Assembly: GCF_005239135.1 (NCBI RefSeq)
Contig: NZ_QKNX01000001.1
Location: 744,001 to 808,000 of the forward strand
Origin: Natronomonas salsuginis
GTDB taxonomy: Archaea; Halobacteriota; Halobacteria; Halobacteriales; Haloarculaceae
DNA length: 64,000 bases
Direction: 5' to 3'
Shown: in pieces, positions 1 through 64,000 of the stretch
How positions within the stretch are numbered: the first letter of the stretch is position 1
How the letters are laid out: the number at the start of each line of letters is the position of its first letter
The notes under the pieces: generated by a model
The model's input: only the letters and a program-made list of their open reading frames with translations
What the model was told of the DNA's origin: nothing
The model's database searches: none
Program-made: the position numbers and the translations under genes

Positions 1-1350
1 ATCATCGAGGACGCCGCCCAACACGCGGATCTGCTCCAGAAGCTGTTGAATGTCCCCGACGAAGGGACGGTGAAGCTCGACAAGGGGATCGGGATGGATC
101 TCGACACCCAGATGGTCATCATCTCGAACCCCGATCTCGAAGCGCAGCTGAACCAACACACCGGCATGGAGGGGTCCGATCCGTTGAAGGCGCTCAAACG
201 CCGGCTGGACAAACACGAGTTCGCCTATCTGACGAACCTCTCGTTAGAAGCGGAACTGCTCCGTCGCGAGCTCACGAACGAGACGTCGATCTGGGAGGCC
301 GACAGCTACGAGGAACTCGAATCGATGGTCCGCGAACCCGTTAGAATATCCGTCCGCGGGGCCGACGGCACCGTCCGTAACCGTGAACTCGCCCCGCACG
401 CCATCGAGGCGGCGGCGCTGTACGCCGTCGGCTCGCGTCTCGACATCGAGGTGTTGCCGCCGGGCGTGGATCTCGTCGACAAGGCGCTGCTCTACGACCG
501 AGGCTACCTACAAGACGGCGACGAACGGCGCTACCGCGAGGAGTTCGACTTCGGCGCGCCCGACGACGGAACCCGCGGCATCCCAGTCACGTACACGCGC
601 GACGTCCTCGCCGACTTGCTCCACGAGGACCCCGAGCGTCGGCACCCGTCGCTCGCCGTCGAGGACGTCATCATGCCGCGGGACGTGTTGAACGCGATGG
701 TCGACGGGCTCGACGACGCGCCGGTGTTCTCGCCGAACGAACGGACCGAGTACGAGAACCGGCTCGTCCCGGTGAAAAACCACGTCTTCGGCTGTCAGGA
801 AGCCGATGTCATCGACGCGATCATGCGCGAGAAGCGAGTCGACGAGGCGACCGTCGAGGAGTACATCGAACACGTGTACGCGTGGGTCGAGGGCGAACGA
901 ATCGAGAACGACCGCGGCGAGACCGTCGATCCGGATCCGCTGAAGATGAAGGTGTTCGAGATCGAACACCTCGGCCGATTCGACGGGAGCGACTACGACG
1001 GCTCCGAGCCGACGGAGGACGTCGAAGCGTTCCGCGCTGAGAAGATCATCACGGCGTTGAACCGCCACGCGTGGCGGAACCGCGACGAGGACTTCCGCGT
1101 GTCCGACGTCGATCCAAGGGAGATCCCGGTCATCAGAACCGTGCTTGGCAGCCACGATTGGGACGCCGTCGGTCGAACGTTCGAGGACTTCGACCCGGAT
1201 CAGTGGGACGACCCGCCCTCGGGGACTGAGACGGAGGCGATCAAGGCGCGAACGCTGCGGAACCTCCAGGAGATGTTCGGCTACTCCGCGGCCTCCGCGG
1301 AGCTGACGAGCCGGCACGTCATGGGCCAGGTGAGCTACAGATGGGACTGA
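1..1350 (+). CDS. prkA: PrkA-type serine protein kinase, C-terminal part (5' end outside window)
   Basis: The reading frame is open from the first base and ends in TGA at 1348-1350, giving 449 residues of a longer protein whose start lies to the left. The visible part matches the end of the AAA-like region and the C-terminal PrkA domain (for example VKLDKGIGMDLDTQ near residue 22). PrkA/YeaG proteins are serine kinases or ATPases linked to stress and starvation in bacteria. The assignment is strengthened by the next two genes, a DUF444 (YeaH/YhbH) gene 12 bases downstream and a SpoVR gene, which are the classic partners. The P-loop is not visible because the N-terminus is missing. A TTG at 46 could mimic a start, but the frame clearly continues upstream. 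Confidence 0.85.
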   Translation: MIEDAAQHADLLQKLLNVPDEGTVKLDKGIGMDLDTQMVIISNPDLEAQLNQHTGMEGSDPLKALKRRLDKHEFAYLTNLSLEAELLRRELTNETSIWEADSYEELESMVREPVRISVRGADGTVRNRELAPHAIEAAALYAVGSRLDIEVLPPGVDLVDKALLYDRGYLQDGDERRYREEFDFGAPDDGTRGIPVTYTRDVLADLLHEDPERRHPSLAVEDVIMPRDVLNAMVDGLDDAPVFSPNERTEYENRLVPVKNHVFGCQEADVIDAIMREKRVDEATVEEYIEHVYAWVEGERIENDRGETVDPDPLKMKVFEIEHLGRFDGSDYDGSEPTEDVEAFRAEKIITALNRHAWRNRDEDFRVSDVDPREIPVIRTVLGSHDWDAVGRTFEDFDPDQWDDPPSGTETEAIKARTLRNLQEMFGYSAASAELTSRHVMGQVSYRWD

Positions 1351-1362
1351 CGGTGTGTGATC

Positions 1363-2688
1363 ATGGGACGTAAAGACGACCTCGAACGGTATCGCGAAGT
1401 CGGCGAGGCGAAGCGACAGGACCTCGCCGAGTTCATCCAGTACGGCGACCTCGGGAACTCCCGTCCCGACGAGATCAAGATCCCGATCAAAATCGTCGAC
1501 CTGCCGGCGTTCGTCTACGACCCGCGAGACCTGGGCGGCGTCGGCCAGGGACAGGGCGGGACGCCGGGCGTGGGCGACCCCGTTGGCGAGCCGCAACCCG
1601 GTGACGGCGATGGGGACGGCGACGAGTCGGGCGACCCGGGCGAAGAGGGCGGCGAGCACGAGTACTACGAGATGGATCCCGAGGAGTTCGCTCGGGAACT
1701 CGACGAGGAACTCGGCCTCGACCTCGATCCGAAGGGCAAGAAGGTAATCGAGGAGAAGGAAGGCGATTACACCGACATCACCCGTACCGGTCCAGCGAGC
1801 ACCCTCGACTTCGAACGGCTATTCAAGCAGGGACTCAAGCGGACGTTGGCGATGGACTTCGACGAATCGTACGTCGAGGAGGCGCTCCGCGTGAACGGGT
1901 GGGGACCGGCGACGGTCTTCGAGTGGGCGCGCGGCGAACGCATCCCGGTTTCGCGGGCGTGGATCGAGGATGCCTACGAATCCATTCCCGAGTCAGAGCG
2001 CTCACGGTGGTCGTCGATCGAGGAAATGAACGAGAACGTCGAGCGGGAGTCCACAGCGACCCGTATCCGTCGCGACGGGATCGACGAGATTCCGCTCAGA
2101 CGCGAGGACGAGCGATACCGTTTCCCCGAGATCGTCGAGGAGCGCGAGCGAAACGTGGTCGTGGTCAACATTCGCGACGTGTCGGGCTCGATGCGCGAGG
2201 CGAAACGCGAACTGGTCGAGCGGACGTTCACGCCGCTGGATTGGTATCTGACGGGCAAGTACGATAACGCCGAGTTCGTCTACATCGCCCACGACGCCGA
2301 CGCCTGGGAGGTAGAACGTGAGGAGTTCTTCGGCATCCGCTCGGGCGGCGGGACGCGTATCTCCAGCGCCTACGAACTCGCCGCGGAGATACTGGAGGAG
2401 GCGTACCCGTGGAGCGACTGGAACCGATACGTGTTCGCGGCGGGCGACTCGGAGAACTCCTCGAACGACACCGACGACCGGGTGATCCCGCTGATGGAAT
2501 CCATCCCGGCGAATCTCCACGCCTACGTGGAGACGCAACCATCGGGCAACGCGATCAACGCGACCCACGCCTCGGAGGTCGAGAGCCACTTCGCCGACGA
2601 CTCGAACGTCGCCGTCGCGTACGTGCAGGGACCCGAGGACGTCGTGAACGCGATATACACGATACTCAGCACCGAGGAAGACTCATGA
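1363..2688 (+). CDS. DUF444 family protein (YeaH/YhbH-like, VWA fold)
   Basis: This 441-residue protein belongs to the DUF444/YeaH/YhbH family that travels with PrkA kinases. It has a conserved N-terminus, an acidic Gly/Asp-rich linker around residues 60-100, and a von Willebrand A-like domain with a metal-site motif DVSGSM at residues 272-277. [14 protein letters not shown] segment further on fits the second metal-binding loop. I chose ATG 1363 ([10 protein letters not shown]) over the in-frame GTG at 1357 because family members begin at this point. It starts 12 bases after prkA and its stop overlaps the SpoVR start as ATGA, so the three genes form one operon. The biochemical role is unknown; it presumably works with the kinase. 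Confidence 0.88.
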
Positions 2689-4673
2689 GCACCGACGACA
2701 GATTCCACAAGCAGCGTATCGCGAGGGGGCTCGAAACGCCGGCTCGCGAGGCGAACGAACTCGCGCGCAAGCTGGGGCTCGATCCCTTCGAAGTGAACTA
2801 CTGGATCGTTGACTACGACGAGATGAACGAACTCATCGCCTACGGCGGCTTCCAGCGGCGGTACCCCCACTGGCGGTGGGGGATGAACTACGATCGCCAG
2901 CGCAAACAGCGGCAGTTCCTCGGTGGCAAGGCCTTCGAGATCGTCAACAACGACGACCCCTCGAACGCGTTCTTGCAAGAATCGAACTCGCTGGCCGATC
3001 AGAAGGCCGTCATCACGCACGTGGAGGCCCACTCGGATTTCTTCAAGCACAACGAGTGGTTCCGGATGTTCGGCGAGTCGCCGAACGCGGCCGCCATGCT
3101 GGAGCGACACGCAGAGGCGATCGCCGAGTACATGGAGAATCCGGACGTCTCGCGGGAGGCCGTCGAGGAGTGGATCGATCACGTCCTCTGTCTGGAGGAC
3201 AACATCGATCAACACCGGCCGTTCACGGCGACGCGCGAGTGGGACGGTTCCTCGGCGACGACGGCGGATCTCGACGAGCGGTTGGGCGAACTCGATCTGT
3301 CCGAGGAGGTTCGTCGTGAAGTGTTCGACGAGGCGTGGGTGGATTCGATGGCCGACGAACGCGACGGCGCGCGGTTTCCGGCCGATCCCGAACGGGACCT
3401 ACTTGCCTTCCTCGCCTCGCACGGGATGGCCTACGACGAGGAGTCGGAGAAAGCGGTCGAGTTCGAGGAGTGGCAGCGGGAGGTGTTGGAGCTGTTGCGC
3501 AAGGAGGCGTACTACTTCGCGCCGCAGAAGATGACGAAGGTGATGAACGAGGGGTGGGCCGTCTACCACGAATCGCGGATGATGGCTGACGAGAACTTCG
3601 CGGGCGACGACGAGTTCGTCTCCTACGCGGATCACATGGCGCAGGTTCTCGGCTCGCCGGGGTTGAATCCGTACAAACTCGGCTTCGAACTCTGGCAGTA
3701 CGTGGAGAACCGCCGCAACCGCCGCGAGGTGATCGAACACCTGCTCCGCGTCGACGGCGTAACCTGGCGGAACTTCGCTGAGACGGTCGATTTCGACCTC
3801 GTGTTGGAGCATCTGGAGCCGGATCCGATCGTCGCCGATCCGGTCGGCAACCTCGATTCGCTCGATTCCAGCGATCCGCGGATCGACGCGGAGGCGCTCG
3901 AACGAGCTCGGAATGGAGCGTTGTCCGACCTGAGCCGACGGGCGTGGAAACTGCTTACCTACGAGGGCATGGCCGAACGCCACTACTCGCTCACGAAGCG
4001 GTCGAATCGCGGGTTCCTCAAGCGGGTCACGCAGGCCGAACTCGAACGGATCGCCCGGTATCTGTTCGATACCGAACGGTACGGTTCTGTCGAGGAGGCC
4101 GTCACGGCGGTCGATCGGACGGCGGGATGGGAGCGGATGTTCGAGATCCGCGAGAGCCACAACGACGTGACGTTCCTCGACGCGTTCCTCACGGACGAGT
4201 TCGTCGAGGAAAACGACTACTTCACCTACGAGTACAGCCGCATGACCGAGGACTTTAGGGTTACGTCGACGGCCGCCGCGGACGTGAAAAAGAAGCTGAT
4301 GTTGCAGTTCACGAACTTCGGCAAACCGACCGTCGCGATTCACGACGCGAACTTCCGGAACCGAAACGAGCTGCTCCTCGCACACCACTACAACGGCGTC
4401 CACCTCGACGTTCGAGAGGCCAAACAGACGTTGGAACGCGTCTTCGAGCTGTGGGGTCGGCCGGTCGCCCTGAAGACGATCAGAAAGGAGTTCGACCAAC
4501 ACGACGTCGACGTGGCCAGACGACGCGGCCGAGAACCGGAGCCGATCGAGCGGGGAATCCTCATCCGGTTCGACGGGGAATCGTTCGAGGAGGAGGAGCT
4601 GTCGGACGCGGAGGTTGAGGAGATCGCCGCTACCGAGGTCGATTACGACACGAAGCCCGACGAGTGGCTTTAG
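2685..4673 (+). CDS. SpoVR family protein
   Basis: This 662-residue protein is a full-length SpoVR/YcgB family member. The N-terminal hallmark is visible: [19 protein letters not shown] near residues 39-57, followed by a [13 protein letters not shown] segment. A conserved [15 protein letters not shown]-type stretch lies near residues 110-125, and [15 protein letters not shown] near 285-299 carries acid and His residues that could bind metal, although no activity is established. The ATG overlaps the DUF444 stop (ATGA), implying translational coupling. SpoVR is named for spore cortex formation in Bacillus, but the family is widespread in non-sporulating bacteria and archaea next to PrkA and DUF444, so a general stress role is more likely here. 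Confidence 0.9.
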
Positions 4674-4760
4674 ACGACGGTCGATCGGTCCCCTTCGGCG
4701 TTCGTTTCCGCCGTCCCGCCGCTTCGGGAGTCCGTTCGCATCTTCTTTCGACCGCAGAAT

Positions 4761-4770
4761 TCCATAATTT
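4761..4770 (+). promoter_or_regulatory. Putative TATA box for the DUF7344-like gene
   Basis: The AT-rich run CATAATTT lies about 31 bases before the GTG start at 4798, the usual spacing for a leaderless haloarchaeal transcript. Confidence 0.35.
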
Positions 4771-4797
4771 CAATAGACTCGCTCTGTAACGGACGGT

Positions 4798-5352
4798 GTG
4801 GCAAGGACTGTGGGGGACGAGTCGGCGACCGAGGATCTCGATGAGGCCACGATTCACGACGTGCTTCGGAACGATCGCCGCCGACTGGTTATCGAGGCGC
4901 TTCAACAGGGGGACGGAACGGCGACGGTCGGCGATCTCGCGGAGGTGGTCGCCGCCCGCGAGGTTGGAGACGATCCCCCACCGAAGAACAAGCGCCAATC
5001 GGTCTACGTCTCGCTGCATCAGACGCACCTCCCCAAACTCAATTCGCTGGATATCGTGGCGTACAATTCGGATTGCGGGCACGTTCGATTGCTCGATCGC
5101 GTTCGGGAGGTCGAAGTGTACATGGAGGTCGTCCCGGCGTACGGCCTGTCGTGGGGTGAGTTCTACTTCGGCTGGGGACTGTTGGGGATACTGGCGGTGG
5201 TTGCGGTTCGGATCGGCGTCCCCGGCGCGTCGGCAATCGATTCGACCGCCCTCGCCGGCGTCTTCTGTCTTGGACTGATGGCGGCGTCGGCGTACCACGT
5301 TTACAGCCAGCAGGATCGAATCCTTTTTCAGCGGCTGTTGGACCGAGGCTAA
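4798..5352 (+). CDS. DUF7344-like winged-helix protein with C-terminal membrane segments
   Basis: This 184-residue protein has an N-terminal winged-helix-like domain (residues about 15-110) with the pattern typical of the haloarchaeal DUF7344 group: a DVLRNDRRRLVIEAL helix, a DLAEVVAARE helix and a KRQSVYVSLHQTHLPKL recognition-like helix. Residues about 125-170 form two hydrophobic helices, so the DNA-binding domain is probably tethered to the inner face of the membrane. The start is GTG 4798. It stands alone between the SpoVR operon and the HiPIP gene. It may be a membrane-linked transcription regulator; the target is unknown. Confidence 0.7.
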   Translation: MARTVGDESATEDLDEATIHDVLRNDRRRLVIEALQQGDGTATVGDLAEVVAAREVGDDPPPKNKRQSVYVSLHQTHLPKLNSLDIVAYNSDCGHVRLLDRVREVEVYMEVVPAYGLSWGEFYFGWGLLGILAVVAVRIGVPGASAIDSTALAGVFCLGLMAASAYHVYSQQDRILFQRLLDRG

Positions 5353-5389
5353 CGGAGCGACTGGATCGACGTTTCGATGTTCGGACAAC

Positions 5390-5395
5390 TATTAT
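5390..5395 (+). promoter_or_regulatory. Putative TATA box for the HiPIP gene
   Basis: TATTAT lies about 32 bases before ATG 5425, consistent with a nearly leaderless transcript. Confidence 0.35.
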
Positions 5396-5424
5396 CACCA
5401 TGGGGCGTGAACGGTTTAGCGTAA

Positions 5425-5943
5425 ATGGTCGATGACAGCGACTCACAGGGTACGGGAAACGAGGGGACCGTCGAAACCATCCGCCGCCGACGACTGCTAG
5501 GGTTGGTGGGCGGCGCTTCGGTCACCGCGACCGCGGGATGTCTCGGCTTCGGTGGATCATCGGACGGTAGCGGGGACCTCTCGGGTCGAGCCGACGATTG
5601 GTGCGTCGAGGAGAACAACACCGACGTCCCGGAAGTGTTTTTGACCGCCGAGAGCATCGACGGTATCGTCCGTGACCCGGACGACATGACGCCGCGGAGC
5701 GAGGCCGCCTATCAGTGTCACCCACAGGGGTACCAACTCTGCGCGAACTGCCGGTATTTCATTCCGGGGAAACCGGACGAAACCGACGACAAAAAGGACG
5801 TGGGCGCGTGTGCGATCGTCGAGGGACGCGTTCGGTCGCAGGACTGGTGTGCGCTGTATCAAGAAACCCAAGATCTCGCGGAGTTCCCAAATCCGGGTCC
5901 GCTCGAGGAGCCGGGGACGCAGAAAGCCCCCGATCTGAGCTAG
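5425..5943 (+). CDS. High-potential iron-sulfur protein (HiPIP), Tat-exported lipoprotein
   Basis: This 172-residue protein carries a twin-arginine signal (RRRRLLGLVGG, residues 20-30) followed by a lipobox TAGC with Cys39, so it is probably exported folded by Tat and lipid-anchored. Four further cysteines, C106-x2-C109-x19-C129-x12-C142, match the HiPIP 4Fe-4S cluster pattern, with the CANCRYF and DWCALY contexts usual for the family. HiPIPs are small electron carriers; this one would sit on the outer face of the membrane. Additional cysteines C60 and C98 lie in the N-terminal extension. It appears to be monocistronic. Redox partner unknown. Confidence 0.82.
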   Translation: MVDDSDSQGTGNEGTVETIRRRRLLGLVGGASVTATAGCLGFGGSSDGSGDLSGRADDWCVEENNTDVPEVFLTAESIDGIVRDPDDMTPRSEAAYQCHPQGYQLCANCRYFIPGKPDETDDKKDVGACAIVEGRVRSQDWCALYQETQDLAEFPNPGPLEEPGTQKAPDLS

Positions 5944-5979
5944 ACCACCGTCGTCGACGTGGACGTTTTCGTATCGCGG

Positions 5980-6369
5980 CTACCGATACGCTTCGCGGAG
6001 GAACGCGAGCGCCGCCCCGAACATCGCGAGGTTTCCGAAGAACGCAAGTCGCTCGCCGTCGCGGTCGTCCGGATCGGCGTTCCAGAAATCGTGCATGGTT
6101 AGCGTGACGACCGCAAGAAAGGTCGTCGCCGCGCCGGTCGCGACCTTCGGGAGTCGCCACAGGGCGATCCCCGCCCCGGCGACGACCATCATCCCCGAAG
6201 CGAACGGTGCCGCGTGTTCTGGCATCGGCACGCCTGCCGACTTCGCGTACTCGACGGTGTCGTCCATATCGCGAAAGTCCTCGGATGCCTGAAGCGCCAG
6301 TCCGAGTCCGAACAGTATTCGCCCGAGCCGCGAGATTCGCCCCGTTTCGGAGTCCGTCTTCGTAGCCAT
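5980..6369 (-). CDS. DoxX-like membrane protein
   Basis: This 129-residue protein has four predicted hydrophobic helices and the layout of the DoxX/SURF4 group: a first helix LGRILFGLGLALQ, then a VEYAKSAGVPMPEHAAPFA loop, then helices ending in TLTMHDFWNADP. The AKSAGVP and MHDFW segments are typical of DoxX relatives. I chose ATG 6369 (MATKTDSE) because the possible upstream GTG 6402 adds only a charged, unconserved extension. It is transcribed away from the isocitrate lyase gene across an AT-rich spacer. Function unknown; some DoxX proteins act in redox stress. Confidence 0.72.
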   Translation of the reverse strand: MATKTDSETGRISRLGRILFGLGLALQASEDFRDMDDTVEYAKSAGVPMPEHAAPFASGMMVVAGAGIALWRLPKVATGAATTFLAVVTLTMHDFWNADPDDRDGERLAFFGNLAMFGAALAFLREAYR

Positions 6370-6439
6370 CGTTCCGTCGGTGTCCTCGCGCGCGACTCTC
6401 ATAGTTGTACCGCCAACACTACCTGTACTACACGATCGT

Positions 6440-6540
6440 TCATGCTAGATACTGACAATCCATTATATAGGTTAAGTGCCACCAAGGAATAGAAACAGTA
6501 TATTTAATATTATCATTATAGTTCATAAAGAATTTATACC
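6440..6540. promoter_or_regulatory. AT-rich divergent control region between DoxX-like gene and aceA
   Basis: About 100 bases of markedly low GC sequence with several TATA-like runs (around 6463, 6500 and 6533) separate the two divergent genes. It is larger and more AT-rich than other spacers in the window and probably holds regulatory sites for the glyoxylate cycle gene. No specific operator could be recognised. Confidence 0.4.
6533..6538 (+). promoter_or_regulatory. Putative TATA box for aceA
   Basis: TTTATA is 31-36 bases before the ATG at 6569, which suits a leaderless or very short-leader transcript. Confidence 0.55.
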
Positions 6541-6568
6541 CCTCGCCGTTCTTCCCAAACGCACACCA

Positions 6569-7633
6569 ATGACGCAGGACAACGACGGAACCGACGAAGT
6601 CGCCAGTCGCGTTCAGAACACCGAATCGATCGTCAGGGACGTCGACAACCCCGCGGCGCGCGAACTCCGTCAGAAGTTCGACGAGCAGGATTTCACCTTT
6701 GCCCCCGGTCTCTACCACGCCCTCGACGCGAGGCTCGCGGAGATGGCCGGGCTGGACGCCGCGTACATGTCCGGCTACTCGACGGTGCTCGGCCAGTTCG
6801 GGTTCCCGGACCTCGAGATGGTCACGATGACCGAGATGGTCGAGAACGCAAAGCGGATCGTCGAAGCGACGAACCTTCCGGTCGTCGCCGACTGTGACAC
6901 CGGGTACGGCGGCGTTCACAACGTTCGCCGTGCCGTCCGCGAGTACGAAAAAGCCGGCGTCGCCGCAGTCCACATCGAAGACCAGACGACGCCGAAGCGC
7001 TGCGGACACATCGCCGGCAAGCAGATCATCCCGCGCGACGAGGCTGAAGCGCGTTTCTCCGCCGCCGTCGACGCCAAGCAGTCCGAGGATACGATCGTCA
7101 TCGCCCGGACGGACGCGTACGGCTCCGCGAACGGCGACTGGGAGGAACACCTCGAGCGCGGGCGCATCTACGCCGACGCGGGCGTCGATCTGGTCTGGCC
7201 CGAAATGCCCGATCCGTCCCGCGAGGACGCCGTCAACTACGCCGAGACGATCCACGAGACGCACCCCGAACTGGACCTCGCGTTCAACTACTCCAGTTCC
7301 TTCGCGTGGTCGAAAGAGGAGGATCCGCTCACGTTCCAAGAGCTCGGTGACCTCGGCTACCAGTACATCTTCATCACGCTATACGCGCTCCACTCCGGCG
7401 CACACGCGGTCTACGAGGATATGGCCAACATCGCCGAGAACGATGAGGAAGCCCAGTTCGACCTGGAGGGCCGCTATCTCGACCACCCGACCGAGAGCCA
7501 CCACGAACTCTCGTTCGTCTCGCGATTCCAGAACATCGAAGCGCAGTTCGATCCGGAGGCACAGGCACGAATGGAGCAGTCCGCCGGATTCACAGAGGAA
7601 GAGAGCGATCCGCTGACTTCGGGCGACGACTGA
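6569..7633 (+). CDS. aceA: Isocitrate lyase
   Basis: This 354-residue enzyme cleaves isocitrate to glyoxylate and succinate, the first glyoxylate-cycle step. Visible family features are the metal-binding DCDTGYGG loop (residues 108-115), HIEDQ (135-139) and the catalytic KRCGH motif at 143-147 with Cys145. The length fits haloarchaeal isocitrate lyases, which are shorter than the E. coli enzyme. ATG 6569 (MTQDND) is preferred because a TATA box sits about 31 bases upstream, whereas an in-frame extension to 6476 covers that promoter. Malate synthase follows in the same direction, which supports isocitrate lyase over the related methylisocitrate lyase. The separate AT-rich upstream region suggests its own regulation, as expected for growth on acetate or fatty acids. 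Confidence 0.92.
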
Positions 7634-7851
7634 GATCGGAGCTCGGCTGGGCGTGGGGTGGTGGGATGCGCCGAACACATCTTTTGGGGAGTTTGTGTGG
7701 GACCGAATCGAACACCCGCCGTCTCGCGTTTCATCATTGCGAACGCACCGCGGGCAACCTACAGCATCGAATGTGATGGATAGCGCCCCGATAGACGCAT
7801 TAAACCGGCGTTATGGAGTCTAAAAGCCGCACGAACGATCGATTCGGCCAG

Positions 7852-7859
7852 TTTTAATA
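7852..7859 (+). promoter_or_regulatory. Putative TATA box for aceB
   Basis: TTTTAATA lies about 32 bases before ATG 7888, so malate synthase probably has its own promoter within the 254-base spacer after aceA. The rest of the spacer shows no gene. Confidence 0.5.
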
Positions 7860-7887
7860 TGCACCCTTCAGTCGGTACGAACGACTC

Positions 7888-9198
7888 ATGGCTGCAATCG
7901 ACAAGCGTACACACGAGCGAAAATTCGTCCGGACGTTCTTTACCACCCCGACGGCCGTCGAGGGCGAGGACGACTCGGCGAAAATGCTGGAAGGTGCCGC
8001 GGGACTCAGCGGGATGGAGGCCCCCGACGTCTGGGTTCCGGACAACGAGGACGCCACCGCGCCGAACATGCGCGACGAGGGCGCACAGAACATCATCGAC
8101 GTCGTCTCGGAGTACGGCCCCGACTACCCTGGCGAGATCCATCCGCGCGTCGTCTGGCACCGCGACAGTCCGTCGACACGGTATCAGGGCTTTCAGCGAA
8201 TGCTCGAGATCACGGATCCGGACAACGGCGCGGTCGAGTACATCGACGGGTTCGTCATCCCCGAAGTCGGCGACATCGACGACTGGAAGAAAGCCGACGA
8301 GTTCTTCACAATCATCGAGAACGAGCACGGCCTCGAGGAGGGGAGCCTCAAGATGTCCGTCATCATCGAGAGCGGGGCCGCCGAGTTGGCGATGGGCAAG
8401 CTCCGCGACGAGATGGGCAAACCGACCAACAACCTCCAGCGGATGTTCCTCCTCGTCGACGGCGAGGTCGACTACACGAAGGACATGCGCGCGATCACGC
8501 CGACCGGCGGGCTTCCGGCGTGGCCGGAACTGCGACACAACACCTCCCGCGGCGCGAGCGCGAACGGGCTCATTGCGGTCGACGGCCCCTACGACGACAT
8601 CCGCGACGTCGAGGGCTACCGCGAGCGGATGACCGAGAATCAGGCGAAGGGCATGCTGGGCATCTGGTCGCTCACGCCCGGACAGGTCGTCGAAGCCAAC
8701 ACGTCCCCGCTCCCGCCGCAGGCGGGCTACTGGCTCCTCGACGCTGACGGCCGCGAGGTCAAACTCGAACGCGAGGACGGCGTCGAGGTCTACAGCGGGA
8801 ACCGCGTCTCCCTCGAAGAGACCGACGACGGCTACGTTCTCTCTGTCGGGTCAGACGACCTCGAGGTCAGCGAGGAGGAACTGCAGGAGGAACTGCTGGA
8901 CCTGCTGGATTACGTCCCGAGCCTCGACGACATCGTCGACTCCATGGAAGAGTTCGAGGCCGCAAAGGAGTCCGGCAAGGGCGCGATCGCGATGACCCAG
9001 TCGGCGACGGTCGAGATCGACGGCGTGCAGGTCGACGTCAGCCGCGATCGGATGTGGGACGAGGCGACGTATCAGGCGCTTCAAACCCCGATCACGCTGT
9101 TTCAGGACGTCTACGAGAATCGCCCGGACCAGCACGACGACCTCGCCGAACTGTACGACGAGGCGGTCGTCGAGCGCGCGATGGACGTCGGGAACTGA
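7888..9198 (+). CDS. aceB: Malate synthase, haloarchaeal type
   Basis: This 436-residue protein condenses glyoxylate with acetyl-CoA to malate, the second step of the glyoxylate bypass. It resembles the short haloarchaeal malate synthase known from Haloferax rather than the bacterial A or G forms. A CitE-like TIM-barrel region spans roughly residues 20-280, with DNEDA near residue 52, IHPRVVWHRD near 84-93 and VIIESG near 157. An acidic C-terminal domain follows. It lies 254 bases after aceA in the same direction with its own TATA-like element, so the two may be co-expressed without being strictly one operon. Confidence 0.92.
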   Translation: MAAIDKRTHERKFVRTFFTTPTAVEGEDDSAKMLEGAAGLSGMEAPDVWVPDNEDATAPNMRDEGAQNIIDVVSEYGPDYPGEIHPRVVWHRDSPSTRYQGFQRMLEITDPDNGAVEYIDGFVIPEVGDIDDWKKADEFFTIIENEHGLEEGSLKMSVIIESGAAELAMGKLRDEMGKPTNNLQRMFLLVDGEVDYTKDMRAITPTGGLPAWPELRHNTSRGASANGLIAVDGPYDDIRDVEGYRERMTENQAKGMLGIWSLTPGQVVEANTSPLPPQAGYWLLDADGREVKLEREDGVEVYSGNRVSLEETDDGYVLSVGSDDLEVSEEELQEELLDLLDYVPSLDDIVDSMEEFEAAKESGKGAIAMTQSATVEIDGVQVDVSRDRMWDEATYQALQTPITLFQDVYENRPDQHDDLAELYDEAVVERAMDVGN

Positions 9199-9212
9199 CG
9201 CGGCACCGACTG

Positions 9213-9217
9213 TTTTT
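9213..9217 (+). terminator. Possible oligo-T terminator after aceB
   Basis: A T5 run 15 bases after the aceB stop is the kind of signal archaeal RNA polymerase can terminate on. Weak evidence on its own. Confidence 0.25.
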
Positions 9218-9276
9218 GCGCGTAGCCGCCGCGACGTACCGATGGTGCTTTTCCTGGTGACGTCGAAGCGCCGCGC

Positions 9277-9921
9277 ATGCTTCGGTACGTGACGACGAAC
9301 GAGGGGAAGGTTCGCGAGGCCGAGGAGTACCTCCGCGATGAAGTCGACGCGTTCGAGTACGACTACACAGAGATTCAGGCGGACTCGCTGGAAGCGGTCG
9401 CCGCTCACGGCGCACGCGAGGCGTTCGAACACGTCGGCGAGCCGGTCATCGTCGACGACGCGGGGCTGTTTCTCGACGGATTCGACGGCTTTCCGGGGCC
9501 GTACTCGGCGTACGTCGAGGACACCCTCGGCGTCGAGCGCGTCGGCCGTCTCGCCCGCCGCGAGGACGAGCCGCGAGCCGCGTTCCGGTGTGTGATCGCC
9601 TACTGCGACGGCGAGCCGTTCGACGCCTCGCCCGAGCCGGTCGACCTCGACGACCGTCGCGGCCACGATCTCTCCGCCGAGGCGCGCTCGACGGCGACGA
9701 CGGACGACACTATCGCCGGAACTGCCCTCCCGGTCAAACTGTTCACCGGTGCGGTTCCCGGTCGGATCGTCGAGCCCCGAGGAAACGGCGGGTTCGGCTA
9801 CGACCCGATCTTCGAACACGACGGGACGACGTTCGCGGAGATGACGGCGGCCGAAAAGAACGCCATCTCCCATCGGGGTCGAGCGCTCGGGAAGTTCGCT
9901 GAGTGGTTCGCCGGGCGGTAA
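9277..9921 (+). CDS. XTP/dITP diphosphatase (HAM1/RdgB family)
   Basis: This 214-residue protein belongs to the non-canonical purine NTP pyrophosphatases, which hydrolyse XTP, ITP and dITP to monophosphates and so keep deaminated bases out of DNA and RNA. Hallmarks are the N-terminal TTNEGKVREAE substrate loop (residues 6-16), VDDAGLFLDGFDGFPGPYS near 59-77, GGFGYDPIFE near 172-181 and the C-terminal SHRGRALGKF. The length is slightly above the usual 190 because of an acidic insert around residues 110-150. It follows aceB by 78 bases and precedes an MFS gene. Confidence 0.9.
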   Translation: MLRYVTTNEGKVREAEEYLRDEVDAFEYDYTEIQADSLEAVAAHGAREAFEHVGEPVIVDDAGLFLDGFDGFPGPYSAYVEDTLGVERVGRLARREDEPRAAFRCVIAYCDGEPFDASPEPVDLDDRRGHDLSAEARSTATTDDTIAGTALPVKLFTGAVPGRIVEPRGNGGFGYDPIFEHDGTTFAEMTAAEKNAISHRGRALGKFAEWFAGR

Positions 9922-9998
9922 ACACCCTCCCAGTCGGAGTGATCGCCCACCGAAAGCCGAAGGCCTATCACCCCCGCCGGAGTGCCATTCGCGTGTCG

Positions 9999-11264
9999 AT
10001 GACACTCGACTCCGATCACGTGCTGGGCGATCCGCGTCGCGCGCTCGCCCGGCGCGTCTACTACGGCTGGATCATCGTGATCGGATGTTTCTTGGCGTCG
10101 ATGATCGTCTTCGGAACGACCTACGCGTTCGGCGTTTTCTACGACTCCTTTATTACCGCGTTCGAGAGCTCAGAGACACTCCTCGCCGTCGTGTTCGGCA
10201 TCCAGACCGCACTTTTGTACTTCGCGGGCGTCGTCGTGAGCCGTCTGGTCGAGCGATACGGCTCGCGTCGAATCCTCGCACTCTCCTCGGTGTTACTCGT
10301 CGTCGGGTTGCTCTGGACGGCGACGGCGGAGTCGTACGTCGAGTTACTCGCGTCGTTCGGCGTCGTCGCCGCACTGGGGATGGCCGGCCTCTACAACGTC
10401 AGCTACGCCACGCTCCCCCAGTGGTTCGATCGCCGTCGCGGGACTGCGACCGGAGTCGCCTCGGCCGGCCTCGGAATCGGGCTGGTCGTCATCCCACCTG
10501 GCACCGATGCGCTGATCTCGGCGTTCGGATGGCGGACGGCGGTGGTCGTACTCGCCGGATTCATCGCCCTGGTCTCGATCGTCACCGTGGTTCTCTTTGC
10601 CACCGATCCAGACGACGTCGGTGCCGACCTGAGCCGCGAGTTCGGCGACCGTTCCGACGTCGAGACCGATGCGGCACCCGACCGAAACGTCTTCGCCATC
10701 GTGACTTCCTCGCGGTTTTTGTTGGTCTTCGTCGGATGGACGCTGATTTTCGCGCCGATGTACGTTATCTTCGGTCACATCGTCGTTCACGCCTCGGAGA
10801 CAGGGATCGGGCGATCGGTCGGCGTCCTGTCGATCGCCGTGATCGGAATCGCGACGAGCGTCGCCAGATTCGGCGTCGGTCCGTTCTCGGATCGGTTCGG
10901 ACGCCCACGGACGTTTATCGCGAGTAGCCTCCTTCTCGGCGGCTCGACCGCGGCGTTGGCCGTGGCGTCGTCAGCGGCTCCCTTCCTCATCGCCGTTGCG
11001 CTCTTCGGACTCGGATACGCCGGGAGCGGCGGCCTCATCGGTGCCGTCACCGCCGACCTCTTCGGAAATCGGTCGATCAACACCCTGTTCGCCGTCCTGT
11101 CGTCCTCGTTCGCGGTCGCGGGGCTGATCTCGCCGCCCGCCGCGAGGCTTTGGTTCGAGGCGCAGGGTAGCTACCGTCCCGCACTGTTCGTGTTCGGGCT
11201 ACTCGGCGTTCTCGGCGGACTGTGCGTCTGGACCGCCCTTCGATCGAGCGGTCGATCGAACTGA
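9999..11264 (+). CDS. MFS transporter (oxalate/formate-antiporter-like)
   Basis: This 421-residue protein has twelve predicted transmembrane helices in the major facilitator arrangement. The opening RRVYYGWIIVIGCFLASM resembles the oxalate/formate antiporter and monocarboxylate carrier branch, where YYGW is frequent. Cytoplasmic loop motifs include LVERYGSRR after helix 2 and the GPFSDRFGRPR equivalent in the second half. ATG 9999 (MTLDSD) is chosen since the upstream in-frame stretch is basic and unlike the family. The substrate is probably an organic anion, but nothing in the sequence decides this. Confidence 0.78.
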   Translation: MTLDSDHVLGDPRRALARRVYYGWIIVIGCFLASMIVFGTTYAFGVFYDSFITAFESSETLLAVVFGIQTALLYFAGVVVSRLVERYGSRRILALSSVLLVVGLLWTATAESYVELLASFGVVAALGMAGLYNVSYATLPQWFDRRRGTATGVASAGLGIGLVVIPPGTDALISAFGWRTAVVVLAGFIALVSIVTVVLFATDPDDVGADLSREFGDRSDVETDAAPDRNVFAIVTSSRFLLVFVGWTLIFAPMYVIFGHIVVHASETGIGRSVGVLSIAVIGIATSVARFGVGPFSDRFGRPRTFIASSLLLGGSTAALAVASSAAPFLIAVALFGLGYAGSGGLIGAVTADLFGNRSINTLFAVLSSSFAVAGLISPPAARLWFEAQGSYRPALFVFGLLGVLGGLCVWTALRSSGRSN

Positions 11265-11301
11265 GCGGCGTCGGCCGAACCGACGCCCGTACCGACCGCG
11301 A

Positions 11302-11778
11302 TCACCGACCGTCTCGGTCGGGGCCCAGATACTCGTCTTCGAAGGCGAGTTCGTAGATCGCAGCCGGATCGACCACCGCGACGAACGCGTCGGGGGAACG
11401 GACGCTCACGTCGAAGACGCCGCGGAGGCTCGCTCCCGCCTCGGGGCTGCGAAGCCCCTCGTCGAACGTGACCACGTGCGAGGCGCGTCCCCGGTAGGCG
11501 GCCGCGAGCGCCGGATGGTCCTCGGGGGGCTGTTCAACGACGACGGCGAGCGACTCGATCTCCTCTCGCCACGCTCTCGCGAGCTCCCGATCCGCGAGGG
11601 ATTCGATGACCGCCTCGGCGTCGTCGAGAAGCGGGTCGGTCGCGACGAGTTCGAGCCACGAGTGGGTTCGAAGCACGTCCATCACCGCCCGTGCGGCTCC
11701 GCCGACGAGCAGATCGGCGGCGAGCACGTCGGCATCGACGACGATGCGCGTCGGATCGGCCTCGCGATCGTCACGCAC
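11302..11778 (-). CDS. PIN domain protein
   Basis: This 158-residue protein has a PIN-like fold: a first strand RIVVDADVLAADLL with Asp15 and Asp17, a helical region with acidic residues around 52-59, and HVVTFDEGLRS with Asp106, followed by a VRSPDAFV strand. These acidic residues fit the metal-ion nuclease site of VapC-like PIN proteins. The best start is GTG 11778, eight bases inside a 31-codon ORF that ends at 11771, implying translational coupling. Upstream in-frame extension to 11874 would be proline/serine-rich and unconserved. It may be an RNA nuclease; whether it acts as a toxin is not shown, as the upstream ORF is very short for an antitoxin. Confidence 0.7.
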   Translation of the reverse strand: MRDDREADPTRIVVDADVLAADLLVGGAARAVMDVLRTHSWLELVATDPLLDDAEAVIESLADRELARAWREEIESLAVVVEQPPEDHPALAAAYRGRASHVVTFDEGLRSPEAGASLRGVFDVSVRSPDAFVAVVDPAAIYELAFEDEYLGPDRDGR

Positions 11779-11866
11779 GGTCGCGACGCTCCCGAAGGAC
11801 ACGCTGTATCTCGTCGAGGTCGGTCCCGTAGGCGTCGGCTCGCTCGAACAGCTTCGTCCACGACAT
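11771..11866 (-). CDS. 31-residue micro-ORF overlapping the PIN gene
   Basis: ATG 11864-11866 opens a 31-codon frame (MSWTKLFERADAYGTDLDEI at its start) ending in TGA at 11771-11773, just inside the start of the PIN gene. The peptide is charged and likely helical (LFERADAYG, LDEIQRVLRERRD). The start has good context because nothing but non-coding sequence precedes it, and its stop overlaps the GTG of the next gene. I infer a real small protein or a coupling leader. No function can be assigned. Confidence 0.55.
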   Translation of the reverse strand: MSWTKLFERADAYGTDLDEIQRVLRERRDRA

Positions 11867-11898
11867 ACGAACACGGAGTCGCGGACGGAACAAAAACT

Positions 11899-12975
11899 TC
11901 ACCCGCGGAGTCGCCACCACACCACGCCGGCCACGAACGCTGCGCCGACGTTCGTGACGATCGAGACGCCGCCGATCGCGAGGACGAACAGCGGCCGATC
12001 GGTGGCCCCGAGCGCGACGCGGGCGAGCGAGGCGGCGACCACCAACAGGAGGACGCCAAGGAGCGCCATCGGAAACGCGACGAGAAGGTCGGCGACGAAT
12101 GCGAGCCCGAGATACAGCGCGCCCGCGACGAGGTTCGCCGTTCCCGTTCGCGCACCGAAGGCGTGCTTTCCCGCGAGCCCGCCGGACCCGTGACACATCG
12201 GCAGCGCGCCGAAGGGAACCGCCGCGAGGTTCATCACGCCCATGCTTCCGGCGAGTCTGTCCGACGACACGTCCGCGTCGTAGAGGTCCGAAAGGAGGAG
12301 CGAGGTGGCGATCGCGGCGTTGCCGACCGTCATCGCGAGCTGCGCGGTGAGCCCCTCGATGGCAGCGATCGAAACCGATGGCTCGCCGGTCGGAAAGAGC
12401 CCCATCTCCGGCAGCGTCGGCTGCGGAACGCCGACGGTCGCGGCCGCCCACACCCCACCAACGACGAGGAGCACGAGCGCGACCGCACGACGCGAGACGA
12501 GAGCCACTGTCACGGCGATGGCGAGCCCCGCACCGGCCACCGCGGGGGCCGCGACGACCAGTTCGACCGCGGCGACGACGAGCATGCACGCGACGGCGAA
12601 CTGGACGCCCCGGACCACCGGTTCGCCGATGACGCCGTCGATGTGTTCGAGCCAGTTTCGCCAGCCGACGACGAGCAACACACCTCCAGCGAGCAACCCC
12701 GCGGCGGCGAGTTCACCGTACGTGATTCCGCCGACGATCGCCAGCCCAGCGATCGCTTTCATGGGTTCGACGGACAGCGGAACGCCGTAGAGGATTCCCC
12801 AGACGACCCGAAAGACGGCGAACCAGACGAGCAGATGCGGGAGCGAGGCCGGCGTCAACACCCCCAGCGAGACGACGAGCGGGAGCACCGTAATCGAATC
12901 TCCTATCGCGCCGGTCAGCTCTCCGGTGCTGATCTCGAACGTCCGAAACGGCGAGAGACGCGACGAAAGTGCCAC
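11899..12975 (-). CDS. Sulfate/molybdate-type permease (MOT1-like)
   Basis: This 358-residue polytopic membrane protein shows the pattern of the MOT1/sulfate transporter family. It opens with TGELTGAIGDSITVLPL (the GDS-TVLP motif) and has a second-half counterpart PMCHGSGGLAGKHAFGARTG. About ten hydrophobic helices are visible. Members move molybdate or sulfate across the membrane. GTG 12975 is the best start; an upstream extension to 13110 is arginine-rich and unlike the family. It lies 32 bases upstream of the micro-ORF/PIN pair on the same strand, so the three may be co-transcribed. Substrate cannot be told from sequence. Confidence 0.75.
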   Translation of the reverse strand: MALSSRLSPFRTFEISTGELTGAIGDSITVLPLVVSLGVLTPASLPHLLVWFAVFRVVWGILYGVPLSVEPMKAIAGLAIVGGITYGELAAAGLLAGGVLLVVGWRNWLEHIDGVIGEPVVRGVQFAVACMLVVAAVELVVAAPAVAGAGLAIAVTVALVSRRAVALVLLVVGGVWAAATVGVPQPTLPEMGLFPTGEPSVSIAAIEGLTAQLAMTVGNAAIATSLLLSDLYDADVSSDRLAGSMGVMNLAAVPFGALPMCHGSGGLAGKHAFGARTGTANLVAGALYLGLAFVADLLVAFPMALLGVLLLVVAASLARVALGATDRPLFVLAIGGVSIVTNVGAAFVAGVVWWRLRG

Positions 12976-13233
12976 GTGTTCAGTTGAATTCGGTTGAACA
13001 AGAGTATTTTCAGAAGTTGTATACGTTTCTCTCACGCATTCGAGTGCCTGAATACGGTTACGTTGGTTGGTGCGTTCTTCTCTCTCAAGACGCCATCGTA
13101 CGCGGGTCACGCGCCCGTCTGACGTGGATTTATGCCCGTTGGAACCGTCCTTCCGCTGGGCGCGCTCCGACGGCCTCGGATTTCCCCATCCTCCCCGCGC
13201 GCCCGAACTTTTCGACTCCGTTCGACTCAGCTG
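12976..13233. other. 258-base spacer without a recognised gene
   Basis: The spacer between two minus-strand transporter genes contains an AT-rich stretch (about 12985-13030, including GTATAC) that probably holds the promoter of the MOT1-like gene. No RNA gene, repeat or convincing short ORF was seen in the remainder. Confidence 0.4.
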
Positions 13234-14445
13234 TCAGGATCCGCTGCGTAAGATGGGATACGCGCTCGCTCCCACGAGGAGGATCACGACGCCGCACAGA
13301 ACGAGGAGCAGGCGATACCCACGGGTCGGCGTCGCGAATCCCTCCTCGGCGAGGTACGTGAACGACACCGGGCCGAGCGTCTGTCCGAGCCGGAGGACGC
13401 TCGTTCGCACCCCCATCATCCCAGCCCGAAGTCGCCCGGAGACGGCGGTGATGATCGCGGTGTCGATGGAGGGCATCACGAGGCCGAATCCGACGCCGAA
13501 CGCCAGCAGCGAGCCGCCGACGGCGATCGGCGACGGGGCGATCCAGACACCGAGCAGGCTGCACCCGTAGGCGACGAACCCGAGCGCGATCAGTTCGGGG
13601 GCGCTGCGCCACTCCGATATTCGGCCGTACTGCGAGGAGATAGCCGCGCTGGCGATCGACACCATCGCAAGCAGGAGACCGATTTCGGCCGGCGAGAGCG
13701 CGAACTCGTCGTTCAAAAGCAGCGGGAGGGCGGTCTGGACGGCACCGTAGAAGACGAAGAAAACGACGAAGATCGCGCTGAACACGGCGAGCGCTTTCGG
13801 ATCGACGGCGACGTCACGGAGCCCGGCGAGGTACGTCCGAACGTCGCTCGCTTCTCTCCCGTCCGGCTCGGGGAGGAACGCGACGGCGACGAGGCCGACG
13901 AGGATGCCGATCCCGTAGAACAGAAACGGCGCGTTCCACCGGATGCCGGCCAGCGCGCCGCCGATCAGGGGGTACATCGCCGCGCCGGTCCCGATCGTAC
14001 TCGAGTTGAGCCCCATCACTGCGTTCTGTTGTGTGCCGTCGTAGAAATCGCCGATGAGCGTCATCGCGAGCGTGACCAGAGCGGCCGCACCGACTCCCTG
14101 CAGAAATCGGAGGACGAGTACCTGCGCGAAGTTCTCGGTGAAGGCGATCCCCGCCCCGCCGATCCCGAATATCATCAACAGCGGGATGATGACTCGGCGT
14201 CGGCCGATCCGGTCGGCGAGGAGGCCGACGAACGGCGTCAAAAATACGCCGGGAAGGGTGTACACGGTGATGACGAGGCCGACCTGCGAGTCGGAGATAT
14301 CGAAGGCGGTTCGAAGCTCCGGCAGGATCGGACTGATGAGCGACACGCCCATGACCCCGATGAGCGAACTCGCGAGTATCAGATACAGCGCCGCGGAATC
14401 CCACGGAACGGCTGCCATCCCACGCCTACCACGTTCGTCGGTCAT
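13234..14445 (-). CDS. MFS transporter (DHA1-like drug/proton antiporter family)
   Basis: This 403-residue protein has twelve predicted helices. The MFS loop-2 signature GLLADRIGRRR is visible near residues 78-88, and RFLQGVGAAAL near 113-123 fits the antiporter-type motif in the fourth to fifth helices. ATG 14445 lies about 35 bases after a TTTTATA box on the minus strand. An alternative start nine codons downstream (MAAVPW) is possible. It is divergent from the TFB-like gene. Likely an efflux carrier; substrate unknown. Confidence 0.78.
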   Translation of the reverse strand: MTDERGRRGMAAVPWDSAALYLILASSLIGVMGVSLISPILPELRTAFDISDSQVGLVITVYTLPGVFLTPFVGLLADRIGRRRVIIPLLMIFGIGGAGIAFTENFAQVLVLRFLQGVGAAALVTLAMTLIGDFYDGTQQNAVMGLNSSTIGTGAAMYPLIGGALAGIRWNAPFLFYGIGILVGLVAVAFLPEPDGREASDVRTYLAGLRDVAVDPKALAVFSAIFVVFFVFYGAVQTALPLLLNDEFALSPAEIGLLLAMVSIASAAISSQYGRISEWRSAPELIALGFVAYGCSLLGVWIAPSPIAVGGSLLAFGVGFGLVMPSIDTAIITAVSGRLRAGMMGVRTSVLRLGQTLGPVSFTYLAEEGFATPTRGYRLLLVLCGVVILLVGASAYPILRSGS

Positions 14446-14476
14446 CTCGCGTACGCATCCCGATTCATTCGGCGAG

Positions 14477-14483
14477 TATAAAA
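14477..14483 (-). promoter_or_regulatory. Putative TATA box for the MFS gene
   Basis: On the minus strand TTTTATA sits about 35 bases before the ATG at 14445. Confidence 0.5.
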
Positions 14484-14556
14484 GAGCGCGGGTTTGCGCG
14501 TGCATCGTCCGGTTTGCCGCAGCGGCACCGAGTCCGATTCGCCCCGGCCGGAATCA

Positions 14557-14564
14557 TTTATATA
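14557..14564 (+). promoter_or_regulatory. Putative TATA box for the TFB-like gene
   Basis: TTTATATA lies about 27 bases before ATG 14587, a textbook leaderless haloarchaeal promoter facing away from the MFS promoter. Confidence 0.6.
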
Positions 14565-14586
14565 CGTCTCCGTCCCAACGTGACGT

Positions 14587-14895
14587 ATGTACCGCGCCCG
14601 AGATCAGGTCGAAAACGAGGAGTGGCTCGCGACCATCGACGACGCGGCCGAGCGACTCGACCTCGGTGGCGAGGCGAAGTCTCGCGCCACGGATCTGTTT
14701 CTCTCGACGGTTCCCGTGGCGGACCGCTCGAAGCGAGCGACCGTGGCGGCCAGTCTCTATGCAGGCGCGCTCATCGCGGGAAACCGCCGCTCACAATCGG
14801 CCGTGGCGGACGCCGTCGGCGTTTCCAGACTCACCGTACAAAACAGGTGGAAGGACCTGCTCGAAGCGGCTGGCCTCGAGCCACCGAAGTGGTGA
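14587..14895 (+). CDS. Single-cyclin-fold TFB-like protein
   Basis: This 102-residue protein corresponds to one cyclin repeat of transcription factor B. It has the ordered helices AERLDLGGEAKSRATDLF, KRATVAASLYAGALIAGN and a C-terminal helix-turn-helix SQSAVADAVGVSRLTVQNRW. It lacks the zinc ribbon, B-reader and second cyclin repeat of a normal TFB, so it cannot recruit RNA polymerase in the standard way. It could bind DNA at a BRE-like element or interfere with TBP-TFB. It has its own strong promoter and precedes aglB by 93 bases. Confidence 0.75.
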   Translation: MYRARDQVENEEWLATIDDAAERLDLGGEAKSRATDLFLSTVPVADRSKRATVAASLYAGALIAGNRRSQSAVADAVGVSRLTVQNRWKDLLEAAGLEPPKW

Positions 14896-14957
14896 CCACG
14901 ATGCGTGAGCGCTGCACGGCCGATGGGCTACCCCCTTTTGAAGCGTAATGGAAAAGG

Positions 14958-14963
14958 CTTATG
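14958..14963 (+). promoter_or_regulatory. Putative TATA-like element for aglB
   Basis: CTTATG lies about 28 bases before ATG 14989. It is a weak match, but the spacing is right. Confidence 0.3.
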
Positions 14964-14988
14964 CGCGTTTTGACAGTGTGTCCGCTCA

Positions 14989-17838
14989 ATGAGCCAGCGG
15001 TTTGAGGCGATCGAAGAGCGGCTCGACGACTACGAGTCGCAGATCGACACTGTATATCGTCTGTATCACATCCCCGTCCTCGCAGCCCTCATGGCGTTCA
15101 TGCTGTGGATCCGGGTGAGACACTACTCGAATCACGTCGGCTCGGACGGCAGACCGCTCTATCGGGGGAACGATCCCTACTACCACTACCGGTCGACCCG
15201 ATACGTCGTCGAGCACTACCCGTTCACCATGCCGTTCGATCCGTGGACCGGCTTCGACGCCGGGACTCGTGCCGGTCAGTTCGGGACGATATTCGATCAG
15301 GTAGTGGCGACGGCCGCGATGATCGTCGGGCTCGGTTCACCATCCGAGAGCACAATCATCGCAACGACGCTTTTGACCGCACCGGTCATCGCGACGCTGT
15401 GTGCGATCCCGATGTACGTCATCGGCCGTCGGCTCGGTGGCCGGTTCGGCGGCATCATCGCGGTCGTCGTCCTGGCGCTGTCGGCCGGTCAGTTCCTCAC
15501 TCGGAGCGTCGTGGGAACCTACGATCACCACGTCGCCGAGGTGCTTGCGACGCTCGTAGCCCTCGTCTTCGGGATGGTTATGGTGACGGTTGCACAGCGT
15601 GACCGTCCGATATACGAATTCTTCCGCACGCGCGAGTTCGAACCGATCGGTGATTCGCTGAAGTGGGCCGCCGCGTTCGGCGCGTCGCTTGTCGTCGCGG
15701 TGCTGGTCTGGCCGCCCGCCGTGTTCCTGTTCGGTATATTCGCTGTGTTCCTCTTGGTCCACCTCTCGGTCGAGTTCGTTCGCGGCCACAGCCCCGATCA
15801 CGTCGCGATTCCGTCCGCGATCGCGATGGTCGTCTTCGCCGTGCTCGTCTCTCCGTTCGTCGTCTCGATGGGATTAGATGTGACCGACTACTCGCTCCTC
15901 CACCCGCTCTTCGCGCTCGCGGTCGCCGGCGGTGCGGCGTTCATGGCCGGGATCGCAAGGCTGTGGGAGAGTCGAGATCTCCCGAGGATCGCCTACCCTG
16001 TCGGCATTGTGGGTATGGGACTCGTCGGCGTTGCCGTCGTCGCCGTCGTGCTTCCGGACGTGTTCGACTTTTTCGTCAGTCAGTTCCGGCGCGTCGCCGG
16101 ATTGGGGACGACGGACACTGCCGCGACGATAGGGGAAGCACAGTCGCCGTCGAATCCCGTCTCGTTTTTCTACGGAAACTACGGGTTCGCGCTGTACACC
16201 GCGATCGGCGGGTTTCTTTTACTCTCGTACCGCACGCTCGCAGACGAACGCCCCCGGGCGGAACACGTACTTATCACGGTGTTCGCGGCGATCATGCTGC
16301 TCTTTACGCTCACGCAACTCCGGTTCGATTACTACCTGGTTATCGCTGTCGGTGCCGGTAACGCCTACGTCGTCAGCTGGATTTACCAGTTCGTCGATCT
16401 CGACAACGTTCGTGAGGACATCAGAACGGTCAAACCGTATCAAACACTGATCGTCGTCGCGATACTCTTCGTCATCGCTGGCCCGCTCGTCGCGACGGGC
16501 GCGACGGTCACGACGGTCGACAGGGCATCCCAGCCCGGCGAGATGGGCCAGTGGACCGAGAGCCTCGATTGGCTCTCCGAGGAGACACCCGAGGTCGGAT
16601 CGTACGGCAGCGGAGATGATCCGAGACTCGACTTCTACGGCACCTACGAGAATACCGACGACTTCGAGTACGAGGCCGGCGAGTACGGCGTGCTGGCGTG
16701 GTGGGACTACGGCCACTACATAACGACCCGCGGTGAGCGTGTCCCGGTCGCGAACCCCTTCCAGCAACACGCGACCGAGTCGGCCGACTTCCTGCTCGCC
16801 GACGAGGAAGACGAAGCGATTGAGATCCTCGAAGAGGACCAACCCGAGGGTGAGAGCGTCCGGTACGTGATGGTTGACTACCAGCTCGGCTACGCCGGGA
16901 CGCGGAAGTACGGCGCTCCGACGGCGTTCGAATCGCGTCACAACGTGTCGAGTAGCGATGTCGGTATCAGCGTCGGACAGCAGAACCCCCAGACGGGACA
17001 GTTCCAACCGTTGTACGGCGCGCACACCCAGCGCGGTTACGAGAGCATGCGCGTGCGGATGTACCAATTCCACGGCAGCGCACGGGAGCCAGGGACGATC
17101 ACGCTCAACTTTGGCCAGTACTCTGAAGAGGGCGGCGTCGCCACGCTACCGGAGGACGCCACGACCGTCGATGACATCTACGAACAGCACGACAGCGTCG
17201 AGGCGGCCCGCGAAGCCGCCGAGAACGACCCGACGGTCTTCCGCGGCGGCGTCTTGGGTCAGCCGTCCGAACGGGTCGAGGCGCTCGAACACTTCCGATT
17301 AGTCCACGCCGGCGGACCGGTCGCGTCGTCGCCGTTCGACCGTGTCCTCGGCCAACAGCCGGTCAACGGGTACGACGAGTGGGTGAAGACGTTCGAACGT
17401 GTCGACGGGGCGACCGTCGAGGGGACCGGCCCGGCCAACACCGAGGTGCAGGCGTCCGTCGAGATGGAGATCCGCTCGACCGGGCAGACGTTCATTTACA
17501 CCCAGTACGCCGAAACGGACGCCGACGGCAGCTTCGAAATGACCCTCCCGTACTCGACGACCGGCTACGACGAGTACGGCCCTGAGAACGGCCACACCAA
17601 CGTCGACGTTCGAGCCAACAGCAGCTATCAGTTCATCGCGCCCGAGGCACCCGCGATCGGGACCGCGGACGTGACCGAGGCGCAGGTCGTCGGTGACGAC
17701 GACACGCCGGTCACCGTCGAACTCCAGACGCCTCAGATCCAGCCGAGCGGCGGCAACAATGAGGGCAACTCGACCGACGGTGACGGCGGATCCGGCGGCG
17801 ATACCCGATCGAGCCGGACCGTTCGGACAGCTGAATGA
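14989..17838 (+). CDS. aglB: Dolichyl-phosphooligosaccharide-protein glycosyltransferase AglB
   Basis: This 949-residue protein is the archaeal oligosaccharyltransferase (STT3/AglB) that moves the lipid-linked glycan to Asn in N-x-S/T sequons of surface proteins such as the S-layer. The N-terminal half holds about 13 membrane helices. The first external loop carries GNDPYYHYR (residues 60-68) with an acidic catalytic residue, and the C-terminal domain carries the signature WWDYG at 571-575. After residue 700 comes a soluble beta-rich domain and a Gly/Ser/Asn-rich tail. Its stop overlaps the DUF368 start (ATGA), so the two are translationally coupled. Confidence 0.93.
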   Translation: MSQRFEAIEERLDDYESQIDTVYRLYHIPVLAALMAFMLWIRVRHYSNHVGSDGRPLYRGNDPYYHYRSTRYVVEHYPFTMPFDPWTGFDAGTRAGQFGTIFDQVVATAAMIVGLGSPSESTIIATTLLTAPVIATLCAIPMYVIGRRLGGRFGGIIAVVVLALSAGQFLTRSVVGTYDHHVAEVLATLVALVFGMVMVTVAQRDRPIYEFFRTREFEPIGDSLKWAAAFGASLVVAVLVWPPAVFLFGIFAVFLLVHLSVEFVRGHSPDHVAIPSAIAMVVFAVLVSPFVVSMGLDVTDYSLLHPLFALAVAGGAAFMAGIARLWESRDLPRIAYPVGIVGMGLVGVAVVAVVLPDVFDFFVSQFRRVAGLGTTDTAATIGEAQSPSNPVSFFYGNYGFALYTAIGGFLLLSYRTLADERPRAEHVLITVFAAIMLLFTLTQLRFDYYLVIAVGAGNAYVVSWIYQFVDLDNVREDIRTVKPYQTLIVVAILFVIAGPLVATGATVTTVDRASQPGEMGQWTESLDWLSEETPEVGSYGSGDDPRLDFYGTYENTDDFEYEAGEYGVLAWWDYGHYITTRGERVPVANPFQQHATESADFLLADEEDEAIEILEEDQPEGESVRYVMVDYQLGYAGTRKYGAPTAFESRHNVSSSDVGISVGQQNPQTGQFQPLYGAHTQRGYESMRVRMYQFHGSAREPGTITLNFGQYSEEGGVATLPEDATTVDDIYEQHDSVEAAREAAENDPTVFRGGVLGQPSERVEALEHFRLVHAGGPVASSPFDRVLGQQPVNGYDEWVKTFERVDGATVEGTGPANTEVQASVEMEIRSTGQTFIYTQYAETDADGSFEMTLPYSTTGYDEYGPENGHTNVDVRANSSYQFIAPEAPAIGTADVTEAQVVGDDDTPVTVELQTPQIQPSGGNNEGNSTDGDGGSGGDTRSSRTVRTAE

Positions 17839-18779
17839 GCCGTCCAACGGGACTCCGCGCGTGGCTCGCGATCTATCTCAAGGGCGTCTGCATGGGCTCT
17901 GCAGACACGGTCCCGGGCGTCTCCGGCGGCACGATCGCTGTCATCTTGGGTATCTACGAGCGGCTGATCGCGGCGCTGACGGCGCTCGACCCCGCCATCG
18001 TGCGTCATCTCCCGACGCTCCACACGACCGAGGGCCGGTCGGCGCTCGCCGCTGATCTTCGTCGTGCTGACGTTCCGTTTCTCCTCGCACTCGGCGCGGG
18101 TGCGCTCTCCGCCGCCGCGACCGTCGCGACCGTGATGCACGTCGCGGTGACGCGGTATCCCGCCCCGACGTACGCGTTCTTTTTCGGACTCATCGGCGCG
18201 TCAGCGATCGTTCTCTACCGGTACGTCGAGATCGGCACGCCGCGACGGATCGCCGTGGCCGCGATCGGGTTTCTCGTCGCGTTCTCGATCACCGATCCAT
18301 CGCTCGCTGGGACGAGTACGACGACACTGCCGGTTCTGTTCGCTGCGGGTGCGATCGCGATCTCGGCGATGATCCTCCCCGGGATCTCCGGAGCGTTCCT
18401 ACTCCTCCTCATGGGCCAATACGAGTACGTGAGTGGGATTCCGAGACGAGTGTTCGCAGGGCTTCTCGACGCGCTCGGGGGAAACGTCGATCCGCTCGTG
18501 GACTCGCTCGTCCCGTTCGTCGTCTTCGTCTCCGGTGCGCTTGTCGGACTGTTCTCGGTGGCTTACGCCGTCCGCGCCGCGCTGAACAGGTATCGCGAGG
18601 ACACGTTCGTCTTTCTCGTGAGCCTCATGGTCGGCGCGCTTCGACTCCCGATCCGAGAGGTAACGGACAACGTTGCGGCCGTCTCATCGACGACAGTCTT
18701 CGTCGTCGTCGTCCCGGCCGTCCTCGGCGTGGTCGCCGTCTTATTGCTCGACCGCTACACCGTCGATCTCGAATACTGA
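17835..18779 (+). CDS. DUF368 membrane protein (polyprenyl-phosphate translocase candidate)
   Basis: This 314-residue polytopic protein is a clear DUF368 member. The signature GSADTVPGVSGGTIAVILG occurs at about residues 21-39 and a related LPGISGAFLLLLMGQYEY in the second half, as in two inverted repeats. In bacteria DUF368 proteins (PopT) recycle undecaprenyl phosphate across the membrane. Here the gene overlaps aglB by four bases, so the natural inference is return of the dolichol-phosphate carrier released by AglB. That function is an inference from family and context, not shown by sequence alone. Confidence 0.85.
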   Translation: MSRPTGLRAWLAIYLKGVCMGSADTVPGVSGGTIAVILGIYERLIAALTALDPAIVRHLPTLHTTEGRSALAADLRRADVPFLLALGAGALSAAATVATVMHVAVTRYPAPTYAFFFGLIGASAIVLYRYVEIGTPRRIAVAAIGFLVAFSITDPSLAGTSTTTLPVLFAAGAIAISAMILPGISGAFLLLLMGQYEYVSGIPRRVFAGLLDALGGNVDPLVDSLVPFVVFVSGALVGLFSVAYAVRAALNRYREDTFVFLVSLMVGALRLPIREVTDNVAAVSSTTVFVVVVPAVLGVVAVLLLDRYTVDLEY

Positions 18780-18848
18780 TTCTTCGCTTCACAGCCTAGC
18801 GGGACGACGAGACACAACAGCAAAGGGCCGAAGCGTCCACGGGACCGT

Positions 18849-19544
18849 ATGTACGAAGCCGTCCACGCCTATCCAGACGGACGGGCGACGGTCGCCCGCC
18901 TCGTGAAGACCGCAGCGAGGTACGGGTACGACGGTATCGTGGTTCGAAACCACGGGAACGCACAGACAACCTACGACGCCGACCGCATCGCCGAAGCGTA
19001 CGGAATCGAGATCGTTCCCGGAATCGAGATACGGACCAACGACCCCGGACAGGCGAGCGGATTGATCGGAAACTATCGCTCGAAGCGGACTGTCGTTTGC
19101 GTCCACGGTGGCGCGTTGAACCGATTCGCCGTCGAGCAACCGCAGGTCGACGTACTTGCCCACCCGATGGACGGCGGCGACGTGAACCACGTCCTGGCGA
19201 AGAGCGCGGCCGAGAACGGCGTTCACGTGGAGTTCAATCTCTCCCGAGTGCTCCGAGCCGACGGCGGTCCTCGGGTCGAGGCGATCGGTGATCTCCGCAA
19301 GCTTCGCGAGCTCGTCGAGCAGTACGGCGCGCCCTACGTCGTGTCCGCGGATGCGCGCTCGCATCTCGAACTTCGCGGGCCGCGCGAACTGATCGCGCTC
19401 GGGGAGACGATCGGGTTCGACCAGGACGCGATGGTCACCGGACTGCGAGCATGGGGCGAGATCGCATCGCGAAATCGGGAGCGACAATCGGACGCGTTCG
19501 TCGAACCCGGGGTTCGAACGGTCCAGAGAGAGGACGACAGGTAG
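18849..19544 (+). CDS. rnp3: RNase P protein subunit p30 (Rnp3)
   Basis: This 231-residue protein matches the archaeal RNase P subunit homologous to human Rpp30, a TIM-barrel-like (PHP-related) protein that assists the catalytic RNA in tRNA 5' maturation. Visible segments are YGYDGIVVRNHG (residues 25-36), EIVPGIEIR (59-67), VDVLAHPM (99-106), HVEFNLS (123-129) and VVSADARSHLELRGPREL (161-178). It starts a cluster with the Pop5 subunit, proteasome alpha and SBDS, an arrangement conserved in many archaea. Confidence 0.92.
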   Translation: MYEAVHAYPDGRATVARLVKTAARYGYDGIVVRNHGNAQTTYDADRIAEAYGIEIVPGIEIRTNDPGQASGLIGNYRSKRTVVCVHGGALNRFAVEQPQVDVLAHPMDGGDVNHVLAKSAAENGVHVEFNLSRVLRADGGPRVEAIGDLRKLRELVEQYGAPYVVSADARSHLELRGPRELIALGETIGFDQDAMVTGLRAWGEIASRNRERQSDAFVEPGVRTVQREDDR

Positions 19545-19611
19545 ATCAGCGGCAGTCGGTCGCCCCTCGTCGACCGCCGAAGCTTTGTTTATCGTCCTCG
19601 AATGCCATCCA

Positions 19612-20097
19612 GTGAAACACCTCCCGAAGCACGTGCGTCCGCGGTGGCGGTATCTCGCGATCGAGCTCGAATCGCACCCCGACACGGAGATCGACCGTCG
19701 TTCGTTCCAGCGCACGCTGTGGTTCGCGACGCAGAACCTCATCGGTGACGTCGGGAGTGCAGCGCTCGATACGAACCTGTTCGGGTTTCGATTCGAGGAG
19801 GGTGACGGGACCGCGGTCATCCGAGTTCGTCGTGGCGAAGTCGACCGACTTCGGGCCGTATTGGCGAGCATCGACGAGATTGACGGACAGCCGATCGGTC
19901 TGTTCGTCCGCGGCGTTAGCGGGACGGTTCGAGCCTGTGAAGAAAAGTATATACGGCGTCCGCAGATAAGATCTAAAGAGAGAACCGTCGCGTTCGCGGA
20001 CGCCTCCCGGCCCGCCGTCATCCGGAACGACCGGATCGACGTGGAGCTTCCGGACGGCCCCGTGGGTGCGACAGCACTCGATATCCGCGACAACTAA
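19612..20097 (+). CDS. rnp2: RNase P protein subunit Pop5/Rpp14 (Rnp2)
   Basis: This 161-residue protein is the Pop5 partner of p30 in archaeal RNase P. Its opening MKHLPKHVRPRWRYLAIELE is the usual start of the family; the codon is GTG 19612, and the nine codons upstream in frame from TTG 19585 are not conserved. An RRM-like fold is predicted, with FQRTLWFATQNLIGDVG and a conserved VRGVSGTVRACEEKYI near the end. It follows rnp3 by 67 bases and ends three bases before psmA, so it is probably in the same transcription unit. Confidence 0.9.
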   Translation: MKHLPKHVRPRWRYLAIELESHPDTEIDRRSFQRTLWFATQNLIGDVGSAALDTNLFGFRFEEGDGTAVIRVRRGEVDRLRAVLASIDEIDGQPIGLFVRGVSGTVRACEEKYIRRPQIRSKERTVAFADASRPAVIRNDRIDVELPDGPVGATALDIRDN

Positions 20098-20099
20098 CA

Positions 20100-20864
20100 A
20101 TGCAGGGACAATCGCAGCAGCAGGCGTACGATCGGGGGATCACCATCTTCTCCCCGGACGGCCGTCTGTACCAAGTCGAGTACGCGCGAGAGGCGGTCAA
20201 ACGAGGCACGGCGTCCATCGGCATCCGGACCAAGGACGGTGTCGTGTTGGTCGTGGACAAACGCATCCGCTCGCCGCTCATGGAGCGGACCAGCGTCGAG
20301 AAGATCCACAAGGCCGACAACCATATCGGTATCGCGAGCGCCGGCCACGTCGCAGACGCCCGCCAACTGATCGACTTCGCGCGCCGTCAGGCACAGGTCA
20401 ATCAACTTCGCTACGACGAGCCGATCGGCGTCGAAACGCTGACAAAGGCCGTCACCGACCACATCCAACAGTACACGCAGGTCGGCGGCGCACGGCCGTT
20501 CGGCGTCGCGCTGATCATCGGCGGCATCGAGGACGGCGAACCACGGCTCTACGAGACGGACCCGTCCGGAACGCCGTATGAGTGGCAGGCGCTGGCCGTC
20601 GGTGCCGACCGCGGTGACATCGAAGATTACCTCGAGGAACACTACAGCGAAGAGATCGATCTCGACGCAGGGGTCGGCCTCGCACTGGAGGCGCTCGCAT
20701 CCGTCAACGACGGTGAGCTCACCCCCGAAGGGATCGGACTCGCGACGATCTCCGTCGGCGAAGAGGGCTTCCGCCAGCGAACCGACGAGGAGATCGAGGC
20801 GTATCTCTCGGAGCACGGACTCCTCGCCGCTGAAGCGGACGAGGAGACGGACACCGACGAATAG
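20100..20864 (+). CDS. psmA: Proteasome subunit alpha
   Basis: This 254-residue protein is the alpha ring subunit of the archaeal 20S proteasome, which gates entry to the beta-ring proteolytic chamber. The N-terminal gate segment [20 protein letters not shown] (residues 6-25) with the YDR motif is intact, followed by [17 protein letters not shown]. The C-terminus after residue 245 is an acidic tail; the family's HbYX partner sits in the ATPase, not here. The ATG is two bases after the rnp2 stop. Confidence 0.95.
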
Positions 20865-20895
20865 CGACACGGCTGCGAGACGTTTTGGGAACATC

Positions 20896-20904
20896 TTTTA
20901 TTTT
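20896..20904 (+). promoter_or_regulatory. Putative TATA box for the SBDS gene
   Basis: TTTTATTTT lies about 27 bases before ATG 20926. The same T-rich run could also help terminate the psmA transcript. Confidence 0.4.
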
Positions 20905-20925
20905 CCATCCCGCCTACCAGTACGT

Positions 20926-21651
20926 ATGATATCTCTTGACGAGGCGGTGACGGCCCGGCTCGAATCCCACGGCCAACGGTTCGAAGTGCTCGTCGATCCG
21001 GACGCCGCGCTCGCGATCAAACGCGGGGAGTTCGACGGCGAACTGGAGGACGTGATCGCGGCCGAGGACGTCTTCGAGGACGCGTCGACGGGGGACCGAC
21101 CGCCGGAGGACTCGCTCGTAGAGGTCTTCGATACGACCGATCCGCTCGAGATCATCCCTGAGGTCATCACCCGCGGTGAGATACAGATCACCGCCGAGCA
21201 GCGCCGTGAGATGCAGGAGCAAAAACACAGACAGCTCGTCAACACGATCTCGCGAAACGCGGTCAATCCGCAGATGGACGACGCGCCGCATCCCCCCGAG
21301 CGGATCGAGCGCGCCCTCGAGGAGGCGGGATTCAAGATCGATCCAATGGAGCCGGTCGAAAACCAAGTCGACGACGCGCTCGACGCGCTTCGTCCGGTCC
21401 TCCCCATCCGGTTCGACGAGATCGTGATGGCCGTCCAACTGCCGGCGGAGTACGCGGGTAGTGCGCAGGCACAGGTCCGACAGTTCGGCGAACTCGAACG
21501 TGAGGAGTGGCAGTCCGACGGGTCGTGGGTCGGCGTCGTCCGATTTCCCGCCGGGCTACAAAACGAGTTCTACGACCTCGTCAACGAGCACACGAGCGGC
21601 GAGGCCGAAACCCGGATCGTCAAGGACGAAGACGAGATCGGAACGCGATAA
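20926..21651 (+). CDS. Ribosome maturation protein SBDS homolog
   Basis: This 241-residue protein is the archaeal homolog of SBDS/Sdo1, which in eukaryotes releases eIF6 from the 60S subunit. The three-domain layout is visible: an N-terminal RNA-binding domain ([20 protein letters not shown] near residues 33-52), a helical middle ([40 protein letters not shown]) and a ferredoxin-like C-terminus. ATG 20926 has a promoter at the right distance; the longer in-frame extension overlaps psmA and is rejected. Neighbours fit a ribosome and RNA quality theme. Confidence 0.92.
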
Positions 21652-21730
21652 CCGAGCCGATGTGGCGGTCGGAACGCGCGTCGACCGACTCGCCCGAACG
21701 TTAAATAGCGTGACGACGTAGATCGACCGA

Positions 21731-23038
21731 GTGACTGGAACGAACGGCCGGGCGGTCGTCGCAAAGCGCGTCGACGACGGCTACCCGGACACGACGGAGA
21801 TACGGGACCTCGCCCGAGCGGCCGGCTACACGGTCGTGGGCGAGGTGACACAGGAACGCGCGGAGGATCCGGCGCTCTGTCTCGGGGCGGGGAAAGTCGA
21901 CGAACTCGCGAGCATCGTCGTCGACACGGAGGCGAGGACGGTGATTTTCGACAATCGCCTCGGGCCGTACCAGACGTTCAATCTGGGGACCGAGCTACCG
22001 GACGGTGTCGAGGTTATCGACCGATTCAGGCTCATCCTCGATATCTTCGGCCAGCGCGCCCGGACGAAGAAGGCCCAACTCCAGGTCGAGCTCGCCGAAC
22101 TCCGGTACGAGCTGCCGCGAGCCGAGGCGAAGGCGTCGCTCGCCAAACGCGACGAGCGGCCGGGATTCATGGGGCTCGGCGAGTACGACGAGTCCCGCGA
22201 GCAGGACATCAAGGCACAGATCAGCCGGATCAGCGACGAATTGGAACGGATCGAGCAGACGGAGGCCCACCGCCGCGAACAGCGTCGCGAGTCGGGGTTC
22301 GACCTCGTCGCGCTGGCGGGCTACACGAACGCCGGGAAGTCGACGCTGTTGCGGCGACTGGCGAGCGATCTCTCGATCGACGAAAACGATGGGCTCCACC
22401 CGGACCTCGATTCGACCGCGGAGTCGGAAAACGAGCTGTTTACCACGCTCGGAACGACGACCCGCCGGGCTGAGTTCGACCGACGCGACGTGTTGGTGAC
22501 CGACACCGTCGGCTTCGTCTCCGATCTCCCGCACTGGCTCGTCGAGTCGTTCAAATCGACGCTCTCGGAGGTGTATCGAGCCGACCTCGTGTTGCTCGTG
22601 GTCGACGTGTCCGATCCGGTCGAAGAGATCAGAGAGAAACTCGTCACGTGCCACGACACGCTGTACGAGCGCAACGAAGCGCCGATCGTCACCGTGTTGA
22701 ACAAGGCTGATCTCGTCGACGACGAGGAGTTGGAGACGAAACGCGACGCGCTCTCTGCGCTCGCACCGGACCCGATCGTCATCAGCGCGAAGGCGGGCAT
22801 CGGGATCGACGAACTGCGGACCCGAATCGACGAGCAACTCCCCGCGTGGCGCCGCGAACGGCTCGTGGTCCCGATGATCGACGAGACGATGAGCCTGGTG
22901 TCGTGGGTGCACGATCACGCGCACGTCGAGGATGTCGAGTACGGCGACGAGGTTCTCCTCGAATTCGAAGCCCGGCTGGCGATCGTCGAGCAGGCGCGCG
23001 CGAAGGCGAGCGAGTTGTCGGTCGCGCCGGTCGAGTGA
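21731..23038 (+). CDS. hflX: GTPase HflX
   Basis: This 435-residue protein is an HflX GTPase, a ribosome-binding factor that can split stalled or hibernating ribosomes. An N-terminal HflX domain (GAGKVDELASIV, IFDNRLGPYQTFNL, IDRFRLILDIFGQRARTKK) is followed by a coiled coil and the G domain: G1 GYTNAGKST at 197-205, G2 region with TTR, G3 DTVGFVSDLP, G4 NKAD. The start is GTG 21731. It is 79 bases downstream of SBDS, close enough to be co-expressed. Confidence 0.92.
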   Translation: MTGTNGRAVVAKRVDDGYPDTTEIRDLARAAGYTVVGEVTQERAEDPALCLGAGKVDELASIVVDTEARTVIFDNRLGPYQTFNLGTELPDGVEVIDRFRLILDIFGQRARTKKAQLQVELAELRYELPRAEAKASLAKRDERPGFMGLGEYDESREQDIKAQISRISDELERIEQTEAHRREQRRESGFDLVALAGYTNAGKSTLLRRLASDLSIDENDGLHPDLDSTAESENELFTTLGTTTRRAEFDRRDVLVTDTVGFVSDLPHWLVESFKSTLSEVYRADLVLLVVDVSDPVEEIREKLVTCHDTLYERNEAPIVTVLNKADLVDDEELETKRDALSALAPDPIVISAKAGIGIDELRTRIDEQLPAWRRERLVVPMIDETMSLVSWVHDHAHVEDVEYGDEVLLEFEARLAIVEQARAKASELSVAPVE

Positions 23039-23044
23039 CCTCGC

Positions 23045-23527
23045 CTACGGCTCCGCTTTGCGTTTCGAGAGAATCTCGACGCCTGTGATCTTCGTCTGTG
23101 GGTACTGACCGTCCGCGTCCTTTTCGGCGGCTTTCACCATATCCCAGACGACGTTCAAGCCAGTCGTCACGCCTTCGAGCGCCTCCATCTCGCAGCCGGT
23201 CTTTCCGGTCGTCTCGACGGCGACGGTGAGGTCGACGCTCGCGTCGTCGACGACGAACTCGGTCTCGACGTTCGTGATCGGAATCTGGTGACACATCGGG
23301 ATCGTCTCCCACGTGTGTTTGACCGCGTTGATCGCGCCGACGCGGGCAACCGAGAGGACGTCTCCCTTCTCCAGTTCGTTCGCCCGAATCGCCTCGACGG
23401 TCGATGGAGCGAGCTCGATTCGGCCGCGGGCGACTGCTCTTCGCGCGCTGTCCGGTTTATCGCCGACGTCGACCATCTGTGCGTCGCCGGTGTCGGTGAC
23501 GTGCGTGAGGTCGGGTTCGTCGCTCAT
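23045..23527 (-). CDS. moaC: Cyclic pyranopterin monophosphate synthase MoaC
   Basis: This 160-residue protein performs the second step of molybdenum cofactor synthesis, making cyclic pyranopterin monophosphate. Hallmarks are MVDVGDKPDSARRAVARG (residues 18-35), GAINAVKHTWETIPMCHQIP (69-88) with the active-site Lys/His/Cys cluster, and EMEALEGVTTGLNVVWDM (113-130). ATG 23527 is the normal family start; upstream in-frame sequence overlaps the next gene. It converges with hflX with six bases between stops. Confidence 0.94.
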   Translation of the reverse strand: MSDEPDLTHVTDTGDAQMVDVGDKPDSARRAVARGRIELAPSTVEAIRANELEKGDVLSVARVGAINAVKHTWETIPMCHQIPITNVETEFVVDDASVDLTVAVETTGKTGCEMEALEGVTTGLNVVWDMVKAAEKDADGQYPQTKITGVEILSKRKAEP

Positions 23528-23576
23528 GCGTGTCCCTTCGGCCGCGTGGCGAAGAAACCACCGGGGCGACCGCGGT

Positions 23577-25016
23577 TCATGCGACCGACTCGGACCACAG
23601 CGCCGCCGACAACGCGCCGAGGAGGTCCGTCGCCACCAGCCCGTACCCATTGTCCTCGACGACGATGTCCCCGGCACGACCGTTTGTGTACGCCCCGATC
23701 GCCGCCGCGTGGATCGGGTCGAGGACGCAGGCCATCGCGCCCGTCACGCCGGCGAGGACATCGCCGGTGCCTCCGACGGTCATGCCCGGATTGCCCGTTC
23801 GGTTGAGCCTCGTCCGCGTCCCGTCGGAGATCACGTCGTACGCCCCTTTCACGAGAAGCGTCACGTCGAGCTCGGCTGCGAACGACTCGACGAGTTCGGC
23901 GCGGTCGTCGGGATCCGCGGCGGTCGTTCCACCCATCGATTCGAGTTCACCTTGGTGTGGCGTACACACGAGCGTCGCCTCGGTTTCGACGTTTGGAACT
24001 ACTTGGAGGGCGTCGGCGTCGACGACCGCGGTTCCGGCGAACGCTTCGAGGAACGCCTCGACCGCGTCCAAGGACTTCGTCGCGTCCCCGAGGCCAGGAC
24101 CGAACACCACGCAGTCCATTCGGGACGCGACTGCCAACAGTTGCTGAACGTTCGACGAATCGAGGCGCTCGCCGGCCAGTGGCTCGACGATCAGATTCTC
24201 GCTGTATCCCTGTACCTCCCTCGCGACCGTCTCCGGGCAGGCGACGTAGGCCAGATCGGCCCCCGAACGGAGCGCGGCTTGGGCTGCCAGCGCCGGCGCG
24301 CCCGTGTAGGGGCCGCCACCGACGACGAGGACGCGCCCGAAGTCCCCCTTGTGTGCGTTGGAGTCCCGCGAAAGTCGACGGAGGTCCCCGCGCTCGACGA
24401 ACCGCTCCGCGGCGTCGGGGATACCGATATCACCGACCGTCACGTCGGCGTCGAGGTCCCGGAGCCCGGGTTTTTCGTCGTGAAACGTGACGACCCGGTC
24501 GGCCTCGACGGCGATGCCCTCGCGCTCACCCGTGTCGGCGTCGATCCCCGAGGGCACGTCGACCGCGAGGACCGGACAGTCGGCGGCGTTGATCGTTTCT
24601 GCCGCGGTCGCTTCCGGCTCCCTGAGCGCTCCCGTCACGCCGGTTCCGAGCATCGCGTCGACGACGATATCGGGAGTAGCGAGGTCGATGGCGGTCGAAT
24701 CCTCGACGGTCCGACGGTCGATCTCCGCCCGTTCGAGCGCCACCCAGTTCTCCCGTGCGATCTCCGTCGAGATCGTCTCCGGTCGACCGAGGAGGTGAAC
24801 CGTCACGTCGTACGCCGACAGAAACCGAGCCGCGACGAACGCGTCGCCCCCGTTGTTCCCGCGCCCGCAGACCAACGCGACGGACGCCCCCGGATCCGCG
24901 ATCTCGCGAACGGCGCGCGCAGCGGCGTTCCCCGACGACTCCATCAACTGCTTTCGCGGCACGCCGAGCGCCTCGGCGTTCTCGTCCACGACGGCCATCT
25001 CGGTGCTCGAAATCAT
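23577..25016 (-). CDS. nnr: Bifunctional NAD(P)H-hydrate epimerase/dehydratase
   Basis: This 479-residue protein repairs damaged NAD(P)H. The N-terminal epimerase (YjeF_N, residues 1 to about 215) contains VCGRGNNGGDAFVAAR near 49-64 and VDVPSGIDADTGE near 149-161. The C-terminal ADP-dependent dehydratase (ribokinase-like, about 225-479) contains NAHKGDFGRVLVVGGG, VVDADAL and the GNPGMTVGGTGDVLAGV signature. The length is normal for the fused form. It lies 49 bases upstream of moaC on the same strand. Confidence 0.93.
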   Translation of the reverse strand: MISSTEMAVVDENAEALGVPRKQLMESSGNAAARAVREIADPGASVALVCGRGNNGGDAFVAARFLSAYDVTVHLLGRPETISTEIARENWVALERAEIDRRTVEDSTAIDLATPDIVVDAMLGTGVTGALREPEATAAETINAADCPVLAVDVPSGIDADTGEREGIAVEADRVVTFHDEKPGLRDLDADVTVGDIGIPDAAERFVERGDLRRLSRDSNAHKGDFGRVLVVGGGPYTGAPALAAQAALRSGADLAYVACPETVAREVQGYSENLIVEPLAGERLDSSNVQQLLAVASRMDCVVFGPGLGDATKSLDAVEAFLEAFAGTAVVDADALQVVPNVETEATLVCTPHQGELESMGGTTAADPDDRAELVESFAAELDVTLLVKGAYDVISDGTRTRLNRTGNPGMTVGGTGDVLAGVTGAMACVLDPIHAAAIGAYTNGRAGDIVVEDNGYGLVATDLLGALSAALWSESVA

Positions 25017-25091
25017 GCATCGACGTTCTCACCGAAGCGCACTAACCGTTGTGCCGTCGCGGTCGGGTCGAAGCAGCACGCCGCGGATCGA

Positions 25092-25370
25092 CTACCGGCG
25101 AATTTCGAACCCCTCGAGATCGACCGGGTCGCCGTACTCGACCGAGACGTCGTCGACCCGCGCGTTCGAGCTTCCGGTGTGACACCACTCGACCATCGCC
25201 TCGACCGCGTCGTCGTCACCCTCGAAGACCGCCTCGACGCGGCCGTCGTCGAGGTTTTTGACCCACCCGTCGACGCCGGTCTCGCGTGCGGTGCCCCGCG
25301 TCGTCGCCCGATAGTAGACGCCCTGTACGCGGCCGGAGATGAACACGTGGGCGCGAATTCGATCGGCCAT
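25092..25370 (-). CDS. Acylphosphatase
   Basis: This 92-residue protein has the complete acylphosphatase pattern: HVFISGRVQGVYYRATTRGTA (residues 8-28) with the catalytic Arg and phosphate loop GRVQGVYYR, then GWVKNLDDGRVEAVFEG (35-51) with the catalytic Asn. It hydrolyses carboxyl-phosphate bonds such as in acetyl phosphate or 1,3-bisphosphoglycerate. Length and start at ATG 25370 are standard. It is 75 bases upstream of nnr on the same strand. Confidence 0.95.
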   Translation of the reverse strand: MADRIRAHVFISGRVQGVYYRATTRGTARETGVDGWVKNLDDGRVEAVFEGDDDAVEAMVEWCHTGSSNARVDDVSVEYGDPVDLEGFEIRR

Positions 25371-25439
25371 ACGTATCCCGTTTCGGGGTCGAAGGCAAAG
25401 TTCCTCCGGCAGCTGTGAGCGTCCGGCAAGGTGCGATGC

Positions 25440-26354
25440 TTAGACGTCGCCGCCGGTCCGCAAATGATGAAAGACGTAGGTCTGCGCGTACCCGGCATAG
25501 GTCCCGCCGAGCCGCGCTCTGATGGCCCTGGACGTCTCGGCGTAGCTCCCGCACTCGCAGTCGGGGTAGTGCTCCTCTATCGCGCTTTGGATCCACGTGT
25601 CGAGCGGGACGGCCTCCAGATAGCCGAGCGAGAACAGGAGTACGCAGTCGGCCACTTTGTCGCCGACGCCGACGAACCGGGTCAGCGATTCGCGGGCAGC
25701 CTCGTACTTGAGTCCGACGGCGTCGTTCGGATGCGCTTCGCCCGTGGAGACCATCTCGGCTGTTCGCTGGACGTACGGCGCGCGATAGCCCAACGAGAGG
25801 TCGCGAAGCTCCGATTCGGTCGCCTCGGCCAGCCGATCGGGCGTCGGATACGCGCTGTACTCGGCCCCGTCGAACCGGATCGACTCACCGTACGCCTCGG
25901 CGAGCGCGATCTGCATCCGGTGGATCCGCCCGACGCGCATCTGTGCCGAGCAGATGAACGAGATCAGACAGCCGAACGGCGGGTCCCGAACCAGCCGCAT
26001 CCCCCGATGTGCGCCGTAGGCGCTGTCGATGAGCGGGTCCTCCGGCGTCGAGTCGATGATCGAATCGAGGTCGTCGTCGAGTCGAAGCAGGTGTTCCAAC
26101 CGCTCGTACGCGTTCGCGGTCGACGATTCCCACTCGAGTCGTCGATCCGTCTGCCGAACGCGGAGGATCTCCGATTCGTTCGTCTCCGTCGCCGTCTCCG
26201 GGAGGACGGTGTAGTACCACGGTGCGTCGGCCGACGAATCGCGATACATCCGGTCGTCGTCGCGTCGCCACAGATACGACTGGCCGCTTTCGAGCGTCGT
26301 TCGGAGGTCGAATCCACCGTCGAAGGACTCGATCGGGCGGCTGCCGGTCTCCAT
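25440..26354 (-). CDS. 8-oxoguanine-type DNA glycosylase/AP lyase (OGG family)
   Basis: This 304-residue protein resembles OGG1-type N-glycosylase/DNA lyases, which remove oxidised guanine from DNA. An N-terminal domain opens with FDLRTTLESGQSYLWRRDDD, and the helix-hairpin-helix FVGVGDKVADCVLLFSLG contains the catalytic Lys233; the catalytic Asp252 sits in VPLDTWI, exactly 19 residues later as in human OGG1 (Lys249, Asp268). ATG 26354 (METGSR) fits the family start. A DNA-3-methyladenine glycosylase II is the alternative, but the Lys residue favours OGG. Confidence 0.87.
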   Translation of the reverse strand: METGSRPIESFDGGFDLRTTLESGQSYLWRRDDDRMYRDSSADAPWYYTVLPETATETNESEILRVRQTDRRLEWESSTANAYERLEHLLRLDDDLDSIIDSTPEDPLIDSAYGAHRGMRLVRDPPFGCLISFICSAQMRVGRIHRMQIALAEAYGESIRFDGAEYSAYPTPDRLAEATESELRDLSLGYRAPYVQRTAEMVSTGEAHPNDAVGLKYEAARESLTRFVGVGDKVADCVLLFSLGYLEAVPLDTWIQSAIEEHYPDCECGSYAETSRAIRARLGGTYAGYAQTYVFHHLRTGGDV

Positions 26355-26481
26355 ATCCGCCTCTCGGGTCGAGTGATGTTTCACCTTTCGAAGTGACGCG
26401 CGGACCGATTTCGATGTCAGCATACCGACGCGTCTAGCGGTAGTGCGAAGGTTCTTGTCACAGGGGACGCAACACCGTACC

Positions 26482-26910
26482 ATGGACTGCCGAGTTGTCG
26501 TCGAAGCTGCGGTCCCGGTGTACGACGTCGGAACGGCCGACGAGGCGGTTCGTATTGCGATCTCGAAGACGGGTGAGATGTTGAACCCCGATCTCAACTA
26601 CGTCGAGATCAACATGGGGGAACGGACGTGTCCACACTGCGGGGAATCCCAGGAGCCGGCGTTCATCGCTGCCGACGAAGGGCTCGTCGCTCTGGAGCTC
26701 GAGATGACCGTGTTCAACGTCGAACACGACGAACACGCGTCGCGAATCGCGCGCAAAGAGATCGGACAGCGGCTCCGAAACATCCCGCTCGAAGTGATCG
26801 AGGTCGAAGTGATCGAAGACGACGACGAGGATGATTCGGAGACGGATCAGCACGCCGAAGACGACGAAAACGACGTGCTACCGGAGTTCGAGGATCTGTT
26901 GGACGAGTGA
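26482..26910 (+). CDS. DUF555 (UPF0212) family protein
   Basis: This 142-residue protein belongs to the archaeal UPF0212/DUF555 family of unknown function. It shows the conserved opening CRVVVEAAVPVYDVGTADEA, the NPDLNYVEI segment and a CPHC pair (Cys50, Cys53) that may bind metal with partners not obvious here. The C-terminal 40 residues are strongly acidic. ATG 26482 (MDCRVV) is chosen over an upstream in-frame ATG at 26443. It is divergent from the OGG gene. Confidence 0.85.
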   Translation: MDCRVVVEAAVPVYDVGTADEAVRIAISKTGEMLNPDLNYVEINMGERTCPHCGESQEPAFIAADEGLVALELEMTVFNVEHDEHASRIARKEIGQRLRNIPLEVIEVEVIEDDDEDDSETDQHAEDDENDVLPEFEDLLDE

Positions 26911-27019
26911 TCGATCGGCGGTGACGCGGCTCGTTTCGTCTGGCTACACTCGCCGAGCCACAGCGCCGTCGCTCGTTGGTGGGTTGTGTTGCGGTTCGCA
27001 GAACGACGCGATCGGCGAT

Positions 27020-27256
27020 TCAGTCGGCGGCAGCCGAGACGGCCGGCTCCGTCTCGCGCTCCATCTCGTCAGTGATACCGTCCGCAAGGGCAAAAACAGC
27101 CGTTTTGTGATCGGTTTTCGATTTGTGGATCGAGGTCGGTCGGACACCGAGTTCGGTGTATTTTGCGTGCTCTACGTTGCACTCTGCCATTTGCTCGTAG
27201 TGGTTACATACCTCCGCGAGCAGGCCGTGGAGATGAATGAGCTCCTGCTTTTTCAT
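27020..27256 (-). CDS. UPF0058 family protein
   Basis: This 78-residue archaeal protein matches UPF0058: MKKQELIHLHGLLAEVCNHY at the start, then TELGVRPTSIHKSKTDHKTAVF. It is probably an all-helical small protein. The start at ATG 27256 follows a minus-strand TATA-like element by about 30 bases. Function unknown; the family is common next to translation genes, and here aIF2-beta is the divergent neighbour. Confidence 0.85.
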   Translation of the reverse strand: MKKQELIHLHGLLAEVCNHYEQMAECNVEHAKYTELGVRPTSIHKSKTDHKTAVFALADGITDEMERETEPAVSAAAD

Positions 27257-27283
27257 GGTCATCTTCGCGTAGCGACTCAGGGC

Positions 27284-27290
27284 ATATAGT
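27284..27290 (-). promoter_or_regulatory. Putative TATA box for the UPF0058 gene
   Basis: On the minus strand ACTATAT lies about 30 bases before ATG 27256. Confidence 0.4.
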
Positions 27291-27433
27291 AGTATCCTGA
27301 CACAAGTTAACACGTTTCTGTGGCCCCGACGCGGCAACATTCGATAGTTTGGGCTCGACCGGTTCACGCCGGCCGCCCCGCCCGATGTCGCGCACTGCTC
27401 AACATTTTTCCTCCCGGCTAGTCAACTGTATGT

Positions 27434-27838
27434 ATGGAGTACGAAGACGGGCTCGACCGTGCGATCGAATCGACGTCGGACGTCGAGGGATCGACGGGGC
27501 GGTTTTCGATTCCCGATCCCGATGTGCGTCAGGAGGGAAACGTCACCGTGTACGAGAACTTCCAGTCGACGCTCGACGCCCTCGATCGTGAGGCCACACA
27601 CCTCATGAAATTCATCCAGACCGAACTCGGGACGAGCGCAACCATCGACGATCGGGGACGACTCCGACTGACGGGGGAGTTTGGTCACGACCGGATCGAG
27701 ACCGCCATCGAAGCCTACGCCGAGAGGTACGTGCTCTGTCCAGCGTGTGGCCTCCCGGACACGCGGCTAGAAACCGAAAACGGCGCAGAGATCCGTCACT
27801 GCACGGCCTGCGGTGCGCGCTCGCCGGTCGGGCGCTAG
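27434..27838 (+). CDS. Translation initiation factor aIF2 beta subunit
   Basis: This 134-residue protein is the beta subunit of archaeal initiation factor 2, which carries initiator Met-tRNA to the ribosome with the gamma and alpha subunits. It shows the central alpha-beta domain (EATHLMKFIQTELGTSATID) and a C-terminal zinc ribbon with Cys102, Cys105, Cys123 and Cys126. The length is normal for haloarchaea. Its TAG overlaps the stop of the convergent NAD-kinase-like gene within a CTAG. Confidence 0.93.
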   Translation: MEYEDGLDRAIESTSDVEGSTGRFSIPDPDVRQEGNVTVYENFQSTLDALDREATHLMKFIQTELGTSATIDDRGRLRLTGEFGHDRIETAIEAYAERYVLCPACGLPDTRLETENGAEIRHCTACGARSPVGR

Positions 27839-28905
27839 ACGACTTTCAACAGCTGTCGTTCGAACTTTCCGACCCGAACGCGCTGCCAGCCCCGCAACGA
27901 CTCGTCGAGCTCCGGATCGCCGGTGTCGACGCGCAGCACGCCGATATCAGAGAGCTTCTGTTTGGACGCGACGACCTCGATCTCCGAGCGGCGGATGATC
28001 GGTGGCGAGATTTGGTCGTTTCCGCGGCCGAAGATGAAGCCCTGCCCGCCGATCGGAGAGACCACGATCACGTTCCGCTCGCCGAGCGCCTCGACGATCG
28101 CTGCTTCGCCGGCGTCGCGAGCCAGTACGTTTCCGTCACGCCAGACGTCGACGCCAAGCGGCGAGCCATCGATCCCGAGTTCAGTTTTGACGGCGTCGAC
28201 GGTCGACCCCGGACCCAACACGTACGTCGCGTCGTCTTCGCGTATCTCGGCAGCGACGGCGGCCGCGAGCGACTCCACCGTTCCCCCGCCGATCTGTTTC
28301 GAGGACTGGACCTCGTCGCCGACGGGGACCGTCGCGAGCGCTTTCAGCTCGGTGTTGACGTCCCCGCCCCGGTAGGCGTCCTCGTCGATGTCGTTGACCT
28401 CGCGAACCTCGGTGCGATCGAACGCCGTCGCGATGCGACCGGCTGCCCGCGGCGTGACAGCGAACACCGACGAGTACACTTTCACCCCACCAGGAATGCC
28501 GAGGATCGGCGTCTCGTCGTCGAGGGCTTCGAGCGTTTCGGCGACGTCGACCGCCGTTCCGTCCCCCCCGACGAAGAGGATGAGATCGACGCCTTCCTCG
28601 ACGAACCGACGGACTGCGGTGCGGGTGTCTGCCGCGGTCGTCTCCTCGCGCTCGGGCGCGCCGACGACCGTCGGCGAGAACCCCGCGGCGACCGATTCGT
28701 CCTCACCCATCGCGCCGCCATAGGTGTACAGCGCCACCGACTCCGGCTGGTTCTTGAGGTGTTCGAGGGCTTCGCGGGCGCGATCCGGCGAGCGCGGCTC
28801 CGCGCCGCGGTGGCGGGCCTCCTCGACCTTGTTGTCGGTCCCCTTCAGCCCGACTCTGCCCCCCATGCCGGCGATCGGATTCACTACGAGCCCAACGCGT
28901 CGCAT
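27835..28905 (-). CDS. ATP-NAD kinase family protein (COG3199-like)
   Basis: This 356-residue protein belongs to the NAD kinase/diacylglycerol kinase superfamily branch with AcoX-like members. GLVVNPIAGMGGRVGLKGTD is at the N-terminus and the nucleotide-binding GGDGTAVDV near residues 114-122. The long C-terminal region includes VSPIGGQGFIFGRGNDQISP. It could make NADP or phosphorylate another substrate; the exact acceptor is not evident. It runs convergent to aIF2-beta, with overlapping stops. Confidence 0.83.
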   Translation of the reverse strand: MRRVGLVVNPIAGMGGRVGLKGTDNKVEEARHRGAEPRSPDRAREALEHLKNQPESVALYTYGGAMGEDESVAAGFSPTVVGAPEREETTAADTRTAVRRFVEEGVDLILFVGGDGTAVDVAETLEALDDETPILGIPGGVKVYSSVFAVTPRAAGRIATAFDRTEVREVNDIDEDAYRGGDVNTELKALATVPVGDEVQSSKQIGGGTVESLAAAVAAEIREDDATYVLGPGSTVDAVKTELGIDGSPLGVDVWRDGNVLARDAGEAAIVEALGERNVIVVSPIGGQGFIFGRGNDQISPPIIRRSEIEVVASKQKLSDIGVLRVDTGDPELDESLRGWQRVRVGKFERQLLKVV

Positions 28906-29033
28906 ACCCCGTCTGGGCGTCGCCGAGGGAAAAACCGACCGGTGTGCACGTACCCGTGGCCGTGAGAGTCCCGATCGAATGGGGATCGAGCGAAAGGAAC
29001 CGATTAATAACCCCTGGGCGGCAACGGCGGTAC

Positions 29034-29153
29034 ATGAACCTCATCATGCAGGCTCTCGAAGACAGCCCGTTCATCATCGACGCCATGGGCTGGGTCGTGC
29101 TGCTCGCCAGCCTCGTCATCACCGTTGGGTGGCTCTGGTATCTCTACCGGTAG
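29034..29153 (+). CDS. 39-residue single-helix membrane protein
   Basis: ATG 29034 opens a 39-codon frame whose product has a short soluble start (MNLIMQALEDSPF) and one membrane helix (WVVLLASLVITVGWLWYLY). An AT-rich element GATTAATAA lies about 30 bases upstream, at promoter distance. It ends four bases before the convergent CinA-like gene stop. Codon use looks coding and the layout resembles tiny haloarchaeal membrane proteins. No function can be given. Confidence 0.6.
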   Translation: MNLIMQALEDSPFIIDAMGWVVLLASLVITVGWLWYLYR

Positions 29154-29157
29154 TCGG

Positions 29158-29856
29158 CTACGACTCCGTTTTCGCGACGATCCCGTTCTCCCGTAGCCAC
29201 CCGGCAGCGCGTTCGACGGCCGCTCGATCGGTGCTCTCGATTTTGACCCGCACGTTCTCGCCCGGATAGCTCCCGACCTTGACCTCGAAGCGCTCCTGTA
29301 GCTCCTGAAGTCTGTCGACCAGCGCGCTCTCGGGTTCGTCGAGGGTGACGGATTCGACGTGCCGTGGCTCGCCCTCGAACACGTCGGCGATCGATTCGAA
29401 CATGGCCTGCATCTCCGCGGGGACGCCCGGGAGCACGTAGATGTTCTCGATGGCACAACCGGGGGCGACTCCGACGGTGTTGTGCAGGGGTCGAGAGCCG
29501 GCCGGCAGATCGGCGGTCCCCTTCGTGAGCTCCGAGCGGCTGTACCCGCCGTTTTCGTCGAGCCATTCGAGCGCTTTTTCCGATCGTTCGAGCGGCTGTC
29601 CGACGGCCGCGGCGACGGCTTCCATCGTCAGGTCGTCGTGCGTCGGTCCCAGCCCGCCGGTGACGATGACCGCGTCGTACTCGGCGGCGTGTTCGTTCAC
29701 GATGCGAGCGATATCTGCGACCCGATCCGGAACGACCGTGACGCGCTCGACCGACGCGCCCCGCTTCGTGAGTCGCTCGCCGAGCCACGCGGCGTTCGTG
29801 TTGACCGTATCCCCGGATAGCAGTTCGTCACCGACCGATACCAACGCGACGTTCAT
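29158..29856 (-). CDS. CinA-like molybdopterin-binding-domain protein
   Basis: This 232-residue protein has the COG1058 domain found in CinA N-termini: VSVGDELLSGDTVNTNAAWL (residues 6-25), VIVTGGLGPTHDDLTMEAVA (63-82) and NIYVLPGVPAEMQAMFE (138-154). Relatives hydrolyse ADP-ribose or act in nucleotide repair; the C-terminal NMN deamidase domain of full CinA is absent. The fold is molybdopterin-binding-like, but this does not prove a molybdenum role. Start ATG 29856 is standard. Confidence 0.85.
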   Translation of the reverse strand: MNVALVSVGDELLSGDTVNTNAAWLGERLTKRGASVERVTVVPDRVADIARIVNEHAAEYDAVIVTGGLGPTHDDLTMEAVAAAVGQPLERSEKALEWLDENGGYSRSELTKGTADLPAGSRPLHNTVGVAPGCAIENIYVLPGVPAEMQAMFESIADVFEGEPRHVESVTLDEPESALVDRLQELQERFEVKVGSYPGENVRVKIESTDRAAVERAAGWLRENGIVAKTES

Positions 29857-29926
29857 GTCCAGCGTTCGGCCCCGGCGCGAATAAGTGCAATGACGCGGTG
29901 ACGACGGGGAGCTATCGGACGAGTCG

Positions 29927-30748
29927 TCACCGCATACCGGGTGGCGGCCCCTTCCGGTCGTCCTCGTAGTCGACGTCGATCCCCTCCTCGTCGCGGCGCT
30001 TTGCGGCCCGCTGTATCTTCCGATAGTAGTAGATCACGCCGAGCACGCCGACGAGGCCGGCGACGGCAGCCAAGCCGCCGAACAGCCACAGATCGCGATC
30101 GAGATACCACTGGACAGCGATCGCGGGTGAGTCGAGCTGCTCCCACCGGAGGTGAACGCGACCGTCGACGACCACTCGGTCGTCGTTGGGCGGTCGGACG
30201 CGCGACAACAGCGGGATCTGTGCGTCTCGGTCGGGGGGTAACGCGATCTCGTAGCTCCCGTGAACGGCCGGCCTGATGATCAGTTCCTTGCCGGTCTTGG
30301 GTGCCGTGAACGCAAGTTGACCCTCCTCAGCCGGAAGGTGAACGATCGTTCGTTGTCGGGTCGTGTTGACGGCGAGCGCGTCGGTCGTCTCCTCGGTTCC
30401 GTCCTCGTGGATTGCGACCGGTTCCCCATCGACGTACCGGACGACTGTCCCGTTCGGATAGCGGAACTGCAGCGCCGATATCTCGAGCGGTGTCTCGAGC
30501 GTTAGCGCGTTCGTCCGCCACAGTTCGATCGTCTCGTTGTCCCCCGTCACTTTCGCCGACACGTTGTAGACGGCGGTGTAGTTCTCCCGGTTGATCGTGA
30601 TGGAAGCGTCCCGTTCGGTATCGTAGTCGTACTGCGCGTCCGCCGAGAGGGAGGCCGGATCGCCCACGTCATTGCCGAGGATAGTCGTACACCCGGCGAG
30701 GGCGAGAAGGAAGACGAACGCGAGCGTAGCGAGCAGGCGGCGATTCAT
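29927..30748 (-). CDS. DUF5803 lipoprotein
   Basis: This 273-residue haloarchaeal protein starts with a lipoprotein signal (LLATLAFVFLLALAGC, Cys19), continues as a beta-rich extracellular domain, and ends with a membrane helix LFGGLAAVAGLVGVLGVIYYY near residues 227-247 and a basic/acidic cytoplasmic tail. It fits DUF5803. It is the last gene of a unit tfe-DUF2110-DUF5803, five bases after the DUF2110 stop. Role unknown. Confidence 0.8.
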   Translation of the reverse strand: MNRRLLATLAFVFLLALAGCTTILGNDVGDPASLSADAQYDYDTERDASITINRENYTAVYNVSAKVTGDNETIELWRTNALTLETPLEISALQFRYPNGTVVRYVDGEPVAIHEDGTEETTDALAVNTTRQRTIVHLPAEEGQLAFTAPKTGKELIIRPAVHGSYEIALPPDRDAQIPLLSRVRPPNDDRVVVDGRVHLRWEQLDSPAIAVQWYLDRDLWLFGGLAAVAGLVGVLGVIYYYRKIQRAAKRRDEEGIDVDYEDDRKGPPPGMR

Positions 30749-30753
30749 GACAT

Positions 30754-31425
30754 CTATGGAACGACTGCGAGCAGTTCAGCTTCTAAATAGGGGCCGATAT
30801 CGGCGAGCAGCCCCGGAGCGTCCGTGTTATCTTTACAGATGATGCTCGATTCGAGCAACCCGAGCCGTTCGACGGTGATGATATCATCCGCGTGGCCCGC
30901 TCGGTTGACCGTGGCCCGAAGTTGTGCTCGCGTTATGCTGTTGGCGTTGACGCGCCCCGTACCGCGAGTCCACTCGTAGAGGTGGTCCCGTTCCTCGTCC
31001 GCGAGGCGATTCGGCTCCTCGTCGCCCTCGACGAACCGAAGCGGCATGTGTTGAACGAGGCCGAACCGAGTACGGATCTGCGCCGGAGTCCCTTGGCCCA
31101 GACCGAGTTCGTCGGCCGGGATTCGAACCGGTTCGCCGGCGTCGAGAACGAATCCGTCGTCGTCCCACGATTCGAGCGTTCCGACGTACGTTTCGCCAGA
31201 CGTTCGGTGCGGCGTGATCGCACCCCACTCGGCCTCGAGAAGGTTCCGCGCGACCGGAGCGTCTTCGCCGGTCACCGTCACCGACGGAAACCCGTCGTCG
31301 CGGAGCCCGACGGTGAACTCGACCTCGAGCTCGCCGAGTTCGTTTTCGACGAGCGATTCGAGCGAGTCCATCGCCCGCCGACGGCCCTCGCCCAGAACGT
31401 ACACTTTGGTGGCGAGAACGACCAT
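30754..31425 (-). CDS. DUF2110 family protein
   Basis: This 223-residue archaeal protein matches DUF2110: VLATKVYVLGEGRRRAMDSL at the start, then a KOW/OB-like middle (GTLESWDDDGFVLDAGEPVRIP) and a C-terminal helical part (GRVNANSITRAQLRATVNRA). The ATG overlaps the tfe stop as TAATG, implying coupling. The conserved link to tfe across archaea suggests a role near transcription or RNA, but none has been shown that I can name. Confidence 0.83.
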   Translation of the reverse strand: MVVLATKVYVLGEGRRRAMDSLESLVENELGELEVEFTVGLRDDGFPSVTVTGEDAPVARNLLEAEWGAITPHRTSGETYVGTLESWDDDGFVLDAGEPVRIPADELGLGQGTPAQIRTRFGLVQHMPLRFVEGDEEPNRLADEERDHLYEWTRGTGRVNANSITRAQLRATVNRAGHADDIITVERLGLLESSIICKDNTDAPGLLADIGPYLEAELLAVVP

Positions 31426-31973
31426 TACGCGTCTGTGACCTCGTCTGCGTCCGTTTCGTCGGTGATGTTCAGCTCCTCGCGGAGCTCCTCGATCCGCCGC
31501 TCCATCGCGTCGACGAGCCGGGAGTTCTCCATGGTCTCGAGTTGGCTCCCGCACTGGGGACACTCGAAGCCGAACTCCATCGCCTCGCCAAACTCGAACC
31601 GAAGCTGACACTGCCCACAGAGGTAGAACTCGTTGTCCTGCTCGTACTGCTTACGTTCGTTCAGCGCGTCGAGGAGACGGTGCATCTCCGATTCGAGCTG
31701 CTCGGGGATGGAGTCGTACTCGAAGGTCCACAGATACGTCAGCCATCCCGAGTCCTCGTCGCGCAGCCGACGATACGAGGCCAGATCGTTCTCGTAGAGA
31801 ATAAAGAGCGCCCGGCGCACGTCGTTGAGTTCGAGTCCCAGCTCCTCCGCGAGTTCCTCGTCGGTCACCTCGCCATCCGGCGGCGCGGCGGCGACGGGCA
31901 TCCCCGTCGGCCCGACGAGTTCGTGGAGGTACTTCTGAATCACCGGGTCGTTCAGTAGTTCCTCAAAAGCCAT
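31425..31973 (-). CDS. tfe: Transcription factor E (TFE alpha)
   Basis: This 182-residue protein is archaeal TFE, which helps RNA polymerase open promoter DNA. The N-terminal winged helix (residues 1-90) includes DEELAEELGLELNDVRRALF and a wing SGWLTYLWTF. The C-terminal zinc ribbon uses Cys119, Cys122, Cys138 and Cys141. A charged helix completes the protein. The start ATG 31973 is preceded by a TTTTAAA element at 31998-32004 on the minus strand. It leads the tfe-DUF2110-DUF5803 unit. Confidence 0.94.
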   Translation of the reverse strand: MAFEELLNDPVIQKYLHELVGPTGMPVAAAPPDGEVTDEELAEELGLELNDVRRALFILYENDLASYRRLRDEDSGWLTYLWTFEYDSIPEQLESEMHRLLDALNERKQYEQDNEFYLCGQCQLRFEFGEAMEFGFECPQCGSQLETMENSRLVDAMERRIEELREELNITDETDADEVTDA

Positions 31974-31997
31974 TGTCGTAACTGCGCCAGCGAGTCG

Positions 31998-32004
31998 TTT
32001 AAAA
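31998..32004 (-). promoter_or_regulatory. Putative TATA box for tfe
   Basis: TTTTAAA on the minus strand lies about 28 bases before ATG 31973. Confidence 0.45.
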
Positions 32005-32045
32005 GCTCCGGAACCGGGGACGAGCCGCAGTTGTCGACCCGCGCC

Positions 32046-32378
32046 TCAGTCGTCGGCCGCGGCCGCGTCGGTCCCGTCGGCGGCGACCGTGTCCTCGATG
32101 CTCGGTGGGTACTTCCCACGATCGAGCTTGAGATCCGATTGTGGACGCGCCATGCAGGTCAGCGCGTAGGACTCGCGCTCCTCTTCGGTCAGCCCGCGCG
32201 CTGCCGGCTGTGCGACCTTGCCCTCGACGATTTCGGCCGAGCAGGCCAGACACATTCCGACGCGACAGGAGTACTCCTGGGCGATGCCCTCCTCGATGCA
32301 TCGCTTGAGGATCGTCTGTTTGTCCGAGACCGTGATCGTCTCGCCGGTCCCGACGAACTCGACGGTGTAGTCGGTCAT
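32046..32378 (-). CDS. 2Fe-2S ferredoxin, plant type
   Basis: This 110-residue protein has a plant-type 2Fe-2S site: Cys38-x4-Cys43-x2-Cys46 and Cys75 (SCRVGMCLAC, then ALTCMARP). It lacks the large acidic N-terminal insert of the main haloarchaeal ferredoxin, so it is a shorter paralogue. ATG 32378 (MTDYTVEF) is the correct start; GTG/ATG-like codons upstream are not conserved. It is an intracellular one-electron carrier whose partner is unknown. It is alone on the minus strand, divergent from the MutS-like gene. Confidence 0.9.
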   Translation of the reverse strand: MTDYTVEFVGTGETITVSDKQTILKRCIEEGIAQEYSCRVGMCLACSAEIVEGKVAQPAARGLTEEERESYALTCMARPQSDLKLDRGKYPPSIEDTVAADGTDAAAADD

Positions 32379-32479
32379 GACACCAGTTTCGAGCAACCCG
32401 AACAAAACTCTTTACGTCCGCTCCGGCCGGTGGTAGCATCGTCCGTCAGTCTAATACCGTCCCTGGCCGTTCCACGCCC

Positions 32480-34231
32480 ATGGAACTGGAGGCGTATTGG
32501 GGGATCGGTCCGAAGACGCGCGAGGCGCTCGAATCCTCGATCGGGACCGAAGCGGCGATCGGGGCGATCGAATCCGGAGACGTACGAACGCTCACCGAGG
32601 CCGGCGTCGACCGGAGTCGAGTGACGCGCGTACTCAGGCACGCCCACAGCGCGGAGGGGATGGCGCTGTTGGCGACGCGGGACGCACGTCTCGTCTACAA
32701 GGGGCTGCTCGAAACGATCGCGTCGCACGCGGTGAGCGAGGCTGCCGCCGATAGACTTCGGACGCTGACACCGCTGATCGATCGCGGCGAGATGAACACG
32801 CGTCTCGACGCGGTCGAACGGGGACAGTCCGGGTGGGATGCACTAGACGACGACGCCAGAGTCGCTGTCCTCGACGCGTTCGAGCGGTACGACGACGCGC
32901 CAGACGGACGGCTCGCGGCGGTCGAAACGGCGGTCGAACTGGCCGACATCGGCGTTTCAAGCGCCGTCTTCGACCCGATCGACGACCTCGACACCGAGGC
33001 GCTGGCCGACGCCGCGGTTGCCTTCGACGCACTGGGCGAAGATCGGATCGACAGAGGTGCCGACGAGGAACTGGATCGGCTACGCGACGCTCGCGAGGCG
33101 GTCGATCGGCGAGCCTCGAACGCCGACGCGGTTCTCGAGGAACTGCGATCCGGCGGCGTCGAGGACACGGCCGCGTTCCGCGAGGGGCTGGTCGAACTCC
33201 TCAGGGAGGAGACGACGATCGACGCGTCACGCGTTCGGTCGGCGATGGCGCAGGATGCAGTCGACGCCACAGGGTTCGTCTCGGAGACGCTTCGATCGCT
33301 CCGCACGGAGCTTGACGAGTCGATCGACCGACGAGCTGAACAGGTTCGAGCCCAGTTGGAATTGGCGATCGACGCCGCAGGCGAGGATGTCGATCGGGCC
33401 GGACCGGCGGTGACGACAGTCGCCAGGGAGCTCTCCCTGGGCCGGTTCGCGGCGGCCTACGACCTCGAACGGCCGGCATACGTCGACGGGGAGGGACTCG
33501 CGGTCGTCGGCGCGCGAAACCTCTCGATGCTCGACGGCGGGGCGGAGATCCAACCGATCACCTACGCGATCGGTGACCACGGGATCGACGCGCCCGTCGG
33601 CGAGCGCGTGACGGTGTTGACGGGAGCCAACAGCGGCGGCAAGACGACGCTCCTCGAAACGCTCTGTGAGATCGCCATTCTCGCTCACATGGGACTGCCG
33701 GTCGCGGCCGACGCGGCGGAGCTTTCGACGCTCGATCGGTTGGTCTTCCACCGACGACACGCGAGCTTCAACGCGGGCGTACTCGAATCGACGCTACAGT
33801 CAGTCGTCCCGCCGCTCGTCTCTGGCGACCGGACGCTCATGCTCGTCGACGAGTTCGAGGCGATCACGGAGCCGGGACGGGCCGCGGATCTGCTCGGCGG
33901 GCTCGTCCGCCTGACGATCACTGAGGGGGCGATCGGCACCTTCGTCACCCACCTCGCGAACGACCTCGAACCGCTGCCCCAGACGGCTCGAATCGACGGG
34001 ATCTTCGCGAAGGGGCTGACCGACGATCTGGAGCTCGAGGTCGACTACCAGCCGCGGTTCGGCGCGGTGGGCCGATCGACGCCGGAGTTCATCGTCTCTC
34101 GACTCGTGGCGAACGCCGACGACCGCGCCGAGGAGGCCGGGTTCCGAACGCTCGCAGAGGCGGTCGACACCGAGGTCGTTCAGCGAACGCTGTCGGACGC
34201 GGCGTGGACGGCGCTCGCCTCGGATGAATAG
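32480..34231 (+). CDS. MutS-like ATPase with N-terminal helix-hairpin-helix
   Basis: This 583-residue protein has a MutS-family ATPase domain: Walker A GANSGGKT at residues 382-389, a Walker B region LMLVDEFEAITEPGRA, and a final TFVTHLANDLE strand. The N-terminus carries a helix-hairpin-helix (WGIGPKTREALE) instead of a mismatch-recognition domain. A long helical middle (residues 60-340) replaces the MutS core lever. It therefore resembles the MutS2/MutS5-like archaeal branch rather than a mismatch-repair MutS. No C-terminal Smr nuclease domain is visible. It may act on branched DNA or ribosomes, but this is open. Confidence 0.82.
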   Translation: MELEAYWGIGPKTREALESSIGTEAAIGAIESGDVRTLTEAGVDRSRVTRVLRHAHSAEGMALLATRDARLVYKGLLETIASHAVSEAAADRLRTLTPLIDRGEMNTRLDAVERGQSGWDALDDDARVAVLDAFERYDDAPDGRLAAVETAVELADIGVSSAVFDPIDDLDTEALADAAVAFDALGEDRIDRGADEELDRLRDAREAVDRRASNADAVLEELRSGGVEDTAAFREGLVELLREETTIDASRVRSAMAQDAVDATGFVSETLRSLRTELDESIDRRAEQVRAQLELAIDAAGEDVDRAGPAVTTVARELSLGRFAAAYDLERPAYVDGEGLAVVGARNLSMLDGGAEIQPITYAIGDHGIDAPVGERVTVLTGANSGGKTTLLETLCEIAILAHMGLPVAADAAELSTLDRLVFHRRHASFNAGVLESTLQSVVPPLVSGDRTLMLVDEFEAITEPGRAADLLGGLVRLTITEGAIGTFVTHLANDLEPLPQTARIDGIFAKGLTDDLELEVDYQPRFGAVGRSTPEFIVSRLVANADDRAEEAGFRTLAEAVDTEVVQRTLSDAAWTALASDE

Positions 34232-34255
34232 CCTCGCCGCGTCGGGCCGATACCA

Positions 34256-34261
34256 TTTTAA
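34256..34261 (+). promoter_or_regulatory. Putative TATA box for the 47-residue RHH gene
   Basis: TTTTAA lies about 27 bases before ATG 34285, supporting an independent transcript for the very short gene. Confidence 0.45.
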
Positions 34262-34284
34262 CTTCACTCGGTGTGAGGGGCTGT

Positions 34285-34428
34285 ATGTCATCGCCTAACG
34301 AGTCAGTCGATATCGAGGTCGCCTTCGACGACGGGCTCCTCGCACGGATGGATCGGCTCCGCCTGTCACCGGGCTACGAGAGCCGATCCGACGTCGTCGT
34401 GGCCGCGATCAAGGCCGCGGGGGAGTAG
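34285..34428 (+). CDS. 47-residue ribbon-helix-helix-like protein
   Basis: A 47-codon frame from ATG 34285 to TAG 34426-34428 encodes a strand (VDIEVAFDDGLLARMDRL) followed by a helix-turn-helix-like pair (GYESRSDVVVAAIKAAGE). The SRSDVVVAAI pattern is typical of the CopG/ribbon-helix-helix fold, so it is probably a dimeric DNA-binding protein. A well-placed TATA-like element supports expression. It has no toxin-like neighbour, so it need not be an antitoxin. Confidence 0.68.
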   Translation: MSSPNESVDIEVAFDDGLLARMDRLRLSPGYESRSDVVVAAIKAAGE

Positions 34429-34559
34429 GTCGGTTGTCGATCGTCCGCCCATCGTCCGTCCCGTCGTCAGTTACACGGGTGATTCGACGAGCCTCGCCAC
34501 CGGTCAGAGAGCGTGCGACAACCGGTATCGTGGGAGATCGAGACACCGGTGTCGCTGCG

Positions 34560-34565
34560 TTTATG
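34560..34565 (+). promoter_or_regulatory. Putative TATA-like element for the thiolase gene
   Basis: TTTATG lies about 27 bases before ATG 34589. Confidence 0.4.
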
Positions 34566-34588
34566 CCGTCCCCCTCTAAGCCCTCGAT

Positions 34589-35770
34589 ATGCGTGATGCG
34601 TACGTCGTCGGTGCGGGCCAATCGAAGTACGGCTCCTTTCCCGACGAAAGCTATCGGTCGCTGTTCGAGACGGCCGTCCAGAACACGGTATCGAGCGTCG
34701 ACCACGGGATCGAAACCTCGGAGGTCGACGAGGCCTACGTCGGGACCCTCGGGGTAGGCGGGCGGCAACTCGGCCTCCCCGGGCCGGCGGTCACCGAGCA
34801 CGTCGGGATCGCCGGTGTTCCGGTGACCCGCGTCGAAAACGCCTGTGCAGCCTCCGGATACGCGGTCAGACAGGCCGTGATGGCCGTCCGGTCCGGCATG
34901 GTCGATGTCGCCCTCGCCAGCGGCGTCGAGGTGATGACGGACCTCTCCGGGGACGCCGTCCGCTACTGGCTCGGCGTGTCGGGCGAGACGGAGTGGGAGC
35001 GGATGAGCGGGACGACGTTCGCCGGCGTCTACGCGCAGATGGCCTCAGCGCACATGCGCGAGTACGGGACGACGACCGAACAGCTCTCCCACGTCGCCGT
35101 CAAGAACCACGCCAACGGCGCGAAGAACCCGAAGGCGCATCTCGGGTTCAGCTGCACTCTCGAGGATGCGGTGAACGCCCCGCCCGTCGCCGATCCGCTC
35201 AATCTGTATCACTGCTGTCCCACGACGGACGGCGCGGCGGCGGCGCTCATCGTCAGCGAGGACGTCGTCGAAAAGTACACCGATACGCCGGTCCGCGTCG
35301 CGGGCGTCGGCGCTGCCTCCGACCGGGTCGGGCTGTTCCAGCGCGACACCTACACCTCCGTCCCGGCAGCCAAGGCCGCGGGCGAATCAGCCTACGAGGA
35401 GGCGGGGATCACCGTCGACGACCTCGACTTCGCCGAAGTCCACGACTGCTTCGCCATCGCGGAGCTGATGGCCTACGAAGACCTCGGCTTCTGTCCCGCC
35501 GGAGAGGCCGGCCCGTACATCGAATCGGGCGCGACCCGCCCCGACGGCGAGCTGCCGGTCAACACCTCCGGCGGCCTCAAATCGAAGGGCCACCCGATCG
35601 GCGCGACCGGTGCCGGACAGGTCGTCGAGGCGTTCGATCAGCTGACCGGGCGGGCCGGCGATCGGCAGCTCGATGACCCGAAGATCGGCCTGACGCACAA
35701 CGTCGGCGGCTCGGGCGGTGCCGCCGTCGTTCACGTCTTCGAACGGGACGACGAGGTGATCGACGCATGA
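34589..35770 (+). CDS. Thiolase family protein (SCP-x/acetyl-CoA acetyltransferase type)
   Basis: This 393-residue protein is a thiolase of the SCP2/archaeal type. The nucleophile Cys86 lies in VENACAASG, the second-site HDCF is at 285-288 (EVHDCFAIAE), and GLKSKGHPIGATGAGQ at 329-344 supplies the conserved GHP. All catalytic elements look intact. It overlaps by four bases (ATGA) with a downstream HMG-CoA-synthase-like/DUF35 fusion, the arrangement known for thiolase complexes that use DUF35 as a bridge. It could make or cleave a 3-ketoacyl-CoA; the substrate is not clear. Confidence 0.88.
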   Translation: MRDAYVVGAGQSKYGSFPDESYRSLFETAVQNTVSSVDHGIETSEVDEAYVGTLGVGGRQLGLPGPAVTEHVGIAGVPVTRVENACAASGYAVRQAVMAVRSGMVDVALASGVEVMTDLSGDAVRYWLGVSGETEWERMSGTTFAGVYAQMASAHMREYGTTTEQLSHVAVKNHANGAKNPKAHLGFSCTLEDAVNAPPVADPLNLYHCCPTTDGAAAALIVSEDVVEKYTDTPVRVAGVGAASDRVGLFQRDTYTSVPAAKAAGESAYEEAGITVDDLDFAEVHDCFAIAELMAYEDLGFCPAGEAGPYIESGATRPDGELPVNTSGGLKSKGHPIGATGAGQVVEAFDQLTGRAGDRQLDDPKIGLTHNVGGSGGAAVVHVFERDDEVIDA

Positions 35771-37146
35771 GCCGCGGAATCGCCGGTGTCGGCGCGTACG
35801 CTCCAGAGAACCGCGTTTCGGCCGAAGCATTCTCGGACGCGTGGGGCCGATTCGACGCGCCCGGCGTCGAGACGAAGGCGGTCCCGGACGCGGACGAGGA
35901 CGCGCTGACGATGGCCGTCGAGGCCGGCCGTCGTGCGCTCTCGGCCGGCGACGGTGCTGGCGTTGATGTCGATCGCGTACACTTCGCGACCACGACGCCG
36001 CCGCTGGCCGAGGAAGACCTCACCGCGCGGATCGGCTCGTATCTGCACGTGCCGGCCGATGCCGATCGGCGGACGTACACCGGCAGCACCCGCGTCGGCG
36101 TCGACGCGTTGCTCGACGCGGTCGACGCCGACGGTTCGACGCTCGTGATCGCCTCGGACTGCCCCGAAGGCGAGCCCGACGATAGCCGTGAACACGCCGC
36201 CGGGGCGGGTTCGGTCGCCTTCCTCGTCAGCGAGGGCGCGCCCACGACGATCACCGATCGAGCCTCCCAGACGGACGTTCGGCCCGGAACGCGGTTCAGG
36301 AGCCACGGCGACGCAGATGTGACGGGGCTCGACACCGGGACGTACGACCGAGCGGCGTTCACGGAACCGGTCTCGGCCGCCGTCGACGCGCTCGATGCCG
36401 ATGCCGACGAGTTCGACGCGATCGCCCTGCAGGCTCCGAACGGGAAGCTCCCGTATCGAGCGGCCCTGGACAACGAAGCCATCGCGGCCGTCGAGACGGT
36501 CTCGTCACTCGGAGATACGGCCGCTGCGAGCGCGCCGCTGTCGCTCGCGGCCGCGTTCGAGGCCGATCACGGCCGGACGCTGGCCGTCGGGTGGGGCTCC
36601 GGCGCGGGCGCGACGGCGCTCGTCGTCGAAGGGACCGCCCCGGTGGAGGCGTCCCTCGACGGGGACTCGGAACTCGATTACCCGGCGTACCTGCGCAGAC
36701 GCGGCGACATCGTCGGCGAGAAGCCCGACGGCGGCGCGGCGCACGTCCCCGTGCCGACGTGGCGCCGGGCCGCGGCGCAACGGCACCGTCACGAGTCCGG
36801 GATGTGCTCGGCGTGTGGAGCGGTTGTCTTTCCGCCCGAAGGCGCGTGTCCGGAGTGTCTCGAACTGGTCGAGTTCGAGCCCGTAACACCCGAACTGACC
36901 GGCACGATCGACGCGGCGACGACGATCGGACAGGGCGGCGCGCCGCCGGAGTTCGCGGACCAGCAGGCCAAACAGGGCGCGTTCGGCGTCGCGATTGTCC
37001 GGTTTCCCGCCGGGGACGGCGAGGTGTCGCTCCCGATACAGGTCGTCGGCGGCACGTCTGTCGGAGAGACGGTTCGCGCCGTCCCCCGACGGATCTACGT
37101 CGAGGAGGACGTACCCCGGTACGGACTGAAAGCGCTGCCGCAGTGA
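35767..37146 (+). CDS. HMG-CoA-synthase-like protein fused to DUF35 zinc ribbon/OB domain, catalytic residues missing
   Basis: This 459-residue protein joins a 3-hydroxy-3-methylglutaryl-CoA-synthase-like fold (residues 1 to about 295) to a C-terminal DUF35 domain with a zinc ribbon (Cys347, Cys350, Cys361, Cys364) and an OB-like barrel. The synthase part keeps structural motifs such as ATTTPPLAEED and LGDTAAASAPLSLAAAF. By my alignment the catalytic Cys of ACKAGT is replaced in TYTGST (Tyr104), and the catalytic His of HQPNGK is Gln222 in LQAPNGK. It is therefore likely a non-catalytic partner of the overlapping thiolase, with DUF35 shuttling the CoA substrate. It is not a plausible mevalonate-pathway HMG-CoA synthase. 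Confidence 0.82.
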   Translation: MSRGIAGVGAYAPENRVSAEAFSDAWGRFDAPGVETKAVPDADEDALTMAVEAGRRALSAGDGAGVDVDRVHFATTTPPLAEEDLTARIGSYLHVPADADRRTYTGSTRVGVDALLDAVDADGSTLVIASDCPEGEPDDSREHAAGAGSVAFLVSEGAPTTITDRASQTDVRPGTRFRSHGDADVTGLDTGTYDRAAFTEPVSAAVDALDADADEFDAIALQAPNGKLPYRAALDNEAIAAVETVSSLGDTAAASAPLSLAAAFEADHGRTLAVGWGSGAGATALVVEGTAPVEASLDGDSELDYPAYLRRRGDIVGEKPDGGAAHVPVPTWRRAAAQRHRHESGMCSACGAVVFPPEGACPECLELVEFEPVTPELTGTIDAATTIGQGGAPPEFADQQAKQGAFGVAIVRFPAGDGEVSLPIQVVGGTSVGETVRAVPRRIYVEEDVPRYGLKALPQ

Positions 37147-37236
37147 GCTGATAGGTGCCGATCGGAAGCCGACCCCTTCGTCCGTTCGCGGTGACGAGGC
37201 GGTAGGCATTTCTTCGGGCCGCTTGGAACCATCCGT

Positions 37237-39342
37237 ATGGACAAAAAGCGGGCGATGACGAGCGTCGACCTCGCCGCCCTCGTCGGCGAGCTGCGGGAGT
37301 ACACCGGCGCGGTCGTCGACAAGGCGTACCTCTACGGCGACGACTTCGTCCGGCTGAAGATGCGCGATTACGATCGTGGGCGGATCGAGCTCGTCATCGA
37401 GACGGGCGATCCGAAGCGCGCGCACGTCGCCGTCCCGGAGTACGTCCCCGACGCCCCCGGACGGCCGCCGAACTTCGCGATGATGCTCCGAAACCGCATC
37501 GCCGGCGCGAACTTCGAAGGCGTCGAGCAGTACGGCTTCGATCGGATCCTCACCTTCCGGTTCGAGCGCGAGGACGCGACGACGCTCATCGTCGCGGAGC
37601 TGTTCGGCGACGGCAACGTCGCGGTCATGAACGAGGACCGCGAGGTGATCGACTGTCTGGACACCGTCCGGTTGACCTCTCGGACCGTCGCCCCTGGCTC
37701 GCAGTACGACTATCCAGACGAGCGGTTCAGTCCCCTCGATTGCGACTACGAGGCCTTCGCCGCGAAGATGGCCCAATCGGACACCGATCTCGTTCGGACG
37801 CTCGCGACGCAGCTCAACTTCGGCGGCCTCTACGCCGAGGAGCTATGTACCCGAGCCGGCGTCGAGAAGACCGTCGATATCGCCGAGGCGACCGAGGCGC
37901 ACTACGAGGCGCTGTTCGGCGCGCTCGAGCGGCTTCGAGAGCCGATCCTGGAAGGACGGACCGAACCGAGGCTCTACGAGGACGACGAGCGAGTCGTCGA
38001 TGCAACGCCGCTGCCCCTCGAAGAGCACGAGGCGGCTGGCTACGTCGCGACCGCCTTCGAGAGCTTCAACGGCGCGATCGACGAGTACTTCCATCGCCTC
38101 GAAACCGAGTCGGACGAGCCCAAAGCGACCGGCGACGACGGCCCCGACTTCCAATCGGAGATCGAGAAGTACGAGCGCATCATCGAACAGCAGGAGGGCG
38201 CGATCGAGGCGTACGACGAGCAGGCCGACGAGGAACAGCAAAAAGCCGAATCCCTCTACGGCAACTACGATCTCGTCGACGAGATTTGTTCGACGATCCG
38301 AGGCGCGCGCGACGAGGGCGTTCCGTGGGACGAGATCGAAGCGACGTTCGAAACCGGTGCTGAGCAGGGAATCGAGGCCGCCGAAGCCGTCGTATCTATC
38401 GCCGCCGCCGAGGGAACGGTGACGATCGATCTCGGCGAGGGACACATCGAACTCGACCCGTTCGTCGGCGTCGAAAAGAACGCGGATCGGCTCTACACCG
38501 AGGCCAAGCGCGTTCGGGAGAAAAAGGAGGGCGCACAGGCCGCGATCGAGGACACGCGAGAGAATCTTGCGGACGTCAAACGCCGTCGCGAGGAGTGGGA
38601 GAACGAGGACGGCGACGAGGAGCCGGACGACGACGGCGAGGCGTTCGAGACAGATTACACGGCCATGGCCTCGGTTCCGGTCAGATACGACGAGAAGTGG
38701 TTCGAGCGGTTCCGGTGGTTCCGGACGAGCGACGGCTTCCTCGTGTTGGGCGGGCGCAACGCCGACCAGAACGAGGAGCTCGTCAAGAAGTACATGGACC
38801 CGTCGGATCGGTTCTTCCACGCACAGGCCCACGGTGCGCCGGTCACGATACTGAAAGCGACCGAACCGGACGAGCCGGCGCGCGACGTCGACATCCCGGA
38901 TCGGAGCAAACGCGAGGCCGCGCAGTTCGCGGTGTCGTACTCGTCGGTTTGGAAGGACGGCAAGTTCGAGGGCGACGTCTACGAGGTCGGTGCCGATCAG
39001 GTGTCGAAGACGCCCGAGAGCGGCGAGTACATCGAGAAAGGGAGCTTCGTCATCCGCGGTGATCGCGAGTACTACCGCGACGTGGCCGTCGGCGTCGCGG
39101 TGGGCATCACGTGCGAACCGGACACGCGCGTTGTCGGCGGCCCGCCGTCGGCGATCGAGCCAATCACCGAGACGTCGATCCGGCTCGAACCGGGCCAGTA
39201 CGCCCAAAACGACATCGCGAAACGGCTCTATCGAACGTTCCGCGAGCGGTTCGAAGACACGAGTTTCGTGCGCAAGATCGCGAGCGCAGACCGGATTCAG
39301 GAGTTCTGTCCGCCCGGCGGCAGTCGAATGATCGACGAGTGA
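37237..39342 (+). CDS. rqcH: Ribosome rescue factor RqcH (NFACT family)
   Basis: This 701-residue protein is the archaeal NFACT/Rqc2/RqcH homolog, older name fibronectin-binding-like protein. The NFACT-N domain (residues 1 to about 280) includes NFAMMLRNRIAGANF and the GFDRIL motif with Asp102-Arg103, the pair needed for alanine-tailing in bacterial RqcH. Coiled-coil helices follow (about 290-340 and 420-465). The NFACT-R domain near 485-600 contains WFRTSDGFLVLGGRNADQNE. It binds 50S subunits carrying stalled nascent chains. A gene gap of only two genes separates it from pelota. Confidence 0.93.
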   Translation: MDKKRAMTSVDLAALVGELREYTGAVVDKAYLYGDDFVRLKMRDYDRGRIELVIETGDPKRAHVAVPEYVPDAPGRPPNFAMMLRNRIAGANFEGVEQYGFDRILTFRFEREDATTLIVAELFGDGNVAVMNEDREVIDCLDTVRLTSRTVAPGSQYDYPDERFSPLDCDYEAFAAKMAQSDTDLVRTLATQLNFGGLYAEELCTRAGVEKTVDIAEATEAHYEALFGALERLREPILEGRTEPRLYEDDERVVDATPLPLEEHEAAGYVATAFESFNGAIDEYFHRLETESDEPKATGDDGPDFQSEIEKYERIIEQQEGAIEAYDEQADEEQQKAESLYGNYDLVDEICSTIRGARDEGVPWDEIEATFETGAEQGIEAAEAVVSIAAAEGTVTIDLGEGHIELDPFVGVEKNADRLYTEAKRVREKKEGAQAAIEDTRENLADVKRRREEWENEDGDEEPDDDGEAFETDYTAMASVPVRYDEKWFERFRWFRTSDGFLVLGGRNADQNEELVKKYMDPSDRFFHAQAHGAPVTILKATEPDEPARDVDIPDRSKREAAQFAVSYSSVWKDGKFEGDVYEVGADQVSKTPESGEYIEKGSFVIRGDREYYRDVAVGVAVGITCEPDTRVVGGPPSAIEPITETSIRLEPGQYAQNDIAKRLYRTFRERFEDTSFVRKIASADRIQEFCPPGGSRMIDE

Positions 39343-39396
39343 GGCGCGGGAGGTCCTCGCCTCGGTCGAATCGGATGCATCGCCGCCTTCAGGAAA

Positions 39397-39402
39397 TATA
39401 AA
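39397..39402 (+). promoter_or_regulatory. Putative TATA box for the DUF4013 gene
   Basis: TATAAA lies about 27 bases before ATG 39427. Confidence 0.55.
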
Positions 39403-39426
39403 CGGGGCGGGCGTGTCAAGTAGGAT

Positions 39427-40329
39427 ATGTTCCGGGAGGCGCTCGATTATCCGACGCGGCCGACGGAAGGCGGCCGATCGGTCATCCTCGGCGGGCTGAC
39501 GCTCATCGTCGTCGCCGCCTTCGTCGCGGTCACCGGGCTCGAACCGCCCTACGCGTATCTCGCCGTGTTCGGGCTTCTCCCGTGGCTGCTCGTCCGCGGC
39601 TACTACCTTCGGGTCGTCCGCACGACGATCGGTCGCGACCGCCCGACGCCGCCAAGATTCGACGACGTTCGCCGACTGCTGAGGGACGGCGCGACGGCGA
39701 TATGCATCGCGGCCGTCTATCTGCTGCCGGGCGTCGCCGTCCTCGGACCGCTGATCGCGATCCAGGTGTTCGAACTCGACCTCGCGGCACGCCTTCCCGG
39801 GTCGATTCCGGGATCGGTGTCGCTCGTCGTCGTCTCCATCGCCGGCGTCCTCGCTATCGTCGCGTTCATGTTTCTCATCGGAGCGTTCTACGTGCTTCCG
39901 GTCGCTGTCGCTCGGTTCGCTCACACCGACGACTTTAGGGCCGCGTTCGAGTTTCGAACCGTCGTCGCAGGTGCGACGACCGAGGACTACGCCATCGCGT
40001 GGGGGGTTTCGATCGTCCTACAGGCGCTGTTGTTGCCGATCGCGTTCCTCTTTCGAATCCTCCTCGTCGGCTTCTTCTTGCAGTTTCTCGTCTCGTCGGG
40101 CGTCCGGTACTGCTACGGGCAGGGCGTCGGCGCGGCGCTCGGGTTGGAGCCGGTGCCGGCGTCGCACGAACGGCAGGATCCGAGCGATTGGAAGGTTCGC
40201 CCAGCAGTAACGCGGCTCGACGACGCGACGCGTGCCAAGCGGTTCGGACACCGTTCGAGCAATCAAGAACTCGCCCCGGCAATCAGACGGATCGATGAGG
40301 GCTCGTGGCCCGCCCGCCGGGAACGATGA
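39427..40329 (+). CDS. DUF4013 membrane protein
   Basis: This 300-residue protein has about six hydrophobic helices and fits the DUF4013 family: an opening REALDYPTRPTEGG before the first helix, a GYYLRVVRTTIGRDRPTPPRF segment near residues 58-78, and FRAAFEFRTVVAGATTEDYA near 177-196. The C-terminal 60 residues are hydrophilic and basic. It has its own promoter, and pelota follows after 56 bases. No function is known for the family. Confidence 0.82.
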   Translation: MFREALDYPTRPTEGGRSVILGGLTLIVVAAFVAVTGLEPPYAYLAVFGLLPWLLVRGYYLRVVRTTIGRDRPTPPRFDDVRRLLRDGATAICIAAVYLLPGVAVLGPLIAIQVFELDLAARLPGSIPGSVSLVVVSIAGVLAIVAFMFLIGAFYVLPVAVARFAHTDDFRAAFEFRTVVAGATTEDYAIAWGVSIVLQALLLPIAFLFRILLVGFFLQFLVSSGVRYCYGQGVGAALGLEPVPASHERQDPSDWKVRPAVTRLDDATRAKRFGHRSSNQELAPAIRRIDEGSWPARRER

Positions 40330-40385
40330 TCGCTCTCTGACGCCCAAATGGCAGGGCACTTACCGCTGCCGGACCGAGCGTCTGT

Positions 40386-41453
40386 ATGCGTATTGCCGAC
40401 CGCACGAGTGTCGAGGGGGGACGCGAACGGATCACCGTCGTCCCCGAGAGCCTCGACGATCTGTGGCATCTCACCTACGTTCTCGAACCCGGCGACGCCG
40501 TCTCGGCCGACACCACTCGCCGCATCCAACGCGACGACGACATGACGCGTGACACGGGTGGCCAGCGCGAACCGATGTGGATCGAACTGGAGGTGACGGA
40601 CGTCGAGTTCGCCAAGTTCGCGAACCGGCTCCGCGTCGGCGGCGAGATCGTCGACTGTTCGCGGGAAGACCAGCTCGGCTTTCACCACACGTTCAACGTG
40701 GAGGGACACGACGAACTGACGATCGAGAAGGTCTGGCAGGTTGACCAACTCGAACGCCTACAAGAGGCCGTCGAAACGGCTGAACAGCCCGACGTGGCCA
40801 TCGTCTCCGTCGAGGAAGGTGAAGCGCACATCCACACCGTCGCCCAGTACGGCGTCGAGGAACGCGCGACGATCACCGGGACGACCGGGAAGGGCGAGTA
40901 CGCCCGCGGTCGAGACGAACTGTTCGACGAACTGGCGTCGATCGTCCGACGGCTCGACGTCGAGGCGATCATCCTCGCCGGCCCCGGCTTCACGAAACAG
41001 GACGCGCTCGATCATATCGAGGACGCCGCACCCGAAGCCGCCGAGAAGATCCAGATGGTCGACACCGCGAGCGTCGGCGACCGGGGCGTCCACGAGGTAC
41101 TGAAACGCGGGGCGGTCGACCGTATCCAGACGGAGACGCGCATCTCGAAGGAAGCCGAGCTCATCGACGAGTTGATGGCGCAGATTGCCGAAGGTGCCAA
41201 GGCCGCCTACGGGATCGACGAAGTGGCGAAAGCCGCCGAGTTCGGGGCCGTGGAAACGCTGCTCGTGCTCGACGAACGGCTCCGCGAAGAGCGGGCGGGC
41301 GAGGGCGAGTGGGACCTCGACGTCAACGACATCATCGCGAACGTCGAGCGACAGGGCGGCGAGGTGACGGTTTTCTCCCACGAGTTCGACCCGGGACAAC
41401 AACTCGCGAACCTCGGGGGGATCGCGGCGGTGCTTCGGTACCGGTTGAGCTAA
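40386..41453 (+). CDS. pelA: mRNA surveillance protein pelota
   Basis: This 355-residue protein is archaeal pelota (Dom34), which rescues ribosomes stalled without a stop codon together with aEF1A or ABCE1. It has the three-domain plan: an Sm-like N-terminal domain (residues 1-130), with [18 protein letters not shown] and [10 protein letters not shown], then two eRF1-like domains with [28 protein letters not shown] and LLVLDERL. The GGQ loop of release factors is absent, as expected. Start ATG 40386 is standard. Confidence 0.94.
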
Positions 41454-41462
41454 GCCGCCGGC

Positions 41463-42059
41463 TCAAGGAAGCGAATCGATCGCGTCGAACAGCTCGTCGG
41501 TGTCTCGCCACGTGAGGACGCGCTCGCCCACGGCGTTTTCGAGCGCCGTCAAATGGGAGGCGGCCATCCCGTTGTCGTATCGCTCGCGATGTACCGTCTC
41601 GTCGTCGTAGATCCGTTTGAGAACCCAGAGGTGATCGCGGACGGTCGTTTGCTGGTGATACAGAAACCCGAGCTCCCAGACGTGCCCGCCGTCGTAATCT
41701 TCGATGACGCCGACGATATGTGAGGCCATCCCCGAGAGGACGTCGAACGCGGGGGCCCACAGGTCGAGTTCGTCGCCGGTGAACCCGAAGTCCTCCAGAC
41801 GGAACGCGATCGCATCCAGACGCCGGTCCAATCGATTACACACCGCTCGCCGTCGTTCCCCCGTCTCGCCGGTGCCGCTACCGACGACCAGGTATCGGCG
41901 CTCGGCTCGTCTGATATCGTCAAACAGCGGGCCGTGCAATCCGTTTTTCAGCCGTTCGTGTTGCTCGGGGGTCGGATTCAGCTGATCTTCGCCGTACAGT
42001 TCGCTCTCGTCGACGCCGCCGAACGGGGGGTCGTCGTCCCGGGGATTGGCGCCGGTCAT
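41463..42059 (-). CDS. Unrecognised protein, possible deoxyribosyltransferase/TIR-like fold
   Basis: This 198-residue protein has no family I can name with certainty. Residues 55-62 form a first strand (RYLVVGSG), and SHIVGVIEDYDGGHVWELGFL near residues 117-137 resembles the acidic strand-loop-helix with a conserved Glu found in nucleoside 2-deoxyribosyltransferase-like and TIR-like nucleotide-binding proteins. That comparison is by eye only. The N-terminal 30 residues look disordered. ATG 42059 is preferred to GTG 42071, and a TATA-like element lies about 28 bases upstream. It is divergent from a winged-helix gene across an AT-rich spacer. Confidence 0.6.
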   Translation of the reverse strand: MTGANPRDDDPPFGGVDESELYGEDQLNPTPEQHERLKNGLHGPLFDDIRRAERRYLVVGSGTGETGERRRAVCNRLDRRLDAIAFRLEDFGFTGDELDLWAPAFDVLSGMASHIVGVIEDYDGGHVWELGFLYHQQTTVRDHLWVLKRIYDDETVHRERYDNGMAASHLTALENAVGERVLTWRDTDELFDAIDSLP

Positions 42060-42084
42060 CGTGTGTCTCACGTCGCTTACGAGG

Positions 42085-42090
42085 TATATT
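42085..42090 (-). promoter_or_regulatory. Putative TATA box for the divergent hypothetical gene
   Basis: AATATA on the minus strand lies about 28 bases before ATG 42059. Confidence 0.45.
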
Positions 42091-42120
42091 AGTGATATCG
42101 ATTGAAAAACTACTTTGAAT

Positions 42121-42134
42121 ATTGCTTGTGCAAT
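42121..42134. promoter_or_regulatory. Candidate operator palindrome in a divergent spacer
   Basis: ATTGC-TTGT-GCAAT is a perfect five-base inverted repeat with a four-base loop, located between the two facing promoters of the hypothetical gene and the winged-helix gene. It could be bound by the adjacent regulator. A five-base match is weak and can arise by chance in AT-rich DNA. Confidence 0.3.
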
Positions 42135-42169
42135 TGTTTATATTATTAGTTGATTCCATTCACCAAGTG

Positions 42170-42176
42170 TTTATAT
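42170..42176 (+). promoter_or_regulatory. Putative TATA box for the winged-helix gene
   Basis: TTTATAT lies about 27 bases before ATG 42200, which also decides against the longer in-frame start at 42122. Confidence 0.55.
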
Positions 42177-42199
42177 CCATTGCAGCCGTACTGGGTCGC

Positions 42200-42634
42200 A
42201 TGAAACCGAAATCGATGCCAACTACTGGCGGCGGTGTCGACGACGGGGCGAGCGGGTTCGAACCCTGGGCCGCACTCCAGAAATCGACCGACAGGACGCG
42301 AGCGAACGTGATCGCGGACATCGTCGGTCATCCGAAGGGGGCACCGAGCGTCCGGGAGCTCGATTACATGAATCCGGGACTCGCGGCGGATGCCATCCGT
42401 CGTCACCTCAGCATCCTTCAGGACGTCGGCGTAGTCGAAGCGCTCGTCGTCGAACCGGGAGAGCGGATCCGCGGCTATCCGTACAAGTTCTATCGACTGA
42501 CGTCCGACGCCCGCGAACTGTTCGACAGAAACGATCTGTTCCCCGAAGACGCGTGGCAACGGCAGTATGCTCGCGTACAGCGAACCGGCGAAATCAAAGA
42601 ACTCGAATCGATGCCCCGTCCGGACGCCGACTGA
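42200..42634 (+). CDS. Winged-helix transcriptional regulator
   Basis: This 144-residue protein has a winged-helix domain: a helix RTRANVIADIVGHPKG, a helix SVRELDYMNPGLAADAIRRH with a recognition-like helix AADAIRRHLSILQDVGVVE, and a wing IRGYPYKFYRLTSDAREL. It belongs to the broad ArsR/HTH group of haloarchaea. ATG 42200 is chosen from the TATA-box distance. No metal-binding cysteines are visible. Divergent orientation with a hypothetical gene suggests it may control that gene and itself. Confidence 0.78.
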   Translation: MKPKSMPTTGGGVDDGASGFEPWAALQKSTDRTRANVIADIVGHPKGAPSVRELDYMNPGLAADAIRRHLSILQDVGVVEALVVEPGERIRGYPYKFYRLTSDARELFDRNDLFPEDAWQRQYARVQRTGEIKELESMPRPDAD

Positions 42635-42657
42635 GGCTTGGTTCCCACCGTCGGTGA

Positions 42658-43422
42658 TCATCCGTTCGTCCGACGCAGATCGACCGTCAACCCGTCTCTT
42701 GCGATCCGAACGTCGCCGTTGAGCTGCTCCTCGACCGCCTCGATCATCTCTTCGTGATGCCCGTCCGTGTGGGGATACAGGTGCGTCAGGTAGACGCGGC
42801 CGATCTCGTGTCCCGCGAGCACCGATCCGAGCGTGCTCGGCGTCGGATGGTTCTCCACGTCGATCTCGTCGGGGAACGAACAGTCGTGAGCGAGGACGGC
42901 CGATCCCTCGGCGAGATCCGCGACGGCATCGATCGCTTCGGTGTCGCCCGAGAACGTGAAGATCGCGTCCTCGCTCTCGAACCGGTAAGCGAGACAGTAC
43001 ATCGAGTGTACCGTCTCGACGGCACGGACGTCGTAGCCGGCGACAGTCGTGGATCCGGGGCCGACCTCCCGGACAGTGAGGTCGATCCGTCCCTGCATGT
43101 ACTCGTGAACGTCCAAGAGGCCGTCGAGGAGCGATTCGGTGCCATCGGGGCCGACGATCGTCAACTCGGTCTCGCCGGCCAACCACCGGGCCTTCAACAG
43201 CGCCATCAGATCGGAGACGTGATCGAGGTGATGGTGAGTCAACAGGACGGTCGATATCCCCTCGTAGCCGACGTTCGTCGACGCGAGGCCGTGAAGGACG
43301 CCGCTGCCGCAGTCGACGAGCAGCGGTTCAGCGTCGCCGTCGGGGTCCTCGATCAACAGACCGGTCTGAAACCGCTCGCCGGTCGGCATGGCCGATCCCG
43401 TGCCGAGAAAGGTCACGCGCAT
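42658..43422 (-). CDS. MBL-fold metallo-hydrolase (RNase Z-like)
   Basis: This 254-residue protein has the metallo-beta-lactamase motifs THHHLDH (with the LLVDCGSG strand before it), FSGDTEA, a single His in AVLAHDCSF, and THLYPH near the end. The opening MRVTFLGTGSAMPTGER is typical of RNase Z/ElaC-like and related hydrolases. It lacks the exosite arm of a true tRNase Z, so the substrate is unknown. ATG 43422 is the correct start. The upstream membrane-protein frame on the same strand overlaps its 5' end. Confidence 0.86.
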   Translation of the reverse strand: MRVTFLGTGSAMPTGERFQTGLLIEDPDGDAEPLLVDCGSGVLHGLASTNVGYEGISTVLLTHHHLDHVSDLMALLKARWLAGETELTIVGPDGTESLLDGLLDVHEYMQGRIDLTVREVGPGSTTVAGYDVRAVETVHSMYCLAYRFESEDAIFTFSGDTEAIDAVADLAEGSAVLAHDCSFPDEIDVENHPTPSTLGSVLAGHEIGRVYLTHLYPHTDGHHEEMIEAVEEQLNGDVRIARDGLTVDLRRTNG

Positions 43423-43897
43423 GGCGGAGCGATCGGCGTCCTCGGGGAAGTATGTTGATATACGCTCGCTTACGTGCGCCACCGCTGTTCGGCCCCCCCG
43501 CTCCAGCAGCGGGAATCGCGATCCCAACCCACAAAAGCGCGTACCAGCCGAACGGCGTGGGATCGACGGGCGTTGCACCGCTTCGAACCGTCGTCCAAGT
43601 CCCGTAGCTCGACAGACAGAGCAGTCCGCCGATCACGAGTCCGGGGGAGACGGATCGCCACGTCTCATAGAGCAGCCCGGGGACGAATCCGAGCGCGAAC
43701 ATACCGAGGAGCGTGTACACCACGAACAGCGGTTCGGTCGAGAGCGTTCGTTCGGGACGCTCGAACCCGAAAAACTCCCACAGAGCTAGCGCGACGATTC
43801 CGTGGGTTACGCCGGCGAGAGCCCCGATAAATATGGACTGACCCGTCGGGAGGCCGCTTCGTTCGCGCTCGATTCCGCTCTCGTCGTCGATGCCCAT
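43328..43897 (-). CDS. Four-helix membrane protein with doubtful 3' end
   Basis: This frame from ATG 43897 encodes 189 residues with about four hydrophobic helices (SIFIGALAGVTHGIVALALW, LFVVYTLLGMFALGFVPGLLY, GLVIGGLLCLSSYG, GWYALLWVGIAIP). The last 55 residues are arginine-rich and overlap the MBL gene in another frame by 95 bases. A C7/G7 run at 43493-43499 sits at the point where the protein stops looking membrane-like. One extra base there would end the gene cleanly at a TAA at 43470-43472. A sequencing or natural indel is therefore likely. Function unknown. Confidence 0.6.
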   Translation of the reverse strand: MGIDDESGIERERSGLPTGQSIFIGALAGVTHGIVALALWEFFGFERPERTLSTEPLFVVYTLLGMFALGFVPGLLYETWRSVSPGLVIGGLLCLSSYGTWTTVRSGATPVDPTPFGWYALLWVGIAIPAAGAGGPNSGGARKRAYINILPRGRRSLRHARDLSRHGIGHADRRAVSDRSVDRGPRRRR

Positions 43898-44042
43898 ATC
43901 GAGCGTGGGACGGGTGCGTGGGTAACGCTTGGGATACCTCAAAGCGTCGTTTCGGTCTCCCCTCTTGGACACCGACCCGCCGGATCGCGTCCGGTTCGGC
44001 AGGCCAAACCCACTTGACCGTGCGGGACGTACCTGAGAACGG

Positions 44043-46844
44043 ATGGGAGAGAGATCGTCGGCCGTCGAGGGCTCGGCCGAGACGTTTGTTCGCGAACAGC
44101 TCTCGGGACGCGGCTTCGACTACGACTCGGAGGCGATCGACATCGACGACGCCGACGCGTTCAGTCGGCTCTCCCCCGACGTGCGAGCGTGGTGGATCGA
44201 GCAGTTCGGCGAGTTCGTCCCCGAGAACGGCGGCCTCTTCACGCCCCCGCAGAAGGGGGCGATCCCGTTGATCGACGAGGGGACGAACACCCTCGTCTGT
44301 GCGCCGACCGGCAGCGGGAAGACGCTCTCGTCGTTCACCGCGATCATCGACGACCTCTTCGAGCGCGCCGAGGAGCGCGACGACGGCCTCGAAAACAGCG
44401 TCTACTGTCTGTACGTCTCACCGCTGAAATCGCTCGCGAACGACATCCATCGGAACCTGACCGAACCACTGGAGGGGATCTCCGAGCGGCTGGAAGCGCG
44501 GGGCGAATCCGTCGAGATTCGGCACGCGATCAGACACGGCGACACGAGCGACGCGGATCGCCAGCGGATGCTGGAGGAGACGCCGCATATCCTCAACACG
44601 ACGCCGGAGACGCTCGCGATTTTGCTGAACAGCCCGAAGTTCAAGCGGAAACTCGAGACCGTCGAATACGTCGTCGTCGACGAGATCCACTCGCTCGCGG
44701 CGAACAAACGCGGCACGCATCTGGCGGTGTCGCTCGAACGGCTCGAACGGCTCTGCGATCGGTCCCCTACCCGGATCGGGTGCTCGGCGACTGTCGAACC
44801 GCTCGACGCCGTCGGAAAGTTTCTGGTCGGCGGCACACTGACCCCCGATGGCTGGCAGCCCCGCGAGTTCGAGATCGTCGACGCGAGGTTCGTCCGCGGG
44901 TTCGACATCGAGTTGCGCTGTCCGACGGACGATCTGATACACACGCCTCGCGGCGTGATCACGGACCGGTTTTACGCCCAACTCGACGAACTCGTCGCCG
45001 AACACACCAACACGCTCGTCTTCACGAACACGCGGTCCGGCGCGGAGCGCGTCCTCCACAACCTCCGCGAGCGCGGCGATTACGACGAGTCGAACTCCGG
45101 GTGTCACCACGGGTCGCTCTCGAAAGACCGCCGGACCGAGATCGAAGAGGGGCTCAAACGCGGCGAGTTGGACGTGGTGACGACCTCGACGTCGCTCGAA
45201 CTCGGTATCGACATGCCGTACATCGATCTCGTCGTGCAGGTCGGCTCGCCGAAGAGCGTCGCGGCGTTGTTACAGCGCGTCGGCCGGGCGGGCCACCGAC
45301 TCGGCCGGACGGTGAAGGGGCGAGTGATCGCGCTGGATCGAGACGAGCTCGTCGAGTGTGCGGTGATGTTGAAGAAGGCCGAAGAGGGGTTCGTCGATCG
45401 CGTGTTCATCCCCGAGAACGCCCACGACGTCGCGGCGCAACAGGTGTACGGGATGGCGATCAACGGCCCGCTTCCGGAGGCCGAGGTCCGCCAGACGCTC
45501 CGAGGTGCCTACCCGTATCGGAACTACACCGGCGACGAGTACGAGTCGCTGTTCCGGTATCTCACCGCAGACTACGACGGAATGGAAGAAAAGAACGTCT
45601 ACGCGAAGGTGTGGCGCGACGAGAACGACCCGCCGGGCGGCGAACACCACCACGACGACTTCGCGCCTGGAACGCCACTCGTCGGCAAGCGCGGCCGATT
45701 GGCTCGCGTCATCTACATGACCAACATCGGAACGATCCCCGACTCGTTCAGCTGCGACGTGTTCACCCGTTCCGGTGACGAGTGGATCGGCCAGTTGGAC
45801 GAGTCGTATCTCGATACGCTCGAAGCCGGCGACGTGTTCGTGCTCGGCGGCGCGCGCTACGAGTACCGGTACCGCCGGGGCTCGAAGGTGTACGTCGATC
45901 CGACGAGCGCCCGCCCGACGGTCCCCTCGTGGTTCTCCGAGCGATTGCCGCTGAGCTACGACCTCGGTCGGGAGATCCTGCGGTTTCAACGGGAGCTACT
46001 CGATCGCTTCGAGGCGGACGGACCGCCCGGCGTCCGGCGGTGGCTCAGGACGCTCCCGCTCGACGAGAACACCGTCCGCGCCGTGACGCGGATGTTCGAC
46101 GCCCAGCGACGATACGCGGGCGACGGGAGCGTCTCGACCGATCGGCGACTCGCCATCGAAGTCGAACTCGACCGCGACGACTACCGGCGGAACTACCACG
46201 TCCACTCGAACTATGGCCGGCGGTTCAACGATGGGTTCTCGCGGCTGCTGGCCTACCGGTGTGCCCAACGCGCCAACGCGAACGTCAAGGTCGCAGTCGC
46301 CGACAACGGGTTCACGCTTTCGATGCCGCTGAACCGAAAGGTCGATTTCGATCGCATCGTCAGAGAGATCGCTCCCGACGAGGTGCGACCCGATCTCCGC
46401 GCGGCGCTCTCGGGGACCGATCTCCTCAAGCGGTACTTCCGGATCAACGCGACGCGGGCGCTCATGATCCTCAAGCGGTACAAGGGGTACGAGAAGTCGG
46501 CGAGCCAACAGCAGGTGTCCAGCGAGATGCTGCTCGGCTTCGCCGACGACAAGGACGGGTTCGCCGTCATGGAGGAGACCTACCGCGAGATCTTGGAGGA
46601 CAAACTGAACGTCGACGCGATATCGGCGTTCCTTTCGGCGCTCGAAGCCGGGGAGATGGACCTTTTCGTCGCTCGGGTGGGCTCGCCGTCACCGCGCGCG
46701 TTCGGTCTCGCGACGCTTATGGCGAGCGACGTGGTCCTCGCAGAGGACGATTCCGCCGTCCTGCAGGCGTTCCACGATCGCGTGATGAACGAGATCGGCG
46801 GCGAAGCCAGGGGCGAAAGCGGTGGTTCGGATACCGACGGCTAA
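44043..46844 (+). CDS. Lhr-like ATP-dependent helicase
   Basis: This 933-residue protein is a superfamily 2 helicase of the Lhr type. Helicase motifs are visible: motif I APTGSGKT (87-94), motif Ia SPLKSLANDI, motif II DEIH (213-216), SATVEPL (motif III), then TNTRSGAE, TTSTSLELGIDMP and QRVGRAGHR (motifs IV-VI). The C-terminal part holds a winged helix and the conserved Lhr/Hel308-type core domain. It is about the size of archaeal Lhr core proteins, much shorter than E. coli Lhr. Likely role is DNA or RNA unwinding in repair. ATG 44043. Confidence 0.9.
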   Translation: MGERSSAVEGSAETFVREQLSGRGFDYDSEAIDIDDADAFSRLSPDVRAWWIEQFGEFVPENGGLFTPPQKGAIPLIDEGTNTLVCAPTGSGKTLSSFTAIIDDLFERAEERDDGLENSVYCLYVSPLKSLANDIHRNLTEPLEGISERLEARGESVEIRHAIRHGDTSDADRQRMLEETPHILNTTPETLAILLNSPKFKRKLETVEYVVVDEIHSLAANKRGTHLAVSLERLERLCDRSPTRIGCSATVEPLDAVGKFLVGGTLTPDGWQPREFEIVDARFVRGFDIELRCPTDDLIHTPRGVITDRFYAQLDELVAEHTNTLVFTNTRSGAERVLHNLRERGDYDESNSGCHHGSLSKDRRTEIEEGLKRGELDVVTTSTSLELGIDMPYIDLVVQVGSPKSVAALLQRVGRAGHRLGRTVKGRVIALDRDELVECAVMLKKAEEGFVDRVFIPENAHDVAAQQVYGMAINGPLPEAEVRQTLRGAYPYRNYTGDEYESLFRYLTADYDGMEEKNVYAKVWRDENDPPGGEHHHDDFAPGTPLVGKRGRLARVIYMTNIGTIPDSFSCDVFTRSGDEWIGQLDESYLDTLEAGDVFVLGGARYEYRYRRGSKVYVDPTSARPTVPSWFSERLPLSYDLGREILRFQRELLDRFEADGPPGVRRWLRTLPLDENTVRAVTRMFDAQRRYAGDGSVSTDRRLAIEVELDRDDYRRNYHVHSNYGRRFNDGFSRLLAYRCAQRANANVKVAVADNGFTLSMPLNRKVDFDRIVREIAPDEVRPDLRAALSGTDLLKRYFRINATRALMILKRYKGYEKSASQQQVSSEMLLGFADDKDGFAVMEETYREILEDKLNVDAISAFLSALEAGEMDLFVARVGSPSPRAFGLATLMASDVVLAEDDSAVLQAFHDRVMNEIGGEARGESGGSDTDG

Positions 46845-48596
46845 TCACGACGGTCGCGACCCGATAGTAGTTGCCGTTGCGTTGTCTCGCGCTCGCTCGT
46901 CGCTCGGGCCGACGATGGTCGCATCTTGGCCGCGCTCGACGGGGATCCGTTCGATCACGTTGCCGTCCCCGTCCGTGATGAGGACGTAGTACACGATGTC
47001 CCGATCCCCGTCGTCCCCATCGACGGGATCGAGATCGTCTTCGGTTACCGCTCCGCGGATGAACGACCTGACCGCGTCGTCGTCCCGTATCTCGATCGTG
47101 CGCCCCGTGTCGGCGTTGACGAACACGTTACGCGTCACGTCGGTGAAATCGATCGGCGTGACCTTGATGTGCCACCACAGGTCGCCGTCGATCGTGACAG
47201 GGACCGGTTCGGTGACGACGAAGTTCTCGCCCCAGTTGGTTCGTGAGTCGGCCGAGCGTGCGATCCCCATCGCGCGCTCCGGTCCGGTCAGCGTCTCGTC
47301 GCCGGTCCCGAAGTACCGATATTCGCCCGTATCGGCGTCGGCGAACCACACCTCGTCGAGCCCCCGCGTGTCCTCGCCGTAGGGTTCCATGGCGGTCACG
47401 TACGACATCTGTTGGCCCTCCAGATCGATGACGAACGGCTGTGCGTTGTCGGCTCCGGAGGGGAGCCGAGCGATCTCGATCTCACCCTCGTGCGCCCCGA
47501 CGACGGGCAGTTGGTTGATGATTCCGTTCCGATAGCCGAGCGACCCCATCTCATCGCGGGTGATCGTGAGCGGATACAGCCGCTGACCATCGAGTATCGC
47601 ATTGGATCGCGCCTCCTCGGGACTGAGATGCTCGATCGTCCCGTCCGGATGGACCAGGGCTCCGCCGTCCCACGTCGGTGTCGTGTGGGGAAACGGAGTC
47701 AGATGCCATTCGTGGCCGGTTTTCGGGTAGTACATGTACGGCCGACCGTCGTGGCTGAACTCGACGGCGTCGTCGTCGTACTTCGCGAAGTAATCCGTCT
47801 TCTTCAGGTTCCAGTCGGCGGATCGGTGCAGTAACATGCCCTCGCCGTACACGAAGTCCTCCTCGTAGACCGCAATCTGTCTGTCGTCCATCCGCGTCAT
47901 ATCCGTGACGAGCACGCCGCGTTGGTGTTCGATGAGGGTGTTTCGAAACCCGTCCGGTTGGATCGCGTACGACCAGGCCAACGAGCCCTCTTCGGTGCGG
48001 GCGATGTCACTCGTCCCGAGTCGGTGTTGGCGATAGGAGACTGACCCTCGTGTCGTGATGTCCGCCACCTGTCTGGGGACGACTCGTGGATTATCCGGGT
48101 TCGCCTGCGGAAACTCGTCGACTTCGGTCGCGTCGGCCATCGTCTGTTGGGCCAACGTTCGTTGTTCGAACATTCCAGCAGGGACGCTCACGAGTACGGA
48201 AACGGCACCCAATACAACGACGGCGGTGACGAGAAGGCGTATCTTTCGCCCCGGTGAACCCTGAAGGCCCAACAGCACGTCAACGGGGTTCTCCGCCTCT
48301 CTGAGCACGCGTCCGACCGAGTACTCCGATGTCGTCTCGGAGTCGAACGGTGGGGCGAGCCACAGAGCGACGGCTGCGAGGGCCGTTCCGCCACCGAACA
48401 CCAACAAGCCAGGGGAATAAAGAGTTCCGTAGACGAATCCGTGCCACAGCGGTCGAGTCAGATATCCTATAAATACGACGATGCCGAGGCCGAACAGCCG
48501 CGTCGCGATGTGAACGCCGAGCGGCCGTCCGCCCGATCCATCGATCCGGATGTCCGAAGCGTCATCGTCGCTAGTGGAGGGACTTCGATCTGCCAT
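46845..48596 (-). CDS. Unrecognised membrane-anchored exodomain protein
   Basis: This 583-residue protein has an acidic N-terminus, then three predicted membrane helices within residues 28-145 (GIVVFIGYLTRPLW, GLLVFGGGTALAAVALWLAP, LLVTAVVVLGAVSVLVSV) and a large external domain to the end. The exodomain contains repeated WHIKV/YRYF-like strands and the segment GDLWWHIKVTPIDFTDVTRNVF followed by a PepSY-like NADTGRTIEI. I do not recognise a family. Its stop codon begins on the base next to the Lhr stop, so the genes converge with no spacer. It may be a surface or signalling protein. Confidence 0.7.
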   Translation of the reverse strand: MADRSPSTSDDDASDIRIDGSGGRPLGVHIATRLFGLGIVVFIGYLTRPLWHGFVYGTLYSPGLLVFGGGTALAAVALWLAPPFDSETTSEYSVGRVLREAENPVDVLLGLQGSPGRKIRLLVTAVVVLGAVSVLVSVPAGMFEQRTLAQQTMADATEVDEFPQANPDNPRVVPRQVADITTRGSVSYRQHRLGTSDIARTEEGSLAWSYAIQPDGFRNTLIEHQRGVLVTDMTRMDDRQIAVYEEDFVYGEGMLLHRSADWNLKKTDYFAKYDDDAVEFSHDGRPYMYYPKTGHEWHLTPFPHTTPTWDGGALVHPDGTIEHLSPEEARSNAILDGQRLYPLTITRDEMGSLGYRNGIINQLPVVGAHEGEIEIARLPSGADNAQPFVIDLEGQQMSYVTAMEPYGEDTRGLDEVWFADADTGEYRYFGTGDETLTGPERAMGIARSADSRTNWGENFVVTEPVPVTIDGDLWWHIKVTPIDFTDVTRNVFVNADTGRTIEIRDDDAVRSFIRGAVTEDDLDPVDGDDGDRDIVYYVLITDGDGNVIERIPVERGQDATIVGPSDERARDNATATTIGSRPS

Positions 48597-48671
48597 GGTT
48601 GTACGCTTCTCCGCGCTTGCTTATAAGGACCGGCGGTGAACTGCGTACTCGCTGCGTGAACGATGCGCCGT

Positions 48672-48872
48672 TCACTCCACCGTTCCTTTTATACCGCTCA
48701 CGAGGAAAAAGAGGCCGAATCCGGCCGACACGACGATGGCGATGGCTGCGCCGCCGACGGGGCCTCCCGACGCTGCCGCTGCGGGCCCGAGTCGCACCGC
48801 GAGAAACACGCTCACCGCGAGGAACCCCGCACCGATCGCGACGAACGCGATCCGGACCGATCGTCCGAGCAT
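48672..48872 (-). CDS. 66-residue two-helix membrane protein
   Basis: ATG 48872 starts a 66-codon frame with two hydrophobic helices (RIAFVAIGAGFLAVSVFLAV and GAAIAIVVSAGFGLFFLVSG) separated by an alanine-rich loop. Its start overlaps the LarA-family stop as TGATG, so it is likely translated with that gene. No function is known; it might anchor or accompany the racemase, but this is inference. Confidence 0.65.
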   Translation of the reverse strand: MLGRSVRIAFVAIGAGFLAVSVFLAVRLGPAAAASGGPVGGAAIAIVVSAGFGLFFLVSGIKGTVE

Positions 48873-50098
48873 CAGACGAGAAGTGTATTTAACGCGTCCG
48901 GAACGACGAGCACGTCGCTTCCGGGTTCGATCGCGTCCTCGACGCGATCGTGGGCGTGCATCAAGCAGTCGTCGACCACGTCCGAGGCCTCGCTGTTCGT
49001 GATATACACGTCGTGCTCTCTGAGGGCGCGGGCGACGACGAACGCCCGCTGAGCCCCCGGTTCGTAGCCCGACCGCATTCGCTCGTAAAGCTCCTCGGCG
49101 CTCTCGGCCTCGGAGAGCCACTTATAAAAGCGCCGCTCGCCCGTCCCCTCGCCGGCTCCTTCGGAGAGCGCTGCGGGAATGACGATGCGGCCGCCCGCTC
49201 GGAGCGGGGTCTTCGCCCCCAAGGCGACGTACGTGGCCGCGCGGGTCGTCTGATAGAGGTTGGCGTCCTTGGGCGCGCCGACACCGGCGAGCACGGCGTC
49301 GTACTCGTCCTCGACCTCGACCGAAAGCGCGTCTCGGGCGCTGTCGGCGAGCCCCCGGACGACGGCTTGCGGCTTCCCAGCGGCCACATCGAGAATCCCC
49401 GCTGGGCCGTGCGTGACGTTGACGCAGAAATCGAGCCCACAGAGCTCGCCGGCCGCATCGACCGCCGCCCGGAATGGGTTGTCCTCGATTCGACCGAGGC
49501 GAACGCCGGGTCGTGAAAGCATCTCCGGGCCGTGAGTGTACCGTATGAGCGACTCCCCACCCGCACCGATCGCGACCGTCTTCCCGCCGCCGGAGAAGCC
49601 GGCGTACTGATGCGGTTCGACCATGCCCGTCGCGAGGACCAGATCAGCTTCGGTGACCCGGCGGTTGCACTCGATCGTGACGCCGTCGACCTCGCCGACG
49701 CCGACCGTCTCGGCCGGGTCGTGGTTGATCGCGAGATTCGCGTGCTCGCCGAGCATCGTCTCCAACTCGGCGTCGGTCATCGGGCGGTGGAGCCCCAGTC
49801 CGACGACGACGGTTACCTGATCGCGTGAGACGCCCGCAGACTGGAGCGTTGAGAGCAACAGATCGACCAATTCGCCGTCCGGCGTCGCGCGCGTCACGTC
49901 GGTGACCACGATCGCAACGGTGTCGTCCGGCTCGGCTAACTCGTCGAGCGCCGGGGCAGCGGGATCGTCGAGCGCCGCTTTCGCCGCGCTCCGCACGTCG
50001 ATCGGCTCGCCCCCGGCGGGCTCCGCGACGGTCACGGCACAGTCCGATAGCTTGACATCGATCGCCCTGGCACCGAACGGTAGCTGGATGGTCCTCAT
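48872..50098 (-). CDS. Lactate-racemase-family protein LarA
   Basis: This 408-residue protein matches LarA/DUF2088. The four key residues align with Lactobacillus LarA: His104 (GLHRPM), His163 (VEPHQYAGF), Lys173 (GGGKTVA) and His189 (THGPE), with spacings 59, 10 and 16 against 66, 10 and 16. The Lys should carry the nickel-pincer nucleotide. It may racemise or epimerise a 2-hydroxy acid; lactate itself is not proven. The LarB, LarC and LarE maturation genes are not in the window. A 66-residue membrane protein overlaps its 3' end. Confidence 0.87.
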   Translation of the reverse strand: MRTIQLPFGARAIDVKLSDCAVTVAEPAGGEPIDVRSAAKAALDDPAAPALDELAEPDDTVAIVVTDVTRATPDGELVDLLLSTLQSAGVSRDQVTVVVGLGLHRPMTDAELETMLGEHANLAINHDPAETVGVGEVDGVTIECNRRVTEADLVLATGMVEPHQYAGFSGGGKTVAIGAGGESLIRYTHGPEMLSRPGVRLGRIEDNPFRAAVDAAGELCGLDFCVNVTHGPAGILDVAAGKPQAVVRGLADSARDALSVEVEDEYDAVLAGVGAPKDANLYQTTRAATYVALGAKTPLRAGGRIVIPAALSEGAGEGTGERRFYKWLSEAESAEELYERMRSGYEPGAQRAFVVARALREHDVYITNSEASDVVDDCLMHAHDRVEDAIEPGSDVLVVPDALNTLLV

Positions 50099-50101
50099 CG
50101 G

Positions 50102-51559
50102 CTACCCTTTTATATTACAGATCGGTTCGACGCGGACGACCGTGCGGGCGATCCCGAGCTCGTCGGAGACACGGACGACCTCGTCAACGTCCTTGTACAC
50201 TCCGGGAGCCTCCTCGGCGATCGTCGCGCCGCTTTGGGCCTTCACGTACACCTTCCGCCGGCGGAGCTCGTCCTGCACGTCTTCGCCCCAGAACTCACGT
50301 TTCGCCTGCGTTCGGCTCATCAGTCGCCCAGCCCCGTGGGCCGTCGAGCCGAACGAGACATCGAGGGAGTTCTCGCCGCCGCAGAGTACGTACGAACCGG
50401 CGCCCATGCTCCCGGGGACGATGACCGGTTGACCGACGTTTCGGTACGCGTCGGGGACCTCCGGCCGTCCGGCGGGAAACGCCCGGGTCGCACCTTTTCG
50501 GTGGACGTACAGCTCGGTCGGCTCCCCGTCGACGTCGTGAACCTCCTTTTTGGCGATGTTGTGCGCCACGTCGTAGAGCAGTTCCATTCCCAGATCCTCC
50601 CACGGCTCCCCAAACACGTCTTCGAACACCGACCGAGTTCGGTGAGTGATGAGCTGTCGGTTGACCCACGCGAAGTTGATCGCCGCGCACATCGCGCCGT
50701 AGTAGTCCTCGGCGAGTTGTGACCCGGCGGGTGCCGCGGCGAGTTCCCGGTCGGGAAGCTGTGCGAGCAGTCCGCTGTGCGCCTTCTCGATCTCGCGGAG
50801 ATACTCCGTGCAGAGTTGGTGGCCGAGCCCCCGCGAGCCGCAGTGGATCAGGATGACCACCTGATCGGCGTGGAGGCCGTACGCCTCGGCGATCGGTTCG
50901 TCGAACACGTCCGCGACGCGCTGAACTTCGAGGAAGTGGTTGCCGGAGCCGAGCGATCCCATCTGGTTTTGACCGCGGTCTTTCGCCTTCTGTGGAACCG
51001 TCTCGGGTGTCGCGTCCGCTCGAAATCCGTTGTCCTCGCAGTGGCTCTGATCGGACTCGACGGCGTATCCCTCTTCTACGCACCACTCGACGCCGCGTTC
51101 GAGCGCCGCGTCGAGTTCGCCGTGGTCGCCCTCGATGACGCCGCCGCCGCCGAGCCCCGACGGGATCGCCTCGAAGAGCGCGTCGACCAGTTTTTCTTCG
51201 CGCCCGTTGAGATCGTCGTACGTGAGGTTCGTTTTCACCATCCTGATCCCGCAGTTGATGTCGTAGCCGATCGCTCCGGGGGAGATACAGCCGTCTTCCG
51301 CGTCGATTCCGGCCACGCCGCCGACCGGAAATCCGTACCCCTGATGACCGTCCGGCATACAGAGCGCGTACTTCTTGATTCCCGGGAGGTGCGTCGCGTT
51401 GCGCAACTGCTGAATCGTCTTGTCCTCGGCGATCTCCTCGAGGAGGGACTCGCTCGCGAACACCCGCGCCGGAACGCGCATATCGCCCTCCTTCGGGATC
51501 TCCCAGACGTGCTCGCGGATCTCCCGCAACGTGATGTCGCCCACCTCGAACGTGGTCAT
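50102..51559 (-). CDS. rtcB: RNA-splicing ligase RtcB
   Basis: This 485-residue protein is RtcB, which joins 2',3'-cyclic phosphate and 5'-OH RNA ends with GTP and Mn, as after tRNA intron excision. Typical segments are MPDGHQGYGFPVGGV, GYDINCGIRM with the conserved Cys, GSLGSGNHFLEVQ, IHCGSRGLGHQ and the C-terminal EPICNIKG ending in the family's IKG tail. No intein is present. ATG 51559 (MTTFEV) is chosen over an in-frame start at 51658. It precedes the LarA gene by three bases on the same strand. Archease is not nearby. Confidence 0.95.
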   Translation of the reverse strand: MTTFEVGDITLREIREHVWEIPKEGDMRVPARVFASESLLEEIAEDKTIQQLRNATHLPGIKKYALCMPDGHQGYGFPVGGVAGIDAEDGCISPGAIGYDINCGIRMVKTNLTYDDLNGREEKLVDALFEAIPSGLGGGGVIEGDHGELDAALERGVEWCVEEGYAVESDQSHCEDNGFRADATPETVPQKAKDRGQNQMGSLGSGNHFLEVQRVADVFDEPIAEAYGLHADQVVILIHCGSRGLGHQLCTEYLREIEKAHSGLLAQLPDRELAAAPAGSQLAEDYYGAMCAAINFAWVNRQLITHRTRSVFEDVFGEPWEDLGMELLYDVAHNIAKKEVHDVDGEPTELYVHRKGATRAFPAGRPEVPDAYRNVGQPVIVPGSMGAGSYVLCGGENSLDVSFGSTAHGAGRLMSRTQAKREFWGEDVQDELRRRKVYVKAQSGATIAEEAPGVYKDVDEVVRVSDELGIARTVVRVEPICNIKG

Positions 51560-51689
51560 ACGGATCGTTCGTCGCCACCGGTCCAATAGCTTACGCCACG
51601 GTCGACGAGCCGCTTCGACCGGACGTCGTGGGACGGTCCCGAGACCGACTATCGGCACCCGTGACGAACGGTGAGTTCGAACCAGCGTT

Positions 51690-51697
51690 CATATATG
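51690..51697 (+). promoter_or_regulatory. Putative TATA box for the che operon
   Basis: CATATATG lies about 24 bases before an ATG at 51717, placing the transcript start near that codon and ahead of cheB. Confidence 0.5.
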
Positions 51698-51716
51698 TAC
51701 CGGGGCTCTTTCCGGT

Positions 51717-51830
51717 ATGATTGAGTCGGTAGGAACGTGTCGCCCGGAGACAGGGGTTCGCGGACGAATTCGTCGCAAATGGATCGCGGAATCGCGCTCA
51801 TCGAGAATCACGGTGTTTCCGGAGAGATGA
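51717..51830 (+). CDS. Possible 37-residue leader peptide before cheB
   Basis: A 37-codon frame starts at ATG 51717 at leaderless distance from the TATA box and ends in TGA 51828-51830, overlapping the cheB ATG as ATGA. The product is basic (many Arg) and has no known motif. It could be a small protein or a leader that couples cheB translation. Alternatively cheB may really begin at an upstream in-frame codon (GTG 51737 or ATG 51779) and this frame would be coincidental. Confidence 0.35.
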   Translation: MIESVGTCRPETGVRGRIRRKWIAESRSSRITVFPER

Positions 51831-52921
51831 CCTCCACGAAGGCCGCAGAACCGAGGTCAAACCGCGGCGTCCGAGCCGTCGTTGTCGACGACTCCCAGTT
51901 CATGCGAACGCTGATCTCGGATATGCTCGACGCGGGCGGGATCACCGTCGTCGAGACCGCATCGAACGGTGAGCGCGGCGTCGAGGCCGTCAAAGCCCAC
52001 GCCCCAGATGTCGTCACGATGGATCTAAAAATGCCGGACGTCGACGGCATCGAGGCAGTCGAACGGATCATGGCCGAGTGTCCGACGCCCGTACTGATAC
52101 TCTCGGCATACGCCGCCGACGACGCCGAGTTGACATTCGAGGCTCTGGAAAATGGTGCGGTCGATTTCTTCGAAAAACCGAGCGGCGAGGTGTCGGTCGG
52201 GCTACAAAAACAACGGGAAGTGCTGGTTTCGACCGTTCGATCGGTCGCGAGCGTCGACGTGTCTGCGCCGGAGCGGACCGTCGAGTCGGGGGTGAGCGTA
52301 TCGACTGACCCGCATGATTCAGCCCGATACCTCGAACGACCGACGCTCGTTATCGGAGCCTCAACCGGCGGTCCGACGGTCGTCGAGGAGGTACTCGCGG
52401 GACTCCCGATCGAAGCCGATCTACGCATTCTGATCGTCCAGCACATGCCGGAGGGCTTTACCGGTCGGTTCGCCAAACGGCTCGACGAGGCCAGCGAGTA
52501 CGTGGTTCGGGAGGCGTCCGACGGCGATCGGATCGGTGGGGGCGAGGCACTGCTCGCGCGCGGCGGCAAACATCTCCGCGTCTCGGGCTACGGTGGCGGA
52601 CGGATTCGCGTCTCGCTCACCGAGGGCGAGCCGGTACACAGCGTCAGACCGGCGGTGGACGTGACGCTTCGCACTGCCGCCGAGCGGGTCGACGGGCCAC
52701 TCTCGGTCGCCATCCTGACCGGTATGGGCGCCGACGGTGCCGAGGGCGCGCGGGCGGTCAGCGCGGCCGGCGGAGCGGTGATCGCACAGGACGAGGGAAC
52801 ATCGGCGGTGTTCGGGATGCCGAAGCGGACCATCGAGACGGGCGCAGCCGACGACGTTCGGCCGCGTGAGGAACTCGTTACCGGGATCGTGAACACCATC
52901 ACAACGCGGGAGGCACGATGA
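51827..52921 (+). CDS. cheB: Chemotaxis protein-glutamate methylesterase CheB
   Basis: This 364-residue protein is CheB, which removes methyl groups from transducers and deamidates glutamines. The receiver domain (residues about 15-125) has Asp21-Asp22 and the phosphorylated Asp66 (TMDLKMP). After a linker the esterase domain (about 170-364) contains the triad Ser179 (GASTGGP), His206 (VQHMPEG) and Asp303 (TGMGADG). ATG 51827 is the usual domain-near start; in-frame ATG 51779 or GTG 51737 would add up to 30 residues. It overlaps cheA as ATGA. Confidence 0.94.
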   Translation: MTSTKAAEPRSNRGVRAVVVDDSQFMRTLISDMLDAGGITVVETASNGERGVEAVKAHAPDVVTMDLKMPDVDGIEAVERIMAECPTPVLILSAYAADDAELTFEALENGAVDFFEKPSGEVSVGLQKQREVLVSTVRSVASVDVSAPERTVESGVSVSTDPHDSARYLERPTLVIGASTGGPTVVEEVLAGLPIEADLRILIVQHMPEGFTGRFAKRLDEASEYVVREASDGDRIGGGEALLARGGKHLRVSGYGGGRIRVSLTEGEPVHSVRPAVDVTLRTAAERVDGPLSVAILTGMGADGAEGARAVSAAGGAVIAQDEGTSAVFGMPKRTIETGAADDVRPREELVTGIVNTITTREAR

Positions 52922-54930
52922 ACGACGACCACATACACGCGTTCGTCTCCGAGTGTCGCGAGAACATCACCGATCTCAACAACGCGCTTCTCGCCCTCGA
53001 AGACGATCCGGACGACGACGAGGCGATCGAATCGGTGTTCAGAACGGCGCACACGTTGAAGGGGAACTTCGGCGCGATGGGCTTTTCGAACGCCAGCGAA
53101 CTCGCACACGTGCTCGAGGACCTCCTCGACGAGATACGCGGCGGCGAGATCGAGGTCACGCCCGACATCATGGACGCCGCGTTCGACGGCGTCGACCGAA
53201 TCGAGACGATCGTCGGCGAGATCGATCGGGACGGTGAATCGGCGACCGACCCCGTGGAGACGACGGCGCGACTTCGGGCGGCGATCGACGCTGGGGCCGC
53301 CCACAAGGCTGCTAGCGATACCGGCGACTCGACGAGTGGGGCCGAAGTGGGCGCTTCGAGCGCCGTTTCACCGCCGCCGATGGATGACGCGGATAAGTTC
53401 GCCCACGGCCGGATCAGTGTCGATCCGGAGGGCATGCTGGGCGTCGACGCACTGTTGATCCTCGAAGCGCTTGCGGACGCGTTTGGGGAATTCCGGACGG
53501 TGCCGCCACGGGATGAGGTCGAAGAAGGGGCGTACGACGGATCTTTCGACGTGTTCGTCCCCGATGTCTCCGCCGATGCCTTCGGTGAGGAGCTCGACGG
53601 TATCGGTGCGGTCGAGTCGTTCGAGGTGTCGACGGGGACGCCGAGGACCGACACCGACGCCCCCGACAGCGCGCCACCCGGCGACGACGGGGACGAGGAG
53701 AATCAGCGCACAACCAGTTCGACCGGCGGTAACGACATCTCGTCGGTCCGCGTCGACGTCGACCGACTGGACGAACTGCACGGGCTCGTCGAGCAACTGG
53801 TGACGGGTCGAATCACGATCAGACGCGCGATCGAGGAGGGGGACACCGAGATGGCTTCGACGAGCCTGAACGACTTCGACAAGATGACGTCCCGGCTCCA
53901 AAACACCGTCATGGACATGCGGTTGATCCCGCTTCGGCGCGTCGTGAGCAATCTCCCCCGCGTCGTCCGTGACGTCGCGCGAAGCCAAGGCAAGGACGTC
54001 TCCTTCGAGATGCGTGGCGAGGACATCGAGCTCGACCGGTCGATCCTGACCGAGATCGAGGACCCGCTGATCCACATCCTGCGAAACGCCGTCGATCACG
54101 GCGTCGAATCGCCGGACGCACGCGAAGCGGCCGGAAAACCGCGCGAGGGGACGATCGAACTGCGCGCGTCGCGACAGCGAGACCACGTGACGATCGCCGT
54201 GTCGGACGACGGCGGTGGAATCGATCCCGACGAGATGCGAGCCAAGGCGGCCGAGGAGAACGTCATCCCCCGATCCGAGGCCGAAACGCTGTCGGACGAC
54301 GAGGCGTACGATCTCGTCTTCCATCCCGGGTTCTCGACCGCGGGAGAGGTCACCGACGTGAGCGGGCGGGGCGTCGGTATGGACGTCGTTCACAGCACGG
54401 TCGAACAGCTCGACGGGACGGTGAACGTCGAGAGCGCACTCGGCGAGGGGACCACCGTCGAACTCCGACTCCCCGTCTCGGTCGCCATCGTCGATGTGCT
54501 GTTCGTCGCGGTCGGCGACCGGGAGTACGGCATTCCGATCAAGAACATCGACGAGCTGACGCACGCGGCGGAGACGGAGACCGTCCACGGCACCGAGGTC
54601 GTCAGACACGACGACGAGGTGTATCCGGTCATCGAACTGGGAGACGCCCTCCATCTCGACGGCGAGGCGGCGTTCGCCGACGGCGAAACGTTGGCCGCGG
54701 ACGGCGGTACGCTCGCTGAAGCCTCGGATGACGACGACGAGATGCTCGTTCGCATCCGGCAGTCGGTCCGTCCGGTTGCGCTTCGGTGCGATTCGTTCAG
54801 TGATCAGGAGGAGGTGGTTGTCAAGCCGCTCGAAGGACCACTGAGCGGGATACCCGGTATCGGCGGCACGGCCATCTTGGGCGACGGAAACATCGTTCCG
54901 ATCCTCGACGTGGTGAGTCTCGAAGAATGA
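52918..54930 (+). CDS. cheA: Chemotaxis histidine kinase CheA
   Basis: This 670-residue kinase receives signals from transducers and phosphorylates CheY and CheB. The P1 phosphotransfer domain has His45 in FRTAHTLKGNFG. A variable region with a P2-like part follows (about 165-235), then the dimerisation helices P3 (280-350). The catalytic domain contains HILRNAVDHGVE (N box), DDGGGID (G1) and GRGVGMDVV (G2). The C-terminal P5 is a CheW-like SH3 domain. It starts four bases inside cheB and ends four bases inside cheR. Confidence 0.95.
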   Translation: MNDDHIHAFVSECRENITDLNNALLALEDDPDDDEAIESVFRTAHTLKGNFGAMGFSNASELAHVLEDLLDEIRGGEIEVTPDIMDAAFDGVDRIETIVGEIDRDGESATDPVETTARLRAAIDAGAAHKAASDTGDSTSGAEVGASSAVSPPPMDDADKFAHGRISVDPEGMLGVDALLILEALADAFGEFRTVPPRDEVEEGAYDGSFDVFVPDVSADAFGEELDGIGAVESFEVSTGTPRTDTDAPDSAPPGDDGDEENQRTTSSTGGNDISSVRVDVDRLDELHGLVEQLVTGRITIRRAIEEGDTEMASTSLNDFDKMTSRLQNTVMDMRLIPLRRVVSNLPRVVRDVARSQGKDVSFEMRGEDIELDRSILTEIEDPLIHILRNAVDHGVESPDAREAAGKPREGTIELRASRQRDHVTIAVSDDGGGIDPDEMRAKAAEENVIPRSEAETLSDDEAYDLVFHPGFSTAGEVTDVSGRGVGMDVVHSTVEQLDGTVNVESALGEGTTVELRLPVSVAIVDVLFVAVGDREYGIPIKNIDELTHAAETETVHGTEVVRHDDEVYPVIELGDALHLDGEAAFADGETLAADGGTLAEASDDDDEMLVRIRQSVRPVALRCDSFSDQEEVVVKPLEGPLSGIPGIGGTAILGDGNIVPILDVVSLEE

Positions 54931-55742
54931 ACCGTACCGGAACCGATCGGGGGCTGTCGGCCGTCATCGAATATATCGACGACAGCATGGCGTTCGAGCC
55001 CTCTTCGTACAACGAGTCGTATCTCGACCGACGGATCTCGGCGCGGATGCGACGGACCGACTGCTCGGCGTACACGGGGTACCTCGACGTACTCTCGACG
55101 GACGGCGACGAACGCGAGGCGCTGTTGGACGCGCTGAGCATCAACGTCACGAGTTTCTTCCGAAACCCCGAGGTGTGGGAGCGCCTCCGAGACGTGCTTC
55201 GCGAGCTAACCGCGTCGAAACGTACCGTCCAGTGTTGGAGCGCAGCCTGCGCAGACGGCCGGGAGCCGTATTCGATCGCGATGCTGGCGCGGGACGACCC
55301 CGAGATCCGGGAGCAATCGATCGAAATTACCGCCACGGACATCGACGCTGAGATTCTTGAAACGGCCCGCGCTGGCGTGTACGAATCAACCCGGACGACG
55401 GACATCGAGAGCCAACTCGCGTCGCTTTCGTCCCCGGCTGAACACGTCGATATCGACGGCGACCGGTCGTTCTCCATCCGGCCGTCGGTCAAACGCATGG
55501 TCTCGTTCGAACAGCACGATCTCATAAGCGGCCCCCGAAAGCGCGGCTACGACCTCGTCCTCTGTCGGAACCTGCTGATATACATCGATCGGTCGTACAA
55601 GGAGCCGATCTTCGAGATGCTTACCAGCGCCCTCAACGATCGCGGATTCTTGACGATCGGCAAATCCGAGACGCTCCCGCACTCGTTCAGAGAACACTAC
55701 GAGGCGTACGACAGAGGGGCGCATATCTACCGGAGGGACTGA
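54927..55742 (+). CDS. cheR: Chemotaxis methyltransferase CheR
   Basis: This 271-residue protein adds methyl groups from S-adenosylmethionine to transducer glutamates. The SAM-binding motif CWSAACADGREPYSIAMLA follows an N-terminal helical domain with YNESYLDRRISARMRR and NVTSFFRNPEVW. CRNLLIYID near residue 212 is also typical. The ATG overlaps the cheA stop (ATGA), and a HEAT-repeat gene follows after one base. Confidence 0.95.
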   Translation: MNRTGTDRGLSAVIEYIDDSMAFEPSSYNESYLDRRISARMRRTDCSAYTGYLDVLSTDGDEREALLDALSINVTSFFRNPEVWERLRDVLRELTASKRTVQCWSAACADGREPYSIAMLARDDPEIREQSIEITATDIDAEILETARAGVYESTRTTDIESQLASLSSPAEHVDIDGDRSFSIRPSVKRMVSFEQHDLISGPRKRGYDLVLCRNLLIYIDRSYKEPIFEMLTSALNDRGFLTIGKSETLPHSFREHYEAYDRGAHIYRRD

Positions 55743-55743
55743 G

Positions 55744-57066
55744 ATGTCGCTGTATCAGTTGGAGCGCGACGGTGACCTCGAGACCCTCACCGAGACGCTG
55801 GAGCGGAGCGGGAATCCCTCCATCCGGCTTCGAGCCGCCCAGATTATCGGCGGCCTGTTCGAGTCCGAAGACTTCGACAATGACGACCTCTTGGTGGGTG
55901 AGGATACATCGATTTCGACCGATCCGGAACTGAACGAGGGGGATTCAGATCGATCTTCCGTCATCGACGTACTGGTCTCTACGGTCACCGACGATTCGAA
56001 CAAGAAGGTTCGAGCGGCGGCGATCGATGCACTTGATAAACACGGGGCGGAGTCGCTCGAGCGGGTGATCGATGAGCTTTCCGAGACGGATCTGGGGTCG
56101 GCGGCCGAGTGGGTTACCGCACAGGCGTACGTCGAATCGCTCTCGGATAACCGCCCCGAGCTCAGGATGGCCGCCGCGAGCGGACTGGGGCGAATCGGTG
56201 ACTCGAAGGCGACGCCCGCGCTGGTAAAACGACTCTCGGATCCCGATTCACGGGTGCGGGCTCGATCGGCTGTCGCCTGCGGCCGCATCGGCGATCCACA
56301 GGCCGTCGAAGCGCTCGAAGACCGCCTTCACGACGATCCGAGCGTCGACGTTCGGCGGGGCGCGGCGGACGCCCTCGGTGAGATCGGAACGGAGGGCGCA
56401 TTGAGCGTCCTGCTGGAGGCAGCCGACGATGAAACTGTGACGATCCGTCGCGTCGTCGCGGATGCGCTCGGACAGTTTGGCAACGTCACGCCCGTCGACA
56501 CACTGGTCAGGCTACTGGGAGACGACGACGAGACGGTCCGCCGGACCGCGATGTTCTCGTTGGTCGAGACTCTGTCAAACGCTCCCCCACAGCAGAGTCA
56601 TGACGTGCGAAACGCCGCCGCGGATCGACTCGGTTCGGCGACTGCAGACGATGTCATACCGCCGCTCGCAGAAATACTGACCGAGAGCTCGGGCGCGCCA
56701 CAACGACGGAACGCCGCGTGGCTCCTGGGTCGCGTCCTCGGAGACGAGTACGAGCCAACGGCTCGGACGGCGCTCGTCGACGCGCTGAGTGACGACGATA
56801 CGATGACGGCACAGTTCGCGGCGACGAGTCTAGCACGGCTTTCCGGTCCGTCACTCGAATCCGAGCTACTGGAGCTGTGTATCGATCCCAGTGCGCCCCT
56901 CGAAGCGCGGTCGAAGGCGCTTTTCGTCCTCGGTAAAATCGGCGGAGAGAAAACGCGATCGGAGCTCGAGGACTTGGTCGACAGCACCGAACACGACGAG
57001 CTCCGCGAGGGGGCGTTTTCGGCGCTCTCGAAACTCGGGGGGCTCGGCGGAGGTGGTCGCCAGTGA
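55744..57066 (+). CDS. HEAT-repeat protein of the che operon
   Basis: This 440-residue protein is built from HEAT/PBS-lyase repeats, clearest between residues 140 and 280 (VRARSAVACGRIGDPQAVEAL, VRRGAADALGEIGTEGALSV, IRRVVADALGQFGNV). Repeats with the same spacing continue to the C-terminus, which ends in a Gly-rich tail. In Halobacterium a HEAT-like protein of the taxis region interacts with Che proteins and CheF. Its position between cheR and cheF1 supports the same role here. Its stop overlaps the CheF start (GTGA). Confidence 0.82.
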   Translation: MSLYQLERDGDLETLTETLERSGNPSIRLRAAQIIGGLFESEDFDNDDLLVGEDTSISTDPELNEGDSDRSSVIDVLVSTVTDDSNKKVRAAAIDALDKHGAESLERVIDELSETDLGSAAEWVTAQAYVESLSDNRPELRMAAASGLGRIGDSKATPALVKRLSDPDSRVRARSAVACGRIGDPQAVEALEDRLHDDPSVDVRRGAADALGEIGTEGALSVLLEAADDETVTIRRVVADALGQFGNVTPVDTLVRLLGDDDETVRRTAMFSLVETLSNAPPQQSHDVRNAAADRLGSATADDVIPPLAEILTESSGAPQRRNAAWLLGRVLGDEYEPTARTALVDALSDDDTMTAQFAATSLARLSGPSLESELLELCIDPSAPLEARSKALFVLGKIGGEKTRSELEDLVDSTEHDELREGAFSALSKLGGLGGGGRQ

Positions 57067-57926
57067 GCAGATCGGAGCGAAAACTGCTCGATACGACCGG
57101 ACGGTTCGCACAGGTCGTTCGGGACGGCTCGAAGACCACCGACGTCGACTGGACGGATGGGCGAATACTCCTCTCTAACCGGCGGATCATCCTCGCTGGG
57201 GCGAACGGAAAGCGGACGGTCTCGGTCTCGAATATCGACACGGTCGAGGGACGATACGACGTCAACAAGGCGATTGCACAGGTCTCAAACTATGTGAGTA
57301 TTCGGGTCGGCCGAGACGTCTACGTGGTTTCGACCGGTGACTCCGAAGAGTTCGAGCGTACGCTGCACAAGACGATCGTCGACGGCAGTATGGTCCTCGT
57401 CAAGCACCCGGCCATCGAGGGGGGCGTCGTCCAGAGCGTCAACTGGAAGAAAGCCCGCGTGAAACTCGGTGACGGTGCCGTCAACCTCGCCGTCGAGGAC
57501 GGCTCATTCATCCCGATAGAAATCGACGACGTCGGGACCGTCGAGCGGGATTCCAGATCCGTTCGATCGAAGGAGCGTCCGGTTCTCGAGGCCGAACACA
57601 CGGAGGACGGAACGAGCGTCGAGACGTACCTCTCAGGGAACGAAAAACACTGCTCGGTGTTGGGGTCGGTGCTCCGTCGCGGTGCCGATCGGAACTCTTC
57701 GTCGATCGATCTGAGCACGGCCGAAACCGAGGTGTTGATGGCGCTGTATTCGGGTGTTTCGTCCTTCGAGGTCCCGGAGTTTCTCGATATGGACCCCGAC
57801 GAAGTCGAATCGATCTACGAAGAACTCGTCGAGTTAGACGTGCTCCAGGAGGTCCGGATTCGGCGCGAAGTCGCGCTGAAGCCACGGGGAAGAAACATCG
57901 CGAGCGAATCCATGAACCAGCAATAA
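57063..57926 (+). CDS. cheF1: Archaeal taxis protein CheF (DUF439), first copy
   Basis: This 287-residue protein matches the CheF/DUF439 family, which in Halobacterium salinarum connects phosphorylated CheY to the archaellum motor. It shows TTDVDWTDGRILLSNRRIILA near residues 21-41 (a family landmark region) and a C-terminal winged-helix-like part SSIDLSTAETEVLMALYSG. It begins at GTG 57063 inside the HEAT gene and ends the plus-strand che operon, convergent with a second CheF gene 65 bases away. Confidence 0.85.
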   Translation: MSRSERKLLDTTGRFAQVVRDGSKTTDVDWTDGRILLSNRRIILAGANGKRTVSVSNIDTVEGRYDVNKAIAQVSNYVSIRVGRDVYVVSTGDSEEFERTLHKTIVDGSMVLVKHPAIEGGVVQSVNWKKARVKLGDGAVNLAVEDGSFIPIEIDDVGTVERDSRSVRSKERPVLEAEHTEDGTSVETYLSGNEKHCSVLGSVLRRGADRNSSSIDLSTAETEVLMALYSGVSSFEVPEFLDMDPDEVESIYEELVELDVLQEVRIRREVALKPRGRNIASESMNQQ

Positions 57927-57953
57927 CGCTCCCGATCCGGGACGACCGCCGCG

Positions 57954-57958
57954 TTTTT
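57954..57958 (+). terminator. Possible oligo-T terminator of the che operon
   Basis: A T5 run 28 bases after cheF1 in the short spacer between two convergent operons. Weak, but in a position where a terminator is expected. Confidence 0.25.
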
Positions 57959-57991
57959 CATCGCCATAGCATTCCGACCTCGTCGCGAAAG

Positions 57992-58876
57992 TCAGACGTT
58001 TACGTCCTCGAGTCGCTGGTTCACCATGACTTGGCCGTGCGTCGTCAGCGAAAGACCCGTCGGCCCGTCCTCGATCAGTTCCTTCTCGCGGAGGGCGTTC
58101 ACGGCGTTCGTCGCTCGGGCGGCATCCCCGTCGAGGACGCTCGCGAAGTCGATATCGCCGCCGGTTGCGTACACGGCGACCAACAACCGTGTTTCGGACT
58201 CGCTGAGATCAATCTCGGCTACGTCGCTCAGGAGCGTCCCGTACTCGATACGGAGATATCGGCCGAGAATGTTCAGTCGTCGGGTCGAAAGCGGGGAGAC
58301 GAGCGAGGTTGTCACCTCTCCGTCGTCGGCGTGTCTGATCAGTAGCGTCGGGCCGTCTCCACCGCCGATCGATCGATCGGCGCGTTCGAAGCCAATGACG
58401 TTTTCGATCGCGATCCGAAACGTCGCCGTCCCCGTTTTGAATGCGACGCCGTCGGACGATATGGATAACTTCGCCTTTTTTATTGGGGTATCGGTTACGC
58501 GCCCGCCAACCTGAGCTGGATGCCTGATATAGGCTTTCGTCCCACCGAGGAGACATCTGAACAGGACCGTCCGGAACCGTTCGATCGTCTCCGAGCCCCC
58601 CTCGATGACGACCGTTTCGACCCTGTCTCCGTCTGCCCGGTATCCGACGGTCACGGCGGAGTCGAACATATCCCGGAGATCCGGTGGAGCGTTCCCGACG
58701 ACGACATCGACAACGTTCGATAGTGGGGTCGTTAGCTTTTCGTCGTCACCCGCGATCACGAGCCGCATTTGGCTCATCACGATACGACCGGTCTCGGGAT
58801 GTTCGATGGACCCGGCCGACGGGTTCCTCACAAATCGCCCGACGAAATCGGCGACGGCGCGTTCGTCCCCGCTCAT
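57992..58876 (-). CDS. cheF2: Archaeal taxis protein CheF (DUF439), second copy
   Basis: This 294-residue protein is a second DUF439/CheF member. Its opening DFVGRFVRNPSAGSIEHPETGR and the later RIVMSQMRLVIAGDDEKLTTPL parallel the first copy, and the C-terminus again ends in a winged-helix-like domain (DLSESETRLLVAVYATGG, TTHGQVMVNQRL). It overlaps the arlJ stop by four bases (ATGA), so it is the last gene of the archaellum operon. Two CheF paralogues also occur in Halobacterium salinarum. Confidence 0.84.
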   Translation of the reverse strand: MSGDERAVADFVGRFVRNPSAGSIEHPETGRIVMSQMRLVIAGDDEKLTTPLSNVVDVVVGNAPPDLRDMFDSAVTVGYRADGDRVETVVIEGGSETIERFRTVLFRCLLGGTKAYIRHPAQVGGRVTDTPIKKAKLSISSDGVAFKTGTATFRIAIENVIGFERADRSIGGGDGPTLLIRHADDGEVTTSLVSPLSTRRLNILGRYLRIEYGTLLSDVAEIDLSESETRLLVAVYATGGDIDFASVLDGDAARATNAVNALREKELIEDGPTGLSLTTHGQVMVNQRLEDVNV

Positions 58877-60603
58877 ACGTCCACATCTAGGAGCACGCTA
58901 ATCAGCGATTCGGTCGCGACGGCCGTGAGGCAGCCGACCCATATCAGCGCGACGAAGTGGAGGAACGCGTTTCCGTAGTGTCCGCCGTCGGCGGTTCGGA
59001 TCGTCAGCGAGGAGATAACTCCGTTAAAAAGTAAAATGAGGAGCAACAGATATCTGAGAAGCGGCACGTTATACATGTCCGTGTGCAGGAGTTGCCCGAA
59101 GCTGGCGGCGCTGCTTCCAATGTCGATGTCGAATCCGGACATTATCACTGCGACCTCGAGCCCGGTAAAGAACGCGAACGCCGATGCTGCGCTGATGCCG
59201 TACAACAGCCCGATTAGCGTCACGGTCACCTGTCGCCGTCGCTCTCTCAGCTGGGCGAGTTGATTCATGTTCTGGCTGATCAACTCGCCGAGTACTTTCG
59301 GATTACCACCCATCTCGCGGCCGATAAGGTACATCTCGCTGAACTTCTGGATGATGTACGAGTTCGTATCCTCGGCGAAATATCGCCACGCGCTCTCGGT
59401 GTCGATGCGCATGTTCAGCCGTCGATACAGGTCGTTGAGGTTTTGCGTCAACGCCCCGAAGTCCTTCTTTCGGAGGGTTCTCAACACCACTGAGGTCGTC
59501 GACTGTTTCGCGCTCTCGCTAGCTCCGAGAGCGCGGATAAAACTCGGAAACTCGGTGTCCCGATCTACGATCGCCTTTTCTTCCCGCCGAAAGACGAGCG
59601 CCGGAAACAGAAACGGAAGCGTCGGAATCGCAAGATACAGCGGTGTCGGGATCGATTCCATCGGTACCAACGTGGTAAACGGCGCAACGCCGAACGTGCT
59701 CGCGAGCATCGAGAGTACGATCAGTAAAAACCCGGCCACTGCGACGGCCGAGCTCCCGACGAGCAGCTGCTTCGACCGCGTTCTGTAGCCCTCCTCGATA
59801 TACCAGAGCGGATCGTAGGGAACGACCGCACGAATGACGAGAAAGAACCCGATCTGGACGAACACGAACATGGCGATGACCGCCGCGACCGTCCACGTCG
59901 GGTTCGTTCCGGTCAGGATCGGGAGCACGACGGCGAAGACCAACGCGAACGTCATCGAGAGGACCATCGACAGATAGAGATCCTTCATTACATCGAGATT
60001 TTCCAGGGACTGCTCGTAGATCGTGGAGTAGTTCTCGATGATGACGGTCTGCTCTTCGAAGAGGAAATCCGACATCTCTTGGCCCGCCCCCAACGTGTAT
60101 GCGAGTCGGTCGAATAAGTCGGTCAGCGAATCGCTCGGGACCTCCTTAGCACGCCGTCTCAAGGCGTCGTCGAGGCTCTGATTCCACGTATCGACGAGCT
60201 GAACGACGCGTCTGTTCTCGACGGTTAACTCCCCGTACTCATCCTCGTTCGCGAGTTTGCGGAACACCTCCATGCGATCGATATTCGTCGTCGAGAGGAC
60301 GGTCATGTGCGTGACCATCAGGTGGAACCGATTCTCCATCTCGATCCGCCGCCGATCGACCGCCAGTTTCGGATACGCCACGCCGGTGAGAAGAAAAACC
60401 GCCCCGAGGACGGGCAACAACACCTGGACGATAAACAACGTCTCCCAGACGATCGCGAGCGTGATCGTTCCGATGAAAAGCACTGTCGTGGGAAGGAGCA
60501 CGGCGAGAACGTACGTCCGCGACTCCATCTCCATCCGATCGTACGCGTCGAGGATCGAACTGACGAGCTCGGTCACCTGAACAGTTCGTCCGGCAGTGCC
60601 CAT
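58873..60603 (-). CDS. arlJ: Archaellum assembly membrane protein ArlJ (FlaJ)
   Basis: This 576-residue polytopic protein is the membrane core of the archaellum motor (GspF/TadB relative). It shows two repeated GspF-like cytoplasmic domains, each followed by membrane helices. Landmark segments include the NRFHLMVTHMTVLSTTNIDR stretch, LGAGQEMSDFLFEEQ and SEMYLIGREMGGNPKVLGEL. It lies three bases after arlI and overlaps cheF2. It works with the ArlI ATPase and ArlH. Confidence 0.93.
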   Translation of the reverse strand: MGTAGRTVQVTELVSSILDAYDRMEMESRTYVLAVLLPTTVLFIGTITLAIVWETLFIVQVLLPVLGAVFLLTGVAYPKLAVDRRRIEMENRFHLMVTHMTVLSTTNIDRMEVFRKLANEDEYGELTVENRRVVQLVDTWNQSLDDALRRRAKEVPSDSLTDLFDRLAYTLGAGQEMSDFLFEEQTVIIENYSTIYEQSLENLDVMKDLYLSMVLSMTFALVFAVVLPILTGTNPTWTVAAVIAMFVFVQIGFFLVIRAVVPYDPLWYIEEGYRTRSKQLLVGSSAVAVAGFLLIVLSMLASTFGVAPFTTLVPMESIPTPLYLAIPTLPFLFPALVFRREEKAIVDRDTEFPSFIRALGASESAKQSTTSVVLRTLRKKDFGALTQNLNDLYRRLNMRIDTESAWRYFAEDTNSYIIQKFSEMYLIGREMGGNPKVLGELISQNMNQLAQLRERRRQVTVTLIGLLYGISAASAFAFFTGLEVAVIMSGFDIDIGSSAASFGQLLHTDMYNVPLLRYLLLLILLFNGVISSLTIRTADGGHYGNAFLHFVALIWVGCLTAVATESLISVLLDVDV

Positions 60604-60606
60604 CCG

Positions 60607-62280
60607 TCAGTCCCTCCGCGGAACCGTGAACGGAAGTCCCTCGATTCCGTCGCGCTGGAACGCCTCAATCGCCTGGTTGACCTCGTGGTACCCGAGAATG
60701 TCCTCTTGAATCATCCGCTCGATGATGTCCGCGCGGTACTGGAGATCGTCGTAGATCTTCCGCGTGTCCGGGTATCCGAGTAGCTCGGCGATTTGATCCT
60801 CCAACACGTAGGAGTTGTTCATCCCCTGAAAGACGATTTCGTCCTCGACGGGGTCCCAGTAGAACACCTGCCGAGTGACGACGCCCTCCATCTCCTTGGA
60901 GTACCCTTCGATCTCCTGCACGCTCGTCACTCGCCGAAGCACGTCGTCACCCTGCTTGACTCGGTTCTGGAACAACGCCACGTCGGCGTTATCCATGAAC
61001 GTCTCAGGGACGTTGATCGGTTCACCGGTGAAACGCTGGATCATCGAGACGATGTCCGACGCGTGGAAGGTCAACATCACCGGGTGGCCGGTCTGGGCGG
61101 CCTGAAACGCCATTCGTCCCTCCTCGCCTCGGACCTCGCCCACGATGATGTATTCGGGGCGGGATCGAAGCGCAGCCTCGACGAGATTGAACATATCGAC
61201 GTCTTGGGAGTCCTCGCCGCCGCCCTCGCGGGTGAGCAGTTGCTGCCACGTGTCGTGTGGCGGCATCACTTCCGCGGTGTCCTCTGCCGAGTAGATCTTC
61301 GAGTCCCGCGGGATGAACGACATGATGCTGTTCAGCGTCGTCGTCTTCCCGGAGGCCGTCTCGCCGACGACGAACACCGTCTGTTCGTTCTCCAGACAGA
61401 GCCACAGGTATGCCGCGAGTTCGGGCGACAGCGTTCCCCAGTTCGTGATCTGGTTGACCGACAGCGGCACCTCGCTCCCCTGTCGGATTGTCAGGCTCGG
61501 GCCCTTCAGACTCACGTCATCGCTGTAAATGACGTTCAGCCGGGAGCCGTCGGGGAGCGTCGAGTCGACGATCGGATCGGAGTCGCTCAGCGGATCGCCG
61601 ATCCGCTCGCCCATGTTTCGCAGCCAGCTGTCGAACTCGGCTTCTGTTCCGAAGTCGACCGTCGTCTTCACCATCCCGTAGACCTCGTGATCGACGTAAC
61701 ACTCGCTGGGACCGATGACGTGAATGTCCTCGTTAGCCGGATCGCGCATGACCGGTTCGAGCGGACCGAGGCCGACGATATCACGGTTCAGCCGGTATCG
61801 GATGTTCTCGAACGTCGCCTGTGAGACCTCCGTGATATTCGGGTCGATCTTGAACCGAATTCGTTCGAGGAGGTCCGCTGGCTCCCGCCCATCCACTCGC
61901 GTCGACTCCGCGAGCAATTCCTCGATTTGGTCGCCGTATTCGGACTCCCCCGTCGGAGCCTTCTTCGTGACGCTGCGCCGCAGCAGTTCGTCTTTTACCC
62001 CTTCGAAGATCTGCATTTCGTCCCCCGAGAGAGTCGGCTCGATCGCGTAGTACTTCATGTCGCGGCCGACGTCACCGTAGATGTGACAGTATATCGGCCC
62101 CCCGACCGGGTAGAGAACGTTCGGCCGATTCGTCTCGTACTCGCCGTCAGCCTCCTCTATGAACAGGGGAAACTCCCCGGTTATCTGTTTGAATTTCTTC
62201 AGATGCTCCCAGAGGTGCGGTCTGTTTGCCGCGGCCTGTCTGAGTTCGTCGGACGGTTGGGCTGTTCCATGTTCGGTCAT
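60607..62280 (-). CDS. arlI: Archaellum motor ATPase ArlI (FlaI)
   Basis: This 557-residue ATPase of the type IV pilus/secretion superfamily powers archaellum assembly and rotation. Walker A GETASGKT is at residues 306-313, the Walker B region RPEYIIVGEVRGEE at 374-387, and the His box TGHPVMLTFHAS at 397-408. The N-terminal 100 residues include the ArlX/ArlJ-contact region. It is preceded by arlH with two bases between them. Confidence 0.95.
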   Translation of the reverse strand: MTEHGTAQPSDELRQAAANRPHLWEHLKKFKQITGEFPLFIEEADGEYETNRPNVLYPVGGPIYCHIYGDVGRDMKYYAIEPTLSGDEMQIFEGVKDELLRRSVTKKAPTGESEYGDQIEELLAESTRVDGREPADLLERIRFKIDPNITEVSQATFENIRYRLNRDIVGLGPLEPVMRDPANEDIHVIGPSECYVDHEVYGMVKTTVDFGTEAEFDSWLRNMGERIGDPLSDSDPIVDSTLPDGSRLNVIYSDDVSLKGPSLTIRQGSEVPLSVNQITNWGTLSPELAAYLWLCLENEQTVFVVGETASGKTTTLNSIMSFIPRDSKIYSAEDTAEVMPPHDTWQQLLTREGGGEDSQDVDMFNLVEAALRSRPEYIIVGEVRGEEGRMAFQAAQTGHPVMLTFHASDIVSMIQRFTGEPINVPETFMDNADVALFQNRVKQGDDVLRRVTSVQEIEGYSKEMEGVVTRQVFYWDPVEDEIVFQGMNNSYVLEDQIAELLGYPDTRKIYDDLQYRADIIERMIQEDILGYHEVNQAIEAFQRDGIEGLPFTVPRRD

Positions 62281-62282
62281 TA

Positions 62283-63038
62283 TCAGGCGACACTTCGACT
62301 TTCGATGACGATTCCGGTACCCGATCTAACGGAGTAGCCGATCGAATCACCCACCTGCTCGCCCATTCCCGCGAACCGCTTGACCGAGATCTGTCGCCGA
62401 ACGTCGTTGCCGACTTCGACCATCTCCAGTTCGAAGAACACGTCCGCGATCGCTCGAAACGGTCCGATCGCATCACCGTCGACGGTCGAGGGATCGACCG
62501 TCAGGACGATGATCTTCCCCTCGGAGATCATGTCGCGGAAAAAGGAGATGATCTCCAGTGCGGCTTGTCGCTCCTCGTTTTTGCGGATCAACGCCTCGAA
62601 CGTCGGGTCGTTTCGAAGGATCGCATCGAAGGTATCGATAACGACCACGTCGGCCATCCACATCGTCTTTGCTTCCATCAGTCTGGTGAGGAGATCCATT
62701 CGATTCTCCTCGCCACCACCGGAGAGGACGCCACCGGTATCGAGGTTGGCGTGGAGAAACAACAGCCGCTCGTTGAGGATGTGGTCGACGACGTCGTACG
62801 ACAGCGAGTTCATCTGGTCGAGGAAGCCCCCGATGGTCAGTTCCGTCGAGAGGACACTCACGCTCGTCTCCTCCTGGCAGAATCCGTAGGCCATCCGCTG
62901 AGAGATCGCGCTCTTCCCGGCACCGTAATCACCCTCCATGAGGACGATACTTCCGCGCGGAATCCCCCCGCCGAGCTCTTTGTTCAGTCGGTCGTGATCG
63001 TCGAGTCCGAGCGATCGTATGTTTCGTGTATTTTGCAT
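62283..63038 (-). CDS. arlH: Archaellum ATP-binding protein ArlH (FlaH)
   Basis: This 251-residue protein is the RecA/KaiC-like ATP-binding component of the archaellum motor that forms a ring with ArlI. Walker A GDYGAGKS lies at residues 36-43 and the Walker B strand MADVVVIDTFDAIL near 128-141. Start ATG 63038 is standard. It follows the ArlD/E-like gene by nine bases. Confidence 0.94.
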   Translation of the reverse strand: MQNTRNIRSLGLDDHDRLNKELGGGIPRGSIVLMEGDYGAGKSAISQRMAYGFCQEETSVSVLSTELTIGGFLDQMNSLSYDVVDHILNERLLFLHANLDTGGVLSGGGEENRMDLLTRLMEAKTMWMADVVVIDTFDAILRNDPTFEALIRKNEERQAALEIISFFRDMISEGKIIVLTVDPSTVDGDAIGPFRAIADVFFELEMVEVGNDVRRQISVKRFAGMGEQVGDSIGYSVRSGTGIVIESRSVA

Positions 63039-63047
63039 GATGTCGCG

Positions 63048-64000
63048 TCACTCAACGTTGTCGTCGCGCCAGTCGAATCCCCCGGCGTTCCGTTCGTCGT
63101 GCTCGGAGCGATCCGGTGGACAGTGTCGCATGATTCGGGGGTCATCCGATCCGTCGATCTCACGCCCGCCGTCGGATTCGACTTCCCGGTTCGCAGGCTC
63201 TCGTCCGCTCGGATCGAACGATCGTTCGGCATACCTCCCACTTCGCCCCATACCGCTTCTCGCGTGAGGTCCCCCTCGATCGGTTCGCTCGTCGAAGGCG
63301 ACCATCCCCATGTCCGGGTTCGCGATACGGCTGATGTATCGGAGGCTCGCGTTGTGGTGTTCTACAGTCAACGAGGACTGCGGGTCGGGGGCAGCCTCGA
63401 CTCCGCCACCGAAGCCGTTCAAAAACGTCTGCAGCGCGTCGGCGGCCACAGTGTCGATCCACTCTATAGTCTCGTAGTACGCGATCGTTCGAGCCGCCCC
63501 GTCGACGCCAGCCTCTTCGACGAGGAATTCGAGCCAGTCCATGACGACGATATCGGCGGCGTACCCCGACGGCAACGCTTCGAGGTAGGGCTTCCCGCCG
63601 TCGATCGGCGAATCGGTACCGACCGTCGACGAGTCCGCTTCGTCGTCGATAGCGTCAATACCTCCCTCGTCATCGTCGGTGGCGTCGATATCTCCCTCGT
63701 CATTGTCGGTGGCGTCGATATCTCCCTCGTCATTACGGTCATCGAGATTCGGATCGGGGTCGGAGGCCGATGTATCGAAATCCGAATTATCCTCACCGAT
63801 TTCCGGATCGTCCGTTTCAGTATCGTCCAGCTCGTCAGCGTCCGTTGCCGCTTCGTCGTCCCACTCAGCCTCCCCTGAATCGTATTCCGCTTTGAGTTCC
63901 TCGAAGGACTTTCCGCCGTCTTCGCTTTCATCATCCTCGAACTCTTCGTCGAAGTCATCTTCAAAATCCCCGTCGAAGTCGTCCTCCAGTTCGTCGTCGA
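63048..64000 (-). CDS. Archaellum accessory protein ArlD/ArlE-like, 5' end outside window
   Basis: The minus-strand frame is open from the window edge to TGA at 63048-63050 and shows 316 residues of a longer protein. The conserved ArlD/E domain is clear: PYLEALPSGYAADIVVMDWL, then YYETIEWI and DALQTFLNGF. Upstream of it lies a very acidic, low-complexity region including a tandem 10-residue repeat with DEGDIDAT. The C-terminal 90 residues after SLRYISRIANPDMG are charged and unconserved. It probably contributes to the cytoplasmic ring that couples CheF signals to the motor. Whether it is ArlD or a fused ArlC/E type cannot be settled from this part. Confidence 0.85.
   Translation of the reverse strand, partial: DDELEDDFDGDFEDDFDEEFEDDESEDGGKSFEELKAEYDSGEAEWDDEAATDADELDDTETDDPEIGEDNSDFDTSASDPDPNLDDRNDEGDIDATDNDEGDIDATDDDEGGIDAIDDEADSSTVGTDSPIDGGKPYLEALPSGYAADIVVMDWLEFLVEEAGVDGAARTIAYYETIEWIDTVAADALQTFLNGFGGGVEAAPDPQSSLTVEHHNASLRYISRIANPDMGMVAFDERTDRGGPHARSGMGRSGRYAERSFDPSGREPANREVESDGGREIDGSDDPRIMRHCPPDRSEHDERNAGGFDWRDDNVE
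63661..63734 (-). repeat. Tandem 30-base repeat within the ArlD/E-like gene
   Basis: Two full near-identical 30-base units (63661-63690, 63691-63720) and a 14-base partial third (63721-63734) encode the repeated decapeptide DEGDIDATD-like sequence. Units 1 and 2 differ at only a few bases, which suggests recent slippage or duplication. It lies in the acidic linker before the conserved domain. Confidence 0.85.

Follow-up and report, generated by a model that had tools for sequence, protein, structure and literature searches.

In every cycle of N-glycosylation the spent lipid carrier must recross the membrane, and the question raised by the locus described here is which protein could bring it back in archaea. 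As far as the archaeal literature was accessible, loading of the carrier, its outward step, and the transfer are described, and no protein assigned to carrier return was found in it. The window, a stretch of 64,000 nucleotides from the draft genome of Natronomonas salsuginis (2.9 Mb, 12 contigs), contains a gene for the oligosaccharyltransferase AglB that overlaps a gene of the DUF368 family. A conserved gene pair of an oligosaccharyltransferase and a translocase is a candidate for archaeal carrier return, and it is found in tractable organisms. A literature search, with most subscription papers outside its reach, detected neither a published report of AglB-DUF368 pairing nor a paper naming both proteins.

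The aglB gene (14989..17838, plus strand) starts with ATG and specifies a protein of 949 aa. The protein matches PF02516 with 82.5 bits (cut-off 24.5), PF22627 with 63, and PF18079 with 61.4 bits, and reaches 841.9 bits with the NCBIfam model TIGR04154 (cut-off 450). In an alignment of 17 AglB sequences, D62, D179-H180, T380, E383, and W571-G575 are invariant. These residues belong to the conserved active-site segments of AglB and archaeal STT3 proteins, GND, DH, TIXE, and WWDYG. The sequence TIGE at residues 380-383 (16126..16137, plus strand), with T380 and E383 invariant, is the TIXE-type segment of the oligosaccharyltransferase family, and WWDYG at residues 571-575 (16699..16713, plus strand), with all five residues invariant, is its acceptor-site motif. 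Judged by family score and conserved active-site segments, the product is a complete AglB-type oligosaccharyltransferase. It represents the single PF02516 match obtained in the genome by profile search.

The second gene (17835..18779, plus strand), also with an ATG start, specifies 314 aa and is proposed to encode a dolichyl phosphate translocase. Its assignment to DUF368 in the first-pass annotation was right: the product scores 209.5 bits with PF04018 (VCA0040-like; cut-off 26) over profile positions 1-235 of 246, from which it is considered a full-length member, and no second PF04018 match was detected in the genome by profile search. An alignment of 34 sequences defined two signatures. In the first one, DTVPGVSGGT (residues 24-33, 17904..17933, plus strand), D24, P27, G28, V29, S30, G31, and T33 are invariant and G32 nearly so; in the second one, MILPGISG (residues 179-186, 18369..18392, plus strand), L181, P182, G183, S185, and G186 are invariant. 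A related pattern to the second signature is also carried by bacterial relatives. Both halves of the protein contain PG-x-SG (residues 27-31 and 182-186) with P, G, S, and G invariant in all 34 sequences. An AlphaFold2 model calculated with 34 haloarchaeal sequences is helical (mean pLDDT 91.4) and places both signatures at helix breaks, where they may form a pair of re-entrant elements within a repeat. Comparison of the model by Foldseek (no match to solved structures at E<=0.001) and VIA-align (best Z 6.5, no good match) brought out no known fold, and phmmer gave no solved structure at E<=1. A fold relation to BacA, the undecaprenyl pyrophosphate phosphatase (5oon), was considered and was not significant (Foldseek E 1.0, VIA-align Z 4.5). 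The protein stays far below the cut-offs of the PopT equivalog models NF052563 and NF052564 (NCBIfam; 400 each) with 74.1 and 174.8 bits; it is therefore not classed as a PopT equivalog, but only as a protein of putative PopT-like function.

The first-pass annotation had placed the DUF368 start inside the aglB stop, and this was confirmed: sequence and translations of the two open reading frames show four common bases, ATGA, at 17835..17838 on the plus strand. Gene overlaps of four bases are common in prokaryotes. Based on this overlap and the common strand, aglB and the DUF368 gene constitute a putative operon. Downstream on the same strand follow, as context, genes for RNase P p30 (18849..19544; PF01876, 142.2 bits), a proteasome subunit, and SBDS. 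An AglG-type transferase gene was detected on another contig of the genome (503 bits, cut-off 440), and the DolP (dolichyl phosphate) pathway is therefore partly present in this organism, at a distance from aglB. Among known systems, the agl cluster of Haloferax volcanii comes close to this type of locus with its AglB, AglG-type, and AglM-type genes; the window differs from it by the location of the AglG gene elsewhere in the genome and by the direct overlap of the DUF368 gene with aglB.

The function of DUF368 proteins has been addressed in bacteria. According to the accessible part of Sit et al. 2022 (PMC9876793), they serve the return of C55-P, known examples being VCA0040 and SAOUHSC_00846, for which concurrent work introduced the name PopT, and mutants show raised C55-P in the outer leaflet. 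In the same source, a vca0040 mutant is rescued, at least in part, by the H. volcanii DUF368 protein HVO_RS12060; AglB does not occur in the main text (0 occurrences). As given in the accessible parts of two other papers (PMC5131992, PMC7749143), aglB of H. volcanii is HVO_RS12050 and aglG is HVO_RS12045. Taken together, these tags place the complementing DUF368 gene two locus tags from aglB; HVO_RS12055 in between would be aglM, as judged from Haloferax-like loci. The bacterial complementation result is thereby tied to an archaeal glycosylation locus. The window protein belongs to the same Pfam family as VCA0040 and SAOUHSC_00846 over nearly the whole domain and has the same two signature patterns, and the partial complementation by the H. 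volcanii member is a further likeness to bacterial DUF368 proteins. It differs from them by its archaeal host, with dolichol instead of undecaprenol and no peptidoglycan, and by the pairing of its gene with that of an oligosaccharyltransferase.

From these data it appears probable that aglB and the DUF368 gene form a unit of two genes, one serving the final step of N-glycosylation and the other bringing back the lipid carrier. On the outer side of the membrane, AglB would transfer the glycan from a dolichyl phosphate carrier to an asparagine of a surface protein, and the outer leaflet would then be left with empty DolP. As a relative of bacterial polyprenyl-phosphate translocases, the DUF368 protein would return it to the inner leaflet, where glycosyltransferases could reload it, and the overlap of the genes may link their expression. 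We infer DolP as the substrate in vivo, the inward direction, a dependence of glycosylation on this step, and coupled translation. The difference between dolichol and undecaprenol and the low scores with the PopT equivalog models count against this reading, and DolP transport is a candidate function. Release of dolichol phosphate or pyrophosphate by AglB had been considered in the first-pass annotation. The monophosphate holds for most described archaeal carriers and the pyrophosphate alternative is narrowed, both forms having been proposed in Halobacterium salinarum (PMC4476749, as far as accessible). With carriers that are mostly monophosphates, AglB should free the class of lipid that the DUF368 family handles, and if the carrier is a monophosphate, no phosphatase would be needed between the two proteins.

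The position beside the transferase could also indicate that the DUF368 protein is a flippase which supplies AglB by carrying glycan-charged DolP to the outside, and the flippases AglR and Agl15 act, according to partly accessible sources, in the mannose and low-salt branches. This reading is very improbable: the empty C55-P that accumulates at the surface of bacterial DUF368 mutants fits inward return (PMC9876793, accessible part), and polysaccharide-flippase genes (cluster c7; the one member tested matched PF13440/PF01943) are found near the genes of 20 loci. A membrane complex in haloarchaea, in which AglB hands freed DolP to the translocase and glycosylation and return are accomplished by one machine, is considered unlikely as well; the direct coupling claimed in the first-pass annotation is borne out at the level of gene order and overlap.

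The pairing is not confined to the window. In the class, profile searches detected PF04018 in 289 of 292 genomes and PF02516 in 283. Gene order was determined for 120 DUF368 stretches of about 16 kb each from 114 genomes, 79 genera, and eight families (f5, f10, and f11 being absent), a set chosen by hand for genus spread from the matches listed in the searches, with unlinked kinds deliberately included, so that all fractions refer to the set and not to the class. In 74 of these loci, from 74 of the 114 genomes, 54 of the 79 genera, and all eight families, the gene immediately upstream on the same strand encodes AglB. AglB is located 1.4-2.4 kb upstream in six further loci, and in five of these the gap contains a gene of the AglM cluster, one member of which was tested and identified as AglM. 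The remaining 40 loci have no AglB within the stretch; four of them are second copies beside a linked one, two genomes have two unlinked copies, and 34 of the 114 genomes are unlinked. Because direct linkage in 74 of 120 loci extends over all eight families, with six more nearby, the pairing exceeds chance. Adjacency across haloarchaea, on which the first-pass annotation had staked its reading, was thus confirmed. As a side figure, in which low-scoring unlinked copies are missing, AglB is found just upstream in 66 of the 73 genomes for which both genes appear among the best-scoring matches listed in two class-wide searches. A scan of named records yielded 80 loci, 17 of them haloarchaeal, and 11 of the 17 are directly linked, including those of Halostagnicola sp. 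A56, Haloglomus irregulare, Haladaptatus salinisoli, Halorhabdus amylolytica, Halorubrum coriense, and Halolamina salifodinae. No AglB was detected in the examined stretches of Halonotius roseus (this copy), Halobellus rufus, Natronorubrum halalkaliphilum, Natrarchaeobius chitinivorans, and two MAGs.

The junctions of the 74 linked loci were measured to the possible DUF368 start nearest to the AglB stop, which biases towards short gaps; 17 overlap, 35 are separated by 0-30 bases, 17 by 31-100, and five by more than 100. The first DUF368 signature follows the AglB stop at a median distance of 95 bases, with at most 150 bases in 60 of the 74 loci. A natural fusion was suspected in an open frame of 1066 aa around DUF368 (G133), the one candidate that was closely examined, and was rejected; in locus L211 the frame overlaps AglB in another frame.

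The genes outside the pair are more variable. In the linked loci, the commonest gene following DUF368 is common to 8 of 50 genera, and the commonest gene preceding AglB to 29 of 53. The latter is a GT2 gene on the opposite strand, and the one member tested is an AglG-type transferase (524.4 bits, cut-off 440). Four loci (L082, L129, L147, and L160) were left out of these counts, DUF368 being absent from the conserved-gene table; L129 is linked nonetheless. RNase P p30 was detected near DUF368 in five of the 120 loci, all from the genus of the window. The outer neighbours are thus far less common to genera than the pair itself, which persists in 54 genera while the genes around it change.

The reverse, one gene present without the other, was also observed. 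G021 has AglB and no PF04018 in the class-wide profile search, G225 has DUF368 and no detectable AglB, and in G117 DUF368 is accompanied by weak AglB matches only. Among the nine genomes of the 292 that were negative for PF02516, G068, G042, and G231 do have AglB by direct comparison, and G282 and G285 match an AglB profile, for which no match was obtained in G225, G186, and G205; the latter two, drafts of 160-180 contigs, also lack PF04018. Because of G021 and G225, AglB and DUF368 are partners by habit and not by strict need. In the loci sampled outside the haloarchaea no pairing was detected. A survey of the phylum revealed PF04018 in 76 of 246 genomes, 42 haloarchaea and 34 others, and AglB was near DUF368 in none of 19 loci from 19 of these 34 genomes, using a haloarchaeal profile at E 1e-5 which distant AglBs may escape. 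The 61 bacterial DUF368 loci of the named-record scan gave no AglB match, and in M. jannaschii, S. acidocaldarius, and M. acetivorans PF02516 is present and PF04018 was not found. An independent link was considered for contig L264 of Thermoplasmata, where STT3 lies upstream on the same strand; genes for AMMECR1 and an amidohydrolase intervene, and the case is weak.

These observations bear on the possibility that DolP return by DUF368 serves the envelope as a whole, that is exopolysaccharide, DolP-linked single sugars, and glycosylation alike, with the position beside aglB as an old operon and no special service to AglB. The unlinked copies serving 34 of 114 sampled genomes, retention of DUF368 in G225, the location of some unlinked copies (seven genera) next to another GT2 gene, and the unlinked DUF368 genes of other archaea are in line with it. 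We judge it to have a small chance of being correct, the persistence of the pair in changing surroundings arguing against it. A still smaller chance is given to DedA proteins as the main route of DolP return, with DUF368 mattering only under alkaline or high-salt stress. DedA (VTT domain) C55-P flippases resemble DUF368 in proposed task and occur in the same genomes; they belong to a different family, and the DedA genes of the window organism, three matches over the cut-off, are located elsewhere. DedA was present in all 16 genomes tested, G021 combines AglB and DedA without DUF368, and in bacteria the two families divide the C55-P task by pH (PMC9876793, accessible part). Against this stands the retention of PF04018 in nearly the whole class and beside aglB. 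Replacement of a lost DUF368 gene by DedA was considered, and no DedA match was found among ten Pfam-tested ORFs adjoining AglB in unlinked genomes, which specify GT2 (two), DUF7350 (two), LUD, an aminotransferase, an ABC transporter, and three products without family.

Carrier return by the DUF368 protein, as read in the first-pass annotation, is thus favoured by adjacency, family, and the partial rescue by HVO_RS12060 in the accessible source, and is qualified in that the link is not obligatory and DedA offers an alternative. The identity of the two genes, their overlap, the wide conservation of the pair among haloarchaea, and the published partial rescue in a bacterium stand on one side; unlinked genomes, other archaeal loci, genomes with one gene, and the presence of DedA in all genomes tested speak against strict pairing. 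With its pairing in many haloarchaea, DUF368 is a candidate for carrier recycling in the glycosylation of archaeal proteins.

The history of the pair was approached with a quick DUF368 tree (LG+G4, SH-aLRT only) of 137 rows, 121 haloarchaeal and 16 outgroup, with four long outgroup branches and 45 of 134 inner forks open. The 121 haloarchaeal proteins form one clade against the outgroup, and linked rows (81, including the six near ones and the window) are found at its base and throughout. Of the 40 unlinked rows, 33 fall into one clade (support 99) nested in a 60-row clade with family f4. Six changes of linkage suffice on this tree, a number as low being obtained in none of 500 shuffles. With unlinked outgroups, the simplest reading would be that the link arose on the haloarchaeal stem. 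Most unlinked cases would be explained if a second DUF368 copy was acquired and the linked one then lost; linked copies and copies of clade B coexist in three genomes (G005, G090, and G180). No DUF368 match was found in 20 AglB stretches (L292-L311) from genomes picked as unlinked, and several AglB stretches of unlinked genomes are still flanked by genes found beside the pair in linked relatives. Within genus g6, the order is AglB-DUF368-c66 in G229; in G057, G085, and G109 other ORFs separate AglB from c66, and two of these genomes have a GT2 gene at this position. In G029 the pair seems to have been split, DUF368 keeping a downstream and AglB an upstream neighbour of linked relatives.

The aglB-DUF368 pair and the proteasome-SBDS genes are two blocks that recur, in an order that differs between genomes. 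While the proteasome-SBDS genes (18849-21651 in the window) are located 3' of aglB-DUF368 in the window and in some relatives, they are found 5' of the pair in genus g5 (loci compared: L084-L086 and L102). In genome G225, DUF368 and its 3' neighbours are retained at locus L316; AglB is missing there, and none was detected in the G225 genome.

At seven loci (L140, L143, L145, L146, L148, L150, and L151), all from one group, presumably Natrialbaceae-like, DUF368 copies without AglB in their fetched stretch face two genes, a conserved one for a GT2 protein and one for a methyltransferase. Perhaps these copies belong to another polyprenyl-phosphate pathway. In the region 1482-8169 of a Thermoplasmata contig, L264, an STT3 protein of 1303 aa is encoded two genes 5' of DUF368, and CarboxypepD_reg-like repeats are present at the C-terminal end of this protein.

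The AglB of the window (14989-17838) belongs to the subfamily NCBIfam TIGR04154, the name of which refers to association with the archaeosortase A system. Immediately 5' of aglB, an ORF of 102 aa (14587-14895, + strand) matches PF00382 with 32.4 bits. The match covers one TFIIB repeat, and the ORF may specify a small or truncated TFB relative.
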